From Bdellovibrio sp. ZAP7 (GTDB taxonomy: Bacteria > Bdellovibrionota > UBA1018 > CAIMNF01), in contig CAMCGZ010000004.1 of the NCBI GenBank assembly GCA_945874535.1, forward strand, positions 1-64,000: 64,000 nt of DNA, written 5' to 3'. A program made the translations under genes and the position numbers. The stretch's first letter is position 1. Each line of letters opens with the position of its first letter. Shown in pieces: positions 1 through 64,000 of this stretch. Below the pieces are notes generated by a model, which was given only the letters and a program-made list of their open reading frames with translations, was not told the DNA's origin and searched no databases.

Positions 1-1842
1 CCGCGCGTTACGAGACAGGAATGAGAAGATCCCCTGCTGGTAGCGGTTCATTTCGCCGCTGTCTTGCTCGACGAAGGTCTCATGCCCGAGCACATAGACC
101 AGTTCTTTCAGATTGGCATTCATCTCGAGCTTCTGGAGTGCTTTTTCCATGATGGACGGAATGTCGGGCATTTCCATGTAGCCGTAACGGACCAGGACTC
201 GGTGAAATCCCTTACCGAGGGTTTGCACCTCAACGCGATCGTCCTCGCATTTACCGCCCCTGCAAAAATAGGGTACCGTCTCTGAGGTGACGGTGAGCAA
301 GAGAATGTCGGCATGGAGGGAGTGGAATCGCCTCACCATCCGGAGCACCACAGGTGGAACGCCGTTCGGATCGGAGGCGAGGAAGACGCCAATCCCGGGA
401 ATGCGGTAGGGGACCTCCTTCTCGAGGTTGTTCAAAAAGGCATCGAGCGGCTCGGCACTCCGCATGAAGTGGCGGGCGAGTAGGCTCCGTCCCACTTTCC
501 AGAGCCACATGACCAAGAAGAAGAAAGATCCGATGAATACCGGGATCCAGCCCCCATCTACAATTTTCAGCACGTTGGCAAAAAAGAAGGGGATGTCGAA
601 TGCCAGAAACACGAAGAGCACCAACCATGAAAGAGCCGGTTTCCACTTCCACTTGTGACGAGTCACCTGAAAATAGACCAATGAGGTGATGGTCATCGTC
701 CCGGTAACCGCCAAGCCGTAGGCTGATGCCAATTTAGTCGATTCTCTGAAAACCAGTACCAGTGCAATGCAAAGGACGGCCAAGGTGAGATTGATGAAGG
801 GGAGGTAGATCTGTCCCTCGCCGTGCTCAGAGGTGTGCTTCACCGTTAAGCGGGGGAAGTATCCCAGTCGAATCGCCTGTGAGGTCAGCGAGTAGGCACC
901 AGAAATGAGGGCTTGGGACGCGATCACGGTTGCCAGGGTGGCGAGTGCGATCATGGGGTACAAGAAGGTTTGCGGCACCATATTGTAAAAGGGACTACCC
1001 GTCGAATCCGGGTGAGTGATCAAAAAGGCGGCTTGCCCGAGGTAATTCAATACGAGGCATGGAAAAACAATGTAGAGCCAAGCTTTCCTGATCGGAATTT
1101 TCCCGAAGTGTCCCATGTCGGCATAGAGGGCCTCGCCCCCCGTGACCGCAAGGACGACCGAACCCAGCATTCTGAATGCATGCCATCCGTGTTCCTTGAA
1201 GAACTCGACGGCATAGACCGGTGAAAGAGCCCAAACCACACCCGGGGCGTTGGCAATGTGAATGAGTCCCAAAGAGCCCAGACAAATGAACCAAACGAGC
1301 ATGATGGGGCCGAATGCATTCCCGATCTTTTCTGTTCCATGTTTCTGAAATGCAAACAGGATGACCAGGATGACTAGGGTCAAAGGCACCACCCAGGCTT
1401 CCAGTGCGGGAGAGACGACCTTCAACCCTTCCACCGCGGAAAGAACCGAGATGGCAGGGGTGATGACGCCGTCACCGAACAAAAGAGCAGCTCCGATAAT
1501 CACCAGAATCGCAGTGAATCCGACTTTGCCGGGGCCCCGGATTTTCACCGACTCGGGAAGCAGAGCCAGGAGCGCCATGATTCCGCCTTCTCCGCGGTTG
1601 TCGGCCCTCATCATGAACACCACATACTTGAGTGTCACAATCATCATGAGCGCCCAGAAGATCAGCGATACCAGTCCGAACAGATTGGCTTGCACCGAGG
1701 CAGAGACTCCGTGAACCGGGTTCACGCATTCTTGAATGGTGTAGAGCGGGCTGGTTCCGATGTCACCGAACACGACACCGAGAGCGCCGAGCACCATGAG
1801 CATGGAATTGGATTTTTTTGTAGAATCACCGATGGTTGCCAT
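1..1842 (-). CDS. kup: Kup-family low-affinity potassium uptake transporter (3' end cut by the window edge)
   Basis: This is a multi-spanning inner-membrane protein that brings in K+ with H+. Reading the minus strand from the ATG at 1842 gives 614 codons without a stop up to base 1. E. coli Kup has about 622 residues, so only the last few are missing. The diagnostic N-terminal motif GDIGTSPLYT lies near residues 26-35. It is followed by about twelve hydrophobic segments and then a soluble C-terminal domain, as usual for the family. It is the last of three minus-strand genes after the NtrC-type regulator and a small lipoprotein. The 290-base gap in front of it suggests its own promoter. The family call is firm. 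Regulation cannot be read from the sequence. Confidence 0.95.
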   Translation of the reverse strand, partial: MATIGDSTKKSNSMLMVLGALGVVFGDIGTSPLYTIQECVNPVHGVSASVQANLFGLVSLIFWALMMIVTLKYVVFMMRADNRGEGGIMALLALLPESVKIRGPGKVGFTAILVIIGAALLFGDGVITPAISVLSAVEGLKVVSPALEAWVVPLTLVILVILFAFQKHGTEKIGNAFGPIMLVWFICLGSLGLIHIANAPGVVWALSPVYAVEFFKEHGWHAFRMLGSVVLAVTGGEALYADMGHFGKIPIRKAWLYIVFPCLVLNYLGQAAFLITHPDSTGSPFYNMVPQTFLYPMIALATLATVIASQALISGAYSLTSQAIRLGYFPRLTVKHTSEHGEGQIYLPFINLTLAVLCIALVLVFRESTKLASAYGLAVTGTMTITSLVYFQVTRHKWKWKPALSWLVLFVFLAFDIPFFFANVLKIVDGGWIPVFIGSFFFLVMWLWKVGRSLLARHFMRSAEPLDAFLNNLEKEVPYRIPGIGVFLASDPNGVPPVVLRMVRRFHSLHADILLLTVTSETVPYFCRGGKCEDDRVEVQTLGKGFHRVLVRYGYMEMPDIPSIMEKALQKLEMNANLKELVYVLGHETFVEQDSGEMNRYQQGIFSFLSRNAR

Positions 1843-2133
1843 GATTCGGCCACCATAACCGAAGCTCAAGAAGACGGCATTAAAAAATGAGAAATCGGAC
1901 AGCGGGGCTCCGGGTCTGATTCGGCGTCAAGAGGCGGGTCCCCGGGGGTGAACCTGGAGACCCGTAAGGTGGGATGGTCTTGATGGAAACAGATGGGTTG
2001 GGATAGCCGGATCCTGTGAGGAATCCAACTAGGGGACAGGCCGTCGAACCGGTCCCGGAGCCTCGCGGTCACTAATCGGGACTCTGGCGCAACGGGTCAT
2101 CACGACCGGCCTGCCGGGGTTCCGAATATCGCA
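1843..2133. other. Intergenic stretch with no recognised feature
   Basis: This 291-base gap lies between kup and the small lipoprotein gene. Short open frames exist on both strands, but their predicted proteins look random and none has a ribosome binding site. I see no hairpin followed by a T-run and no convincing promoter. It presumably holds the kup promoter and leader. Confidence 0.4.
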
Positions 2134-2499
2134 TCATGGGTTTTTCCTCCCGGAGCCTTCGAGTAGGAGGCGGGAGTCCGAATTGAGTTCGAAATTCTCG
2201 GGAAGCGTGCCGGTGTAGAGCACGCTTTCTGTTGAGATTCGGCCAATCGCGAGGCGGAGCTTCTTCCAGGCACCACCCCGATTGGAAACTTTGAGAATGA
2301 GTGCAGCTTCCGGATATTCCAAGGGACCGGTCATCACCACGACCCGATGGAGTGCGTGGTCCGGTAGGACCTCATACAAGTGACCGGAATACTCGACGTG
2401 ATTTTGAACGCTCAGGATCGTGGGGCCGGCAGCGACCGGCATCGGCCGGCAGGCCAGGAGCAGGAACAGGGGGCTGACTTTCAGGCTATCGATCCACAT
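2134..2499 (-). CDS. Small putative lipoprotein, unknown function
   Basis: A 121-residue protein. It starts with a short charged stretch and a hydrophobic run that ends in LLLAC (residues 13-17), which fits a lipobox with Cys17 as the lipidated residue. The mature part is about 105 residues, with alternating beta-like segments and no motif I recognise. It lies 91 bases after the end of the NtrC-type regulator on the same strand, with a GC-rich hairpin in between, so the two may be only partly co-transcribed. No strong Shine-Dalgarno precedes the ATG. It may be a cell-envelope accessory to the two-component system, but that is a guess from position only. Confidence 0.6.
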   Translation of the reverse strand: MWIDSLKVSPLFLLLACRPMPVAAGPTILSVQNHVEYSGHLYEVLPDHALHRVVVMTGPLEYPEAALILKVSNRGGAWKKLRLAIGRISTESVLYTGTLPENFELNSDSRLLLEGSGRKNP

Positions 2500-2551
2500 G
2501 TCCCGTGTATCGCAAGATCAGTGCCATGCCCAAATCGATGGAGGGGGAGGA

Positions 2552-2579
2552 GGCCCCCGGATCAAGTCGACCGGGGGGC
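2552..2579 (-). terminator. GC-rich hairpin between the response regulator and the lipoprotein gene
   Basis: The arms ggcccccgg (2552-2560) and ccggggggc (2571-2579) can pair over at least seven GC pairs with a 10-base loop. The hairpin lies just after the regulator stop codon in the minus-strand direction. No T-run follows, so it is at best a weak or Rho-assisted terminator, or an mRNA-stabilising hairpin. Confidence 0.4.
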
Positions 2580-2590
2580 GTTTCTCCTCT

Positions 2591-4063
2591 TCAGTGGGCG
2601 CTCATGCCCGATTCACTCACAGCGAGTGAGGAATTCTCTTCTTCCAGTCCTGGTTCCGGTTCATTGGCGCTCACGAGGCCATATTCGCGTTCCTTCCGGT
2701 AAAGAGTCCGGCGGTTGATACCCAGGATGTTCGATGCCTTGTCCTTCCGGCCTGCGGTTTTTTCAAGAATCAGCTTGATGTAACGCTCCTCGAGCTTCTC
2801 CAGAGTCGGGAAGTCGCGTGTCGCATCTCCGAAGAAGCTCTCCGGGCTCACGAGTTCATGAGTCGGCAAATCACCCTCATCGACCAATGCATCTCCACAC
2901 AGGACCACTGCGCGCTCGACCACATTCTCGAGCTCCCGGACGTTTCCTTCCCAGCGGAGGCGAAGCAGCTTCTGAATCGCTCGCTTGGTGAAGCCCTTGA
3001 CCATGGCTTGGTTCGCCGCAGCGTATTTCTTTAAAAAGTGCTCAGCAAGCAGTGGGATGTCTTCAGGGCGGTGACGAAGCGGTGGAATCTGAATCGGAAT
3101 CACCGAGAGCCGGTAAAAAAGATCGTCCCGGAAACGGCCGTCTTTCATTGCTGCGCGAAGGTCCTTGTGTGTGGCAGCGATAATCCGAACATTCACATCA
3201 ATGGCGATGTTCTCACCGACCGCACGGATCTTTCTTTCCTGGATCACCCGCAGAAGCTTCGACTGAAGGAGCGGATTCATATCCCCGATCTCATCGAGGA
3301 AAATGGTACCGCCATTGGCTTCTTCAAAAAGACCGCGTTTTCTCTGGATGGCTCCGGTGAAGGAACCCTTGGCGTGCCCGAAAAGTTCCGATTCCAGGAG
3401 ATTCTCTGGAATCGCGGTACAGTTGATGGCAATGAAGGGCTTGTTGGCCCGAGGGCCGCTCCGGTGAATCGCTTGTGCGATCATTTCTTTCCCGGTTCCG
3501 GATTCACCCGTGATGAGGACATTCGACGAAGCCCCCGACACCCGCTCGACAAGATCGAAGATCGCCTTCATGTTCTGGCTCTTTCCGATCACATTGCCAT
3601 AAGACCAGGTCTTCCGGACTTCTTGACGGAGAACGGTATTGTCTTGCTGGAGCTTTCTGAACTCAATGGCCCGTTCCGTGACCGTGTTCAGCTCGGCGAG
3701 CTTGAACGGCTTGGTGATGTAATGAAAGGCGCCTTTTTGCATGGCCTCGATGGCGGTCTCGATCGTTCCGAAACCGGTGGCGAGGATGACGGGGATCTCG
3801 GGTCTCAATTGTTTTAATTGCGCAGTCAATTCGATGCCGTTCATTCCCGGCATCTTGATGTCAGAGATGATGAGGTCGATTTCGCCTTCGTCTTCGTTTC
3901 TCGCGAGCGAGCCTCCTTCAGAGAGTGCAGCCAGGGCCGAAGTGGCGTCGGCGAAGCTGTGGATTTTGTGTCCCTGGTCTGTGAAGACATCGGAGAGCAA
4001 TGTCCTCATGTCGGGTTCGTCGTCAATGATCACTATCGAATAGATGTTGGTTGGTTTCTGCAT
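2591..4063 (-). CDS. Sigma-54-dependent response regulator, NtrC family
   Basis: A 490-residue activator of RNA polymerase containing sigma-54. The receiver domain covers about residues 8-130, with acidic residues D14 and D15, phospho-acceptor D68 and K118. The AAA+ domain has Walker A GESGTGKE (186-193), the sigma-54 contact loop GSFTGA (233-238, with Ser in place of the usual Ala) and Walker B around FLDEIG (255-260). A Fis-type helix-turn-helix lies near 440-462, followed by an acidic Ser/Glu-rich tail of about 25 residues. The receiver carries a small acidic insertion before its phospho-Asp strand. The gene is divergent from a histidine kinase at 4227, its likely partner, across an AT-rich palindromic region. 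It has no good Shine-Dalgarno. The target genes are unknown. Confidence 0.93.
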   Translation of the reverse strand: MQKPTNIYSIVIIDDEPDMRTLLSDVFTDQGHKIHSFADATSALAALSEGGSLARNEDEGEIDLIISDIKMPGMNGIELTAQLKQLRPEIPVILATGFGTIETAIEAMQKGAFHYITKPFKLAELNTVTERAIEFRKLQQDNTVLRQEVRKTWSYGNVIGKSQNMKAIFDLVERVSGASSNVLITGESGTGKEMIAQAIHRSGPRANKPFIAINCTAIPENLLESELFGHAKGSFTGAIQRKRGLFEEANGGTIFLDEIGDMNPLLQSKLLRVIQERKIRAVGENIAIDVNVRIIAATHKDLRAAMKDGRFRDDLFYRLSVIPIQIPPLRHRPEDIPLLAEHFLKKYAAANQAMVKGFTKRAIQKLLRLRWEGNVRELENVVERAVVLCGDALVDEGDLPTHELVSPESFFGDATRDFPTLEKLEERYIKLILEKTAGRKDKASNILGINRRTLYRKEREYGLVSANEPEPGLEEENSSLAVSESGMSAH

Positions 4064-4157
4064 GGTGCGGAGGAATACATTTTTTCAGATGAAAAAGAAT
4101 CTAAAAAATAGCTGTTTCACATTATTTTCCGAGGATGGAGAATTTGAAGATTATCTG

Positions 4158-4187
4158 AAGATTTATATTTTATTTGTATAAAATCTT
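4158..4187. promoter_or_regulatory. AT-rich imperfect palindrome in the divergent regulator/kinase promoter region
   Basis: The 163-base gap between the two divergent signalling genes is far more AT-rich than its surroundings. Within it, AAGATTTATA (4158-4167) and TATAAAATCTT (4177-4187) form an inverted repeat with one extra base in one arm. A direct copy of GAAGATT lies just upstream (4147-4153). TATAAA-like -10 elements occur on both strands. This is a plausible operator for autoregulation, but it rests on sequence symmetry alone. Confidence 0.45.
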
Positions 4188-4226
4188 GATTCCATCTTTA
4201 GCGGCTTGTTGGTATGACTTCACCCC

Positions 4227-5339
4227 ATGGTGACTCGTCAGAACATCCTGGTCCTCGGATTCGATCCAGATGAACAAATCAGGTTGGTAGAATTATTGTC
4301 CGCTGGCGGGTCGAAGTGTCCCTTCTGTGTTTGGATCGAGCCGGGTGTCGATGCGCCGGATCTGGTGATCGAACGGTTTCATTCCGGAATTCAGCACGTG
4401 TCCCGCATTCATCATGTGCCGGTGCTTGGCGTGGTGAGAGCGTCGGACGCATCAGAGATTCAGTTTGATTTCAGCTATCAAGACTTGCTTCTTTGGGAAA
4501 CGCTGACAGCCGATTGGCTCAGGATATCTATCGGACGCGTGATTCAGAGATTCGCGCTCGAGAGTGAGAGACGTGAGGTGGAAGCGAGGATGATTGTCCG
4601 GGAACGTCTCGGTTCGGTGGGGCTTTTTGCCTCGAGTATCGCGCACGAGATCGGAACACCCCTTGGAGTCATTCGCGGTAAAGCCGAATATCAGTTGTTG
4701 AAGCATCAGGACGATCCCCGTTATGTGAGGGATCTCAATGTGGTCATTCAACAGGTGGATCGCATTGCCCGGTATGTCAGGGGCGTGGTGAATCTGGGTT
4801 CTGGCAATCATGGCGGCACCCTGGTTACGGTGAAGCTCTTTTCCATGATGGGGGAGGTTCTGGAGTTGATGAAGCCCGCGCTTCATGCGTCGGGAATCAC
4901 TGTGGATTTGAGTTGTGAAGAAAGCAAGGTCGGGCGGGTGAGAGTCGAGCCCGAGTCGTTTCGGCAGGTGCTCTTCGAGTTATTCTCGAACTCCATTCAT
5001 GCGATCGATAGCGCCATTCGTAAGGGATTGATTCAAGAAGGCAAAATCCGCGCATCCTACCGGATTCAGGATGGCCGGATCGTGTGTTCTTTCTCGGATA
5101 ACGGTATCGGGATGAGTGCAGATGAGCTCGAGAGTATCTTTCATCCCTTCCGCTCGAATAAAGGGTTTGGTGAGGGTTGGGGTCTGGGACTGTCTATCAG
5201 TTACAGACTGATTGAAAGTTGGAACGGGACTTTGAGTGTTCAAAGTGAGCCCGGTCGCGGAACTCTGATCACCTTTTCCTTACCCGAGGCGACGGATCAG
5301 GTCCGTCCGCAGGTCGATCAGGCTCTCCCGGGACCCTGA
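4227..5339 (+). CDS. Sensor histidine kinase with a receiver-like N-terminus
   Basis: A 370-residue protein with no membrane segment, so probably cytoplasmic. Residues 1-115 look like a receiver fold (hydrophobic strands such as NILVLGF) but lack the usual phospho-Asp pattern, so this is probably a pseudo-receiver or a ligand-binding input. The dimerisation/phospho-acceptor motif is AHEIGTPLG with His140. The ATPase domain has an N-box around ELFSNSIHAI (N255), G1 DNGIG (291-295), an F-box around FHPF and G2 GWGLGLS (318-324). It is divergent from the NtrC-type regulator and is probably its cognate kinase. Its last 60 bases overlap the convergent small gene at 5280-5633. The ATG at 4227 is chosen because it is the first start in frame after the AT-rich region. 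Confidence 0.9.
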   Translation: MVTRQNILVLGFDPDEQIRLVELLSAGGSKCPFCVWIEPGVDAPDLVIERFHSGIQHVSRIHHVPVLGVVRASDASEIQFDFSYQDLLLWETLTADWLRISIGRVIQRFALESERREVEARMIVRERLGSVGLFASSIAHEIGTPLGVIRGKAEYQLLKHQDDPRYVRDLNVVIQQVDRIARYVRGVVNLGSGNHGGTLVTVKLFSMMGEVLELMKPALHASGITVDLSCEESKVGRVRVEPESFRQVLFELFSNSIHAIDSAIRKGLIQEGKIRASYRIQDGRIVCSFSDNGIGMSADELESIFHPFRSNKGFGEGWGLGLSISYRLIESWNGTLSVQSEPGRGTLITFSLPEATDQVRPQVDQALPGP

Positions 5340-5633
5340 GAGGCTTTCATCCGTGCTCACGATCCGCTTGACCAGGGGATCTCCGTGTCCGAAAAGCCAC
5401 GTCAGGAAGTGGTTTTTATCCATGCCCGGTCCGCTCAAGGCGCAAAAGCGGTGGCGCTCGATGTGCCGGACCAATTCCATGTATGTTTTGAGGCGGTGGA
5501 TGGGCGATTGGGAGACTCTTTTATAGTGATGCTCGATTGGGTGGCCTCTTTCGCTTGTAAATTCCATCAAGAAGATTTCTGTGGACCCGATCCAGAGCAA
5601 GAGTGAGATGTGAAGTGGTGTAGGTGGCGACAT
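5280..5633 (-). CDS. Small conserved-looking protein of unknown function
   Basis: A 117-residue protein. The ATG at 5633 is preceded by a good Shine-Dalgarno (AAAGGAAA about eight bases upstream), the main reason to accept it as a gene. The protein is basic, rich in His, Arg and Leu and predicted mostly helical, with no signal peptide that I trust and no recognised domain. It follows the cytochrome-like gene on the same strand after 96 bases, and its 3' end overlaps the kinase gene by 60 bases in convergent orientation. A shorter plus-strand frame at 5385-5606 competes for the same DNA but is less convincing. Confidence 0.55.
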   Translation of the reverse strand: MSPPTPLHISLLLWIGSTEIFLMEFTSERGHPIEHHYKRVSQSPIHRLKTYMELVRHIERHRFCALSGPGMDKNHFLTWLFGHGDPLVKRIVSTDESLSGSRESLIDLRTDLIRRLG

Positions 5634-5729
5634 GATCGGATTTCCTTTCGGTCGTGATGAAGCAAGGACTGCGCCAGCAATGGGCGTTTTGGTTCCATTT
5701 GGAGTGCATTGCCGGACGGAACGTCCCGA

Positions 5730-6899
5730 TCACCGGAGTTCGAGTCCCTTCTTCAAGAAAGCACTCCCCCAAAGCTCGAGCAGTCGCTTCCTCACTTCCT
5801 CCGGGATCCGGGTGCCTGAGCTACCCGTGTAGCCGGCAATCACGCTTCGCTCCAGCTTCCGGTAGCAGAGATCCGATCGAGGCGTGTGCGGGACCTCTCG
5901 GATGCAAGACTCATAGAACCTTTCGTGCAGGGTTTCTTGATTTCTAGGCGTCAATACCTCAAATGCGCTCCCAAGTAAGAAAAGCGCATCTCCCCGTTGT
6001 TCGGGACTGAGTTCCTGTTTCATAGAACCGTACAAGTCGGTTACCGCCCTCCAGTACCAGACCAGGCTCGACCGGTCGGTTGCCGACTCTTGAAGTTTTC
6101 GTGCTTTCACGATGTGTTGGCGGGCTCGTTTCAACAGGGATGTTCCTGTGATTCGAATCTTTTTTGGGGTGGACTCCCGCGACCACGCTTCCAGATCCCT
6201 GATCCATCCGGACAGGTCGGCGCCGAGATACTTGGGAAGGGTTTCGAGCTCGAGCAGGGGTTTGAGCACACCCAGGAGACGGGCCGGATGGCCCGCAGTG
6301 CGGGCTTCGAGAGATAGCAACTCATAGAGAGCTTCTTCCAAGATGAACTGGGAATCCGATGAGGGGATGGGACGTCGGATCACTTGCCTGAATTCCTCAA
6401 ATGCCTGCTCGATGTGTCCCACGCTTCTCAAGTACCTTCCTCGGTCGATCGGATTCCAGAGGACCAGTTCTTTGTCTTCAATCGGGTGTGCGATCGGCGA
6501 TTTGGAACCGGATGCGGAGTGGCACTCGAGGCAGGTCGTGCTCAAGGTACGGAACAAGGCTCTCGAATAGGCGGTTTGCCCGAGTCTCCAGGCAGAGGTC
6601 ATCTGGTTTGCCTGCTCGGGGAGGGCTTCTCCCAGGATGGAGTAAAGTTGCCCCGTGCCTTGGGTCGACTTTTGTGTGCTCACCCGGTGCGCGAGACGCC
6701 CCAGGCGCTCCATTCTGACTTCAACCTTCTGGTGCTCCGGTGAACCCGGTTGGGGAAGGGGGCGGGCTAGATCGTGATTCAGGTTCAACAAGATGGCGTG
6801 AAGCTCGATCATGCCCGTTTTGAGTGCACTGTCGTCGGCATTGCAGAGCAGGGGGAGGATCAACACGAAGGAAGTGATTGTAAAACGGAAACGTTTCAT
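5730..6899 (-). CDS. Periplasmic cytochrome c'-like protein with a long helical C-terminal domain
   Basis: A 389-residue protein with a clear signal peptide (hydrophobic residues 7-19, likely cleaved near CNADD). The single haem-attachment motif CLECH sits at residues 123-127, at the end of a roughly 100-residue helical region. This is the layout of cytochrome c'/b562-type four-helix bundles, whose CxxCH is near the C-terminal end. The remaining 250 residues are helical with repeat-like Leu/Ala patterns and may form a TPR-like scaffold. No partner electron-transfer gene is adjacent. It is divergent from ppsA with a 59-base gap. I am confident in the export and haem motif, less so in the cytochrome c' assignment. 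Its function is unknown. Confidence 0.72.
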   Translation of the reverse strand: MKRFRFTITSFVLILPLLCNADDSALKTGMIELHAILLNLNHDLARPLPQPGSPEHQKVEVRMERLGRLAHRVSTQKSTQGTGQLYSILGEALPEQANQMTSAWRLGQTAYSRALFRTLSTTCLECHSASGSKSPIAHPIEDKELVLWNPIDRGRYLRSVGHIEQAFEEFRQVIRRPIPSSDSQFILEEALYELLSLEARTAGHPARLLGVLKPLLELETLPKYLGADLSGWIRDLEAWSRESTPKKIRITGTSLLKRARQHIVKARKLQESATDRSSLVWYWRAVTDLYGSMKQELSPEQRGDALFLLGSAFEVLTPRNQETLHERFYESCIREVPHTPRSDLCYRKLERSVIAGYTGSSGTRIPEEVRKRLLELWGSAFLKKGLELR

Positions 6900-6958
6900 G
6901 CCCGGGTCACTTCAGGTTTCGTGCCGGAGTCTGGCTTGAACTTTGCTGGTATGCGGGC

Positions 6959-9421
6959 ATGAGTGAGAACGGATCGAGTCGTATCCTTCAGTTGAATCAG
7001 GTATCCCGCAACGACCTGCACCGGGTCGGTGGAAAAGCCTCAAATCTGGGTGAACTGTTTCGCATGCTTCGGGGTCGGATTCAGGTACCGGGTGGTTTCG
7101 TCCTGACTCTGGGCGCATACCGTGAGTTCATTGAAAAGAACGGGATCGATCTCGTTCTGAAACAGCATTTCGGGTCGGGAGAACTGCTCGATCCCGCCCG
7201 AATCGAGCTCATTTCGACCCAAATCAGGGATGCGTTTCAATCGAGTCATTGGCCGGAGCCCTTGGCCAAGGAGGTTCTATCCGCCTATATGAGTATGAAT
7301 GCCGCCCGTCCGGGCAGGCGTGACGTGGCGGTCCGGAGCAGTGCGAGTTCCGAGGATCTTCCATCCGCGAGTTTTGCGGGCCAGTTGGACTCTTTTTTGA
7401 ATGTCGAAGGCGAGGAGTCACTACTCGATCATATCCGGATGTGTTTTGCCTCGAACTATACAGCAAGGGTCATCAGCTACCGGAACAGCCGGAAGATTCC
7501 CCAAATCGGATCCGGTTGTGCGGTGGTTGTTCAGGAAATGGTGCGCTCCGATCTTGCTTCGGCAGGGGTCGCCTTCACCCTCGATCCCGAGTCAGGCCAT
7601 GAGGGGGTGATCCTGATCAACTCGTCATTCGGTCTTGGAGAATTGATGGTTCAGGGCGAGATCGTCCCGGACGAGTTCATGGTTCATAAAGACCGCCTCA
7701 GAAAGGGATTCACTCCTCTCGTGAAGCGGGAACTCGGGTCCAAGGAGCTCAGTCTGGTATACGATCCCTTTCATACTGACCGAACGGTGCGGGTACGCGT
7801 GGCCGACGAAGAGCGGCACCGGTATTCGCTTACGGATGAGGAGGTTCTGGAGTTGTCACGGGCCTGCCTCGAGGTCGAGGATCATTATTCAATAGGAAGT
7901 TTGCGCCGGAGGCCGATGGACATCGAGTGGGCAAAAGACGGTCTCAGCGGTCGCCTTTATCTCGTGCAGGCCAGGCCCGAGACGGTTCACTCCCTGCGCC
8001 CTGTTCCTTCCAAGCGTCCTGCATTCAGGTTCGAAGTGATCGGAAGTCCCAGACCTCTCCTGATCGGCAGGGCAGTAGGGGATCAGATCGCATCGGGAAG
8101 AATCCGGCGCATCAGGCAGATTTCAGAGCTCGGATCTTTTCAGGCTGGCGAGGTTTTGGTTGCAGATCGGACCAATCCTGATTGGGAACCCGCCATGAAG
8201 ATTGCCTCGGCCGTCATCACCGCGAGCGGTGGGCGAACCTGCCACGCAGCGATCGTGGCCCGGGAGATCGGGATCCCAGCCGTAGTGGGTGCCGGTGCCG
8301 GGATCGATCTGATTCAAAACGGGACCGAGGTGACGGTTTCATCGGCAGAGGGCGAGGAAGGTCGGGTCTATCCGGGTACCGTCGCAGTGCGCACCATTCC
8401 CGTGCCTGAGGTTTCATTGAAAGGCTTGAGAACCCGCCTTTTGATGAACATTTCCCGTCCCGGGGATGCCCTCTCCTGGTCACTATTGCCGGGTGGCGGT
8501 GTCGGCCTCCTGCGCATGGAGTTCATGATCGCCTCTGAAATCCGGATTCATCCTTTGGCTTTGTTGAATGTGAGGAAGATCAAGAGTCAGGAGACCCGGC
8601 GCAGGATCGATGCATTGACCCGTGGATTCGAAGACAAGCAGGAATTATTTGTCAGGAAGCTATCCGAAGGGATTGCCTCGATCTGCGGGGCGTTTTATCC
8701 ACGGCCCGTTACGGTCCGCTTCAGTGATTTCAAGAGCAATGAGTATGCGAATCTGATCGGCGGCGATGAGTTCGAACTCCGGGAGGAGAACCCCATGTTG
8801 GGACTCAGGGGAGCGGCTCGGTACTCACATCCTCTCTATCGTGAGGCTTTCGAGCTCGAGTGTCAGGCGATTCTCAGGGTTCGCGAGGAGATGGGCTTTG
8901 ACAACTTGAGTGTCATGCTTCCATTTGTCAGGACCATGGTGGATGCCGATGCCACCCTCGAAGTGATGCGTGAGTCGGGTTTGGTCCGGGATCGGAAGGG
9001 CCTTGCCATCTGGATGATGTGCGAGGTCCCGGCGAACGTGCTTCAAATCCGGGAGTTCAGTGAGCGCTTCGACGGGATCTCGATCGGGTCCAATGATCTC
9101 ACCCAATTGATGCTCGGAATCGACCGGGATTCCTCTGCGGTGGCTCCGCTTTTTGATGAGCGTCACCTGGCTGTCAGGATGATGATTTCTTTTGCCCTCC
9201 GTGAGGCCAAACAGATCGGAATGAAGAGCTCTTTATGCGGACAGGCCCCTTCGGACTACCCCGAGTTCGCGCGTTTTCTGGTCGACGAAGGGATCGATAG
9301 CATTTCGCTCAGCCCAGATGCCCTGTTGAAGGTTGCCCAGGTGGTTTCCGAACACGAAAAAAGGAGTAAGGAATATGTCCCGTCACCCCATGCGGATTCT
9401 ACTCGCACTGGACCCGTTTGA
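6959..9421 (+). CDS. ppsA: Phosphoenolpyruvate synthase (pyruvate, water dikinase)
   Basis: Converts pyruvate, ATP and water to phosphoenolpyruvate, AMP and phosphate, the entry to gluconeogenesis. The protein has 820 residues; E. coli PpsA has 792. Domains in order: ATP-grasp nucleotide-binding domain (about 18-345), phosphohistidine swivel domain with SGGRTCHAA (His429 carries the phosphate), and the C-terminal PEP/pyruvate-binding barrel with the CGQAPSD motif (Cys760). All signature residues are present. It is the first gene of a co-directional cluster with a universal stress protein, Hsp20 and FtsH. The next gene starts inside its last 47 bases. The start at 6959 fits the family's usual N-terminus. 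Confidence 0.95.
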   Translation: MSENGSSRILQLNQVSRNDLHRVGGKASNLGELFRMLRGRIQVPGGFVLTLGAYREFIEKNGIDLVLKQHFGSGELLDPARIELISTQIRDAFQSSHWPEPLAKEVLSAYMSMNAARPGRRDVAVRSSASSEDLPSASFAGQLDSFLNVEGEESLLDHIRMCFASNYTARVISYRNSRKIPQIGSGCAVVVQEMVRSDLASAGVAFTLDPESGHEGVILINSSFGLGELMVQGEIVPDEFMVHKDRLRKGFTPLVKRELGSKELSLVYDPFHTDRTVRVRVADEERHRYSLTDEEVLELSRACLEVEDHYSIGSLRRRPMDIEWAKDGLSGRLYLVQARPETVHSLRPVPSKRPAFRFEVIGSPRPLLIGRAVGDQIASGRIRRIRQISELGSFQAGEVLVADRTNPDWEPAMKIASAVITASGGRTCHAAIVAREIGIPAVVGAGAGIDLIQNGTEVTVSSAEGEEGRVYPGTVAVRTIPVPEVSLKGLRTRLLMNISRPGDALSWSLLPGGGVGLLRMEFMIASEIRIHPLALLNVRKIKSQETRRRIDALTRGFEDKQELFVRKLSEGIASICGAFYPRPVTVRFSDFKSNEYANLIGGDEFELREENPMLGLRGAARYSHPLYREAFELECQAILRVREEMGFDNLSVMLPFVRTMVDADATLEVMRESGLVRDRKGLAIWMMCEVPANVLQIREFSERFDGISIGSNDLTQLMLGIDRDSSAVAPLFDERHLAVRMMISFALREAKQIGMKSSLCGQAPSDYPEFARFLVDEGIDSISLSPDALLKVAQVVSEHEKRSKEYVPSPHADSTRTGPV

Positions 9422-10346
9422 AAAACACCTGAGGCCGCCCGAGTCTGAGATCCGGGAATGGCGGCGGTGGTTCTCCGAATCCGGTGCATATGTCGAAGCG
9501 GTGCATGTGATTCCTTGGGATCCGGAGCCATCCGAGGCTGCAGAACACCATAAAAAAGCTTTCGATCGTCTGCAGGCTTTGATCGAGGATTGGGGCATGG
9601 ATGGTTGGGTGAATCCTTCCGTGATCCAAGACCGTTTCGGAGGAAGGAACGGGGCTGTCGAAACCCTCGTGGAAGTGATCGGAATAAGGTCGATCGACCT
9701 GGTCATGATGGCCTCCCGAGGGCGGCGCTGGGTGAGCAGGATGGTTCTCGGAAGTTTTTCTGAACGTTTATTGCTTGAGTCCCCCGTCCCGGTTCTTTTC
9801 CTCGGCACCCGGGCTATCGTCACCGAGCTACCACCTACGGTTTTGTTTCCGACTGACTTTTCAGGTTCTTCCAGGGCCGCCTTCGAGGTGTTCGTCGAAC
9901 AAGTGAGGACCTTCGGTGCTGAAATGCTCCTCCTTCATGTTGAACAGTATCCCGGCCTGATCACCGGATACAGTTTGACCGGGGTCGGTGCGTACCTGCC
10001 CGAGGTTTACTGGAAAATCCAGAAGGAGAGTTCCATTTCCGAAGGCGAATCCTGGGTCGAATACGCAAAAAAACAGGGAGTCAGAGCCAAGTTCCTCATG
10101 GAAGAATGCGGGAGCGCTCCAGAGGCGGTGATTCTCAGGACCGCTTTCGATCACGGGGTCCGCTTGATCGGTGTCGCCTCGGTCAGGTCCGAGTTCGAAA
10201 AACTCATCCTGGGGAGTATTTCGACGCGACTGTTCCGCTGGTCGCGGATGAATGTGTGGGTTCTCGGTCCAGGCGCTTATGGGGCCATCCTGGCTCACAG
10301 CTCGCCTCAAACGTCGCCCGGGGCCTCACCGGCTCCACCGAGTTGA
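9375..10346 (+). CDS. Tandem universal stress protein (two UspA domains)
   Basis: A 323-residue protein starting at the ATG at 9375, which has AAGGAG about nine bases upstream. The in-frame start further up is rejected for lack of a binding site. Two UspA folds lie in tandem. The first begins with MRILLALD and ends around the ATP-loop-like stretch ending in SPVPVLFLG. The second begins near PPTVLFPTDFS and ends at MNVWVLGP. In the first domain, GxxGxxxx-type nucleotide-loop residues are partly altered (VLGSFSERLL). It lies between ppsA and hsp20 and overlaps ppsA by 47 bases, so translation is probably coupled. Confidence 0.88.
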   Translation: MSRHPMRILLALDPFEKHLRPPESEIREWRRWFSESGAYVEAVHVIPWDPEPSEAAEHHKKAFDRLQALIEDWGMDGWVNPSVIQDRFGGRNGAVETLVEVIGIRSIDLVMMASRGRRWVSRMVLGSFSERLLLESPVPVLFLGTRAIVTELPPTVLFPTDFSGSSRAAFEVFVEQVRTFGAEMLLLHVEQYPGLITGYSLTGVGAYLPEVYWKIQKESSISEGESWVEYAKKQGVRAKFLMEECGSAPEAVILRTAFDHGVRLIGVASVRSEFEKLILGSISTRLFRWSRMNVWVLGPGAYGAILAHSSPQTSPGASPAPPS

Positions 10347-10396
10347 GGCCTACGGTGGCACCGGAATTGCTTTGATCAACTGATAAGGAGTGACCT

Positions 10397-10906
10397 ATGA
10401 AAACTTTGCCCTCATTGTTCGAAAGAAGTCTTGGATCCACCACTGCCCGCAGTCCGTTCAGGAGTTTGCTGAATCTGCAGCGACGAATGGATCAGTTGAT
10501 GAACGAATCCTTTCCTGAAGCCTGGAGTGAAAGTTCACTCGAGGCCGGATTCGAGCCCCTGTGTGATGTGGAGGAGCATCCTGCCCATTACCAGTTTAGT
10601 TTTGATTTGCCCGGAATCAAAAAGGAGAACCTGAGCATCGAAATCAGCGCGGACAACGAGCTCAAGGTGAAGGGCGAACGCAAAGCTGAAAAGGAGATCA
10701 AGAGTGGATCCGTTCAGCAACGTGAGCGGATGTGGGGGGCCTTCGAGCGCACCTTCCTGCTTCCCAAATCGGTGAAGGCCGATCAGATCGAGGCGCAGTA
10801 CCGCGACGGGGTCCTTCAGGTGACGGTTCCGAAATCCGAACCGACCCAATCGAGATTGATCAAGATCACCGAAGGCAAGCCCGGCCTCTCGGCTGAGAAA
10901 CACTGA
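10397..10906 (+). CDS. Small heat shock protein, Hsp20/alpha-crystallin family
   Basis: A 169-residue ATP-independent chaperone that holds unfolding proteins. The alpha-crystallin domain covers about residues 48-155, with FDLPGIKKENL near its start and the signature AQYRDGVLQVTVPK near its end (A-x-x-x-x-G-V-L pattern). The N-terminal arm contains FRSLLNLQRRMDQLMNE, typical of bacterial class A members. A strong Shine-Dalgarno (AAGGAGTG) precedes the ATG. Seven bases separate it from ftsH, so the two are almost certainly co-transcribed. No heat-shock sigma promoter or CIRCE element was seen in the 50-base gap in front. Confidence 0.93.
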   Translation: MKTLPSLFERSLGSTTARSPFRSLLNLQRRMDQLMNESFPEAWSESSLEAGFEPLCDVEEHPAHYQFSFDLPGIKKENLSIEISADNELKVKGERKAEKEIKSGSVQQRERMWGAFERTFLLPKSVKADQIEAQYRDGVLQVTVPKSEPTQSRLIKITEGKPGLSAEKH

Positions 10907-10913
10907 ACCCGGC

Positions 10914-12815
10914 ATGAGGGCCCGACGCCGTTTCCCGCTTTTCCTGGTTCTTCTGGCACTCTGGTGGTTGTTGTTCACCCCCGGTAGGAGTCTGACGGGA
11001 ACCGGAAGCGAATCCCTGCCTTACAGCGCTTTTCTGGATGAGCTGGAGCAGGGGAGGATCACCTCGGTCTTGATCCGTGAGGATCGGATCGAGGGAGAGC
11101 GTTGGGCCCCTCCATTCCGTATTTCGCGCGGGTTCAGAACGACCCGGATCGAAGATCCAACGCTGATCGAGCGTCTTCGCTCGAGCGGTGTCCGATTCGA
11201 TTCGGTGGTCGGGGGAGGGTGGATCCGGGATACTTTTTCCTGGATCCTTCCTCTCCTTTTCATGGCGGCATTCTGGTGGTGGATGTTGCGCGGGATCGGT
11301 CGTGGGCAGACCCAAATGGGTGCCATCGGCCGATCTAAGGCTCGGGTATATGTGGAGCGGGACCTTTCGGTACGGTTCCAGGATGTTGCAGGAGTCGATG
11401 AGGCCAAAGTCGAGCTTCGGGAAGTTGTCGAGTTTTTGAAGGATCCTGCCCGATACGGACGTCTCGGCGGGAGGATGCCGAAGGGGTTGCTCCTCGTGGG
11501 CCCACCGGGAACCGGCAAGACTCTCTTGGCCCGAGCGGTTGCTGGCGAGGCGGAAGTTCCTTTTTTTTCTATCAATGGGTCCGAGTTTGTGGAGTTGTTT
11601 GTCGGTCTCGGTGCTGCACGGGTACGTGATTTGTTCGAACAGGCCAGGAAAACCGCTCCCTGCATTATTTTTATCGATGAAATGGACGCGCTCGGCAAAG
11701 CCCGGGGACTCGGAGCCCTCTCGGGGGGTGCGAATGATGAAAAAGAGCAGACACTCAACCAACTGTTGGCCGAACTGGATGGTTTTGATCCTGGGGGAGG
11801 AGTGGTCCTCCTCGCAGCCACGAACCGGCCCGAGATTCTCGATCCAGCATTGCTCCGCTCGGGACGCTTCGATCGTCAGATCCTGATCGACATGCCCGAT
11901 CGGAAGGGCCGTGAGGACATTCTCCTGATTCATCTGAGAAAGGTGAATCATTCGGATACCGTCGAAGCCAAGGTCCTGGCCGGAATCACCACAGGGTTTT
12001 CGGGTGCGGATCTGGCAAACTTGGTGAATGAAGCAGCGCTCATTGCCACCCGCCGGGGAGCGAACCAGGTGGAACCTGCCGACTTTACGGGTGCGGTCGA
12101 AAGAATGGTTGGAGGCCTGGAGCGGAAGAGCCGGGTGCTCGCGCCGGATGAGAAAGAACGTGTGGCTATCCATGAGATGGGACACGCCACGGTTTCCTTC
12201 GCGTTAGACCGCGGCAAAACGGTTCACAAGGTGAGCATCATCCCGAGGGGCATCGGAGCACTCGGGTACACCATGAGACGCCCGATGGAAGATCGCAATC
12301 TGATCGCCCAGTCGGAGCTCGAACACCAGATCGCGGTGCTCCTCGGAGGGCGTGCCGCCGAAACCTTGCGATTCAAAGAAGCCTCGACCGGCGCAGCGGA
12401 TGACCTTTTGAAGGCGACCGAGGTCGCCCGAGCCATGGTCGAGCGTTATGGAATGGGGGTAGACCTCGGACCGGCGTCCTGGATGCACGATCCGGCACCT
12501 CCGATTCCCATGCGGGAGTGGAACGGGCTCAGCGGGCACAGTGAGGAGATTCGAAAGCGGATCGACGAGGAGACCATCCGGATCCTCGAGCACGCGTACG
12601 GATTGGCCATGCGAACCCTTCGGCACCATGAACGGTTCGTCGAGGCCGGAGTGAGTGGATTGCTAGAAAAAGAGAGCCTCGATGAGGCCGAACTCCAGAC
12701 GCTCTGGCGTCTCCACGGGGAAACCGAATCAATCGCCCCGCAAGGCTTCGATCGGGTGCAAGCGGGCGGCTCTTCTGGCCGGCCAGAGCCCGAAAACCAT
12801 ACCCACCAGACTTGA
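10914..12815 (+). CDS. ftsH: ATP-dependent zinc metalloprotease FtsH
   Basis: A membrane-bound AAA+ protease that degrades damaged membrane and regulatory proteins. The 633 residues hold TM1 (about 8-22), a periplasmic segment of about 85 residues, TM2 (about 109-125), an AAA+ module with Walker A GPPGTGKT (196-203), Walker [10 protein letters not shown] and the arginine-finger helix region RSGRFDRQ, then the M41 zinc protease motif HEMGH (420-424; most FtsH proteins have HEAGH). The C-terminal tail lacks the long Gln-rich extension of some homologues. It sits after ppsA-usp-hsp20 and may be a second, stress-linked copy rather than the housekeeping FtsH. Its last 87 bases overlap the convergent macB gene. 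Confidence 0.93.
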
Positions 12816-14684
12816 GAACCAGAACGCACCCAACACGCCCGGAATCGAGATCGAAGTCACCCAGCCTGCGATCGCTGAAATGACGAAAGAGATGAGCACT
12901 CCGAGGATGATTCCGATCACACCCCCGAGCACCCCGATCGCTGCAGCCTCGATCAGGAACTGGATCAAGATGTCACGTGAAGTGGCACCGATCGCTTTTC
13001 GAAGCCCGATCTCGCGGGTCCGCTCGGTGACCGATACCAGCATGATGTTCATGATTCCGATTCCACCCACCACGAGTGCGATGCTGGCGATGGCAATCAA
13101 CAGGGTTCCGAGTGTTTTGCTGGTCTGACTGAGGGCGTTCTGGATGTCAGCCATGTTGAAGATCCGAAAAGCCTCTTCAGTTTGTGACTTCGGGATCTCG
13201 TGCCGGTCGTACAACAGGTTTCTGAGACGGCTCTGGGCATCTGTCATGTCGGCACCCTTTTCGATCTCGACTTCGATCAGATCCACCCATTGCTTGCCGA
13301 AAACGCGGTACATGGCTGTGCTGATCGGCAGATGCACCTGATCGTCCCGATCACCGAAGCTGCTCGCTCCTTTTTCAGGGAGCAAACCGATGACCCTGAC
13401 TGGCATCCGGTTCAACTTCATGGTTTTACCGACAGGATTCTCAGAGCCGAAGAGATTCCGGGACACGGTGAGACCGATGACTGCAACCAGTGAGCGTTCT
13501 CGGTTCTCGTCTTCGGTGAAATATCGGCCGATCGAGGGTTCCACGGCATGCATCCGGGCATATCCCGGTGTGACCCCGTAGACTTGTGTGGCGGCATTCT
13601 TTTCCTGCCAGGCCACCCGTTGTCCATTCCCGATCACCACCGATGTGGCACTCTTCACCATGGGCAGGGTATCGGCTATGGCGCGGGCATCTTCCCGCGT
13701 CAGTTTGAGCCAGTCGCTTTCTGTAGTCACCCCCCCAATGCGCACAGCTGCCGGTCGGACGGAAATCAGATTCGATCCGAGAGAGGACAATTGGGCCTCG
13801 ATCGATTCACGCGCCCCTTTCCCGATGGCAAGCATGGCAATCACGGCAGCCACCCCGATCAGAACCCCGAGTGTCGAAAGAACGGTTCTCATGGGGTGGG
13901 CGATCAGGGTGTGAAAGGCCTGCCGGATCAATTCAAAATACGGTCCTGAAACGGGAGCCGTCGGGAGCGAAGGGGAAACCTCGTGCGCGTGTCTGGACTT
14001 TCCTCCTGAGGCTCCGCTGTCTTGTGCGATCTTCCCATCCATGACCGAGATCACCCGGTGTGCGAACGCGGCCACATTCGGATCGTGAGTGATCAAGATG
14101 ACCGTGATGCCTTCCTCATTCAGACTCTTCAGAAGCGCCAGGATTTCGAGTGAACTCTTGCTGTCGAGGTTGCCGGTCGGCTCGTCCGCGAGAATGATCC
14201 GGGGTTGATTGACAAGAGCGCGCGCAACCGCCACCCGTTGTTGTTGCCCTCCTGAAAGTTGCGAGGGCCGGTGTTGGAGGCGGTCTTCGAGTCCAACCTT
14301 GGTGAGGAGCTCGCGGGCAGGCCTCAGATTGGGGGTTCGCTGGGAATACAGAAGCGGAAGGGCAACGTTTTCTTCGGCGCTGAGCCGCGGGAGGAGCTGG
14401 AACTGCTGGAACACGAAGCCGAGTTCTCTCCTGCGGGCCTCGGCCGACTCCTGCTCGTTCATCCCCGAGGTTTCGACGCCCTTGAGCCCATAACTTCCCG
14501 AGTCGGGTCGATCGAGGAGTCCGAGGACATTCATCAAGGTGGACTTGCCGGAACCCGACGGCCCCGTGATTGCCACAAATTCACCCGGAAAAATTTCGAG
14601 TGAAATCCCCTTCAGGATCTCAACCTTCTCTTCTCCGAGAGGGAAACTTTTTCTGATGTCGACGAGTCGAATGAGCGCTTGCAT
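12729..14684 (-). CDS. macB: MacB-type ABC transporter, fused ATPase and permease
   Basis: A 651-residue inner-membrane mechanotransmission ABC protein. The ATPase domain has Walker A GPSGSGKS (41-48), signature LSGGQ (143-147) and Walker B ILADEP (164-169). Then follow a first membrane helix (near 265-285), a large periplasmic MacB core domain, and three C-terminal membrane helices including a FtsX-like domain. I prefer the ATG at 14684, because MacB proteins start M-x-A-L-I-x-L-x-D-I as here. A TTG at 14699 overlapping the macA stop is an alternative. It forms an operon with the MacA- and TolC-like genes upstream and probably exports a peptide, lipopeptide, macrolide or similar compound. 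The 3' end overlaps ftsH. Confidence 0.92.
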   Translation of the reverse strand: MQALIRLVDIRKSFPLGEEKVEILKGISLEIFPGEFVAITGPSGSGKSTLMNVLGLLDRPDSGSYGLKGVETSGMNEQESAEARRRELGFVFQQFQLLPRLSAEENVALPLLYSQRTPNLRPARELLTKVGLEDRLQHRPSQLSGGQQQRVAVARALVNQPRIILADEPTGNLDSKSSLEILALLKSLNEEGITVILITHDPNVAAFAHRVISVMDGKIAQDSGASGGKSRHAHEVSPSLPTAPVSGPYFELIRQAFHTLIAHPMRTVLSTLGVLIGVAAVIAMLAIGKGARESIEAQLSSLGSNLISVRPAAVRIGGVTTESDWLKLTREDARAIADTLPMVKSATSVVIGNGQRVAWQEKNAATQVYGVTPGYARMHAVEPSIGRYFTEDENRERSLVAVIGLTVSRNLFGSENPVGKTMKLNRMPVRVIGLLPEKGASSFGDRDDQVHLPISTAMYRVFGKQWVDLIEVEIEKGADMTDAQSRLRNLLYDRHEIPKSQTEEAFRIFNMADIQNALSQTSKTLGTLLIAIASIALVVGGIGIMNIMLVSVTERTREIGLRKAIGATSRDILIQFLIEAAAIGVLGGVIGIILGVLISFVISAIAGWVTSISIPGVLGAFWFSSLVGMVFGLWPARRAARLHPIEALRGD

Positions 14685-14695
14685 GCGGGAGGTTG

Positions 14696-15658
14696 TCAAT
14701 GGCGTCTTCCGCCCATCGGGCTGAAGGGGTTGGTCGGTAAGGATTTCCGGTTCGAGTCGATCGGTTTCAGGTCAGGAACGAGGAGGACTTCACCGGGCTC
14801 GACTCCGCTTAGAATGACGGTTTTCTTCTCTCCGCTCGGCCCTGCCTTCACCGGGAAGCAACGTTCTGCCCCTGCGGATTTTTTACGGAGGCAGGCACTC
14901 CCATTGTCAGATTGAATAGCCTCATTCGGCACCTGAATCGCTTCGGGCAGTTCTTGCAGGATGAACCGGACCGTGGCGGTCATGCCCGAGAGCATGTGGG
15001 CCGGAACCCGGTCCGGTAGGACATCCACCACATAACTGGTGACATTGTTCACGGTTTTTGAATCAAAACCCCGGTGAACCACCTTGGCCTCGAGAGTCTC
15101 GCTCGGATACGCATCGAGGAGCACCTGTGCACGTTGTCCCACACTCACTTTCGAAATCGAGGTCTCATCCACTTGAGCCTTCACCGTCAGTCGGTTCGAC
15201 ATCACGAGCAGGGTGTCGCCGGCGTTGAAGGATTGTCCGGGCTCAAGACTTCTGAGAATGATCATTCCCCGAATCGGAGCGTAGACCGGGGTGGGCCGGT
15301 AATACTGTTCCCACTGGGCCAGTTCCGCTTCACCCTCAGCCCTCGCCGAATCCAGAAGAGCGGCGCGCTCGGTGGTGCTGACCCAGGCCAATACCGTGCC
15401 TGCCGCGACAGTTTGTCCCTCGCGAACGAGAATCTTCTCGATCCGCCCGCCAATGGGTGGGCGAATGGCAAGGCGATTCTCCGGAGCAACCGACCCGGTG
15501 GAAAGGATCATCTCGGTGAACGGACCTTTTTCAACAAGGGTCTCATGATAGGTTTTCTCGCCCGCGTCCGGACGGAGAGAACGGTAGCCGAGCCAGGCGA
15601 CGACCAGACTCACTCCGATTGCGATCAGCCAGAGTTTCTTTTTTCCGGAAGTCTTCAT
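14696..15658 (-). CDS. macA: MacA-like periplasmic adaptor (HlyD/RND family)
   Basis: A 320-residue adaptor joining the MacB pump to an outer-membrane channel. One N-terminal membrane anchor (about 9-24) is followed by a lipoyl/barrel-sandwich domain (AIRPPIGGRIEKILV), a hairpin, and beta-barrel and membrane-proximal domains. The ATG at 15658 overlaps the stop of the TolC-like gene (ATGA); the longer frame upstream is only a read-back into that gene. The coiled-coil hairpin between the lipoyl halves is only about 30 residues, much shorter than in E. coli MacA (371 residues). Contact with the channel may therefore differ from the classic tip-to-tip model. Confidence 0.88.
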   Translation of the reverse strand: MKTSGKKKLWLIAIGVSLVVAWLGYRSLRPDAGEKTYHETLVEKGPFTEMILSTGSVAPENRLAIRPPIGGRIEKILVREGQTVAAGTVLAWVSTTERAALLDSARAEGEAELAQWEQYYRPTPVYAPIRGMIILRSLEPGQSFNAGDTLLVMSNRLTVKAQVDETSISKVSVGQRAQVLLDAYPSETLEAKVVHRGFDSKTVNNVTSYVVDVLPDRVPAHMLSGMTATVRFILQELPEAIQVPNEAIQSDNGSACLRKKSAGAERCFPVKAGPSGEKKTVILSGVEPGEVLLVPDLKPIDSNRKSLPTNPFSPMGGRRH

Positions 15659-16884
15659 GGAAGGTCTCCTTTGCCCCGGCTTTGCATCCAGGCGCTTTCC
15701 GCAATGATCCGGTCTCTCTTGCTGATCAGCGCGGTCTTCTGACGGTTGATGAGATCGGTTTCGATGATGTCCCATTGCTCGAACATGAGGATCCCGTTGT
15801 TGTAGCGTTTCCGTGAGATGGTCGCGCGGACGGTTGCCGCCTCGAGTGTGGCGAGATCCACTTTCCATTTCTCGACCGACTGCTGGAAGGAGAACAGATT
15901 TTGCCTGAGCTCGTTCAGAATATCGAAATCCGTTGTTTGCAGGTCGGCGGAGGCCGCACGTTCCTGGGCTGCACGGGCCCGGACTTCCCTGAAGGTCGAG
16001 AGACCACTGAAGATCGGGATGGTCAGGGTGAGTCCCAGGTTCCACTGCCGATTCTCTCCGGGTAGCGGGCGGTCTCCCCGGTTCGAAGTGCTTCCGGTGA
16101 GGTCGAGACTCGGCAAGAAGCCGCTCCAGGATCCGGAAGCGACCGCTTCGGCCAGTTCCTGTTGGGCTTTCCGAATCCGGTGCAAGGGGGTCTCCGGTAG
16201 AAAGTCCTCGGCTTTGGGTCCTTCAGGAGGGCTTTGGAGTGGAACTTCACCCGCCGGCTCGATGTCAAAGGAATCCTCACCGAGCACATGAGCCAACTGT
16301 TGAGAAGCGATCACCGCTTGATCGCGCGCCACCCGTGTCTCGAATACCGCCTGATCGTAGAGTGCTTTCGAGAGCAGGTAGGACCCCTTGTTCTCCCGGC
16401 CGTTTTCATAAAGAGCCCGGACGAGTCGCTCGTTTTGTGAGCGACGCTCACGGATCCTTTCGGCAAGTTCGCGGTTTTCACGGGCATAGCGGTACTGGGC
16501 GTAGGCCTTCCTGAGCAGGAAGCTCACTCGTGCCCGGGTTTGATCGAGAGTCGCCTCGGCCACAGACCTGCGGGAGCGGGCTTGTCGGATGGTGGCGTAG
16601 TCCCGAAGCCCTGAAAACAGATTCATCCGGAGCTGCGCGTTCAGTCCGTGGAGCGGGTCGCCGTAAATCGAAGCAGGTGACTGTCGTGTGGCGGACAAGC
16701 CCGCTGAAAGCTCCGGAAAAAACGGGGAAAGAGCAACCCCGAGATTCTCTTCAGCCGCAAGGAGGTTTTCGCGGGCACTCCGGATCTCAGGGTTCTTCTG
16801 CGCCACGATCCGGACGCAATCCTCAAAGCTGAGGTCTCTGGCTGAAACATCCGAAACCCAGAGACTGATCCAGAGCAGAAACAT
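15655..16884 (-). CDS. TolC-like outer-membrane efflux protein
   Basis: A 409-residue outer-membrane efflux protein with two OEP repeats. The signal peptide is MFLLWISLWVSDVSA, cleaved before RDLSFEDCV. Typical OEP features follow: the N-terminal consensus of the form LSFEDCVRIVAQKNPEI, long amphipathic helices rich in Ala, Arg and Gln, and GLTLTIPIFSG near the second strand region. There is no lipobox, so it is a TolC-type rather than an OprM-type lipoprotein. It is the first gene of the operon and overlaps macA by four bases. A 47-base gap separates it from the divergent fumarase genes. Confidence 0.92.
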   Translation of the reverse strand: MFLLWISLWVSDVSARDLSFEDCVRIVAQKNPEIRSARENLLAAEENLGVALSPFFPELSAGLSATRQSPASIYGDPLHGLNAQLRMNLFSGLRDYATIRQARSRRSVAEATLDQTRARVSFLLRKAYAQYRYARENRELAERIRERRSQNERLVRALYENGRENKGSYLLSKALYDQAVFETRVARDQAVIASQQLAHVLGEDSFDIEPAGEVPLQSPPEGPKAEDFLPETPLHRIRKAQQELAEAVASGSWSGFLPSLDLTGSTSNRGDRPLPGENRQWNLGLTLTIPIFSGLSTFREVRARAAQERAASADLQTTDFDILNELRQNLFSFQQSVEKWKVDLATLEAATVRATISRKRYNNGILMFEQWDIIETDLINRQKTALISKRDRIIAESAWMQSRGKGDLP

Positions 16885-16931
16885 GATTTGATCCTAGCAT
16901 TGACCGGTAGCGTCGAGTTAAAGTTTTCTTC

Positions 16932-17825
16932 ATGAACAAGACATTGGAAACCAGACTGCATGACTCCTTGGTGGAGATCATCCGGAAGACTTCCGCCGAG
17001 CTTCCGGACGATGTGTTCGAGGCGATCGAAGAAGGGCGTCAGGCCGAGCAAACCGGTTCCTCCGCGGCCTATGCGATGAACATCATTTGCGACAATGTGG
17101 ACATCGCCAAGCGGAAGTCCCAGCCCCTGTGCCAGGACACCGGAACGGTCCTCTTTTACATCCATTTTCCGATGAAAACCGATTACGAGAAGCTTCAGAA
17201 GCTGATCAAAAAGGCCGTGGTTTCGGCCACCAAAAAGGGCTACCTCCGCCAGAACAGCGTGGACTCCATCACCGGTAAAAACAGCGGGAACAACATCGGC
17301 CCCGGGGCTCCTGTGATTCATGCGGAACCCTGGAAGAAAGACCATTTCGAGATCAAGCTCATGCTGAAGGGCGGCGGCTGCGAGAACGTGGGGGCGCAAT
17401 ACAGTTTGCCCGATTCCCGCGTCGGGGCGGGTCGGGATCTGAAGGGTGTTGAAAAGTGCATTCTCGATGCGGTCCAGAATGCTCAAGGCAAGGGCTGCGG
17501 TCCCGGGATTCTCGGAGTCGCGATCGGAGGCGATCGGGGTACCGGCTATGGGGCCTCGAAGGAGCAGTTTTTGAGAAAGCTCGGGGACCGGAACAAGAAT
17601 CCGGATCTGGCAGCGCTCGAGGAACGGATCACCCGTGAGGCGAATGAGCTTGGAATCGGTCCCATGGGATTCGGTGGCAAAACCACCTTGCTCGCAACCA
17701 AGATCACCGCGCTCAATCGGGTGCCGGCCTCGTTTTTTGTGAGCGTGTCTTACATGTGCTGGGCGTTCCGTCGTCAGGGCGCGAAAGTCAGCAACAAAGG
17801 GGAGATTCAAAAATGGCTGTATTAG
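16932..17825 (+). CDS. Fumarate hydratase class I, alpha subunit
   Basis: The N-terminal half of the oxygen-sensitive [4Fe-4S] fumarase of the TCA cycle, here as a separate 297-residue subunit. Candidate cluster cysteines are C67 (in LCQDTGT), about C150 (GGGCENVG) and about C189 (GKGCGPG). The family motif GGDRGTGYGASKEQ is present. It overlaps the beta subunit gene by 13 bases, consistent with equimolar, coupled synthesis. Tartrate dehydratase has the same architecture, but the motif spacing and TCA context favour fumarase. Confidence 0.92.
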   Translation: MNKTLETRLHDSLVEIIRKTSAELPDDVFEAIEEGRQAEQTGSSAAYAMNIICDNVDIAKRKSQPLCQDTGTVLFYIHFPMKTDYEKLQKLIKKAVVSATKKGYLRQNSVDSITGKNSGNNIGPGAPVIHAEPWKKDHFEIKLMLKGGGCENVGAQYSLPDSRVGAGRDLKGVEKCILDAVQNAQGKGCGPGILGVAIGGDRGTGYGASKEQFLRKLGDRNKNPDLAALEERITREANELGIGPMGFGGKTTLLATKITALNRVPASFFVSVSYMCWAFRRQGAKVSNKGEIQKWLY

Positions 17826-18430
17826 AACGCGAAGGCGGAGCGATCCAGTTGACCGCTCCGTTCACCGAAGAGAAGATCCGGAGTCTGAAAGTGGGCGATA
17901 TGGTGGAGATCACCGGCTTGCTTCTGACCGGACGGGACGCGGTTCACAAATGGTTGCACGATGGGAATGAACCCCCTGTGAAGGAAGTCGACCTCAAGAA
18001 TTCGATCATTTATCACTGCGGGCCGGTGATGATGAAGAAGGGTAAAAATTGGGTCGCAACTGCCGCTGGACCCACCACCTCGATTCGTGAGGAGCCTTAT
18101 CAGGCGGGCATCATCGAGAGATTCGGATTGAAGGCCGTGATTGGAAAAGGCGGCATGGGCGAGAAAACCCGTGAAGCCTGCAAAAAGTTCGGATGTGTTT
18201 ACCTGCATGCCGTGGGCGGGGCCGCTCAGGTTTTGGCCGAACGGATCCGTGCAGTCGAAGGCGTTTACGGACTCGAGACCTTCGGGAGCCCCGAGGCGAT
18301 CTGGAAACTGAGGGTCGAAAAATTTCCAGTCGTGGTCACGATCGACGCGCATGGAAACTCACTCCACAAAGAAGTCGAGGCATCGTCTTCGAGCAAGCTC
18401 GTTGAAATCGTCGGAAAAATCGGGAAATAA
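17813..18430 (+). CDS. Fumarate hydratase class I, beta subunit
   Basis: A 205-residue C-terminal-domain homologue of class I fumarase that completes the substrate site. The ATG at 17813 is used because GGGGAGA lies upstream and the protein then begins with a typical LTAPFTEEKIRSLKVGD pattern; the longer frame reads back into the alpha gene. Conserved motifs include YHCGPVM, GPTTSIREE and GKGGMGEKT. The stop codon abuts the start of the next gene with no gap. It works with the alpha subunit to interconvert fumarate and malate. Confidence 0.93.
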   Translation: MAVLEREGGAIQLTAPFTEEKIRSLKVGDMVEITGLLLTGRDAVHKWLHDGNEPPVKEVDLKNSIIYHCGPVMMKKGKNWVATAAGPTTSIREEPYQAGIIERFGLKAVIGKGGMGEKTREACKKFGCVYLHAVGGAAQVLAERIRAVEGVYGLETFGSPEAIWKLRVEKFPVVVTIDAHGNSLHKEVEASSSSKLVEIVGKIGK

Positions 18431-19159
18431 ATGGGTAAACTCGACGGCAAGAAGGCCCTCGTGCTCTGCGCATCGGGCGGGATCGGATTCGGGATCGCCT
18501 CAGAGTTGATGAATGAGGGGGCCCGAGTGGCGGTCACGGGCAGGACTGCCGAGCGCCTGCATGAAGCGAGGAGTCTCATGCCGATCGAAGAGACTCTCCA
18601 GGTCGATCACGCCTTCCCGGGAGCCACTCGACCGGTGGTCGAGAAGCTCATCGAAAAGTGGGGTGGGCTCGACATCCTCGTGCTTCATTCGCCGGCACCG
18701 GTGAAGGGGTACGTGGAGTACTTGAAGCCCGAAGATTGGAAAGACGGTTTCCAGAAGATTTATTTATCGCCTCTCGAAGCTCTTCAGGGCGCACTTCCGG
18801 CTCTCAAGAAATCGCTTTCACCACGCGTGATCTTCGTGTTGTCCACCGCGGCACGTGAGCCGATTCCAGGCTTGCCGATTTCAAGTTCCCTGCGTGCCGG
18901 ACTCGTTTCCCTCTGCAAGTCTTTGTCCCGCGAGTTGGCTTCCGAGCAAATCACGGTCAATGCCATCCTTCCCGGCTACACCCGTTCGGGAGATCCTCTG
19001 ATCACAGGTGGTGCCGGCCACATCGAGCAAACGGTTCCGCTCAAAAGGCTGGCCGAGCCCTTCGAACACGGGCGTTTGGCAGCGTTCTTGGCCTCACCTG
19101 AATCCGCATACATCACCGGGCAGGCGATTGCAGTGGATGGCGGCCTGATTCGGGCCTGA
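18431..19159 (+). CDS. SDR-fold protein with altered catalytic residues
   Basis: A 242-residue short-chain dehydrogenase/reductase fold. The nucleotide loop reads CASGGIGFGIA near residues 13-23 in place of TGxxxGIG, and the C-terminus carries the typical ITGQAIAVDGG. The active-site region reads VLSTAAREPIPGLPISSSL: the Ser-equivalent is present, but the canonical YxxxK is not. A subgroup of FabG-like proteins shows this. It could be a reductase with an altered mechanism or a non-catalytic partner. The gene starts immediately after the fumarase beta stop codon and is probably in the same operon. Confidence 0.82.
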   Translation: MGKLDGKKALVLCASGGIGFGIASELMNEGARVAVTGRTAERLHEARSLMPIEETLQVDHAFPGATRPVVEKLIEKWGGLDILVLHSPAPVKGYVEYLKPEDWKDGFQKIYLSPLEALQGALPALKKSLSPRVIFVLSTAAREPIPGLPISSSLRAGLVSLCKSLSRELASEQITVNAILPGYTRSGDPLITGGAGHIEQTVPLKRLAEPFEHGRLAAFLASPESAYITGQAIAVDGGLIRA

Positions 19160-19172
19160 TCGTGTCGTCTGG

Positions 19173-20384
19173 TTACCAGTGGGCTGTTCTGAAAGGGGCC
19201 AATGGCGTGCCCGTCAGTCCTTCGAAGAATTTCCGGAGATCTTCCGGCAAGTCGGCCTCGAAGGCCATGATCTTTCCGGTCGATGGGTGCCTGAAGCGCA
19301 GTCCGGCAGCATGAAGGGCGTGTCGGGGCAGAAGGAGCCGCGCCTCGACCTCTGCATAAGTGGTGGAGACAGGTCCCGGTATCTCAAACGGAGCATCCTC
19401 GTCCGGGCCACCTTCTGGAAAAGAGCCTTCCTCGAGAGAGTCCGGTTCCGAATCGGTGGGGTCCTCACTCTCCACGGGATCGGGTGAGACCTCCGACCGA
19501 AGGTCATCACGATTGCCGTCGAGGAGGGTCAAGACGTCATCTTCCGGGATTCCGTAAACCTTGTCACCGACCAGGGGGTAGCCCGCGATCTCGGCATGGA
19601 CGCGAATCTGGTGCTGGCGCCCGGTTCTCGGGAAGCAGGCCATGAGGGTGAATTCGCCGAGAGGCCCCTGTCTCGACTCGACCATCTCGAAGCGGGTTTC
19701 TGAGGGCAATCCCCCGGATTCGACTGGCAAAGGGACCATTTTGAGGCCGATCCGTCCCTTCGGGTTCTTACCAATGGGAGTCTCGACAGAGAAATGGTTC
19801 TGATCCGGGCGGCCGCGGACGATGGCCAGGTAGTATTTCTCGGTTTCGCGGTTCCGGAACTGTGAGGTCAACGCATTGCAAGCTTCTTTGGTCTTGGCGA
19901 GTAGAAGCACCCCGCTGGTTTCTTTGTCGATGCGGTGCACGAGGAAGAACTTGCGCTCGCTCGCCAAGTCCACTTTGAACCCGTCGGTTTTGAGATGGAT
20001 GAGCAGGGTGTTGAAGAAGTATCGTCCCGCCGGGTGAACGGGCAGGCGAGGCGGCTTGCTGATGACCAGGATCTCGTCATCCTGGTAGAGGACTTTGTAG
20101 TTGAAGTCGACTTCCGGCTCGGGTCTGCGAATCGATAAAACTTGCACGATGTCGCCCGGTTGAAGAGCAGAGCTCGCCTTGATCTTGCCCAGGGTCTGGT
20201 AGCGGGAACTCTCACGGAGCACGGTCACCGCCCCGGAGTCGATGGCCCGCTTCAATTGCTCCCGCGAGCGACGCGTGTAGCGGTCCATCAAAAAGCGATC
20301 CAAGCGGATTCCCGCCTGATTCGGTCCTACGGAATGGGTGACCCGGTATTCCGTCCCGGTGATTTTCTTCGTGGTGTCACTCAT
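19173..20384 (-). CDS. RluA-family 23S rRNA/tRNA pseudouridine synthase with an acidic insertion
   Basis: A 403-residue RNA pseudouridine synthase. The S4 RNA-binding domain (about 22-85) contains RLDRFLMDRYT. The catalytic motif is HRIDKETSG with Asp153. The later family motif GRQHQIRVH is present. Between that motif and the final strand lies an acidic, Pro/Ser/Glu-rich insertion of about 55 residues (roughly 280-335), unlike ordinary RluC or RluD, which are about 320 residues long. The exact target uridine cannot be told. The gene is convergent with the SDR gene (13-base gap) and divergent from the zinc peptidase gene. Confidence 0.9.
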   Translation of the reverse strand: MSDTTKKITGTEYRVTHSVGPNQAGIRLDRFLMDRYTRRSREQLKRAIDSGAVTVLRESSRYQTLGKIKASSALQPGDIVQVLSIRRPEPEVDFNYKVLYQDDEILVISKPPRLPVHPAGRYFFNTLLIHLKTDGFKVDLASERKFFLVHRIDKETSGVLLLAKTKEACNALTSQFRNRETEKYYLAIVRGRPDQNHFSVETPIGKNPKGRIGLKMVPLPVESGGLPSETRFEMVESRQGPLGEFTLMACFPRTGRQHQIRVHAEIAGYPLVGDKVYGIPEDDVLTLLDGNRDDLRSEVSPDPVESEDPTDSEPDSLEEGSFPEGGPDEDAPFEIPGPVSTTYAEVEARLLLPRHALHAAGLRFRHPSTGKIMAFEADLPEDLRKFFEGLTGTPLAPFRTAHW

Positions 20385-20470
20385 TAGCTAAATTTCTCTA
20401 TCACAAAAAGATTTGCTTATCTGACCTTTGTTCCTTACCCTTTCAGCATCAGGGATGAGAGGGGGAAACA

Positions 20471-22033
20471 ATGATTCATCCATTACTGGTAGCAATGATT
20501 GCTACATCCGCAGTAGTGTCCGGTTCCGCAAATGCCGCTTTTCAGGTGGTTCCGGCATCTAAATCATACATGCAACTCGAGCAGGCGTCTTCGCCTGAAA
20601 CGGCAGCCAGGCACTTTCTGAAGAGCATGGCCTCGGAGCTCGGGCTACGGGACGATCTCTCGGACCTGGCGTTCGAGTCGGTGACCCCGACTCCAGCCGG
20701 GTATTCGGTGCGCTTCCAGCAGATGTCGAACGGACTGCCGATCGACGGAGCCAATCTCGTGTTGACCCTTTCTCGCGATCTGCGGGTACTCGGTTATGTG
20801 AGTGATTATGTCCGTTCTGCCAATGGATACGGGCTCGAGTACTTCTCCAAGCAGAATTTCCAGTTGACCGAGCAAAACGCCCTCGATCGGGCTTTCGAGC
20901 AACTTCAGATGCGGTCTTCTCCGACCCGTCTCGAGACTGCGAAAATCATGATGATGGTTTCCGGTTCCCTTCGCTCGGTGTACCGGATCCAGCTCGCTTC
21001 TCCGAACGACCGCCTTTACGCCTGGGAAATCCTGGTCGATGCGATCGACGGACGGATTCACCGGTCGCGTGATCTTTCGGTTCATGCCCGTGGACGGGGC
21101 CAGGTGGCTGCGAAAGTGTTTGATCCGAATCCGACGATTAAATCCGGCAAGTCGGCTCAAGGATTGGATGCCAACAACGCTCACAATGCGTTCTTCGAGA
21201 CGGCTCTGACCCAGGTAACCCTCGATAACTTGGATCAGAAGAACGGCAAGTACGTTCTTTCGGGTCCAAATGTGGTGATTGTCGATTCCGAGAATCCGAA
21301 AAATCCGGAGTGCACCTTCGGTGATAAGATCGACCTCAAGCGGAACGACCCCTGCTTCGATGGCGTGAACGTGTACTACCACCTCGACAAGAACTTGAAG
21401 TATCTGAACGGGAAGCTCGGCTTCAATGCCAAGCCGATCAAATACAAGGGTGGAATCAAGGTAGACCCTCACGGATTGAACGGGGACGACAACTCCCATT
21501 ACAGCCCGTTCTCGGACGAACTCGCGTTCGGTCAGGGCGGTGTGGACGATGCTCAAGATCATGATGTGATCATTCACGAGCTCGGACATGCGCTTCATTC
21601 CTGGTTCACTAAAGGACATTTGTCCCAGGTCGAGGGTTTGAGTGAGGGAACCGGCGATTATTGGGCGGCCTCTTACTCCCGGACCTTCATGAAGCCTGGG
21701 CATATTGCCTATAACTGGACCTTCTCGTTCGACGGGCACAATGAGTACTGGCCGGGGCGGGTGACGAATGTCACGGCGAAGTATCCGGAGGGTGCGCGCG
21801 GTTCGATCCATACGGCCGGTCAGCTTTGGGCAACGGTTTGTATGGAAGTGCTCGAGACGATCGGCAAGGAAAAGGCTGATAAGCTTTTCTGGACGGCGAT
21901 TGCCAGCTTGAACGAGCGCTCGAGCCAGGCGGATGCCGCGAAGGCGTATGTGGTGGCGACGCAGCAGTTGTTTCCGCAGGATTTGCGGGCGGTGGTGGGG
22001 AAGTTCAAGGCTCGCGGATTCCCCGTCAACTGA
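20471..22033 (+). CDS. Secreted zinc metallopeptidase, thermolysin/fungalysin-like (M4/M36 clan)
   Basis: A 520-residue exported gluzincin peptidase. It has a signal peptide (residues 1-23, ending SANA), then an FTP-type propeptide near 55-130 (GLPIDGANLVL pattern) and a second propeptide region. The catalytic domain has zinc motif HELGH (369-373), with the third ligand in EGLSEGTGD (E392, and D396 downstream). A good Shine-Dalgarno (GAGGGGG) precedes the ATG. The stop codon TGA at 22031-22033 lies inside the left inverted repeat of an IS-like element, so the last codons may be changed from the ancestral gene. The role is probably protein digestion outside the cell or in the periplasm. Confidence 0.88.
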   Translation: MIHPLLVAMIATSAVVSGSANAAFQVVPASKSYMQLEQASSPETAARHFLKSMASELGLRDDLSDLAFESVTPTPAGYSVRFQQMSNGLPIDGANLVLTLSRDLRVLGYVSDYVRSANGYGLEYFSKQNFQLTEQNALDRAFEQLQMRSSPTRLETAKIMMMVSGSLRSVYRIQLASPNDRLYAWEILVDAIDGRIHRSRDLSVHARGRGQVAAKVFDPNPTIKSGKSAQGLDANNAHNAFFETALTQVTLDNLDQKNGKYVLSGPNVVIVDSENPKNPECTFGDKIDLKRNDPCFDGVNVYYHLDKNLKYLNGKLGFNAKPIKYKGGIKVDPHGLNGDDNSHYSPFSDELAFGQGGVDDAQDHDVIIHELGHALHSWFTKGHLSQVEGLSEGTGDYWAASYSRTFMKPGHIAYNWTFSFDGHNEYWPGRVTNVTAKYPEGARGSIHTAGQLWATVCMEVLETIGKEKADKLFWTAIASLNERSSQADAAKAYVVATQQLFPQDLRAVVGKFKARGFPVN

Positions 22034-22048
22034 CCCTTTTCACTGTTG
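22027..22048. repeat. Left terminal inverted repeat of the IS-like element
   Basis: The 22 bases beginning CAACTGACCC pair with the reverse complement of 23004-23025, with mismatches only at positions 11 and 16. The TGA within it, at 22031-22033, ends the upstream metallopeptidase gene. Confidence 0.85.
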
Positions 22049-22101
22049 TTGTTTAACTAGAGGGATTCATTTTTGGCCTGGTTTTTGTGGATCTAAGGTC
22101 C

Positions 22102-22995
22102 ATGAAACCAGGCTGCCCTCGTTTTAAAGACCACCCAGTTAAAAATATAGGTCCGGAAAACGGATCAGTGATCGCATACGGATCATTCTTTCGTGCTTGC
22201 GATAGTCGGCAGGTGAAGCGCTTTCGCTGTCGAGTCTGTGGATTTTGTTTTTCCCAGAGCACAGGAACTAGGCGTTACAGGCAAAAGAAACGGCGTATTG
22301 TTTCTCCGCTGTATCGACTGCTGGCTTCAGCAGTATCCCAGAGAAGGGCCGCGAGATTACTCGGGGTGGATAAGAAGACCGTGGTTCGTTACTTCAGATT
22401 CATCGCAAGCGAGTGTTTAGAACGCGAACAGCGGCGGTTAAGCAACTACAAGTATGAGCCACTTTCTAGAGTTCAATTCGACGATTTGGAAACGTCCGAA
22501 CACACCAAGCTGAAACCACTCAGTGTGGCGTTAGCCGTCGATCCCGATACCCGAAAAATCCTTGGTATTCAGGTGTCTCGAATGCCGGCTCGAGGCACGC
22601 AAGCCAAGGTCGCTCTGAAGAAATATGGGAAGAGGAGGGATGAACGTAAGTGGGGATGGAATCGACTTTTCCAGAGTTTAGTCCCTATGGTGAAGCCTGA
22701 TGCAGAATTTTTTTCGGATCAGAACCCGCATTATCCTCCCGTCGTAAGGAGATATTTTCCATTTGCCCGTCATGAGACAACGCCAGGAGGACGTGGGGCC
22801 ATTATCGGGCAAGGAGAGCTGAAGAAGTTGGCGTTCGACCCGCTTTTCGCATTAAATCACACGTGTGCCATGCTCAGGGCCAATATGAACCGCCTGCTCA
22901 GGAGAACCTGGTGTACGACCAAGACAGTACGTGGCCTTAAAGAACATTTGGCAATCTATGTTGACTATCACAATCGGTTTTTGACCGAAAGTTAG
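22102..22995 (+). CDS. IS1-like transposase with N-terminal zinc ribbon
   Basis: A 297-residue protein if the ATG at 22102 is used; a GTG at 22087 is also possible. The N-terminus resembles a zinc ribbon (C10, C38, C48, C51, C54 counted from the GTG), but the first CPxC is degenerate. A helix-turn-helix with RRAARLLGVDKKTVVRYFR follows. The catalytic region has a first acid in VQFDDLET and a second in FFSDQNPHY. The last helix, ALNHTCAMLRANMNRLLRR, matches the end region of IS1-type transposases, but no clear catalytic Glu is present where one is expected. It is intact as a frame. Whether it is active is uncertain. Confidence 0.78.
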   Translation: MKPGCPRFKDHPVKNIGPENGSVIAYGSFFRACDSRQVKRFRCRVCGFCFSQSTGTRRYRQKKRRIVSPLYRLLASAVSQRRAARLLGVDKKTVVRYFRFIASECLEREQRRLSNYKYEPLSRVQFDDLETSEHTKLKPLSVALAVDPDTRKILGIQVSRMPARGTQAKVALKKYGKRRDERKWGWNRLFQSLVPMVKPDAEFFSDQNPHYPPVVRRYFPFARHETTPGGRGAIIGQGELKKLAFDPLFALNHTCAMLRANMNRLLRRTWCTTKTVRGLKEHLAIYVDYHNRFLTES

Positions 22996-23003
22996 TTGGG
23001 GAC

Positions 23004-23025
23004 CAACAGGGAAAGGGGTCAGTTG
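23004..23025. repeat. Right terminal inverted repeat of the IS-like element
   Basis: Reverse-complement partner of 22027-22048. It contains TCA at 23019-23021, which on the minus strand is the TGA stop codon of prkA. Confidence 0.85.
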
Positions 23026-25172
23026 GAGCGGGACATGAGGAAGCCAATCACCTCTTTAGCCCCATCCACCCCATACCCGAACTTCCCCTGCATATTCTGA
23101 ATCGTCAGAGTCGCCAGCTTCGATCCCTCCGAAGTCTGGTCCTCGTGGTCCGTTCCGAACTGCTTGAGTGCCGTATGCATCTTCTGCAGCAGAGCCTTCT
23201 GGCTCTCGTAAAAATGCTTCTCCATCTTCATCCGCATCTCGGGAAACACCTTAAAGTAATCCATCTGCTCATTCGGGTGGTCCAACGACCAGGCACCGAT
23301 CTGGGTGATCAGGTTCCTACGGAACTGGGTGCGAGGTTCCTCGTCGTTGGGAGCTCCGACAATCGTCTCGAACTCCTTCAGCAGCGCCTGATCCGGTTCC
23401 TCGTAGGCCCCCGTGATCGGGTTCTTGATCCGTTCCTTCTTCAGGAGCGACGACAAATGCCCGATATACCGGCGCATGAAATCCCCCCACTGGCGCGTAT
23501 CGTACAAGCCGAGACAGTCCCTGACTTCGCGATCCACCAACTGGGCGTATTCTTCGAGCACGACATCAATGAACTTCTCATGGTCGTGGTACTGATCCAC
23601 CGGATCCTGTCTTAAGAATTCATACTCCGTGAGCCGTTTGACGAACTTCTTCAACTCATGGATCACGGCAAGGGGAGACAAAGCCTTGAATTGCGGATTC
23701 TGGGCCGCATCGATCAGAAGCGTTTTCAGCTCACGGGCAGAGGCCCCCGTTCTACCCTCGTAATAAGGTACATTGGCGTATTCTTCTTCGATCCGGGCGA
23801 GGGAGGCCTTCAGGTGCTTCCGCTCCTCTGCAGAGATCCGCTCCGGTAATTCACCATTCTCGTACAGCTTCAGTTTCTCAAGAGGCGTCAAACGCTCCAC
23901 CACATTCGAGATCTCTTCTGGGTAGTGATCGTGATGGGGCCGTTTCAGGCGCGTGAGAACCGACCACATGGCAATGGTCCAGGCCGTATGGGGTGTGACC
24001 GTTTTTTCACCGGCAATCGACGCCAGCAGGGGTTCATAGACCCTCTGTTCTTCGGTGAGTCTGAGAAGGTAGGGCACCTTTACTAGCTCGATCCTACCCT
24101 TGAAACTGCTGAAATCCGGGTATTCCTTGAAGGCATCGAGTTGGAGTTCGTTCGAAGATCCGATGAACACCGTATCGAGGTGGACAATGCTCCCGCCGAC
24201 ATTCACCTTGGCGGTCTCGCACGCGGTCAGCAGGTACTTGTAACTGTCGAGCGGGCGCTTCAGGAGATCATTGTAATCGATGATTCCTCGATTCGCTTCG
24301 GCCAGGTCGCCACTGATCGAAAACAGGTTGATTCCCTGGAGACTGGCCGGCAGTTGCGACAAGGACCGGTTCATGGTCAGTTGCTGATAATGGGCATCGA
24401 CGTGCATCTGGGGCTCGACCGTGATGAGTCCGGTCCGGTACATCCGTGAAAGGGTGAAGCGCTCCACACGGATGTGTTTCAGGACCTGGGAATAATCTCC
24501 CTGATAACTGTTGAGCAGGGCTTGATAGATGAGTTGGTCGCGATGGGACAGGCCTCCCTTGACCAAGCGATCGGGGATCGTAAAATCGTATTCGCCGAAC
24601 CATTTTGAACGTTCTTCTGCCGGGATCAGGAGCACCGGGTGATCCCGGAGCTCGCTCGGAATGATGCAGGCGATTTCCTCGTCGGGAAGGTAAGCGTAAG
24701 TCGTCAGGCTTCCGGAGCGGCGTTCCTGCTCACCTGTCCGGATCCCGAGACTCCCTCGAGTGACCTTGTCGATCGGGAAAATCCACGAAAAGGAGTAGAG
24801 TGCCCCTTCACGGGTTCTTGAGTATTCGCTGAGTCCGTCCATCAGAGCCGATACCAGAGTGCTCTTGGCGCTTCCGTTCGGACCGTGGAGTAAGATCAGG
24901 CGATTGTTGATTCCCTGATTGGAGAATGCACGCAGGATCCGGTAAATCTGGTCCTGGACATTCTCGAGTCCGATCACCTTTCCTTGAAAGGCGCGGAACC
25001 CTTTACCGCTCCTACCGTAATGTTCGAGCATGTCGGCAGAATACCCGGCCGTACCTCTGAGTTGGCGTGCAGGTTCGTTCTTCAGGATCTTCAAATACTC
25101 TTCGAAACTCAGGATCTGTTGATCGTCCCTGAATCCCTGTTTCACGCTCCTGCTGAGCTCATTCAGATCCAT
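23019..25172 (-). CDS. prkA: PrkA-type serine protein kinase (YeaG family)
   Basis: A 717-residue AAA+/kinase protein of the PrkA family, which is linked to starvation and stress signalling in E. coli and to sporulation in Bacillus. The N-terminal AAA domain has Walker A GPNGSAKST (97-105), followed by the long PrkA central region and the C-terminal kinase-like part ending near NMQGKFGYG. It is about 70 residues longer than E. coli YeaG. The stop codon lies in the right inverted repeat of the adjacent IS-like element. The usual partners YeaH and SpoVR are not next to it; three small unknown genes precede it and overlap in an operon. Confidence 0.92.
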   Translation of the reverse strand: MDLNELSRSVKQGFRDDQQILSFEEYLKILKNEPARQLRGTAGYSADMLEHYGRSGKGFRAFQGKVIGLENVQDQIYRILRAFSNQGINNRLILLHGPNGSAKSTLVSALMDGLSEYSRTREGALYSFSWIFPIDKVTRGSLGIRTGEQERRSGSLTTYAYLPDEEIACIIPSELRDHPVLLIPAEERSKWFGEYDFTIPDRLVKGGLSHRDQLIYQALLNSYQGDYSQVLKHIRVERFTLSRMYRTGLITVEPQMHVDAHYQQLTMNRSLSQLPASLQGINLFSISGDLAEANRGIIDYNDLLKRPLDSYKYLLTACETAKVNVGGSIVHLDTVFIGSSNELQLDAFKEYPDFSSFKGRIELVKVPYLLRLTEEQRVYEPLLASIAGEKTVTPHTAWTIAMWSVLTRLKRPHHDHYPEEISNVVERLTPLEKLKLYENGELPERISAEERKHLKASLARIEEEYANVPYYEGRTGASARELKTLLIDAAQNPQFKALSPLAVIHELKKFVKRLTEYEFLRQDPVDQYHDHEKFIDVVLEEYAQLVDREVRDCLGLYDTRQWGDFMRRYIGHLSSLLKKERIKNPITGAYEEPDQALLKEFETIVGAPNDEEPRTQFRRNLITQIGAWSLDHPNEQMDYFKVFPEMRMKMEKHFYESQKALLQKMHTALKQFGTDHEDQTSEGSKLATLTIQNMQGKFGYGVDGAKEVIGFLMSRSN

Positions 25173-25617
25173 GACCGGTTCCTTTCAAAGCGGTGATCTT
25201 GCCGAAGCCGGCACGGACTGAAAGCTTCAGCGCCTGGACCACCAGGAAATTCTCAATGTATTGAATCTTATCGGATGAGGCGAGTCCGCTCTTCTCGAAC
25301 CATTCCTTCTCGAGCGAGATGATCGTCGCGAACAAAGCGTCGATTTCCGCTTTCGATGAAAACGAGATTTTCTGGATCGGCAGAAGGGGGCCCTCCACCA
25401 GCACCCGTTCCACCGGATGCAGCGGGATCAGGTCTGCGAGTGGCTCTTCCAGAACCGGTTCGATCCACTCGTCGAAATCATCCATTGCGGTCGGAAAGGC
25501 CACGATTTCACGCTTGAGTTCACGGTCCTCGGCATAACGGGCGGGAGGGACTGAAAACTCCACGATCAGGTCGCGGTGAAGATCCCTCAAAGAATTGATC
25601 ACTTCTCCCCAGATCAT
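25159..25617 (-). CDS. Unknown protein of the prkA operon
   Basis: A 152-residue, acidic, mostly helical protein with no recognised domain, signal peptide or membrane segment. It overlaps prkA by 14 bases at its 3' end and the gene before it by four bases (25614-25617), so all are probably translated together. Mid-protein stretches such as LADLIPLHPVERVLVEGP alternate charged and hydrophobic residues. It could be a PrkA partner or substrate. That is inferred from position only. Confidence 0.75.
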   Translation of the reverse strand: MIWGEVINSLRDLHRDLIVEFSVPPARYAEDRELKREIVAFPTAMDDFDEWIEPVLEEPLADLIPLHPVERVLVEGPLLPIQKISFSSKAEIDALFATIISLEKEWFEKSGLASSDKIQYIENFLVVQALKLSVRAGFGKITALKGTGHGSE

Positions 25618-25916
25618 GACTGTCCTGTGCGGATGATCCGCGAGGAAAGCGGAATCCGGTCACGGTACTGCAGGAGTTTTTGCATCACGGACTGATCCCG
25701 GAAAGATCCCTTTTGGCCGAGAGTTTCACGGGAGGGGCGAAGCGCCTGTGCCGTGGCCCGGACCGGTGCCGGAGTCCGGGATTCCGGTGCGAGTGACGCT
25801 TCGATCAGGCTTTCGAGTTCTCCGAAGCGCGAGATATTCCGCGCGTCCGCCCTGGGCTCATCCACGCGGCCTTTTTCCAAAACGCTGATCGAGAACAATC
25901 CTAATTCACGATGCAT
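25614..25916 (-). CDS. Small unknown protein of the prkA operon
   Basis: A 100-residue basic protein rich in Arg, Ser and Ala, with low-complexity, probably disordered stretches in the middle (around ESRTPAPVRATAQALRPS). It overlaps the previous gene by 16 bases and the next by four. Nothing in the sequence identifies a function. The many Ser and Thr residues beside Arg make it a conceivable kinase substrate for PrkA, which is speculation. The tight overlaps support it as a real gene. Confidence 0.65.
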   Translation of the reverse strand: MHRELGLFSISVLEKGRVDEPRADARNISRFGELESLIEASLAPESRTPAPVRATAQALRPSRETLGQKGSFRDQSVMQKLLQYRDRIPLSSRIIRTGQS

Positions 25917-26299
25917 AATTTCCGTTCTTTCACTTCGGTTTGTTCATCCTTGATTTCCCAGTCCGTCCTGGAAAGGGCCATATCGGGAATCTTCAGTTCA
26001 TCCCACTTTTGAAGTGCTTCAAGCAGTAAAGCGCGGGAGGCTTCGGCTCGGGGCTGCGCTTCGTTTCGCATGCCACCGCCCATGACTAAGAAATGCAGTG
26101 TTCTTTCATTCCAGAGAAGCGGAGCATAAACCGCCTCACCTAGCGCACCAGTGATGAGCTGTGACTTCATGAGTCTCGAGAAATGCCCGTCGAATCTCCA
26201 ATCGAGATGGGCGATCATTCCCTGAAGCGGGCGCTCGTTCTCGAAACAAAGGAGCAGGAGTCCGGAAATCTGCTGGTTCGAGAGTGCTCGATCAACCAT
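25901..26299 (-). CDS. Protein resembling the N-terminal domain of M17 leucyl aminopeptidases
   Basis: A 132-residue protein. The stretch QGMIAHLDWRFDGHFSRLM, followed by a GALGE segment and a hydrophobic strand LHFLVMGGGM, follows the pattern of the macro-like N-terminal domain of leucyl aminopeptidases (leader, LD-x-x-x-x-G-x-L-S, then K-G-x-x-G-E). The catalytic metal-binding domain is absent, so it is not a peptidase by itself. The ATG at 26299 is preferred over a GTG six bases upstream. GAAAGGG lies in front and is partly within a small hairpin. It is the first gene of the prkA operon. The family match is from memory of the pattern and is moderate. Confidence 0.62.
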   Translation of the reverse strand: MVDRALSNQQISGLLLLCFENERPLQGMIAHLDWRFDGHFSRLMKSQLITGALGEAVYAPLLWNERTLHFLVMGGGMRNEAQPRAEASRALLLEALQKWDELKIPDMALSRTDWEIKDEQTEVKERKLCIVN

Positions 26300-26307
26300 C
26301 AACACCC

Positions 26308-26324
26308 TTTCAGCATAGCTGAAA
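26308..26324 (-). promoter_or_regulatory. Small hairpin overlapping the ribosome binding site of the prkA operon
   Basis: TTTCAGC and GCTGAAA form a 7-bp stem with a 3-base loop. In the minus-strand transcript the second arm includes the GAAA of the GAAAGGG ribosome binding site for the 26299 start. It could dampen translation or end the nusB transcript, but no T-run follows. It may be coincidental. Confidence 0.35.
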
Positions 26325-26344
26325 ATAAGGGGAATTCAAAGGCG

Positions 26345-26818
26345 TCAGGATTCTGACGGAACTTTGCCGGCCTGGGACTCCGGTGTCTTGCTGATCGGGT
26401 CCAGAACGCCGTTCAAGAAGGAGGGAGTGTCCTTCTCACCGAAAACTTTTGCGAGTTCGATGATTTCATTCAGGGTCACCTTGGCGGGGACATCTTTGAA
26501 GAACAAGAGCTCGGCTGTTCCGATTCTGAGGAAGGCCTTGTCCACGGCGGCAATCCGCTCGAATTTCCAGTTTTCGGCGAACTGTTCGATAAGGGTGTCG
26601 ATCCGCTTGATTTCACGGAGTGTGGTCACGATCAAGCGAAGAGCGAACTCGGTTGAGAGTTCATGGGTTCCGAAATGGCTCAAGTGGCGGCTGAAATCTT
26701 CTTCGATCTCAGAACGCTCGATCATCGGTTCCTGTTGTCCGTCGTAACGGTAAAGGAACTGGAACGCCAGTTCCCTTGCTTTCTGTCTCGGGGTGAGATG
26801 CGAAGAAGGGGCGCTCAT
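26345..26818 (-). CDS. nusB: Transcription antitermination factor NusB
   Basis: A 157-residue RNA-binding protein that, with NusE, NusA and NusG, keeps RNA polymerase going through rRNA operons. The all-helical fold shows ARELAFQFLYRYD near the N-terminus and the conserved LLFFKDVPAKVTLNEIIELAK and FLNGVLD near the C-terminus, as in NusB. The start at 26818 overlaps the nrdR stop by four bases. NrdR-NusB adjacency is common in bacteria. A short tail extends beyond the E. coli length (139 residues). Confidence 0.93.
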   Translation of the reverse strand: MSAPSSHLTPRQKARELAFQFLYRYDGQQEPMIERSEIEEDFSRHLSHFGTHELSTEFALRLIVTTLREIKRIDTLIEQFAENWKFERIAAVDKAFLRIGTAELLFFKDVPAKVTLNEIIELAKVFGEKDTPSFLNGVLDPISKTPESQAGKVPSES

Positions 26819-27330
26819 GACGGTTCCTCGTTCAAAAAGGGAAAGCTGAGATTGGTTTTTTCTCCGGTGAAGGCCACCGGTGCATCGAGATGCGAGTTCA
26901 GATCAGCGACGAATTCCTCGACATCCCGGAATTCACGGTAAACCGAAGCAAAGCGGACATAAGCCACCTTGTCGAGCTTGTGCAGGGCGCTCATGACCAT
27001 TTCACCCACACTTTTGGAGGGGATTTCCTTCAATCCGTAACTCTGGATGTTCTTTTCGATCTGGGTGACTGCCGCTTCGATCTGTCCGGTGGTCACGGGG
27101 CGCTTCTGGCAGGACTTCTGCATCCCCATGAAAATCTTCTCGCGGGCGAAGGGCTCCCTTCTGCCATCCTTTTTGATCACATTGGGCATGACTTCTTCGA
27201 TGCGCTCATAGGTCGTAAAGCGTCCGCCACACTCCAGGCATTCCCTTCTGCGGCGGGTCATGTCGCCGGTCTGGTTCAATCGGGAGTCGATGACCTTGGT
27301 CTCCGGGGTGGAGCAAATCGGGCATTTCAT
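26815..27330 (-). CDS. nrdR: Transcriptional repressor NrdR
   Basis: A 171-residue repressor of ribonucleotide reductase genes that senses ATP/dATP. The N-terminal zinc ribbon uses CPIC (C3, C6) and CLEC (C31, C34), with the DNA-contact stretch of Arg residues between them. An ATP-cone domain follows (about 46-136). The ATG at 27330 gives the invariant MKCPIC start; the longer upstream frame is rejected. It overlaps nusB by four bases. No nrd genes are in this window. It is divergent from holA. Confidence 0.95.
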   Translation of the reverse strand: MKCPICSTPETKVIDSRLNQTGDMTRRRRECLECGGRFTTYERIEEVMPNVIKKDGRREPFAREKIFMGMQKSCQKRPVTTGQIEAAVTQIEKNIQSYGLKEIPSKSVGEMVMSALHKLDKVAYVRFASVYREFRDVEEFVADLNSHLDAPVAFTGEKTNLSFPFLNEEPS

Positions 27331-27454
27331 GTCGGCCACCCTACTACAAAATGGGTCGTTCCGCCACGGAAACCACAAGGGATTGTGGTTCGGCCCCTTG
27401 CGACCGTAAAAATCGCTTTCCAATCCGGCCATAACCCGATAAATATTTGAAAGT

Positions 27455-28462
27455 ATGCCGAAAATCGAGGCCAAAGCCCTTCAAAAAGAGCTCGACACGG
27501 GAAAAGTCCGTCCCGTGTATTTTCTGCATGGTCCCGAGCGGATGAAGTCGAGGGAATTGGTCCGGCGCATCCTCCGTGCGGCCTTGGCCGGAACTGAACC
27601 GAATGCCTTCAACTTCGAGAAACTCGATGCGGCTGAGGCCGGTGTGGAACGTGTGCTCGATGCCACCCAGGGATTCTCCCTCGGCGGGGGCGTCCGGGTG
27701 ATCCTGGTCCGGAATGTCGAGGACTGGAAGAATCTGGATCCGCTGGGCGATTACCTGAAGCCGCTTCCTGAGTCGGAGGCCGTGGATCCGGCCGAACTTC
27801 AGAGTGTTTTGATTTTGGTCTCCAAGAGCTTCGATGGCAGGAAGAAGGCGTCGAAAAGCATCCTCGAGTCGGCAGCGGTGACCGAGTGCGAGGAAGTGCA
27901 GGAACAGGATCGGGAACCCTGGGTGGACTATCTCGCTAAACGTCGGGGAATCCGACTCGAGGCGAGTGAACGCCTGACCCTCAGGGGACTCGAGCCGTGG
28001 TCGCTCGATATCGTGGACCAGGAACTCGCAAAGCTCGAGCTGGTGGGAGATGACGTGGCCCTGCGCGGACAGGCGCTTCTGAGCGGAGTGAGTGCTTACG
28101 CTCGCGATGATTTCATCGACTCCATTTTTTGCCGTGACCTGAAGCGCGCGCTCGGCCTGCATCATCTGTTTTGTTCGGACATGGAGATTCAGCTCCCCTT
28201 TTTAGGGCTGCTTTCTTGGAATTTGAGGCATCTCAAACTTTATGTCCTCGAACAGGAAACCCGGAGCCGCTCTGCAGAGAAGCGCAATCCATACCTGCTC
28301 AAGAACCTGGAGCGTTGGAGGAGGCACTGGAATTCGGCTTCACTCAGGAGTCTCGAACAGGGACTCTTCAGTATCGATTTTTCTCTCAAGAACACCCGCT
28401 TGCTCCCGGCGGGACTCTGGACCGATCTATTGGTGGCGACCGGTCGGAAAGGTCACTCGTGA
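27455..28462 (+). CDS. holA: DNA polymerase III delta subunit
   Basis: A 335-residue clamp-loader subunit that opens the beta clamp. The N-terminus carries the diagnostic VYFLHGPERMKSRELVRRIL, followed by the AAA+ fold without a functional Walker A, and the C-terminal collar domain near LLGLLSWNLRHL. Delta proteins diverge strongly, but this pattern and length (E. coli 343) fit well. The last bases overlap a GTG start for the thioesterase gene (GTGA). Confidence 0.9.
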   Translation: MPKIEAKALQKELDTGKVRPVYFLHGPERMKSRELVRRILRAALAGTEPNAFNFEKLDAAEAGVERVLDATQGFSLGGGVRVILVRNVEDWKNLDPLGDYLKPLPESEAVDPAELQSVLILVSKSFDGRKKASKSILESAAVTECEEVQEQDREPWVDYLAKRRGIRLEASERLTLRGLEPWSLDIVDQELAKLELVGDDVALRGQALLSGVSAYARDDFIDSIFCRDLKRALGLHHLFCSDMEIQLPFLGLLSWNLRHLKLYVLEQETRSRSAEKRNPYLLKNLERWRRHWNSASLRSLEQGLFSIDFSLKNTRLLPAGLWTDLLVATGRKGHS

Positions 28463-28965
28463 ATCTGCTCTTTCGTCTTGCATGGATCATTTTTGAGAGT
28501 TTTTTCAGGCGTAAACTCCATCCACTTTCCGAGTCGGTTCTTCACCTCCGGGTCCTGCCGAACGATCTTGATTTGAATTTTCATATGAACAACGGAAGGT
28601 ATCTTTCCCTGATGGATCTCGGCCGGCTCGACCTCCTGATCCGGACCGATCTGGCTCAGGCTCTGGTGCGTCACCGCTGGCAACCGCTCGTGGGAGCTCT
28701 CAACATCCGTTACAAGATGTCGCTGATGCCGTTCCAGAAGTACCGCCTGCGAACCAAAGTCGTCGGATGGGATGAGAAGTGGTTTTATATCGAGCAGCGA
28801 TTCGAACGCGGGAATCGGACCGTTGCGGTGGGGCTTGTGAAAACCCTGTTCCGGGGAAACGGTCGGAACATCACTCCTGAAGAGACTTTGAAGCTGATCC
28901 AAGTCAATATCGACCCGCCGAAGATTCCGGAGAACATCACCAAGTGGTTGTCGATGGAGGCCTAA
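28459..28965 (+). CDS. Acyl-CoA thioesterase-like hotdog protein (THEM6/4HBT type)
   Basis: A 168-residue hotdog-fold protein. The motif DLNFHMNNGRYL with the following LGRLDLL matches 4-hydroxybenzoyl-CoA thioesterase-like proteins, where the first Asp is the usual catalytic residue. A short hydrophobic N-terminus (LLFRLAWIIFESFF) precedes the fold, as in THEM6-like proteins. I place the start at the GTG at 28459, which overlaps the holA stop codon. The much longer upstream frame overlaps holA and is not coding. Substrate unknown. Confidence 0.82.
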   Translation: MNLLFRLAWIIFESFFRRKLHPLSESVLHLRVLPNDLDLNFHMNNGRYLSLMDLGRLDLLIRTDLAQALVRHRWQPLVGALNIRYKMSLMPFQKYRLRTKVVGWDEKWFYIEQRFERGNRTVAVGLVKTLFRGNGRNITPEETLKLIQVNIDPPKIPENITKWLSMEA

Positions 28966-28971
28966 GTCCTC

Positions 28972-29814
28972 TCAAATCCGGTCTTTCGGCCGGGGAGTGG
29001 GCTCTTCCTTGCGGATGAATTGCCTCTCGCTCCGGATCCGGCATTTCTTCGGGGTCCGTTTGAGGCGGTAGTCGTCGACCGCGGCAGCAATTTCTGCGGC
29101 CAGGGTCATCCGGGACTGGCGGAACAGGATCCGATCCCGGTCTTCTTTCAGATTCATGAAGCCCGACTCGATCAGAATGCTCGGCATGTCGGTTCCCAGC
29201 AACACATAGAACAGGGCCTGTTTCACCCCTCGGTCGGTGGCCGCGTGTTTGATCCTCGCTTGAACCGAGCAGGCGAGCTCCTTCGACGGAGTCAGGTTCG
29301 AGTCCAAAATCAGGTCTTTCATGATCAGTGAGACATGATTCGATCCCGAGGAGTGATTCACTTGAGATCCCTTCAAAACAGCATTCTCGAGGTCAGCCAG
29401 GCGTTTCGAGGTGTCGTCCGTGGCATGGTTCAAGATGAAGGTCTCCACTCCGCCCGATCGGACTGTGTCGCTGCTTGAATTCATATGTATCGAGATGAAC
29501 ACATCAGCCCGCATCTTGTTCGCCAGGGCTGTCCGGTCACTGAGAAGCACTTCCCGATCGTCAGTCCGTGTCAGGGCGGTTTTGTGCCCGCGGATGACGA
29601 GTTCCCGCGCCAGGTCTTTAGCCAAGAGGAGAGTGAAGTGCTTTTCAGTCAGTGTCACATCAGCGACTTGTTTGTGGATCGCCCCGGTGTCGGGCCCGCC
29701 ATGTCCCGGATCGATCACCACAGTGAACTTACGGTCAGCAGTGGCGGCATCCGCCGAACCGCACAGGAAGGAGAGTGCCGCAAAAAAAGAGGAGTGTTTC
29801 CGGATGATTCCCAC
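28972..29814 (-). CDS. N-acetylmuramoyl-L-alanine amidase (Amidase_3 family), exported
   Basis: A 280-residue periplasmic zinc amidase that cuts the bond between N-acetylmuramic acid and the peptide stem in peptidoglycan. The signal peptide covers residues 1-23. Zinc ligands are H38 (DPGHGG), E57 (LTEKHF) and H110 (SIHMNS). The catalytic Glu is in ILIESGFM near the end. There is no AMIN or LysM targeting domain. A basic C-terminal tail of about 30 residues follows the catalytic domain. It is convergent with the thioesterase gene and divergent from mutY with a 17-base gap, so promoters must overlap coding sequence. Confidence 0.93.
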   Translation of the reverse strand: MGIIRKHSSFFAALSFLCGSADAATADRKFTVVIDPGHGGPDTGAIHKQVADVTLTEKHFTLLLAKDLARELVIRGHKTALTRTDDREVLLSDRTALANKMRADVFISIHMNSSSDTVRSGGVETFILNHATDDTSKRLADLENAVLKGSQVNHSSGSNHVSLIMKDLILDSNLTPSKELACSVQARIKHAATDRGVKQALFYVLLGTDMPSILIESGFMNLKEDRDRILFRQSRMTLAAEIAAAVDDYRLKRTPKKCRIRSERQFIRKEEPTPRPKDRI

Positions 29815-29831
29815 GTGAAGATTAGGGTATC

Positions 29832-30851
29832 ATGGGGCGGATGAGCGTCAACTCGGTTCGAAAACTCGGTGCTTGGTACCGTAAGAACGCACGCGATCTT
29901 CCGTGGCGGAAGGGGAGTGATCCCTATCGCGTCTGGTTGTCCGAGATCATGCTCCAGCAAACCCAGGTTAAAACGGTTATTCCTTATTTCGAGACGTTCT
30001 TGGAGCGCTTTCCCGGGGTTCAGGATCTGGCGGACGCACCGCTGGATGAGGTACTGCGTCTCTGGGCGGGACTCGGTTATTATTCCCGCGCAAGGAACCT
30101 TCACGCGGGGGCCCGAGCCTTAGCTGAGCGCTTGAGGCAGGGGGAGGGTTTTCCTCGAAATCGCGAGGATTGGTTGCAAATTCCGGGTGTCGGCCCCTAC
30201 ACGGCCGGCGCGGTGTGCTCGATCGCCTTGGGGCTCCGGGAACCCATTGTCGACGGGAATGTGGTCCGTGTCCTGTCTCGGTACTACGCGATTGAGGACG
30301 CTGACCCCCGTTATCAGCGCATCTGGGATTCTGCGCGGAAGTGGGTCGAGGTGGAAGAAGTCGAGCCGACCGTTATCAATCAGGGGTTGATGGAGCTCGG
30401 AGCTTTGATTTGCACTCCGCGCAACCCTCGCTGTGAAGTGTGCCCTCTTAGCAAGAGTTGTCGTGGAAAGGCAAATCCATCGATGTATCCGGTCAAGAAA
30501 AAGAAACCGGAACTCCTTCGGATCGAAGAAGAAGTCTGGATCCTTTTCAGGATGACAAAATCGGGTCCGGAAGTGGTCTTGCGTCAGAACTCGAGTGGTC
30601 CCTGGAGGCGGGGGCTCTGGGATTTTCCGCGTTCTGGAACGCTTTCGCTTGGGAGTGAGAACCTGCTCGAGGCCGAGTGGTCGTCGCGCTATGCGGTCAC
30701 CCGACACCGCATCACCCGCTTACACCGTGCCTTCCGGGTTTCCCGAGTCCGATTGAAAGAGGGGGATGGCTGGTTTCACTTGGAAGATCTACCGGCGCTT
30801 TCAGCTCCGACTCGGAAAGCCCTGATCGCTCTGAAAGAACGGATGGGTTAG
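29832..30851 (+). CDS. mutY: A/G-specific adenine glycosylase MutY
   Basis: A 339-residue base-excision repair enzyme that removes adenine opposite 8-oxoguanine. The helix-hairpin-helix core has SEIMLQQTQV with the catalytic Glu, and IPGVGPYTAGA followed by the Asp in EPIVDGNVVRV. The 4Fe-4S cluster loop is a C-x6-C-x2-C-x5-C set (CTPRNPRCEVCPLSKSC). A NUDIX-like 8-oxoG recognition domain fills the C-terminal 100 residues. Either the ATG at 29832 or the one at 29841 may be used. Its end overlaps the convergent secreted-protein gene by four bases. Confidence 0.95.
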   Translation: MGRMSVNSVRKLGAWYRKNARDLPWRKGSDPYRVWLSEIMLQQTQVKTVIPYFETFLERFPGVQDLADAPLDEVLRLWAGLGYYSRARNLHAGARALAERLRQGEGFPRNREDWLQIPGVGPYTAGAVCSIALGLREPIVDGNVVRVLSRYYAIEDADPRYQRIWDSARKWVEVEEVEPTVINQGLMELGALICTPRNPRCEVCPLSKSCRGKANPSMYPVKKKKPELLRIEEEVWILFRMTKSGPEVVLRQNSSGPWRRGLWDFPRSGTLSLGSENLLEAEWSSRYAVTRHRITRLHRAFRVSRVRLKEGDGWFHLEDLPALSAPTRKALIALKERMG

Positions 30852-31393
30852 CGGCGCGGTCCGGTATAATCGGGAGCGCAGTGCCAAGGGTCTGAACAGC
30901 TGGGTACTTCCACCGTGCGACGGGTGATGTAACGGATCACGCCTTCGCCGATCGGGAGGGAGAGTCCTGCGGTAGAAAGAATCGCGCGGGAATCGCCCGT
31001 GATCAGAAGAGCCCGGACCGACTGGATGGTGAGAGAGAGCCCTGAGCAAAGACGGATGGTGTCGCTACGGTCCTTGCCCGACGCGCGGACTTCATCCGTG
31101 CTCATCGCTTCGCCGTCACCCTGGGTGAGAAGAGCCTCGAATTTGCAGCTCTTGCCCTGTTCGACCACACTTCCGGTCAGCACATAGTCGTAATGTCCGT
31201 GGGAGGGGATCTCAGGATCGCCAAACCGGTCCACCCGGACCTGGGTGTTGATTTGGAACACCAGATTTTTGGTTTCCCCGTTGGCCACTTTGATCGCGGC
31301 CGAAAATTCATTGTAACTCTCGCCCGCTCGGTCGGTCACCTGAGCCAGAGTGGAAGTGGAAATCAGCATGGAAAGCAGAACTAAAACGTTCAT
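30848..31393 (-). CDS. Exported protein of unknown function
   Basis: A 181-residue protein with a signal peptide (MNVLVLLSMLISTSTLA, cleaved before QVTDR). The mature part is beta-rich with three Cys residues beyond residue 80 that may pair, and it ends in a Cys-containing, Pro-rich tail (CSDPWHCAPDYTGPRR). No domain is recognised. It stands alone between mutY (convergent, four-base overlap) and a serine protease gene. Confidence 0.7.
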   Translation of the reverse strand: MNVLVLLSMLISTSTLAQVTDRAGESYNEFSAAIKVANGETKNLVFQINTQVRVDRFGDPEIPSHGHYDYVLTGSVVEQGKSCKFEALLTQGDGEAMSTDEVRASGKDRSDTIRLCSGLSLTIQSVRALLITGDSRAILSTAGLSLPIGEGVIRYITRRTVEVPSCSDPWHCAPDYTGPRR

Positions 31394-31459
31394 GGGTCGG
31401 ATTCTCCTGGATTTTGCCGCACTTTATCAAACAGAAATGAAAAACGCAAGAAATCCAGA

Positions 31460-32212
31460 TCAGGGGAGGTTCCAGGTCGGAACAAACAGGTTGTCGATTC
31501 GCTGATCATGATGATCTTGGAAGCGGTAAGCCTCAGTGATTCCAATGATTTCTTCAGGCATTCCCGGGAAGTGGCAGAGGAGCGGACCCCCGGAATCCCC
31601 TGGATTGGCAGAGGTCTTAAGCCAGCCGCTCCGGGGGACCATATGAATCAAGCCCTCCTCGAGCCAGAATTCCACTCCGGCGGGGCGACCGATAAGCAGG
31701 TGACCGGATTTTCCACGCGAGTCCATTCCGAACCCGGCGATCCGGCAAGAGACAGATTCCTTGAGTAAGCCGTAGCGGTCAAACCAGGTGTCAGCCGAGC
31801 GTGAAAGTGACAAGGGGCTTGCCCGACTGCGCTTCCGGGTCTGGATCCGAGCAAAGTCTCGGGTCGGCGAGGGATGCTCCGGATCCAGCCAATCGGATTC
31901 AGGAGGGAGCTCGTATCTTCGAACCCTGCCGAGCCAATTCCCCCCGCAGGTCACGGTGGCGGAGTAATTCCGGTTTTGGGGAAAACAATGGGCGGAGGTG
32001 AGAACGGTGTTCTCAGAAATCAGGCTCCCGCTGCACAAAGCCTCGGCTTCTCCTTCATCGGTTTCAATTGAGATGTCGATTCGACAAAGAGCGGGATGGT
32101 CCTTCTCGGGGGCCCGCTCAATCCCGTCACCCATCATCGCGGGGCTTGCCCAGACCTCACGGATCGGGCCCAGAATCAAAATGAAGTTGAGCACCAGCCG
32201 GAGTAACTTCAT
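31460..32212 (-). CDS. Secreted trypsin-like serine protease (S1 family)
   Basis: A 250-residue protein with a signal peptide (residues 1-22, ending EVWA). The chymotrypsin-fold triad is complete: His75 in LTSAHCF, Asp119 in RDFARI and Ser207 in NPGDSGGPLL. Several Cys residues could form the usual disulfides. The ATG at 32212 overlaps the mutS stop codon (ATGA), so it is probably translated from the mutS message despite the unrelated role. Substrate unknown. Confidence 0.88.
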   Translation of the reverse strand: MKLLRLVLNFILILGPIREVWASPAMMGDGIERAPEKDHPALCRIDISIETDEGEAEALCSGSLISENTVLTSAHCFPQNRNYSATVTCGGNWLGRVRRYELPPESDWLDPEHPSPTRDFARIQTRKRSRASPLSLSRSADTWFDRYGLLKESVSCRIAGFGMDSRGKSGHLLIGRPAGVEFWLEEGLIHMVPRSGWLKTSANPGDSGGPLLCHFPGMPEEIIGITEAYRFQDHHDQRIDNLFVPTWNLP

Positions 32213-34827
32213 GCGTGCTCCGATAGGACCCGGTCTTTCCATTCAGCGAGCTTTTGAAGCGCGTCGATCGGACGGAGCGTATCGGGATCCAAGGATTTCA
32301 ATTCTTCGAGAACCGGATGATTCATGAGAGGTGCAGGCTTCGGAGCTTCAGTTTCTTCTGGAACAGCAGCGAAGAGCGACATTTGAGAAGACCTTGGGCC
32401 GCCTGCCCCTTGTGACTCGAGCGTTTTCAGGATTTCCCAGGCCTGTTTCACCACCGGCTTCGGAAGTCCTGCCAGTTCAGCGACCTGAATTCCGAAACTC
32501 TTGGACGATCGTCCAAGGGCCATCTCATAGAGGAAGGTGAGTTTCCCGCGCTCATCGAGCACCTTCATGAAGGCGTTCTTCAGGCCGGGAAGCGAAGCCT
32601 CGAGCTCGGTGAGCTCGTGGTAGTGCGTGGCAAAAACAATCCTCGCTCCTGAATTCCGGTGCAAGTATTCGAGACTGGCCCGCGCGACACTCATTCCGTC
32701 AAAGGTGCTCGTCCCACGACCGATTTCATCGAGAACGATGAAGGAGCGTTCGTCGGCGTGTTTGAGTATGTGCGCGAGTTCGACCATCTCGACCATGAAG
32801 GTGCTCTGACCTTTGGCGATGGCATCCTGGGCCCCAATCCGGGTGTAGAGTGAATGAAAAACCCCCCATTTAGCGGACCGCGCGGGGACCGGCGCTCCTG
32901 CCTGCCCGAGGAGGATGATCTGGGCCACCTGACGCATCAGAGTCGACTTCCCGCCCATGTTTGGCCCGGTGATGATCAGGGTCCGGGTGGATGCTCCCAG
33001 TTGGAGATCGTTCGGTACGAAGTCGCCAGAAAGGGCATCTTCGACCACGGGATGGCGGGATCCTTCGAGGTTCAGATCGAGACTCCCGTCCAGGTGCGGG
33101 AAGGTCCAACCGGGCCGACTTGCCAGAAAAGAGAGGCTCAGCCACGCGTCCAGTTCTCCGATGGAGTCTGAAAGTGTTTTCAGTGTTCCGGAATGGGTGA
33201 GCAGCTCATCGACCAGTTTTTCGAAAAGTTTCGACTCGAGGGCCCTTTGGCGGCTCGAAGCAGAGAGGATTTCTTCCTCGAATTTTTTGAGTTCCTCTGT
33301 GAAAAAACGCTCACCGCCAACCATGGTCTGCTTGCGCTGGTAGCGATCCGGAACATGTTTCAGGTTGGCACTCGAAATTTCGATGAAATACCCGAATACC
33401 CGGTTGTATTTCACTTTTAGTGAGGAGATGCCCGTCGCCTCGCGCTCACGGAACTCGAGATCAATCAAGAACTTCTCTCCATCACGGGTCAGCTCCAGCA
33501 AACGGTCGAGCTCGGGATCAGCGCCGGTTTCGAAGATGCCGCCTTCGCGGGTGTGGGTCGGGGCTTCGGGTTTCTGAATCTTGAGAATTCTCGAGGTGAT
33601 TTCTTCGAGAGCCGATGCCGCGGACTCGAATCGACTTCCCAAGGTCTGGAGCACTTCAGATTCGAACCGGGTCATCAGAGAACGGAAACGGAATGCGCAC
33701 GAAAGGCTCTCTGCCAATGCATAGGTGTCTCGCGGATTCGCCAGGCGGGTCGACAAGCGCCCCAGGATGCGGTCCAGATCATAAACCCCTCTCAAGGTTT
33801 CATGAATCTGACGGGCGTCGAGTGCGCGGTTCGAGAGTTCAAGGATCGCTACCTGCCGATTGCGGATAGCCTCGAGATCCCGGAGCGGACGCTCGAGTTC
33901 GGGCTTCAACTTCCGGGAGCCCATGGACGTCGCGGTCCGGTCGACAAATTTGAAAAGATCATCGAGATCCAAATGCCGGAGTGTTTCTGGCCCGGTCTTG
34001 AGCCGGTCGGACTCGTGGAGCGGCTTCGGCTCATGCAAGTGCGGCAGACGCTCGATTCCTTGCGACTTCAGGACATATCGGATCAGAGTGGCAACTGCTC
34101 TAGATGCCGGTTCGGACTCCAGGAGTCCTGGAAGCACCTGACGATCGAATTGGTCTTTCAAAAAAGGACCGACTTCGACGGCAGAAATGAGATTCGGAGC
34201 CACTTCTTCGATCAGAGTCTCACCGGACCGCTCCAGCACCGATAAAATCTCGGCAGGGGTTTTCCCAGAATTCAGGAAGTGCCGGATTTCGAGGAGTGCG
34301 GGATCCTGAAGCACTTGGCCTGACTCGAGAGAATCAGAAACCCTGATTTCACCCGTCGCCGGCTCGAGAAGGGCCAGGATCTGACGCTTGTCAGGAGTCG
34401 CAACCAGGCAAGCCAGGTAGCGGGACTGCTGATTCCGTCCCAGCTCGAATTGGACTGCAGGACTGAAGGTCCGGATGATCTTCCGTTCCACGATTCCCTT
34501 GATTTGATCCGTGGTCATGCCTTCGGGCAGGATCTGTTCGGCAATCGCCACTTTCTTTCCGGCATTCAGGATCTTTTGGATGTAGTTCGTGGCGCTGTGG
34601 AAGGGAATGCCGGCCATGGGCATCGGATTTTCGCTGCGTTTGTCGCGGGAAGTGAGGGTCACCCCCAGCAGGGGGGCCGCCGCTACGGCGTCTTCGGCGA
34701 ATAGCTCATAAAAGTCCCCCATCCTGAAAAAAAGAAACGCCTCTCCGGCCTCTTGTTTCAGCCGCACGAATTGCTTCATGAGGGGAGTGGAGCACTCAGG
34801 AGAGTTGGGATCGAGCCGGTAAGTCAT
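32209..34827 (-). CDS. mutS: DNA mismatch repair protein MutS
   Basis: An 872-residue mismatch-recognition ATPase. The N-terminal mismatch-binding domain holds FFRMGDFYELF, including the Phe-x-Glu that wedges into the mispair. Connector, lever and clamp domains follow. The ATPase has Walker A GPNMGGKST and the LDEIGRGTST motif. A C-terminal tail resembles the beta-clamp/tetramer region. Length and motifs fit MutS1. No mutL is in the window. It is divergent from miaB, and a secreted protease gene overlaps its stop. Confidence 0.97.
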   Translation of the reverse strand: MTYRLDPNSPECSTPLMKQFVRLKQEAGEAFLFFRMGDFYELFAEDAVAAAPLLGVTLTSRDKRSENPMPMAGIPFHSATNYIQKILNAGKKVAIAEQILPEGMTTDQIKGIVERKIIRTFSPAVQFELGRNQQSRYLACLVATPDKRQILALLEPATGEIRVSDSLESGQVLQDPALLEIRHFLNSGKTPAEILSVLERSGETLIEEVAPNLISAVEVGPFLKDQFDRQVLPGLLESEPASRAVATLIRYVLKSQGIERLPHLHEPKPLHESDRLKTGPETLRHLDLDDLFKFVDRTATSMGSRKLKPELERPLRDLEAIRNRQVAILELSNRALDARQIHETLRGVYDLDRILGRLSTRLANPRDTYALAESLSCAFRFRSLMTRFESEVLQTLGSRFESAASALEEITSRILKIQKPEAPTHTREGGIFETGADPELDRLLELTRDGEKFLIDLEFREREATGISSLKVKYNRVFGYFIEISSANLKHVPDRYQRKQTMVGGERFFTEELKKFEEEILSASSRQRALESKLFEKLVDELLTHSGTLKTLSDSIGELDAWLSLSFLASRPGWTFPHLDGSLDLNLEGSRHPVVEDALSGDFVPNDLQLGASTRTLIITGPNMGGKSTLMRQVAQIILLGQAGAPVPARSAKWGVFHSLYTRIGAQDAIAKGQSTFMVEMVELAHILKHADERSFIVLDEIGRGTSTFDGMSVARASLEYLHRNSGARIVFATHYHELTELEASLPGLKNAFMKVLDERGKLTFLYEMALGRSSKSFGIQVAELAGLPKPVVKQAWEILKTLESQGAGGPRSSQMSLFAAVPEETEAPKPAPLMNHPVLEELKSLDPDTLRPIDALQKLAEWKDRVLSEHA

Positions 34828-34965
34828 GAGGGCCCGGTTCTAACAAAAATTCGTGCCGCAGAGCAAGAAAAACCTTCGGAAGTCTGATCATTTTATGCTA
34901 TCCCTTTGCCTTCGACTTCAACAAACTCGGGACGGAATTTACAGCCGATTCTCCGGGGAGGGACC

Positions 34966-36492
34966 ATGGAAACGAACGGGAACAAAAAAGTACTGGTGAA
35001 GACCTTCGGCTGCCAGATGAATGTGGCCGATACCGAACGGATGATCGCCCTGATGGGAGAGCAGGGGATGACCCCGACCGAGAATCCGGCCGATGCCGAC
35101 TTGATCATCATCAACGGGTGTTCGGTCCGGGACAAGGCGGTCCATAAAGCTGTTTCATACCTCGGAGAACAACAAATTCTGAAGCGTGGACCGAATGCCA
35201 AGAACCCGGTGATCGCTCTCGGTGGCTGTGTCGGCCAACTCGATAAGGGCGAGGTCTTCAAGCGCGCACCCTATCTCGACTTTGTATTCGGACCCGATGC
35301 GATCGATCAACTTCCCGAGATGGTCCACCGAGCACAGAGTGGGCAGCGGCATTTTGTACAGGTGGAGTTCGATAAGACACTCGCTTATTCGACGAATACC
35401 AAGGTCCACGGGGCCAAGGCTCAAGCCTTCGTGAACATCATGAAAGGCTGCGATAAATACTGCACCTACTGCATCGTGCCCTTCACCCGGGGGCGAGAAA
35501 AATCCAGGACGATCAGCGAGGTCTTGGACGATCTGGCCGGTCTGGTCGAGAAGGGCGTCAGAGAAGTCACTTTGCTCGGGCAGAATGTGAACTCCTTCGG
35601 TAAAGGGAATCCGAACACCGGGGGTTACGAGCCGAGAGAGCTGAACAATCCCATTGGAAAGGTCGGGCCTCGCGCGGGTGAGGAAAACTTCCCGCAATTG
35701 CTGTATGCGATCGATCGTGATCCCCGACTGGCCCGCTTGAAGCGGATCCGTTTCACTTCATCCCATCCTCTCGATTTCAGTGACGAGTTGATCGCCTGTT
35801 ATGCGCCCGTCGAGCAAGGCGGGGTGGCCAAGCTCGCGCGGCACCTGCATTTGCCTGTCCAATCCGGATCCAATCGGGTTCTGACCAAGATGGGGCGCCA
35901 CCACCGGATCGAACATTATATCGCTCAAATGAAGCGTTTGAAGGAGCTCTTTCCGGGAATCGGTCTTTCGACCGATCTCATTGTGGGCTTCCCGACCGAG
36001 ACTGAAGAGGAATTCCAGGAAACCATCGCGCTACTGGATGCGATCGAATACGACAACATTTATGCGTTCGCCTATTCGCCCAGGCCCGGTACACGTGCCT
36101 CGCGGATGGAGGATGATGTTCCAGCCGAGACCAAGAATCGCCGTTTGAATGAGCTTCTTGCGCATCAGTTGAAAATCGCCAAGAAGACCTATGCTGCCCG
36201 GGTGGGGCAAGTAATGGAAGTTCTGGTCGAGGGAATCGCCAAGAACCAGAATCTCATTCCCGAGGGCGGAACCGGCCGGGTCTGGACCGGTCGGACTTCT
36301 TGCAACCGCGTGGTCAATTTCATCGATGACAGTGCCAGGAACCATCTCGGGCGCTTCCTCTCGGTTCGCATCACCGGCTCCACCTCGCTTTCCCTTTCGG
36401 GCGAGCTCGTGCACGATCCTCACTTCGCCGAACGGAATGACGATCCCGTTCAGTACACCTCTTCGTATTCCACCTCGGAGGTGGCGCCATGA
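34966..36492 (+). CDS. miaB: tRNA-2-methylthio-N6-dimethylallyladenosine synthase MiaB
   Basis: A 508-residue radical-SAM methylthiotransferase that modifies A37 of tRNAs reading UNN codons. The N-terminal UPF0004 domain has three cluster cysteines (GCQMNVADTE, NGCSVRDKA, GGCVGQ). The radical-SAM motif is CDKYCTYC, and a TRAM domain ends the protein. The start at 34966 follows GGGGAGGG. It is about 35 residues longer than E. coli MiaB (474), with one insertion between the radical-SAM motif and the second half (near GNPNTGGYEPRELNN). The next gene overlaps its stop by four bases. Confidence 0.95.
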   Translation: METNGNKKVLVKTFGCQMNVADTERMIALMGEQGMTPTENPADADLIIINGCSVRDKAVHKAVSYLGEQQILKRGPNAKNPVIALGGCVGQLDKGEVFKRAPYLDFVFGPDAIDQLPEMVHRAQSGQRHFVQVEFDKTLAYSTNTKVHGAKAQAFVNIMKGCDKYCTYCIVPFTRGREKSRTISEVLDDLAGLVEKGVREVTLLGQNVNSFGKGNPNTGGYEPRELNNPIGKVGPRAGEENFPQLLYAIDRDPRLARLKRIRFTSSHPLDFSDELIACYAPVEQGGVAKLARHLHLPVQSGSNRVLTKMGRHHRIEHYIAQMKRLKELFPGIGLSTDLIVGFPTETEEEFQETIALLDAIEYDNIYAFAYSPRPGTRASRMEDDVPAETKNRRLNELLAHQLKIAKKTYAARVGQVMEVLVEGIAKNQNLIPEGGTGRVWTGRTSCNRVVNFIDDSARNHLGRFLSVRITGSTSLSLSGELVHDPHFAERNDDPVQYTSSYSTSEVAP

Positions 36493-37088
36493 TTCTTCCG
36501 CACAAGGGGTTCAATCCCGTTATTCCAGAAAGCTGCTTCATCGCTCCATCGGCCGACATCATCGGGGATGTCGAACTTGGAGAAGAATCCTCGGTTTGGT
36601 TCCAGGTGGTGATCCGGGGGGATGTGAATCGCATCCGGATCGGTGCCCGGACCAATGTCCAGGATGGATCAGTGCTTCACGTGACGAGGAATCACCCTCC
36701 GATGAAGGGTGCGCCCCTCACAATCGGAGACGATGTCACCATCGGGCATCGAGTCACCTTGCACGGCTGTACCCTCGGGAGCCGGATCCTGGTCGGGATG
36801 GGAGCTGTGATTCTGGATGAAGCGGTGATTGGAGATGATTCGATCGTCGCAGCAGGGGCACTGGTCACCAAGGGAAAACAGTTTCCACCGAAATCCCTGA
36901 TTCAGGGAGCGCCCGCCAAGGCCGTGCGGGAGCTTACCACCGAAGAACTTCATCTGCTGAAAGCCTCGGCCACCAATTATGTGGGTGATACCAAACTCTA
37001 CAACGAGGAATTCGAGCATTTGTTTGGCGATCACGATCATGCCGACGGCGAAAACGATTGCTGTGACGACAAGGAATGCGGTTGCTGA
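36489..37088 (+). CDS. Gamma-carbonic-anhydrase-like hexapeptide protein with a metal-binding tail
   Basis: A 199-residue left-handed beta-helix protein of the YrdA/PaaY/gamma-carbonic anhydrase group. The putative zinc ligands H64, H87 and H92 have the usual spacing. Hexapeptide repeats run from about 15 to 140. A helical tail follows, then an unusual 18-residue end (182-199) containing two His and four Cys (DHDHADGEND then CCDDKECGC), which looks metal-binding. The gene overlaps miaB by four bases and dnaE by one base (TGATG), so it is within an operon. Confidence 0.87.
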   Translation: MILPHKGFNPVIPESCFIAPSADIIGDVELGEESSVWFQVVIRGDVNRIRIGARTNVQDGSVLHVTRNHPPMKGAPLTIGDDVTIGHRVTLHGCTLGSRILVGMGAVILDEAVIGDDSIVAAGALVTKGKQFPPKSLIQGAPAKAVRELTTEELHLLKASATNYVGDTKLYNEEFEHLFGDHDHADGENDCCDDKECGC

Positions 37089-40000
37089 TGGATCCATTCG
37101 TCCACCTTCACGTTCACTCCCACAACAGCTTCCTGTCTTCCACGGTGAAGATCAAGGACCTGGTGGACCGTGCGAAGGCGGAGGGAATGTCCGCGCTGGC
37201 CCTGACCGATTCCAACAATATCTTCGGAGCGATCGAGTTCTACTTCGCTTGCAAGGATGCCGGGATCAAACCCATCATCGGTTGTGATTTGGTTTATTGT
37301 CCGGATGGACGGGATCAGGTTTTCGAGCCCGGCAGCAAAAAAACGCTTCATTCCCTGGTCGTGCTCTGTAAAGACATGACGGGCTATCAGAACCTGTCTC
37401 AGTTGCTGAGCCGGGCATTCAAAGACGGTGTCAACAACAAGACTCCTTTGAGTGATTTGGTACGCGGGGTCGTGGACCGCGAGCTCCTGAATCAGTTCGG
37501 TGACGGCTTGATCGTGTTGAGTTCTTCCATTCGTGGGGAAATCGGCTATCGCTTGCTCACCGGTCAGGAAGAAGAAGCGATCTCATCGATCCGTTGGTTC
37601 AAACAGCGCTTCAAGGATGACTTTTACCTCGAGATTGTCGACAACGGCATTCCCGAGCAGGAGTCGGTGAATCAGCGTCTTGCTGAATTGGCTCCCGGCC
37701 TGGGTGTGGAGTTGGTCGGTACCAGTGAGGTTCATTATCTGGATCCCTCCTACGCCGAGGCTCACGAGATCCTCCAGTGTATCCCCCTCGGTCGTAACCT
37801 CGGATTCGACCGGCCGAAGTCCCTGGTACCAACTGAATACTATTTCAAATCTTCGACGATGATGCAGGAGCGCCTCGACGCATACCAGGGCGCATTCGAG
37901 AATGCAGGGAAAATTTCCGCCAAGTGCGACCTCAAGTTCAGATTCAAAGACGAGAGTGGAAAGGCCATTTATCATCTTCCCACTTTCAGACCCGATGGAG
38001 TGGCCAAGGGTGACCCCTTCGATGCGGTGGAGTTTTTCAAATCCGAAGCCCGTGAAGGCTTGAAGAAGAGATTCAGTGAACCGGAGTTCTCGGGGCCGGA
38101 GGGGAAGATGCGACTTCCCCATTGGGGTGAGCTCGAAAGAGAGTACCTCGCCCGCCTTGAGGAAGAACTCGGGATGATCGAGAAGACCGGATTCTCGGGC
38201 TATTTTTTGATCGTTTCGGACTTCATCAAATGGGCCAAGAACCACGATATCCCGGTTGGTCCCGGACGGGGTTCAGGTGCGGGCTCATTGGTGGCCTACT
38301 GTTTGTACATCACCGATATCGATCCCATCGAATTCAAGTTGCTCTTCGAGCGCTTCATCAATCCGGAGCGGGTATCGATGCCCGACTTCGATATCGACTT
38401 CTGTCAGGATCGTCGCGGGCGGGTGATCGAGTATGTCGAGAACAAGTACGGCAAGGACAATGTTTCCCAGATCATCACCTTCGGTAAACTTCAAGCCAAG
38501 GCGGTGATCAAGGATGTCGGCCGGGTTTTAGGTCTTCAGTTCTCCGAAACCGACCAGATCACCAAGCTCTTTCCGGATGAATTGAACATCAAACTCGAAA
38601 AGGCCCTCGAAACGAGTCCTGATCTCAAGGCCAAGATCGAATCCGAGCCCAAGCTCAAAAAGGTTTGGGAATACGCAGTCAAGCTCGAAGGACTTTACCG
38701 GAATGCCGGCATGCACGCTGCCGGAGTGATCATCACCGAAGAGCCGATCGTGAGTTATTGCCCGCTCTACGTCTCCAAAGACGGTGATGTGGTGACCCAG
38801 TTCGACAAGGACTATTCAGAGAAAATCGGCCTGGTGAAGTTCGACTTCCTCGGCCTGAAGACCCTGACCGTGATCGACAGTGCGGTGAAATTCATCCGCC
38901 ATCTTCCCGGACAGGAAAACTTCGATCTCAAGGCTGTTTCATACAAGGACCCTAAAGTTTTTGATTTGATTTCCAGCGGCAATACCAATGGGGTGTTCCA
39001 GGTCGAATCCGAGGGAATGAAGGACCTCTGCCGTCGGATCATTCCGAACAGCCTCGAGGACATCACCGCGATCAACGCCCTTTACCGGCCGGGACCGCTC
39101 GGTTCGGGGATGGTGGACGACTTCATCGACCGGAAGCACGGAAGGCTCGAGACCCGTTACGAGCTACCCGTTCTCGAACCCATTCTGAAAGACACCTATG
39201 GCGTGATCCTGTACCAGGAACAGGTCATGCAGATTGCCCGGGATGTGGCCGGTTATTCTTTAGGCCAAGCCGACATGCTCCGTCGGGCCATGGGTAAGAA
39301 AAAAGCCGAGGAGATGGCCAAGCACAAGGAGATCTTCGTTCAAGGCGCCACGGGAAGGGGCGTGGATGCGAAGAAGGCAGGGGACCTGTTCGAACTCATG
39401 GCCAAGTTCGCCGAGTACGGTTTCAACAAGTCTCACTCGGCCGCTTACGGCCTGATCACTTACCAAACGGCGTACCTGAAGACCTATTTCCCGGTTGAGT
39501 TCATGGCAGCCCTGATGACTACTGAAATGAGCGATACGGACAAGCTCGCCAAGTACACGGCGGATGCCCGGGCCATGGGAATTTCGGTTCTGGCACCGGA
39601 TGTGAACACCTCCATCCATGCCTTTGCAGTCGAGGCGCTTCCATCCAAAATCAATGGATTTACGCATGCGATCCGCTTCGGTCTCGAAGCGATCAAGGGA
39701 GTGGGTGGCGCCGCTGTCGATGCGATGCTCGAGGCGCGTGCGGCCGGACCGTTCCTCTCACCCTTGGACTTTGCCAAGCGTTGCTCGATGCGTAAAGTGA
39801 ACAAGAAGGTTCTTGAATCGCTCATCCAGGCCGGGGCCTTTGACGGGCTCATTTCCAAGGCGGGCTTCAACCGGGCCTCCCTGTTTGCTTCAATCGAAAA
39901 TCTGATCCAATTCGGTCAGGACGAACAAGCCAAAGCGGAGCTCGGGCAGAGCTCACTCTTTGATGATTTTAAAGCAGAGGAGATCAAGGTTTCAGCGCCT

Positions 40001-40735
40001 GTCGATTCACTCATCAAGAGGGAAGCAGAATGGCCTTTCGCCAAACGCTTGCTCTCTGAAAAGCAGGTTCTTGGATTCTTTGTTTCCGGGCACCCGATGG
40101 AAAATTGGCAGTCCATTTGCCAGGATTGGCTCGGACACCACTCGGTGAGTTTAAAGGAGTTGGCAGAGAAGACTCCCCCGGTTCCGGAACAGAATTCCTG
40201 GGGTGCCGGCGCCCAGAAGCCCAAACGCAAAGAGGTGAGACTTGCGGGGATCATCAGCGAGTTCAAAGAGATCACGACCAAGCGTGGCTCGAAGATGGCC
40301 TTCATGCAGCTCGAGGATCTTTTCGGGCGGACGGAGATCGTAGCCTTTGCGGAGTTTTACTCGCAGCATTCTGCTTTGTTGCACGAGTTGAAGGATTCAC
40401 CGGAACCTCTCGTGATCACAGGAGACTTCCAGGTCAAAGAGGGGCAACCCAAGGTGCTTGCCTCGTCCATCCAGAAGCTCGAGGATGCGCACGCATCCCG
40501 GTCGGTGAGTGTCATCCTGGACATCGATCCGGACGAAACCGGGATCGAGCAACTCCGCAGTCTCAAACAACATGTATTGAAAAATCGCGGGAAATGCCCA
40601 GTGTTGATTCAGTTCTCAGCACCTGACTGGAAGGGCCGGATGGAGTTTCCAAAAGAGCTCCGGGTGGACGCCACCCCGCAGTTTGCTGCTGAGGTGAACC
40701 GTATCTTCGGCCGGACCGTGGCCAGACTTCAGTAG
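37088..40735 (+). CDS. dnaE: DNA polymerase III alpha subunit
   Basis: The replicative polymerase, 1215 residues from the ATG at 37088. The N-terminal PHP domain begins FVHLHVHSHNSF. The polymerase palm carries the acidic MPDFDIDFCQDRRG motif, and the GPGRGSGAGSLVAY motif precedes it. The thumb, fingers and beta-binding region follow, and an OB-fold lies near the C-terminus. Length is as expected (E. coli 1160). It starts at the TGATG junction with the gene before. PHP metal-site residues look largely retained, so residual proofreading activity is possible. Confidence 0.97.
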   Translation: MDPFVHLHVHSHNSFLSSTVKIKDLVDRAKAEGMSALALTDSNNIFGAIEFYFACKDAGIKPIIGCDLVYCPDGRDQVFEPGSKKTLHSLVVLCKDMTGYQNLSQLLSRAFKDGVNNKTPLSDLVRGVVDRELLNQFGDGLIVLSSSIRGEIGYRLLTGQEEEAISSIRWFKQRFKDDFYLEIVDNGIPEQESVNQRLAELAPGLGVELVGTSEVHYLDPSYAEAHEILQCIPLGRNLGFDRPKSLVPTEYYFKSSTMMQERLDAYQGAFENAGKISAKCDLKFRFKDESGKAIYHLPTFRPDGVAKGDPFDAVEFFKSEAREGLKKRFSEPEFSGPEGKMRLPHWGELEREYLARLEEELGMIEKTGFSGYFLIVSDFIKWAKNHDIPVGPGRGSGAGSLVAYCLYITDIDPIEFKLLFERFINPERVSMPDFDIDFCQDRRGRVIEYVENKYGKDNVSQIITFGKLQAKAVIKDVGRVLGLQFSETDQITKLFPDELNIKLEKALETSPDLKAKIESEPKLKKVWEYAVKLEGLYRNAGMHAAGVIITEEPIVSYCPLYVSKDGDVVTQFDKDYSEKIGLVKFDFLGLKTLTVIDSAVKFIRHLPGQENFDLKAVSYKDPKVFDLISSGNTNGVFQVESEGMKDLCRRIIPNSLEDITAINALYRPGPLGSGMVDDFIDRKHGRLETRYELPVLEPILKDTYGVILYQEQVMQIARDVAGYSLGQADMLRRAMGKKKAEEMAKHKEIFVQGATGRGVDAKKAGDLFELMAKFAEYGFNKSHSAAYGLITYQTAYLKTYFPVEFMAALMTTEMSDTDKLAKYTADARAMGISVLAPDVNTSIHAFAVEALPSKINGFTHAIRFGLEAIKGVGGAAVDAMLEARAAGPFLSPLDFAKRCSMRKVNKKVLESLIQAGAFDGLISKAGFNRASLFASIENLIQFGQDEQAKAELGQSSLFDDFKAEEIKVSAPVDSLIKREAEWPFAKRLLSEKQVLGFFVSGHPMENWQSICQDWLGHHSVSLKELAEKTPPVPEQNSWGAGAQKPKRKEVRLAGIISEFKEITTKRGSKMAFMQLEDLFGRTEIVAFAEFYSQHSALLHELKDSPEPLVITGDFQVKEGQPKVLASSIQKLEDAHASRSVSVILDIDPDETGIEQLRSLKQHVLKNRGKCPVLIQFSAPDWKGRMEFPKELRVDATPQFAAEVNRIFGRTVARLQ

Positions 40736-40769
40736 ACAAAAAAAGTCACCTTTGTTGTAATGGAATCGG

Positions 40770-42122
40770 GTGGGAACGAAAAAGAAATTTCGAATCACTA
40801 AGCGGTTCCAGGAGATTCTCCAGATTGTCGGAAAGAGCATTTCCGATCGGGGAACCTTTTTGTGGAAGCCCGAGGGCGAGAACCGCATCAAGATCTCTTG
40901 CGTCGTGGAAGAGGTCGACCCCGAGAAGAACCGCGTAAAAGTACTGCTGGAAGCACCTAGCTCCAAATTGGCCAATGGCGAGACTGTTTTTTTGAAGTTG
41001 CACTTCAGGGATGCGGCATTCAAGGCCAGGATTGTGTCGTTGGAGGGCAAGGTCGCCATTCTCGGATTTCCGGATGAATTGGCCTTGGAAGAGAAGAGGA
41101 GCTCCCCTCGTTTTTATTTCCACCCGAGTGAAGAGAAATTCGCGCAGTTGGTCACCTTCAAGGCCGGTCAGCCGGACTCCGAGCGGTTGCATGCTGTGCT
41201 CGTTTGTGATGTCAGTCAGGGGGGGCTGGCCATTTTCATCCCTGCCAAGCTGAAGCCGTTTTTCGAGATCGGTGGGCGGATCCGGCTGTGGCAACTCGGT
41301 GATTTGAGAATTTCTCCACCGGTTGAAGGAGAACTTTTGTTCTCCATTCCGTTCTCGATTTATGAGGGCATGGGGAAGCGGGACGGTTTCAAAGTCGGAA
41401 TGAAGTTCTCCGACAACCTGCAAGAGTCCTTGATTGCGCGCTTCGTTCAGAAAACGACGGTCTTTTCTATCGATGACAAGCAATTGGTCAGGGATCAGGA
41501 GTTCCGAGAGAACGTGAAAGCCAAGATCGGCTCCATTCATAAAGAACTCACCCGGAAGGGACCCTTCAAGAAGTTCCTAGCCGCACTCGAGAAGGGCGGG
41601 GGAGATGCGCATTATCTGAGACAGCACATCCATCTTTTGTGTCAGGTGATGGCGGGGCTCGGGACCCGTTTGGGATGGATTTCCGATAAGAGCGTCGACA
41701 AGCTCATTTACATCGCCTACCTGCACGACATCCGGTTTGCCCAGCATCTGCACCTGGCGCGGATCCAAGGGAAGCGGGATTTTGTCCAGATCGAGGCGAC
41801 GCTCAGTGAAGAAGAGAAAGTGGCGTTTTGGGAATCACCGGCGTATGCCGCTGAGATTGCCAGGCAGGACCTTTCATCCTTCCCGGATGCGATCAAGATT
41901 CTGATGCAGCAGAAAGAGTTGCCGGACACGAGCGGATTTCCGCAGGGGATTTCAGGGGCCCAGATCGCCCCTTTGTCGTCGTTGTTCATCGTGTCCCATT
42001 ATTTTGTGGATTACATGATAGAGAATCCATCTTGGTCCATCGACGAGTTCATCAAGATCCACAAAAGTTTCCTGAAGGGGAACTACTTCCAGAAAATCAT
42101 GCAGGCACTCCAAGAGAGCTGA
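40770..42122 (+). CDS. PilZ-domain protein with a degenerate HD-GYP-like C-terminus
   Basis: A 450-residue cytoplasmic protein starting at GTG 40770 (an in-frame stop lies just upstream). An N-terminal YcgR-like region precedes a PilZ domain with the c-di-GMP motif RSSPR (R110 and R114) and DVSQGG (147-152), matching RxxxR and DxSxxG. The C-terminal half (about 280-430) has an HD-GYP layout: H288, HD at 319-320, then SGFPQG at 388-393 in place of GYP. The following His/Glu metal ligands are replaced (ESPAY and MQQKE), so the phosphodiesterase is probably inactive. It is likely a c-di-GMP effector. The order of domains is read directly; the functional state is inferred. Confidence 0.78.
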   Translation: MGTKKKFRITKRFQEILQIVGKSISDRGTFLWKPEGENRIKISCVVEEVDPEKNRVKVLLEAPSSKLANGETVFLKLHFRDAAFKARIVSLEGKVAILGFPDELALEEKRSSPRFYFHPSEEKFAQLVTFKAGQPDSERLHAVLVCDVSQGGLAIFIPAKLKPFFEIGGRIRLWQLGDLRISPPVEGELLFSIPFSIYEGMGKRDGFKVGMKFSDNLQESLIARFVQKTTVFSIDDKQLVRDQEFRENVKAKIGSIHKELTRKGPFKKFLAALEKGGGDAHYLRQHIHLLCQVMAGLGTRLGWISDKSVDKLIYIAYLHDIRFAQHLHLARIQGKRDFVQIEATLSEEEKVAFWESPAYAAEIARQDLSSFPDAIKILMQQKELPDTSGFPQGISGAQIAPLSSLFIVSHYFVDYMIENPSWSIDEFIKIHKSFLKGNYFQKIMQALQES

Positions 42123-42147
42123 GTCACTTTATTTTTGACTCGGAGCT
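42117..42147. terminator. Hairpin at the convergent junction of the PilZ gene and the secreted-protein gene
   Basis: AGCTGAGTCA and TGACTCGGAGCT pair with a two-base bulge and a 9-base AT-rich loop, spanning the stop codons of both genes. It may act as a bidirectional terminator. A T-run is present only in the loop, so confidence is low. Confidence 0.35.
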
Positions 42148-43442
42148 TCGGCATTCGCCTCGGGATCACTACTCTTTTTCTGGTAGCGATTGGTGATTCG
42201 GTCGAACAGACTGATGTCCTTCGACTCGAGAATGCGCTCGTCAGACATCGCCTCGAGCCTCCGGAATACCAGGGCCTTCGGGTCAGATTTTTGCTTTTGA
42301 GGCTGGGGATTTATCTGTCCCATCATATTTTTCAGCATCGAGTTGAAGTCGGCCATGGCGTCCTTCTTCGCCCCTTTTGGAGCCGCTTTTGATGCATATT
42401 TACTGGCATATTCCGGGTTTTTGGCGAGATCTTCTTTTGCTTTTTCCAAGGCAGAGGTCAGCGTGCCTCCAAGTTCTTTGAAACCAATTCCGTTGGCCAC
42501 ATAGGGCCCGACAGATGCCGGGCTTCCGTCCCCGCGGTATTCTTTGACGAAATCACCAACGGGTTTGCCGAGCATCTTTTTGAATCCGTTCATAATGCCT
42601 TTGTCTGAGATCATGGCTGAGAGAGTGGGGTCCTGTACGGTTTCATTGATACAGCTCAGATATGCATCTCCTGGGACCGAAGAGCATTCACTCGAACCTT
42701 GGATTCCTGCTGTTTGCTGCATTCCCGCCTGCTCTTGATTTACTTTTGGAGGCGTGAATCCGCCGGCAATCGAGGTTGCGCTCACATTGTTCCTGATGGA
42801 CTCTGCAACATCGAGGTTCTTCTTGATCCCTTGCGACGCGGCCTGCATCCCGAAGCCGGATAGCACCGCATTCATCGTTGACAGTCCGAAGGCCACCCAA
42901 CAACCAGCCTTGTCCAATGCTTTTTTAGCGCCTTCTCCGAAAAGTCCGACGATCATTCCACCGAAAGACTGAATGGAGCTTCCGATCGGTTTCACGCTAT
43001 TCACCCAGTGATCAGCATTGGTCGCGACTGATTTTGCGAATCCCATGTCGAGCCCCATGGTGAGGATGCCCAAGACTGTGCTGATGCCCATGCAGACCGA
43101 GTTGATATCGGCTCCGACGAATTTTCCTAGGCTATCGAGAATGGCGAGAACCAGGAACGTTATAGCAACCAGAGAAAATATGATGGTCTTGGCGGCTTCC
43201 AGATCATACATGGTACGGCCGTTTTTTGCGTTGGTGCACGCCGCGGAGGCCTGGGTACCCCCAAGAGTCGGATCAGCCCGCATCTGCTCTTCAGACGCAG
43301 CCAGGACCGGCTTGCAGACCTTGTCGTAGCGATCGCTCTCCGGATACCAAGCCTGTGCTGGCGTGGCGAGTAGTGGATTTAGAGTCAATGCCTGAATCAG
43401 CATGGCTGATACCAACACGCGGACAGTTCGAGTGAGTTTCAT
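42129..43442 (-). CDS. Exported membrane-linked protein with a C-terminal RYQKKS motif, unknown family
   Basis: A 437-residue protein with a signal peptide (about residues 1-31, ending ATPAQA), then a hydrophobic region near 80-130 with two or three likely membrane helices, an Ala/Gly-rich amphipathic part (about 140-200) and a charged C-terminus. The last stretch reads LFDRITNRYQKKS, closely matching the end of the neighbouring 718-residue protein. The ATG at 43442 follows AGGGGGA; the longer frame is rejected. It lies 45 bases after that gene, in the same direction, and is probably co-transcribed. No known domain. A role in the envelope is inferred. Confidence 0.78.
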   Translation of the reverse strand: MKLTRTVRVLVSAMLIQALTLNPLLATPAQAWYPESDRYDKVCKPVLAASEEQMRADPTLGGTQASAACTNAKNGRTMYDLEAAKTIIFSLVAITFLVLAILDSLGKFVGADINSVCMGISTVLGILTMGLDMGFAKSVATNADHWVNSVKPIGSSIQSFGGMIVGLFGEGAKKALDKAGCWVAFGLSTMNAVLSGFGMQAASQGIKKNLDVAESIRNNVSATSIAGGFTPPKVNQEQAGMQQTAGIQGSSECSSVPGDAYLSCINETVQDPTLSAMISDKGIMNGFKKMLGKPVGDFVKEYRGDGSPASVGPYVANGIGFKELGGTLTSALEKAKEDLAKNPEYASKYASKAAPKGAKKDAMADFNSMLKNMMGQINPQPQKQKSDPKALVFRRLEAMSDERILESKDISLFDRITNRYQKKSSDPEANAEAPSQK

Positions 43443-43487
43443 CGTTTCCCCCTGTGAATGTAACTCAACGGACACTAAGCATAGTCC

Positions 43488-45644
43488 TCAGAAGACCGAG
43501 CCTTCTGCCGACTTTTTCTGATAGCGCTTGCTGATCTCTTCGAAGATGTTCTTGTTCCGGCCGATGACAGCTGTTTGGTTAGAGGCAGGGGAGCGGTCTC
43601 CGAACTGAAGTTCTCCAGGACCTTTCTTCTTTTCGGGTTCAGCTCCCGGCAGGAACTTTTTCAGAAGATCGGCAAACCCGGTATCGACCCCGGCTTTACC
43701 CGCACCACCGGCATTTCTGGACTTGTACCCGGCACCTCCTGCAACGGGTGCGTAAGATCCCGCTTTGGTCACTGCTACTGGGCCCTGAGCACCAGCTTCC
43801 ATGGCACTCTTGTCAGCAGAGGTTCCTCCGGCCATGCCCGGTCCGGCGCCACCACCGCCACCGCCGCCTTGATCTTTCGACTCGATGAAAGCTCCAGCTG
43901 GTGGGCCTTCAGGCACCAGGTTCGGGTCATTCGGATTGATGTTCGAGTTCTGGGCAAGGTCATCTTTCTTGCCTTCTTCTTCGGTGGTGACTGCGCTTTG
44001 TATCGGACTCAGAGCGTTCACGCCATCTTGTCCGCCGCCCTGGGTGATCCCGCCGCCCATGGCAAATCCGTATTGCTGGGCGTTTCCGGCCATCTGAGCC
44101 TCGATTGCATTGATGGCAGCGGCCTGCTGGAATTTCTGGACTCCTTGCATGATCATCCCCCCTGCAGCCACACCTTGGGCCACACCCGCATTGGTCTGGC
44201 TTTTGTTTTCTTCTCTTTTGTTTTTCGACACATTGCTCATCCTGGCGTTGTAGTTGTCATCTTCGGCTTTGAGATCGGTCTCTTTTTTGGCGAGAACTTT
44301 GGTTTTCTCGTCTTCCAGTTTGTCAATCACACTTTTGTTGTCCATCAAACATTTGTTGTCCTGCCCGCAATCTTTGTAGGCTTTGTTGGCCGCACTGATT
44401 TTCCCATCCAACTCACCGATTTTAAGATTGGACTTGGTTTCGATCTCAGTTTTATTTTTCGACAAATCATAAGAGAGCTCGTCTTTGGCCGCGCTGGCAG
44501 TTTCAGTGACATTGCTCATTGAACGAAAGTGTTCCTCGGCACGGAAGGCCTGGAAAGCCCCCAGAGCCATATCCAGGATCCCGCCGGTGTTCAGGGCTTT
44601 TTTCGCGTCTTCCGCAGTTTCGCGGCGAGCTGCGTTGATCTGTTCGAGATTGGTATTCATCGAACCTTGCTGGCGGAGTGAGGCCTCGCGATCCTGAGCG
44701 GCCATTTGAACTTTTTGTCCAGCGACTGCATCAGTAGAAGTCGAGACTTGGGTCGAGGTCATGGAGATCGCTTGTGAAGTCGCTACGTCCTCACCTCCGT
44801 AATTCCCGCCGTAGGCCCCGTCGTGCTCTTTTTTAATGTCATCCACGCCTCCGGCGGCGTCGTTGTCTTTTCTTGCTTTCCGTTCTGCTTTGCGGGCAGC
44901 CCTCAGAGCTTTTCTGTCTTCATCGACTTGGTCTTTTGCAGCTTGAAGTTTGCCTTCCCGGACACCGATGTCACCATCCAACTGTTGTTGACGATCAGCC
45001 ACACCACTATTGGTCTCGCCTTCCTTGTCGAGGAGTCTTTTGTTGTCCTTCTCATCGTTCAAAGTTTTTCTTTCTGCTTTTCGAGCATCGCGGCTCGCCT
45101 CAAGCTTTTTTTGCTGGTCTACGACTGCTTTTTCTTTAGCTTTGTAATCTTTCTGGATTTGGGCTCGTTCGTTTTTTGAGGCTTTTCCGGCATTGATGCT
45201 GGCTTGATCCAAGGCATTCTCAGAATCAGGACCAACCCCTTTGGCTTCCGAGGCTCCTACTAGGCTGGTGTCACTGCCTTCGCTTGAGGCATTGGGGGCG
45301 GGTGAGGGTGACGCCGTAGGCGAGGACAAAGAGGCCTGTCGTTTATTGTAGCTGTCTTGTTGAGACTTGCGATCGCTGTACTTGTATTTCTTTGGGGCAG
45401 AAGACTGACTTCCACATTCGGGACTTGATTTCCAGGTCCCACCTTTATCGAAGCAGGTGCTCAAAAATTCGGACTCTTTCATGGGCGTGGTGTGATATCC
45501 CGGATCACACTTTCCATTACTGTCTGCCGGCTTGGTGTCACGGATCCCGATACAGATCAATTGGTCTGGATTGAAGGGGGTGTAGGCCCATGAAGACGCG
45601 GAAAGTGTGCCGAGCAAAAGAAGTGCAACATTGAAACGAACCAT
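43488..45644 (-). CDS. Large exported coiled-coil protein with a C-terminal RYQKKS motif, unknown family
   Basis: A 718-residue protein with a signal peptide (MVRFNVALLLLGTLSASSWA). A small Cys-containing N-terminal module (four Cys before residue 80) is followed by a Ser/Lys-rich linker, a strongly charged Lys/Glu/Asp/Arg coiled coil (about 150-265), a second helical region, and a Gly-rich low-complexity stretch (GGGGGG). Its C-terminus reads IFEEISKRYQKKS. A good binding site (GGGGGA) precedes the ATG. It looks like a filament, scaffold or secreted structural protein. It shares the tail motif with the next gene, so a common export or anchoring step is plausible. Confidence 0.8.
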   Translation of the reverse strand: MVRFNVALLLLGTLSASSWAYTPFNPDQLICIGIRDTKPADSNGKCDPGYHTTPMKESEFLSTCFDKGGTWKSSPECGSQSSAPKKYKYSDRKSQQDSYNKRQASLSSPTASPSPAPNASSEGSDTSLVGASEAKGVGPDSENALDQASINAGKASKNERAQIQKDYKAKEKAVVDQQKKLEASRDARKAERKTLNDEKDNKRLLDKEGETNSGVADRQQQLDGDIGVREGKLQAAKDQVDEDRKALRAARKAERKARKDNDAAGGVDDIKKEHDGAYGGNYGGEDVATSQAISMTSTQVSTSTDAVAGQKVQMAAQDREASLRQQGSMNTNLEQINAARRETAEDAKKALNTGGILDMALGAFQAFRAEEHFRSMSNVTETASAAKDELSYDLSKNKTEIETKSNLKIGELDGKISAANKAYKDCGQDNKCLMDNKSVIDKLEDEKTKVLAKKETDLKAEDDNYNARMSNVSKNKREENKSQTNAGVAQGVAAGGMIMQGVQKFQQAAAINAIEAQMAGNAQQYGFAMGGGITQGGGQDGVNALSPIQSAVTTEEEGKKDDLAQNSNINPNDPNLVPEGPPAGAFIESKDQGGGGGGGAGPGMAGGTSADKSAMEAGAQGPVAVTKAGSYAPVAGGAGYKSRNAGGAGKAGVDTGFADLLKKFLPGAEPEKKKGPGELQFGDRSPASNQTAVIGRNKNIFEEISKRYQKKSAEGSVF

Positions 45645-45810
45645 AGATCCCCCTATTGATGAGTTTATCCTGACACATCTGGTAAATCCAAACTATTTTT
45701 GTCGGATAATTAGATGTGCGACAGGAACACTACCTTTAGACCTTAATCTGTTCGGCATAACGAGACCGGTTCTTGAGGCCAGGTGGAAGAAATTATCCTA
45801 TTAATTCCGG

Positions 45811-47151
45811 CTACTTACGAAAGGCCCAGACGTGATTCTGGCTGAAGAGGTAGAGCCAGTCCCCGAGGAACCAGAGGTCGGTCAGGGGTTCTGAGGTCTG
45901 GGCTCCGGCCAAGTGGTGCCCCTGGCGAAGGTCGCGGAAGGCCACTCCGGGGAGCTCGTTGGGCTCAGAGACGGAGAGGGCCAGAATCAGGTGGTCTGGA
46001 GAAACCCGCACAAAGCGATCGCTAAAATCGGAAAGCGAATGCTGCCAGAGGAGGGTGTTTGCGCTCCACTGGCGGACTTCCAGTCGCCCATTGTCCACGA
46101 GGTTCAGGTAGCTCTCCCGATCGAGAGGATTCAGTCTTAGGACCTTGCTCGGAGAGGTGAAAGTCCAAAGTTTCTCGAAGGTGAGGGGGTTCAGAGCCAC
46201 CCAGTCTTTGGGTCCGGTTCGAATCAGAATTGCCGGCGAAGAGGTGTCGGAAACCAGCTCGGCGGATTCGGGATAAGAATGCTGGATCTTTTTCAGGGTC
46301 CGACCGGAATGCGAATCGAGGACCTGCCACCAGCCCTTGCGGTTGGCAACCTCGGGTTCAAAGACGGCCAAATGACCGTTCATCGGCAAGGGCCGGGCTT
46401 TCGAGTAGAGTTCGGGGCGCTTCCACAAAACCTCACCCGAGCGGGCCTTCAAACTCCATACGCCCTGGCTTCCCGTACTGACGACGATTGCCTGGCTTTC
46501 GGAATCGTAAGCCAATTGGCCTTCGCGGCAATTCGGGATATTCCTTTGCCAGAGCAGGGAAGGGTTTTGCAAATCAATTGATGAGATCCGGAATGAATCG
46601 AGCGAGGTTCTGTCCAGAATGAACAGACGGTTCTGAGTCTCGACCGTTCCGAGGATGCGATGGGTGTGGAGACGGATGCTCCAATGATTGTATCCGGAGT
46701 ACGCGTCAAATCCGTGAATATTGCCCGAACGGTCACGGAGAACCAGGTGTCTGGCTTCGGCGGTGAGCACCCGATCAAACTCGAAGGGCAGCCTGAGTTT
46801 GTATTTGAAGCGAAATGGCAACTTGCGGGTCAATGCGATTTCATCAGACGGGAGTTCAGTCTCGGGATTGCCGACCGGCTCAATCCATTCTGTGCGCGCG
46901 AGTGAGTCCATCGCAACCAGGCGGGATTGACCCGGGTGCAAGCGGCTGGTGAAAAACGGCACCGACCAACTGAGTGCCCCGAGTACGAGCGAGCTCCAGG
47001 TGATGCCGATCAGCGCCTTCCGGTACCGTCTGATCCCGGGCGACCGGAATGCGGTCAGGGTGATGGCGCACGAAACCGATAGGAGAAAAAAACTCCAAGA
47101 CAGAATCGAAAAAAACGAGATCCGGTTCAGGAACTCGATCAGTAGAACCAT
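45811..47151 (-). CDS. Membrane-anchored PQQ-type beta-propeller protein
   Basis: A 446-residue protein with two N-terminal membrane helices (about 10-32 and 42-66), followed by a beta-propeller of repeating strands of the PQQ/BamB-like type (for example GNIHGFDAYSGYNHWS, GVWSLKARSGEVLWKR and WVALNPLTFEKLWTF). Residues for binding PQQ are not evident, so it is probably a protein-interaction scaffold. It lies nine bases after the gene at 47161 and 166 bases before the large secreted protein gene, all in the same direction. It may serve the secretion or assembly of those proteins. The function is not known. Confidence 0.75.
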   Translation of the reverse strand: MVLLIEFLNRISFFSILSWSFFLLSVSCAITLTAFRSPGIRRYRKALIGITWSSLVLGALSWSVPFFTSRLHPGQSRLVAMDSLARTEWIEPVGNPETELPSDEIALTRKLPFRFKYKLRLPFEFDRVLTAEARHLVLRDRSGNIHGFDAYSGYNHWSIRLHTHRILGTVETQNRLFILDRTSLDSFRISSIDLQNPSLLWQRNIPNCREGQLAYDSESQAIVVSTGSQGVWSLKARSGEVLWKRPELYSKARPLPMNGHLAVFEPEVANRKGWWQVLDSHSGRTLKKIQHSYPESAELVSDTSSPAILIRTGPKDWVALNPLTFEKLWTFTSPSKVLRLNPLDRESYLNLVDNGRLEVRQWSANTLLWQHSLSDFSDRFVRVSPDHLILALSVSEPNELPGVAFRDLRQGHHLAGAQTSEPLTDLWFLGDWLYLFSQNHVWAFRK

Positions 47152-47160
47152 GGCGCTACT

Positions 47161-48321
47161 TTAGGCGATTTTCTTGGTTTCAGCCAACTTCTTTTCAATC
47201 GAGGAAAGGAGTCTTCTGACGTTGGAGATCTGGTGTTCGACGATGAAGCGTTCTTCCTGGCTGGATTCACCGAGCCTGCAGTGAAGGGCATTCAATTGAT
47301 CCACCAGGATCAAGAACTGGTCCGGAAGGTTCCGTTCTTGGGCGTTCAGTACCGGAATCCGGTTCTCGAAGCCCTCTTCCTCTGAATTGCTGGTCAAGTA
47401 GCGTGTCTTTTGGGGTTCGATCCAAATTCCCCGGACTTCTCCCGGATGGTGCATCGAGGGAGCCTCGGCTGTGAAGAACAAGGTGATTTCAAGGGTGTGA
47501 TTTTCTGGAAACTGGTGGATCCGCAAAAAATCTGAATGTTCGGATAGAACCTGAAATAGCGGATGCTTTTTTCCGGATGCGGGCCAGGTGTGCTCCATCA
47601 GGTGCTTCAAGGTCAGCGTTCTGTCCTGGAAGGTGAACTTGAGAGCGATGCGGTGGTCGTGTTCCGCCAACTCGAGAGTGGCGCAGGAGTCGAGTTCGCG
47701 ATTTCTCGACTTTCCTTTAAAGCACATGAGCCAAAGAGCTGTCAAAACGAAGCGGATCGAGCCTACTCGGTCTTCCCATCTGCGAGCACGCAAGAGAGGG
47801 AGACTCATCACGGAATCGAGGCAGTGGGTTCCGCTCCGGTCATGCTCATACCATTCCTGGTGATAGATTTGATTCTGCTGAGGAACGATGCCGGAAAAGC
47901 CGGTTTTCTGATCCGGGTAAACCAGTGCTGTAATCAACGTAACGATCTCGCTTTCCGTCATGCGGAAGAAATCGAGCAGGATCATCCGGTGAAAGTTCGG
48001 AAGCGTGTTCAAATCGAAAGGAAGAAGCGTATCGGCAAAATAACCGGCTACCGTGACGCCTTCGAGCCGGAGGGCTCCGAAGTGGGCGTCGAGCTGTTTC
48101 CAATCGAGATAGAGATGCCAAGGCAAAAGGATCAGTGAGTATTGACCCTGGCCGGCCTTTTGAAGGAGCGATTGGACCCCGTCTTTTGGAGAGAAAACCT
48201 CCAGGTTGCACTGAATCCGCAATAAACTGATGAACTTGGTGAACTGGGCCTTACGCACATGGGGAAGCCGTTCATCCATGACAAAAGCGATGCGAGCCTG
48301 CTGAATCGGACCCCGTTTCAT
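47161..48321 (-). CDS. Protein of unknown function upstream of the propeller gene
   Basis: A 386-residue protein without signal peptide or membrane segments, so probably cytoplasmic. The first 130 residues (RIAFVMDE near the start, then LILLPWHLYLDWK) could be a receiver-like or Rossmann-like alpha/beta fold, but no phospho-site or nucleotide loop is clear. The middle part contains LDSCATLELAEHDHRIALKF, which recalls a degenerate GHKL-like or beta-sheet domain. The C-terminus ends in a helix rich in Lys and Glu. It is the first gene in the operon with the propeller protein and diverges from the helicase-nuclease gene (41-base gap). Confidence 0.7.
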   Translation of the reverse strand: MKRGPIQQARIAFVMDERLPHVRKAQFTKFISLLRIQCNLEVFSPKDGVQSLLQKAGQGQYSLILLPWHLYLDWKQLDAHFGALRLEGVTVAGYFADTLLPFDLNTLPNFHRMILLDFFRMTESEIVTLITALVYPDQKTGFSGIVPQQNQIYHQEWYEHDRSGTHCLDSVMSLPLLRARRWEDRVGSIRFVLTALWLMCFKGKSRNRELDSCATLELAEHDHRIALKFTFQDRTLTLKHLMEHTWPASGKKHPLFQVLSEHSDFLRIHQFPENHTLEITLFFTAEAPSMHHPGEVRGIWIEPQKTRYLTSNSEEEGFENRIPVLNAQERNLPDQFLILVDQLNALHCRLGESSQEERFIVEHQISNVRRLLSSIEKKLAETKKIA

Positions 48322-48362
48322 ATCTCTTTTCTTATCGTCAAAAATACGACAAACTTGACCCC

Positions 48363-51203
48363 GTGAACGAGAAACAAGCGAAAATCGTTGAATCTCAGGG
48401 ACTTGGCCAGGCTGTGGTGGCGGGGGCCGGGTGTGGGAAAACCACCACCCTGGTCGCCAAGTGCAAAGCCCTCATGGCCCGGAATCCCGAGGCCCGATTC
48501 TGTGCGGTTTCTTTTACGGAGAAATCCGTCCGGGATCTGAGGGAGGCCCTGACCCAAGGCCTGCCCGGAGGGGAGTTGTCCGCTCATTGGGTGAAGACCA
48601 TCCATGGACTCTGCTCCTCGATCCTGAGGGAGTTTCCTTCGCAGTCCGGGCTTCAGGGGGGCGAGCGGATCCTGCTTGAGGACGAGTCTGCCCGTTATTG
48701 GGAGCGAAGTCTGGCTGTCCTTTGGACCTCCACCGACAATTTCGAGATCTCGGAGGCATTGGACCGTTTGCTCGGTGTTTATTCCCGAAGCACACTGGAA
48801 GATCTTCTGAAAAAACTCCGATCCCTCGAGTCCTTTGGGGTCGAACAATTCATCACCCGTTCTTTCGACCGTCCTGAAGTTCGCGACCTTTGGAATGTTT
48901 TCAGCTCGGTCAATCTCCGTTACCGTCATTCCAAGAACCGGGAAGGGGTGTTGGATTTTAATGATCTCGAGACCCGCGCTCGGAAGGCTTTGGAGTTTCC
49001 GGAAGTGAGGAGTCATTACCAGGGTCGATTCGATTTGGTGCTCGTGGATGAATTTCAGGATACCAATCCGATTCAGGGAGAGATTCTCGAGCGTTTTGTC
49101 CGACCGGACTATTCGAACCTGACCATTGTCGGGGATCCGAAACAATCCATTTACCGGTTCAGAGATGCGGATGTCAGTGTGTTCCAGGACCTGGTGAAAA
49201 AGCTTCCCGAGCTTCATTTGCTCGATATCAATTACCGGTCGAGGCCTTCCATCATCCGTTTTGTGAACGAAGTCTGTGCACCAGTGTTCGAGCTGAGTGA
49301 TCTCCCCTACGAGCCACTCAGTGCCGGGAGGGACCAGGGCGGTGCGGAGCAGGCTGTGATTCGGGTGGAGTGGGAAACCGAGGACGATCTGGCCCGGTTC
49401 TTTCTTTCACAGCGGATGGCTGGGGTCGATTTTTCGGAATTTACCGTACTGGTCCGTTCTCTCAGGAAAGAGAAAACCCGGAATTTCCTGGCGGCATTGG
49501 AAAAACACCGGATCCCTTTTTTACTCGGAAGCGGCGGACGGTTTTATGAGGATCCCCGGGTCAAGGAGTTGGTGGCTTTTTTGAAGGGCTGGCTCTCTCC
49601 GGGAAATCTGCTTTCTCAGGCTACGGCTCTCCGGAGTCCGTGGATCGGCATTCCGGACGCGACCTTGCACCAGTGGGCTGCAACACGGGGAGACAGCGGT
49701 TATCTGGATCGCTTTTTCCGGGAGTCCGATCATCCCGTGGCAGTGGCGCTTCGGGAGGGATACCTCGGACCGGATCGGATTTCGAGGTTCCGTCCCGGGA
49801 TGATCCTCGCACGCTTGCTCGAGCTCGAAACTTTGGATGAGCAAATGGTCCAACCGCTGTGCTCTTTGTGGCACAAGTGCGAGGAGCTCAGTCGACAGGG
49901 GCGACGGTTTCATGAAATCGTCCAGACACTCGCTCAAGCGGTCGAGGATTCGAAGATCGAGCGTGAGGTCCCTGCTCCGGCAGAGAAGGGCATGCTCCGG
50001 ATCATGACGGTTCATGGTTCGAAGGGACTTCAATTCCCGAGAGTGGTTTTGCTCGATTTTGATGGCGAGTACCGTGGTGGTGGCTCAGCGGATCTGATCT
50101 GGGACCGGAACCGCGGGGTGCATCTCTTCGAACGGGACGAGGACGGGCAGCGCCTGAAAGACGGAAGCTCGAATGAGTTCTGGTCCGGAATCGAAAAACA
50201 GGCAGCCGTGGCGGAAAGCAAACGTGTGTTTTATGTGGCGCTGACCCGGCCTCAGGAACAATTGATTCTGGGATGGAAAAAAGAGGTGAAGGTCCGGAAG
50301 GCAGCCGAACATCCCGACTATCGTCCCGGTCTCACCGACAATTGGCGGGAGTGGGTGGAGACGGTGGCGTTGCCTCCACTTTGGGAGCCGGTCGAATCGG
50401 CACTGGAGGAGGTATCCCGGCCAGAAGTCGGTCCGTACGTGCCGGTCCGGATCCGGGATTTCGATCCCCGCCCTTATCGTGCCCGTCATTCTCCGAGTGA
50501 GTGGTTGGTGCTTTCGCAGTGTCCGCTTCGCTACCGCTGGAAGTTCTGGGACGGACTGGATGATGCCGAGGCAGAGCAAAAGATTCTGCCCGACTCTGAG
50601 GTTTCTGGCGCTCCTGAGGCTTCTGAAGTCGCCGAGCAAGGAAAGCGGATTCACTCTCTGCTGGAACACGAGGACTGGGAGGGACTCCGGCGGGAATTCG
50701 GTTCTGCAGAGATCGCCGATCGTACTATCCGGGAGCTTGAAAAAGCCCTCGGCCGGACTGATGACGGTATCGAAGTCTATCCGGAGCTCGGATTCGAAGT
50801 TCCACTCTCGGCACGTGAAGGCTTGGTCGGGATGATGGACCGCTTGGAAGTGGATCGCGCCCGGAAAACGCTTCGTGTGGTCGATTACAAATTCACGGCC
50901 CGCCCTAAATCGGCCCAGGCCTTGATCGATCAGTACAGTCTTCAGATCCGGCTCTATGCCTGGGCGGCCTCCCATTTGGTGGAATTCATCCCGGAACGCC
51001 TGGAAGGGGCCATCGCCCATTTCAGCCGTCAGGAGGGTCTTCAGTGGATTCCTTTACCCGGGATGAATCGGGAAACGCTTGAGGTCGAGGTTCAGGATTG
51101 GTTCCAGAGATCCAGGATTGACAGCATGCAGCCATCACCCGGAGACCATTGTCGCTTCTGTGAGTTCAGGGAGCGATGTCCTGTGAAACCAGGGCAGTCT
51201 TGA
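48363..51203 (+). CDS. UvrD/Rep-type helicase fused to an iron-sulphur PD-(D/E)XK nuclease (AddA/RecB-like)
   Basis: A 946-residue DNA helicase-nuclease starting at GTG 48363. Helicase motifs: Q-motif near NEKQAKIVES, Walker A AGAGCGKTT, DEFQDTNPIQ (motif II), GDPKQSIYRFRDAD (motif III), and VHGSKGLQFPRVVLLDFDG with VALTRPQEQL (motifs V and VI). The C-terminal nuclease has GKRIHSLLE, GMMDRLEV, VVDYKF and a Q-x-x-x-Y helix. It is enclosed by four Cys (C720, C930, C933, C939) in the AddB/Cas4-type iron-sulphur pattern. No AddB partner is next to it. Likely role: double-strand-break processing. It is followed by topoisomerase VI. Confidence 0.88.
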   Translation: MNEKQAKIVESQGLGQAVVAGAGCGKTTTLVAKCKALMARNPEARFCAVSFTEKSVRDLREALTQGLPGGELSAHWVKTIHGLCSSILREFPSQSGLQGGERILLEDESARYWERSLAVLWTSTDNFEISEALDRLLGVYSRSTLEDLLKKLRSLESFGVEQFITRSFDRPEVRDLWNVFSSVNLRYRHSKNREGVLDFNDLETRARKALEFPEVRSHYQGRFDLVLVDEFQDTNPIQGEILERFVRPDYSNLTIVGDPKQSIYRFRDADVSVFQDLVKKLPELHLLDINYRSRPSIIRFVNEVCAPVFELSDLPYEPLSAGRDQGGAEQAVIRVEWETEDDLARFFLSQRMAGVDFSEFTVLVRSLRKEKTRNFLAALEKHRIPFLLGSGGRFYEDPRVKELVAFLKGWLSPGNLLSQATALRSPWIGIPDATLHQWAATRGDSGYLDRFFRESDHPVAVALREGYLGPDRISRFRPGMILARLLELETLDEQMVQPLCSLWHKCEELSRQGRRFHEIVQTLAQAVEDSKIEREVPAPAEKGMLRIMTVHGSKGLQFPRVVLLDFDGEYRGGGSADLIWDRNRGVHLFERDEDGQRLKDGSSNEFWSGIEKQAAVAESKRVFYVALTRPQEQLILGWKKEVKVRKAAEHPDYRPGLTDNWREWVETVALPPLWEPVESALEEVSRPEVGPYVPVRIRDFDPRPYRARHSPSEWLVLSQCPLRYRWKFWDGLDDAEAEQKILPDSEVSGAPEASEVAEQGKRIHSLLEHEDWEGLRREFGSAEIADRTIRELEKALGRTDDGIEVYPELGFEVPLSAREGLVGMMDRLEVDRARKTLRVVDYKFTARPKSAQALIDQYSLQIRLYAWAASHLVEFIPERLEGAIAHFSRQEGLQWIPLPGMNRETLEVEVQDWFQRSRIDSMQPSPGDHCRFCEFRERCPVKPGQS

Positions 51204-51207
51204 CGCA

Positions 51208-51236
51208 CCCCCGCATTGACGGGGGCTCCGGATTTT
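51208..51236 (+). terminator. Hairpin between the helicase-nuclease gene and topo VI B
   Basis: CCCCCG (51208-51213) and CGGGGG (51220-51225) form a 6-bp GC stem with a 6-base loop, followed within ten bases by a short TTTT. It is a moderate candidate for an intrinsic terminator ending the helicase transcript. Confidence 0.42.
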
Positions 51237-51256
51237 GATTCACTGTGGGGACACCT

Positions 51257-52900
51257 ATGGCGGACAGTAAAAAAATTTCGAGTTCCTCGACAGCGGAGTA
51301 TTTTTCCAAGAATCTTCAACAGGTTGGGTTTTCGAGCCAGACCAAGGCGGTTCTGACGACGCTGAAGGAAGCGGTCGACAACGCACTCGACGCCTGTGAA
51401 GAGCATGGGATCACTCCAGACCTCAAGGTCGAGATCGACCGTCTCGGGCCCGGTTCGATCAAGAACTCGGAACGGATCCGGGTGGTGGTGGAAGACAATG
51501 GTCCCGGCATCGATGGAGAGGATCTTCCCAAGGTCTTCGGAGAGTATCTTGCCTCGTCGAAGTTCGGACGGGGACGTTGTACCCGCGGACAGCAAGGGAT
51601 CGGGATTTCGGCTGCGACCACCTGGGCGCAGCTCACCTGTGCTCAGGGCGCAAAAGTCGTCTCCAAGACCAAGGCCATGAGAAAGGCCGTTTCGGCCCTC
51701 ATCGAAGTGGATATCAAGAACAACAAGGGGGTCATGAAGAATCGGGAAACCTTCGATTGGGATCGCCCCCATGGAACCCGTGTGGAGTTCATGTTCGATG
51801 GGCGGATCCAGATCAACGGTGAGGCCGGGCTCTTGAACTATCTGCTCGGATCGACTCTCGTCAATCCGCACTTGAATCTCGAGTACAAACTCCCGGATCA
51901 GGAGTGGCAGAAGGTGGAACGTGTCACCCAGGAAATGCCGATGATCCCGGAGGCGACCGAGCCGCATCCCCATACCATGAAGCTCGGTGAGTTCATCGCC
52001 CATTCCCATTTGTTCGGCCGCCAGAAGGTATCGGCCTGGCTCAAGAAAGGTTTCAGCCGGATCGGTGATTCGGTCATCGATGAGATCGCCAAGAAGAAGG
52101 AATTCGGCCTCCCGAAGTCGATGTTCGAAAAGCTCGTGGATCAGTTGCCGGACGGTGAGCTCAACAAGCTGTTCTCGGCCATCCAGAACACCGAACTGAA
52201 GGCACCCTCCACCAATTCGGTTTTGAGTATCGGTGAGGACGCTCTCGCAAAATCGATCCAGCGTTTGGGGAAAGTCGATTATTTCTCTGTGGTGACCCGG
52301 AAACCGACCATTTGTGACTTCAAGCCGGTTCAGGTCGAGGTGGCCATTGCACGTCTGGAGTCCAAAAGCTCCGAGGCCGACAGCCCGGTTCAACTCTTGC
52401 GTTTCGCCAACCGGGTTCCGCTCCAGTTCGACAAATCCGCGTGCGCGATCGCCCAGTCGATCACTTCGGTGAACTGGCGTTCTTACGGATTGGCCCAGCC
52501 TAAGGATTCTTTCCCGACCGGCCCGTATATTTTTGCGGTTTCGGTGGTTTCACCTTTCATCAAATTCAAGAACGCTTCGAAAGAAACCATCGATGCTTCG
52601 GATGAATTGGTCGAGGAGATCCGACGTGCCTTGATGCAAGCCGGGCAGAAGTTGTCGCGTTACATCAAGGCCGAGCACAAAGCCAATGAACTCGAAGAGA
52701 AAATCCGCTACATCGAACAGTTCGGTCCCATTCTGGTGGAGGGACTGGCGCGGATCACGAATGCCAAAGAGGACCAGAAAAAGCGCGCGCGTGACGGTCT
52801 TTTGAAGATTCTCGGGCGCGACGCGACCGCTACTGAAAAAGAACTGACCGATGCGAATAAGAAGCTCGAGATCCAGAAAGCCAAGGACGCGGAGGAGTAG
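51257..52900 (+). CDS. top6B: DNA topoisomerase VI subunit B
   Basis: The ATPase subunit of a type IIB topoisomerase that decatenates and relaxes DNA, 547 residues from the ATG at 51257. The GHKL ATPase has EAVDNALDAC (N-box), VEDNGPGI (ATP lid D), GRGRCTRGQQGIGIS, and a transducer domain later. The H2TH domain lies around KKGFSRIGDSVIDEIAKKK. It is followed by subunit A with a two-base gap. Topoisomerase VI is typical of archaea and plants and is patchy in bacteria, so its presence here is notable. The subunit match is clear. Confidence 0.94.
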   Translation: MADSKKISSSSTAEYFSKNLQQVGFSSQTKAVLTTLKEAVDNALDACEEHGITPDLKVEIDRLGPGSIKNSERIRVVVEDNGPGIDGEDLPKVFGEYLASSKFGRGRCTRGQQGIGISAATTWAQLTCAQGAKVVSKTKAMRKAVSALIEVDIKNNKGVMKNRETFDWDRPHGTRVEFMFDGRIQINGEAGLLNYLLGSTLVNPHLNLEYKLPDQEWQKVERVTQEMPMIPEATEPHPHTMKLGEFIAHSHLFGRQKVSAWLKKGFSRIGDSVIDEIAKKKEFGLPKSMFEKLVDQLPDGELNKLFSAIQNTELKAPSTNSVLSIGEDALAKSIQRLGKVDYFSVVTRKPTICDFKPVQVEVAIARLESKSSEADSPVQLLRFANRVPLQFDKSACAIAQSITSVNWRSYGLAQPKDSFPTGPYIFAVSVVSPFIKFKNASKETIDASDELVEEIRRALMQAGQKLSRYIKAEHKANELEEKIRYIEQFGPILVEGLARITNAKEDQKKRARDGLLKILGRDATATEKELTDANKKLEIQKAKDAEE

Positions 52901-52902
52901 GA

Positions 52903-54063
52903 ATGAGTACTAGAAAAGGCGGCAAACTTCAGAGCGAGATTCCGGGCCTCAGTAAAGCCTTGTGCATGAAACTTCTCAGTGATCTCGAACGCGGGAAGCG
53001 ACCTGTGCTCCATGCGACCAAGTGCTCTCTCGATAATGCGATTTACAATCACAAGGTGGGGTATTTCACACCGGGTGGTAAAAAAGTCGCCACCGAGCTG
53101 AATGTCAGTTCGGTCAAGAAGATGTCCCGTGCGGTTTTCATGCTCGAGATTCTTCTGCGAAACATCGATACCGGCGCCGTCAACACCAAGCGCGAATTGT
53201 ACTACATCAGCAAGGGTGAAACAAAGGGAACGCCTTCACTGAAACCGCTCGATTTCACCGAGCAAGGCGAGAGCGACGATACGATCGATTTCATTTGCGA
53301 GCTCCTGGAGTGCTATCGCGAGGAGATGAACTGTTACGCCAACGACCGGGGCGGGCAGACCTATTCTCAAAACCTTGTTGTGACGGAAACCCTTCCGGAC
53401 GGGGATACCGCAGTGGTAGATCTTTCGAAGCTCGGAACCTCGCCTTTCCAGCCGAAGAACCGTCCCCAGAATCTCAGGCTCTCGATGAAAAAGAAGATCG
53501 ACTTCTGCCTCATTGTCGAGTCCGAAGGTACCGCAAACACTCTGGTCGCCAACGGAATGACCAAGCGGCACAATTGCATCGTGATGGGTGCCCAGGGTGT
53601 GCCGTCGAACGCGGTACGGGGTTGGGCCAAGCTCATCCAGGATCAATTGAGTGTTCCGATGTACTTCTTCGGGGACCTCGATGCGTACACCATGCAGAAT
53701 ATTTTCCGGACCTTGAAAGCCGGATCAGCGGCCTCTTTGATCCGGAACCAGGATTACAGTGCTCCGGATGTCCGTTTCCTCGGAGTGTTGCCGGAAGACA
53801 TCAAAAAATACGACTTGTTCGATTATCCGGTGAAGGAGAATGACGCACAGGAAGTCCGTGCGCTCAAGAAAGCCGATGATGCGCTCAGGAATGATCCGTT
53901 CTTCCAGGATAAAAAGAACAAGGGTTCAGCCGACATCCTCAGGTGGCTCATGAAAAACAAGCGCAGGTGCGAGCAGCAAGCGTACTTCTCGGTGAATCCG
54001 AAGGATCCGACGATGCCGGAGAAGATCATCATCGACAAGATCAAGAGGGGCGAGTACGTCTGA
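52903..54063 (+). CDS. top6A: DNA topoisomerase VI subunit A (Spo11-like)
   Basis: The DNA-cutting subunit of topoisomerase VI, 386 residues. The winged-helix 5Y-CAP domain has RELYYIS with a Tyr pair at 100-101; the second is the one expected to attack DNA, by analogy with Spo11. The TOPRIM domain has LIVESEGTAN (catalytic Glu) and FGDLDAYTMQN (Asp pair). It starts two bases after subunit B and has a Shine-Dalgarno (GGAGGAGT near the B stop). Because A and B are both intact, a working enzyme is expected. Its relation to gyrase and topo IV here is not known. Confidence 0.94.
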   Translation: MSTRKGGKLQSEIPGLSKALCMKLLSDLERGKRPVLHATKCSLDNAIYNHKVGYFTPGGKKVATELNVSSVKKMSRAVFMLEILLRNIDTGAVNTKRELYYISKGETKGTPSLKPLDFTEQGESDDTIDFICELLECYREEMNCYANDRGGQTYSQNLVVTETLPDGDTAVVDLSKLGTSPFQPKNRPQNLRLSMKKKIDFCLIVESEGTANTLVANGMTKRHNCIVMGAQGVPSNAVRGWAKLIQDQLSVPMYFFGDLDAYTMQNIFRTLKAGSAASLIRNQDYSAPDVRFLGVLPEDIKKYDLFDYPVKENDAQEVRALKKADDALRNDPFFQDKKNKGSADILRWLMKNKRRCEQQAYFSVNPKDPTMPEKIIIDKIKRGEYV

Positions 54064-54071
54064 TCCCGCTT

Positions 54072-54100
54072 CCTCGGGGCATCACTGGATGATGCCGAGG
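54072..54100. terminator. Hairpin after topo VI A, at the convergent junction
   Basis: CCTCGGGGCATCA and TGATGCCGAGG can pair with a two-base bulge. The hairpin spans the 3' end of the convergent secreted-protein gene. No T-run follows on the plus strand, so it may be a Rho-type or mRNA-stabilising hairpin. Confidence 0.38.
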
Positions 54101-54651
54101 TTCCGGTTGCACTTGGAGAGCTCGCTGAAATAAGAACCGCCGATTTGCACCTGGCCGGTTTCGAGGTCGACTCCCATGATGGAGTAGGGTCCGAGACCAC
54201 TGCCGTTTTTGGACGAACAGTAGATTCCGGTCTTTGCATCTTCCGACAAGATCAGGTCCTGGCTCATCTTGATGCAGGCGCCGAGGGAGGTCGACACCGC
54301 GCGATCGAAGCGGACGTGACGCCCGTTTTGAATCATCCCGAGAATCCAAGGCCCACGACCGTCCCGGTCACGGGAAGTGCAGAGGAGGGGATTCGAGGGA
54401 GTGTTCCGGACCGCATCCATGGCCTGGGTACAATCCTCCATGCGCTGGTAGGAAGTTCCGGGAATGAAGGTGGTCTGGATGCCCGAAAGGAGTGCCAGGG
54501 TATAAGGGTTCCGGCCATCACGGTGGGCCGGGACGCAAGCATAGGGACCAGGCGTTGCGGAGGCTCCAGGGTCTTCACCGCCGAGCCACTGGGCCTGGCT
54601 GGGCACTTGGGAAAGCATTCCGAGGATGACGATCCAAATCCGGTTTTTCAT
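54082..54651 (-). CDS. Exported protein made of three Cys-pair repeats
   Basis: A 189-residue protein with a signal peptide (1-20, ending VPSQA). The mature part is three repeats of about 52 residues, each starting with a Cys, then GxxP[YW] and a hydrophobic strand, and ending with a second Cys 35-36 residues later: C39/C74, C91/C126 and C145/C181. Each pair could form a disulfide. I do not recognise the family. The ATG at 54651 follows AGGGGGTCCC; the longer frame is rejected. It is convergent with topo VI A. Confidence 0.78.
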   Translation of the reverse strand: MKNRIWIVILGMLSQVPSQAQWLGGEDPGASATPGPYACVPAHRDGRNPYTLALLSGIQTTFIPGTSYQRMEDCTQAMDAVRNTPSNPLLCTSRDRDGRGPWILGMIQNGRHVRFDRAVSTSLGACIKMSQDLILSEDAKTGIYCSSKNGSGLGPYSIMGVDLETGQVQIGGSYFSELSKCNRNLGIIQ

Positions 54652-54707
54652 GGGACCCCCTGTTTGGGGCCGGACATTAAGCAATTGGAAGCGCCTTGTC
54701 AAGGATC

Positions 54708-55106
54708 TTATCGGGGGCGCGATTCGACCATTTTCCTGAAGGATTCCTCGAATCCGACCCAGGTGTCGATATCGCCGGTAGAGACCCCGGCCTTGGCCAG
54801 AACTTCCTCCAGGATCCGGATCCGTCGATCGAAGTGACCGGCCAAGATTGGAGCGAGATTCCGGTGTGCCGTTGCGGGCCCGTGCTCCGGAGGGGACTGG
54901 ATCAGCCCGGCAGAGTGCAGAACAAAGAGGCTCTGCTTGTCGGCGATGCTGTCGGGATCCTTGCCGGTGAAAAAGAATCCGATCATCACATCTTGAGCCA
55001 TGGTCCTGTAAAACTGGCGCATCAGATCTTTGAAAGCGTCTTCGCCTCCGAGGGATCGGACGAGTCCTTGAAGGCGTTCACGTGAAAGAGGGAGACGTTG
55101 GGTCAT
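54708..55106 (-). CDS. Truncated-globin-like haem protein
   Basis: A 132-residue single-domain protein with a truncated haemoglobin pattern: GGEDAF at the start of the B helix region, FYRTM with a possible Tyr33 at B10, and AHRNLAPILAGHFDRRI with His81 as the likely proximal haem ligand. The usual length is 115-135. Possible roles are binding of oxygen or nitric oxide. The ATG directly follows the T-tract of the terminator at 55107-55137, with no Shine-Dalgarno, so the message would be leaderless or come from readthrough. Family call moderate to good. Confidence 0.72.
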   Translation of the reverse strand: MTQRLPLSRERLQGLVRSLGGEDAFKDLMRQFYRTMAQDVMIGFFFTGKDPDSIADKQSLFVLHSAGLIQSPPEHGPATAHRNLAPILAGHFDRRIRILEEVLAKAGVSTGDIDTWVGFEESFRKMVESRPR

Positions 55107-55137
55107 AAAAAAAGGCGGAGCGGTTGCCCGCTCCGCC
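55107..55137 (-). terminator. Strong Rho-independent terminator of the FKBP gene
   Basis: On the minus strand a 10-bp GC-rich stem (GGCGGAGCGG / CCGCTCCGCC) with a short loop is followed by seven T residues. It lies just after the FKBP gene stop at 55149. The T-tract runs directly into the ATG of the globin-like gene. Confidence 0.9.
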
Positions 55138-55148
55138 CCTGGTCAGGT

Positions 55149-55601
55149 TCACTTCACGTCCATGAGTTCGACGTCGAAGTACAAAGTGGAGTTCGGAGGA
55201 ATCATGCCGATGGCGCGATCGCCGTAAGCTTTGTCAGCAGGAATGGTCAGCTTGCGCTTACCGCCGACTTTCAATCCGAGGAGGCCTTCATCCCAACCTT
55301 TGATCACTTGGCCGGAACCCAGTACGAAAGTGATCGGTTCCTTGCCAGCGGAAGAATCGAATTTGGTGCCATCCTTAAGTGTGCCGGTGTAGTGAACCGA
55401 TACGGTTTTTCCGTTCACTGCTTCAGCGCCTTTTCCGGCCTGGACTTCTACGATCTCGAGCTTGCCGGCTTCTGCAGCAGGAGCTTGAGCGACTTGTTGA
55501 GTGGCAGGTTGAGCAGGAGCGCTTTCAGTGGCCTCCTCTTTTTTGGTGCATGCGGTTGCGAAAACAAGAGTAGCAAGTGTGATGAAGAACATGGATTTCA
55601 T
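55149..55601 (-). CDS. FKBP-type peptidyl-prolyl isomerase lipoprotein
   Basis: A 150-residue protein. The signal ends in a lipobox FATAC (Cys18), so it is a lipoprotein, probably attached to the inner or outer membrane and facing the periplasm. A Ser/Ala/Gln-rich linker (about 20-45) precedes the FKBP domain, which carries [34 protein letters not shown] and a C-terminal strand YFDVELMD. Isomerase active-site residues (Tyr, Phe, Asp, Trp) look intact. The ATG at 55601 is preceded by GGAAA. It ends in a strong terminator and is divergent from uppP. Confidence 0.93.
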
Positions 55602-55680
55602 GGTTGTAGTTTCCTTTCCGAACGTTGATGTCCCTATAATAGATCTGGAATTCGTTGATTGACAAGAGTAGTCTTCTATC

Positions 55681-56472
55681 ATGAATCCTTTTGATGCATT
55701 CTGGTTCGGCCTGGTTCAAGGTGCGACCGAATACCTGCCGGTGAGCAGTTCCGCCCACCTTTTGCTGCTCCCCAGGGTTCTGGGCACTCCGGATCCCGGA
55801 TTGGCCTTCGATGTGTTTCTGCATGTGGGCACGCTTTTGGCCACTGCGGTTTATTTCTTCAAGGACTGGCTCGAGATTCTTAAAAATCCACTTCCAAAGA
55901 AGGATGGGAAGAAAACACTTTCCTGGATGCATCTGGTGGTCGGTACCGTTCCTGCCGTAGTGGCAGGTGCACTTCTGAACGGGTGGATCTCATCGCACCT
56001 GAGGTCTCTCTGGATACTCTGGATCACCCTTCCTTTATTCGGGGTACTGTTGTGGTGGGTGGACCGGAAGGTTACGGCCGATCGGAAGCTCTGTGATGCA
56101 AGTCTGAAGGATCTTTGGGTCATTGGCTGTATTCAAGCACTGGCGCTGGTTCCGGGTGTTTCGCGCTCTGGAAGCACCATCACGGCTTCGCGACTGCTCG
56201 GTTTCGGTAGAGCCGAATCAGCTAGGATTTCGTTTCTGCTTTCGCTCCCGATCACTCTCGGGGCGGTGATTTATGAGAGTCGCCATTGGCATGAGTTGAT
56301 GGACTCGATTTCGGGGGCCGGCCCCCTCCTGATCGGAACGCTCACGGCTCTGGTTTCGGGCGCCTTGGCGATCCACTTGTTGATCAAGTGGGTTAGCCGG
56401 ACCAGCTTTGCCATTTTCGCAGTTTACCGGGTGATCGTCGCCGTGCTGGTGGCCTGGTTGCTCGGTCCCTGA
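55681..56472 (+). CDS. uppP: Undecaprenyl-diphosphatase UppP (BacA)
   Basis: A 263-residue inner-membrane enzyme that recycles the undecaprenyl lipid carrier for cell-wall synthesis. The active-site motifs are [14 protein letters not shown] near the N-terminus and [17 protein letters not shown] in the second half. About seven membrane helices are evident. The length fits (E. coli 273). The last 49 bases overlap the convergent LOG-family gene. The start at 55681 is at the end of an AT-rich gap. Confidence 0.95.
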
Positions 56473-57143
56473 ATTCCGAGGTAGCTCAATGCCTCTTCCG
56501 CAGTATCGGCGACATGGAGCCGGGCGAATTCAGCCTCGGTGATCATTCCCTGGGGAATGAGGGTCTTACGGCACCAATCCAGAAGACCGCCCCAGAACTC
56601 GCTCCCGATCAAAACCACGGGTCTGGGATGCATTTTCCGGGTCTGGATCAAAGTGATGATCTCAAAGCACTCATCGAGGGTTCCGAAGCCTCCAGGAAGG
56701 ATCAAAAAGGCCTCGCTATAACGGCAGAGAAGGACTTTCCGGACAAAAAAGTACCGGCAGACCAGACTGTGCGTCAGGTAAGGGTTCGCTTTTTGCTCGC
56801 GCTCGATCGTGATGTTGATCCCGATGGAGGGCGCCCCTGCCTCGAAGGCCCCGCGGTTTGCCGCTTGCATCACCGCTCCGCCACCACCGGTGACAATGGC
56901 GATTCCCTGGTCGCCGATCTGTCTGGCAACGGTTCGCGCCAGATCGCAGTAAGGGTGATCATCGGGAGTGCGCGCGCTACCGAATACGGTAATGGCCCGA
57001 CGGGTGTTCCTCAGAAAATGAAATCCCCTCCAGAACTGAAACCCGATCCGGAAAAACATCGCGATATCAGCGATCACCCGTGCGCGATAGGGCGCTTGGT
57101 GTCCCAATGAGGATCTGGAGCGGTCCATGTGGAGCGGGTTCAC
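56424..57143 (-). CDS. LOG-family protein (cytokinin-riboside-monophosphate phosphoribohydrolase-like)
   Basis: A 239-residue Rossmann-like protein. The family motif PGGFGTLDE is present, as is the TGGGGAVMQAANRGAFEAG nucleotide-binding pattern. Members hydrolyse nucleoside 5'-monophosphates and are often misannotated as lysine decarboxylases. An N-terminal extension of about 40 residues includes aromatic residues. The start GTG at 57143 overlaps the stop of the previous gene (GTGA); an ATG 15 bases later is an alternative. It overlaps uppP at its 3' end. Confidence 0.88.
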   Translation of the reverse strand: MNPLHMDRSRSSLGHQAPYRARVIADIAMFFRIGFQFWRGFHFLRNTRRAITVFGSARTPDDHPYCDLARTVARQIGDQGIAIVTGGGGAVMQAANRGAFEAGAPSIGINITIEREQKANPYLTHSLVCRYFFVRKVLLCRYSEAFLILPGGFGTLDECFEIITLIQTRKMHPRPVVLIGSEFWGGLLDWCRKTLIPQGMITEAEFARLHVADTAEEALSYLGIQGPSNQATSTATITR

Positions 57144-57403
57144 GTCTTCTTCTTTTTCGGTACTGGCTTGCCCGAAAGGTACTGTTCCGTGACCAGTTTC
57201 AGCTTGGTCTTCACGTTATCGGAACGCTCCTGATCGAGCAGGATTTCGATCGCTCTGATCTCATCCTCGAGTTCCCAGCGTGAAAGCATGCTCGAAGAAA
57301 GCTCATCGTGAGTCTCCGGATCTTTCATGCTGGCGATCACCTTGAGCTTGTGTCTCAAGCCGAGCATCCGTTGAACCAGTTCGAGCTTTTCTTCACGGGT
57401 CAT
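57140..57403 (-). CDS. Small helical protein of unknown function
   Basis: An 87-residue protein predicted to be mostly two charged helices (a coiled-coil hairpin) ending in a Lys-rich tail (PVPKKKKT). No domain is recognised. It starts 11 bases after the end of acnA and overlaps the LOG-family gene by four bases, so the three are probably one transcript. A role as a small regulatory or nucleic-acid-associated protein is possible from its charge but not shown. Confidence 0.72.
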   Translation of the reverse strand: MTREEKLELVQRMLGLRHKLKVIASMKDPETHDELSSSMLSRWELEDEIRAIEILLDQERSDNVKTKLKLVTEQYLSGKPVPKKKKT

Positions 57404-57414
57404 GAGGGTTCCTC

Positions 57415-60117
<2,703 letters not shown>

Positions 60118-60221
60118 ATGGGTAGAAGTTTAGAATAGGAAGCGCCGCGTTGTCGAACGAATTCGGATTCTTTTCGGGACTCCTGAGTTGCAAGTCCCCG
60201 CCAATGGTCCATAATGTGGCC

Positions 60222-61913
60222 ATGGAAAAAATTTGGCACAAAAGTTACCAACCTGGTGTTCCCAGCGTCATCGATACGAATCAGTTCGTGTCTTTGGTGG
60301 ATCTTCTGGAAAATACTTTTCAGCGTTTTGCAACCCGTCCGGCATTCCACAACATGGGGAAGACCCTGAGTTATGCGGAAATCGACCGGTTGAGCTACCG
60401 TTTTGCGTGCTATTTGCAGAACGATCTCAAGCTTTCCCGCGGCGATCGTGTGGCGATCATGATGCCGAATATTCTCCAGTATCCCGTCGCTTTGTTCGGG
60501 CTCTTGCGTGCGGGAATGGTCGCAGTGAACTGCAATCCGCTCTACACTCCGCGCGAACTCGAGCACCAGCTCCGTGACTCCGGAGCCAAGGCGATCGTGA
60601 TCGTCGCCAATTTCGCCCACGTTCTTGAAAAGGCGATCGAGAAGACCGACGTGAAACATGTGGTGATCACCGAACTCGGAGATCTTCTCCCCTTTCCGAA
60701 ACGCCTGTTGGTGAATGCGGTGGTGAAACACGTTAAGAAGATGGTTCCCGATTACAGGATTTCGGGGGCATGGAGTTTTCTCGGGGCCCTGGCTGCCGGT
60801 GCGACGACCACGCTCAGCAAGCCGATGGTCCGCAGTGAGGATCTGGCTTTCTTGCAATACACAGGCGGAACCACCGGTGTTTCGAAGGGTGCGATGCTTT
60901 CGCATGGAAACATCGTGGCGAACTTTCTTCAGGCGAAGGCTTGGATTCAATTCCTGGTAAAAGAGGGCGAAGAGATCATCATCACGCCGCTGCCACTCTA
61001 TCATATTTTCTCACTCACAGCGAATTGCATGATTTTCTGTTCGGTGGGTGCACTGAACGTTCTGATCACGAATCCGAGGGATATCCCTGGGTTTGTGAAA
61101 GAGCTGAAGAAGTGGAAGTTCACGGCGATCACGGGCGTCAACACCTTATTCAACGGCCTGTTGAACCATCCGGAATTCAAAGACTTGAATTTTTCGGGAC
61201 TGAAGGTGGCGCTGGGGGGTGGTATGGCCGTTCAGCGTGCGGTTGCCGAGAAATGGAAGCAAATCACCGGAGTGCCGCTGATCGAGGCTTACGGACTCAC
61301 TGAAACCTCTCCTGCCGCTTGTATCAATCCGATGAACTTGAAGGATTACAACGGATACATCGGGCTTCCCTTGCCTTCGACCGAGATGGCGATCCTCGAT
61401 GATGCCGGTAAAGAGCTCGATGTGGGTCTGGTGGGTGAAATCAGCATTCGTGGTCCACAGGTCATGAAAGGCTACTGGAACCGTCCGGATGAAACTGCCA
61501 AAGTGATGACTGGCGACGGTTATTTCAGGACCGGCGATCTCGGTTACATGAACGATGAAGGGTACTTCAAGATCGTCGATCGTAAGAAAGACATGATCCT
61601 GGTTTCCGGCTTCAATGTCTATCCGAACGAGATCGAGGATGTTCTCGCGCTTCAGCCCAAGGTTCTTGAAGTGGCGGCCATCGGAGTGCCTGACGATAAG
61701 TCAGGCGAGGCGGTGAAAGTATTCGTGGTGAAAAAGGATCCTTCGCTGACCGAGGATGAACTCCGGGCCTACGCGAAGGCCAATTTCACGGGTTATAAGC
61801 TTCCGAAGTACGTGGAGTTCCGTCAGGAACTCCCTAAAAGCAACGTTGGTAAGATCCTGAGGAAGGACCTCAGAGACCAGGAACTCAAGAAAGGACAGTC
61901 TCACAATGGCTAA
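60222..61913 (+). CDS. fadD: Long-chain fatty acid-CoA ligase
   Basis: A 563-residue AMP-forming ligase that activates fatty acids with ATP and CoA. The AMP-binding motif [13 protein letters not shown], the YGLTETSPA motif and the C-terminal [20 protein letters not shown] region are present, and length is close to E. coli FadD (561). The ATG at 60222 is chosen as it gives the usual N-terminus; starts at 60150 and 60204 are possible. The stop overlaps icd by eight bases. It probably feeds beta-oxidation. Confidence 0.94.
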
Positions 61914-63138
61914 GATCAAGGTTCAGAATCCGGTAGTGGAACTCGACGGGGATGAGATGACCCGGATCATCTGGAAGTACATCAAGGACCGTTTGATCCT
62001 TCCTTACCTCGATCTCGAAATCAAATATTACGACCTCGGGATGGAATTCCGTGACAAGACCGACGACAAAGTGACCATCGAGTCAGCAGAGGCGATCAAA
62101 AAGTACAACGTGGGCATCAAGTGCGCGACCATCACTCCGGATGAGGCGCGTGTGAAGGAGTTCAACCTGAAGCAGATGTGGAAGTCGCCGAACGGGACGA
62201 TCCGCAACATTCTGGATGGCACCGTGTTTCGCGAGCCTATCGTTTGTAAGAATATTCCACGGCTCGTTCCGAATTGGACCGCTCCCATCATCATCGGGCG
62301 GCATGCGTTCGGAGACCAGTACCGTGCGACTGACACTGTGATCAAGGGGAAGGGCAAGCTCACCATGACCTTCACTCCTGAAGACGGCTCGGCCCCACAG
62401 GTGTTTGACGTCTATAACTACAAAGGCGATGGTGTGGCATTGGCGATGTACAATACGGACGAATCCATCACCGGTTTCGCCCACGCTTGCTTCCGGATGG
62501 CGTTGACCAAGAAGTGGCCACTGTACCTTTCGACCAAGAACACCATCCTCAAGAAGTACGACGGCCGTTTCAAAGATATTTTCGAGGCTGTTTACCAGAA
62601 GGATTACAAAGCCCAGTACGAGGCCGCAGGAATCACCTATGAGCACCGCCTGATCGACGACATGGTCGCTTCTGCACTCAAGTGGAACGGCAATTTTGTC
62701 TGGGCTTGCAAGAACTACGACGGGGACGTGCAGTCCGACACCGTCGCCCAGGGCTTCGGTTCTCTCGGTCTCATGACTTCGGTGCTGCTGACTCCGGATG
62801 GAAAAACTCTGGAAGCCGAGGCTGCACACGGCACGGTGACCCGCCATTACCGGATGCACCAGCAGGGCAAACCGACCTCCACGAATCCGATCGCGTCGAT
62901 CTTTGCCTGGACGAGAGGCCTCGCTTTCCGGGGCAAGCTCGATCAGAACCCCGATCTGATCCGGTTTGCTGAGACGCTCGAAGACGTCTGCATCAAGACG
63001 GTGGAGAGCGGCAAGATGACCAAGGATCTGGCAGTCTGCATTTACGGTGACAAAGTCGCATCCCATCAGTACCTCAATACTGAGCCGTTTCTCGAGGCTT
63101 TGAACGAGGCACTGGCCCACAGGCTGAATCTGGCTTGA
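61906..63138 (+). CDS. icd: NADP-dependent isocitrate dehydrogenase, eukaryotic-type (type II)
   Basis: A 410-residue TCA enzyme that oxidatively decarboxylates isocitrate to 2-oxoglutarate. The N-terminus ([18 protein letters not shown]), [16 protein letters not shown] and [13 protein letters not shown] match the homodimeric type II enzymes of eukaryotes and some bacteria rather than the E. coli type. The start overlaps fadD by eight bases, and the stop overlaps the TTG start of the next gene. This suggests an operon of fatty-acid activation and TCA enzymes. Confidence 0.95.
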
Positions 63139-63866
63139 AGCCGTTCTGGTTGATCCTGCTCGCAGGAATGTTTTTTCAGAGTCCCGCATTCCCGGCACCG
63201 AAATACGGTCCGGGGGTGCGGGCTCTTTCCACTGATTCAGAGGCTCTCAGGAGGAATCCTTCCCCGGATTTCTGGAGTCTGATTCCCTATTACACGCCTC
63301 AGCAGGATTCCCGATCCTGTTCGATCGCATCTTTCAGCATGATGCTGAATGCGTTCGACGTACTGAAAGGGGAACGCAAATCAGAGGATCGTTTGATCGA
63401 TCAGAAGGCTTTCGTCAAGTTGATGCTCGACATGAGGCCCATCGAGCGGTTTTTCGGTCGTCTGATTCCCGGCAAGACCCTTTCACTCGAGGAGTTCGGG
63501 ACTGTGGCGGCTGAGGCGCTCAAGCGGAGAGGGCATCGAGGGCTCAAGGTCGAAGTGATCCATGCCGAGGGAAAGGCCTGGAAAGAAAGGGTCGAATCCG
63601 CACTGAAGGCCAATGAGAATTCCTCGAAGGACCTGATCCTTGCTAATTTTTTGCAGAGCGAACTCACCGGTGACCCCGAAGGCAAAGTGGGGCATGTCGC
63701 ACCGGTTGCAGCTTATGATGCCCGGTCGGGGAGTGTTCTGATTCTCGATCCGGATCGCGAGTACTACGAACCGTACTGGGTGCCCATGACGACCTTTTTA
63801 AAAGGGCTCGAGACCCGCGATAGTGATGCAGGACGGAACCGCGGTATTCTATGGATCCACCCCTAA
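63135..63866 (+). CDS. Exported phytochelatin-synthase-like cysteine peptidase
   Basis: A 243-residue protein with a signal peptide (1-21). The catalytic triad of phytochelatin-synthase-like proteins is visible: Cys62 in [12 protein letters not shown], His187 in [10 protein letters not shown] and Asp205 in [15 protein letters not shown]. Bacterial members usually act as glutathione or gamma-glutamylcysteine peptidases. The start is a TTG overlapping the icd stop (TTGA), which is supported by the signal peptide that follows. A lipoprotein gene follows after four bases. Substrate not shown by the sequence. Confidence 0.8.
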
Positions 63867-63870
63867 AGCT

Positions 63871-64000
63871 ATGAAGTTTTTTTTGCTCGGATTTTTTTTG
63901 TTGATGCTTGCTGTCGGATGCACAGGGAAACCGGCCGCGCCGGAATCGTGGTCTTCGGTAGACGAGTCTGTGCGTAAAGGCGTGCTTTCGCCACCCTCGC
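63871..64000 (+). CDS. Putative lipoprotein, 5' end only
   Basis: The last 130 bases hold the start of a gene. MKFFLLGFFLLMLAVGC is a lipoprotein signal with Cys17 in the lipobox LAVGC. The 26 mature residues visible are Ser/Pro/Ala-rich. It lies four bases after the phytochelatin-synthase-like gene, so it is probably co-transcribed. No function can be read from so short a piece. Confidence 0.75.
   Translation, partial: MKFFLLGFFLLMLAVGCTGKPAAPESWSSVDESVRKGVLSPPS

Follow-up and report, generated by a model that had tools for sequence, protein, structure and literature searches.

A complete topoisomerase VI operon, predicted to be active, in a Bdellovibrionota genome with gyrase and no topoisomerase IV

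Decatenation is the preferred reaction of topoisomerase VI (topo VI; PMC8837201), and the M. mazei enzyme reportedly rescues an E. coli parE-ts strain (unpublished data cited in PMC11302465). A survey that asked what role topo VI has in bacteria, with one species per family, reported no strict link with loss of topoisomerase IV (topo IV): 7/17 topo VI genomes kept topo IV, and topo VI, topo IV and gyrase occurred together only in Pseudomonadota and Terrabacteria (PMC11302465). Topo VI of Bdellovibrio bacteriovorus is on record (PMC11302465, PMC11318664), and for this species one of these papers lists 'Top II (Bd2865)', 'Top IV (Bd0005)' and 'topoisomerase VI (Bd2864)' (PMC11318664). On a chromosome among our genomes (G133), the genes for topo VI subunits B and A lie next to each other at 2.77 Mb, and the sole type IIA A-subunit gene encodes a GyrA with a GyrA box, lies at 6.4–8.9 kb and adjoins GyrB (L229). 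This chromosome, at 3,782,950 bases, has the length of that of B. bacteriovorus strain HD100. Judged by position, Bd2864 and Bd2865 are most likely the paired subunits of a single topo VI, and Bd0005 is most likely GyrA.

The DNA analysed here, a stretch of 64,000 nucleotides referred to below as the window, comes from contig 4 of a 2.42-Mb assembly of 39 contigs that is 96.0% complete and 0.7% contaminated. Its topo VI operon resembles that of B. bacteriovorus (Bd2864/Bd2865; PMC11318664, PMC11302465) in its B-A order and in a host that has gyrase only and no topo IV, and the proteins are 67% (B) and 73–74% (A) identical to those encoded on G133. Unlike B. bacteriovorus, the host belongs to a different class-level lineage of Bdellovibrionota, and the operon has different neighbors. 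Topo VI was already known from B. bacteriovorus, and the window pair adds a further example.

Homology to archaeal topo VI (M. mazei, 2q2e/9o0g; Saccharolobus shibatae, 2zbk; M. jannaschii subunit A, 1d3y) extends over the full length of both subunits, with the same catalytic residues and the same predicted folds; the window enzyme differs from its archaeal counterparts in that identity is about one third or less, the Toprim motif is altered (Table 1) and the host also has gyrase. With topo VI from other bacteria (Planctomycetota, Myxococcota, Acidobacteriota, Gemmatimonadota, Nitrospirota and families f27 and f28 of Bdellovibrionota) it shares the B-A pair and a host that usually has gyrase only, but its lineage stands apart from theirs on a long stem. 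It would share with bacterial topo IV (ParC/ParE) a proposed decatenation role next to gyrase; topo IV, however, is a type IIA enzyme whose cleavage subunit is not homologous to that of topo VI, and it is absent from the window's genome.

The two genes are separated by two bases, and the original prediction of a complete pair of subunits was exact to the base in its coordinates and agrees with the family matches. Top6B matched the Pfam model Topo-VIb_trans (E 2e-45), the NCBIfam model 'DNA topoisomerase VI subunit B' (E 1e-156, above its cut-off) and the solved M. mazei topo VI-B (E 6e-90). Top6A matched the Pfam models TOP6A-Spo11 Toprim (E 2e-36) and TP6A_N (E 7e-13), the NCBIfam model for topo VI-A (E 7e-117, with 390 bits slightly below the cut-off of 424) and the solved M. 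jannaschii topo VI-A (E 7e-35).

Table 1. Coordinates of the topo VI operon, its placed motifs and the upstream gene in the window
Feature	Position	Strand	Length or evidence
UvrD/AddA-like helicase fused to PD-(D/E)XK nuclease domain	48363..51203	+	profile matches; 53 bases before top6B
top6B, topoisomerase VI subunit B (GHKL ATPase, H2TH region, transducer)	51257..52900	+	547 aa
GHKL ATPase N-box, EAVDN, E38...N42 (top6B)	51368..51382	+	alignments, invariant
G1 box DNGPG, residues 80-84 (top6B)	51494..51508	+	alignments, invariant
G2 box RGQQGIG, residues 110-116 (top6B)	51584..51604	+	alignments, invariant
Transducer domain PF09239, residues 317-482 (top6B)	52205..52702	+	Pfam
Switch lysine K442 in transducer (top6B)	52580-52582	+	invariant in alignments
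top6A, topoisomerase VI subunit A (5Y-CAP + Toprim)	52903..54063	+	386 aa
5Y-CAP Tyr pair Y100-Y101 (top6A)	53200..53205	+	alignment to 1d3y; invariant
Toprim glutamate E206 (top6A)	53518..53520	+	alignment
Toprim DxD, D258-L-D260 (top6A)	53674..53682	+	alignment; archaeal DGDPYG is DLDAYT here

Alignment also placed R97 of top6A, and every catalytic residue of A and B that could be placed is present and invariant across seven diverse relatives of the lineage. The GHKL ATPase, 5Y-CAP tyrosine pair and Toprim motifs are therefore intact, as had been claimed from the sequence, and closer alignment revealed no subunit that lacks catalytic residues. Y101 aligns with the second tyrosine of the M. 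jannaschii pair (1d3y), the established catalytic one, making Y101 the expected DNA-attacking tyrosine. AlphaFold models of the two subunits are of modest confidence (pLDDT 63 and 67), and their best PDB matches in Foldseek are the topo VI subunits, at E 6e-19 for A and E 1e-37 for B. A subunit B with GHKL and transducer domains, a 5Y-CAP/Toprim subunit A, the catalytic residues and the co-occurrence of A and B in one genome, sequence features by which we recognize a topo VI, are all found here; a topo VI would in addition be expected to pass duplexes in an ATP-dependent manner, with cuts staggered by two bases. The window pair is a complete bacterial topo VI operon with intact motifs and is predicted to be active.

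The fold of topo VI-A is common to Spo11 and to the MksBEFG/Wadjet nucleases (PMC13040014), and Spo11 ranks ninth among the Foldseek matches, as might be seen if the proteins were a Spo11-like or defense-type nuclease, for example the topo VI-like part of MksBEFG/Wadjet. We consider such an identity very improbable: in every intact Bdellovibrionota locus read, the gene two bases upstream of A is that of a complete topo VI-B whose ATPase and transducer are intact, and the best family and structure matches are true topo VI. A Spo11- or MksG-type protein would be recognized by an A-type protein without a competent topo VI-B, or by MksBEF neighbors; the former is not the case here, and no MksBEF/SMC genes are found among the annotated neighbors in the window.

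Topo VI is present in 11/11 genomes of the same genus at 84–99% identity, the gene order around it is common to both same-genus loci read, and GC content is even along the window (0.53–0.57); these three observations together exclude contamination. The mainly archaeal occurrence of topo VI would fit genes acquired by recent contamination or by recent transfer from an archaeon, an origin whose probability we regard as close to nil, given that trees of both subunits group the window topo VI with Bdellovibrionota at full support, and that it is only ~30–37% identical to typed archaeal and other bacterial enzymes. The phylogeny thus bears no sign of recent archaeal contamination.

Spacing suggests that the AddA-like gene and top6B are likely co-transcribed, and this gene order is conserved only within the family. 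A downstream FKBP isomerase is present in 12 of the compared topo VI loci, and the remaining neighborhood is conserved at family level only; apart from the isomerase, gene neighborhood was therefore dropped as a clue to function. The window gave no match in Rfam or tRNA scans.

The genome has one gene matching PF00521, encoding a GyrA of 823 aa that scores well above the gyrA cut-off and carries six C-terminal-domain blades with GyrA-box-type motifs, and one gene matching PF00204, encoding GyrB. Profile searches with PF00521 and PF00204 found no ParC or ParE in this 96%-complete genome; a single gyrase pair is present and topo IV is absent. Topo VI had been proposed to share its work with gyrase and topo IV. 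Because gyrase is the only type IIA enzyme of the genome, this part of the original prediction does not hold: there is no division of labor between topo VI and topo IV.

We think it probable that the window pair forms an A2B2 type IIB topoisomerase, vertically settled in Bdellovibrionota, that acts as a second type II enzyme and replaces topo IV. We infer its enzymatic activity and its segregation role from characterized archaeal topo VI. By this analogy, the one GyrA/GyrB pair would provide negative supercoiling, and in topo VI ATP would drive closure of the B clamp around a transfer duplex. The A-A gate would be cut as a double-strand break by the pair of Y101 residues, aided by metal bound at Toprim, and opened by the transducer; passage of the transfer duplex through it would decatenate sister chromosomes after replication and relax positive supercoils.

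Topo VI and a second type IIA enzyme are mutually exclusive across Bdellovibrionota. Topo VI-A is found in 215/369 genomes of the phylum, and the description of bacterial topo VI as scattered thus does not apply here, where the enzyme is standard. We scored the 201 topo VI genomes with any GyrA-type (PF00521) match and left unscored the 14 without one. A single PF00521 match is present in 192/201; among the remaining nine, which have more, seven contain a split or broken single gyrA and two (G367 and G368) a gyrase contig or fragment from contamination. The PF00521 search found ParC in 0/201 of the scorable genomes, and it is sensitive enough for this purpose, since it recovers the divergent ParC-like gene of family f9 at E 1e-85.

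Family f29 was at one stage a candidate for topo VI beside a second type IIA enzyme, and was rejected: the extra genes of G367 lie on a foreign-looking contig, and that of G368 is a gyrA fragment. The G367 contig (L120, G367:C83), which carries gyrB, a DHH phosphatase gene and gyrA in a Bdellovibrionota bin, is probably a contaminant from another phylum.

Within the phylum, topo VI-A is found in 0/129 genomes of family f9, at least two PF00521 (type IIA A-subunit) matches are present in 107/129, and no topo VI-B was found in the five f9 genomes searched for it. In the several genomes read, the second gene encodes a ParC-like protein of 476–480 aa without a C-terminal domain and lies directly behind a gene for a ParE-like protein of 686–715 aa. 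This divergent ParE/short-ParC operon is likely a stand-in for topo VI. A gyrase tree (quick method, unrooted, with weak deep branches) places f9 adjoining the window's class with a support of 87, among groups that bear topo VI, and this position suggests that f9 lost topo VI while gaining the topo IV-like pair. Family f25, also without topo VI, has a ParC-like protein in 3/4 genomes; with a second type IIA enzyme in f9 and f25, the swap amounts to few independent events. The f9 pairs at L126:6387-9988 and L127:7439-10929 score far under the curated topo IV cut-offs.

In families f23, f24 and f26, topo VI and a second type IIA enzyme are both absent; these families seemingly live with gyrase alone, and a dedicated decatenase may therefore be dispensable. 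Gyrase-only bacteria are on record in Mycobacterium tuberculosis (PMC2923608) and in Helicobacter pylori, which lacks topo IV (PMC3325230). These cases, and the AddA-like gene adjoining top6B, would be consistent with an auxiliary topo VI that deals with replication or transcription supercoils, or takes part in repair with the AddA-like helicase-nuclease, while gyrase decatenates. This role seems to us unlikely, as the AddA-like neighbor is retained only inside the family, and a topo VI kept almost universally, in genomes that lack topo IV, is what replacement of topo IV predicts. Dense sampling of a single phylum provides a cleaner natural experiment on this replacement, with gyrase and topo VI, gyrase and a topo IV-like enzyme, or gyrase alone in sister groups; moreover, some members (Bdellovibrio) are genetically tractable, so that the proposal that topo VI replaces topo IV is directly testable.

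The exclusion fails in some other bacteria. A GTDB contig scan returned at least 579 relatives, the best 80 of which were taken further; relatives were found in Planctomycetota, Myxococcota, Acidobacteriota, Gemmatimonadota, Nitrospirota, Elusimicrobiota, Woesearchaeota and others. True topo IV is kept in 6/49 topo VI genomes outside Bdellovibrionota (two Acidobacteriota, two Gemmatimonadota, one Planctomycetota and one further bacterium; L223-L228). The topo IV calls in these six have no GyrA box and an adjacent ParE-like gene, and the three ParC proteins scanned from them exceed the cut-off of NF007209, the model for topo IV subunit A. Most of these genomes are metagenome bins; strain Mor1 (Acidobacteriota), with both topo VI and topo IV, is represented by a near-complete genome that is no metagenome bin. 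The cases in Acidobacteriota, Gemmatimonadota and Planctomycetota widen the published limit to Pseudomonadota and Terrabacteria. Carriage of topo VI on plasmids was also considered and rejected, the matches being haloarchaeal plasmids and one weak match at 24% identity.

In trees of either subunit, the window lineage forms a single, fully supported clade on a stem of 2.5–2.9 (B) and 5.8 (A) substitutions per column. Topo VI of families f27 and f28 is of a more ordinary bacterial type, 32–36% identical to that of the window, and quick trees suggest that the main lineage and f27/f28 acquired the enzyme independently. Holding the two together was not rejected, with p-AU 0.63 and a better likelihood for A, and p-AU 0.05 (careful tree) and 0.88 (quick tree) for B; we therefore do not claim two acquisitions. 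In families f7 and f8 (L105 and L106), gyrase groups with the window's class, but the topo VI of f7 falls with that of f11 (Bdellovibrio) and the topo VI of f8 with that of f18, and this conflict points to transfer of topo VI between groups inside Bdellovibrionota.

Topo VI of this lineage is also encoded by a giant phage. An IMG/VR contig of 482,156 bp (IMGVR_UViG_3300028558_000016; L214/L221) carries a topo VI B-A operon at L221:8001-10827, whose products are 65% (B) and 75% (A) identical to those of the window. The operon lies mid-contig, beside genes, in the replication module, for a phage family-B DNA polymerase (PolB) and a UvsX/RecA-like protein whose nearest relatives are in huge phages of 462–735 kb and Lak phages; a terminase large subunit is encoded elsewhere on the contig. 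The contig is not a chimera with a Bdellovibrionota chromosome, because the GC content of its topo VI genes (0.37–0.38) is that of its phage genes (0.37–0.39), unlike that of the window. No topo VI-B was found in named phage genome records, and in the papers searched we met no description of topo VI in a phage. T4-like phages use a type IIA topoisomerase; no type IIA gene was found on this contig.

In the careful tree, the phage topo VI falls inside the order to which the window belongs (100/98), with family f5 as its neighbor (91/94). We infer from this one contig that the phage probably infects the window's order and took the operon from its host. The phage would be independent evidence that topo VI suffices in replication-linked topology. 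On balance, we lean slightly towards a combined reading in which most Bdellovibrionota rely on topo VI as their standing chromosome decatenase, exchanged in f9 for a divergent topo IV-like enzyme, and in which a giant phage of the phylum took the host topo VI operon to supply the topoisomerase of its replication module, a part played by a type IIA enzyme in T4-like phages.

The same phage contig encodes, at L221:12-3484, the permease and ATPase of an ABC importer beside a 592-aa protein with an OmpA-like C-terminus, an unusual cargo for a phage.
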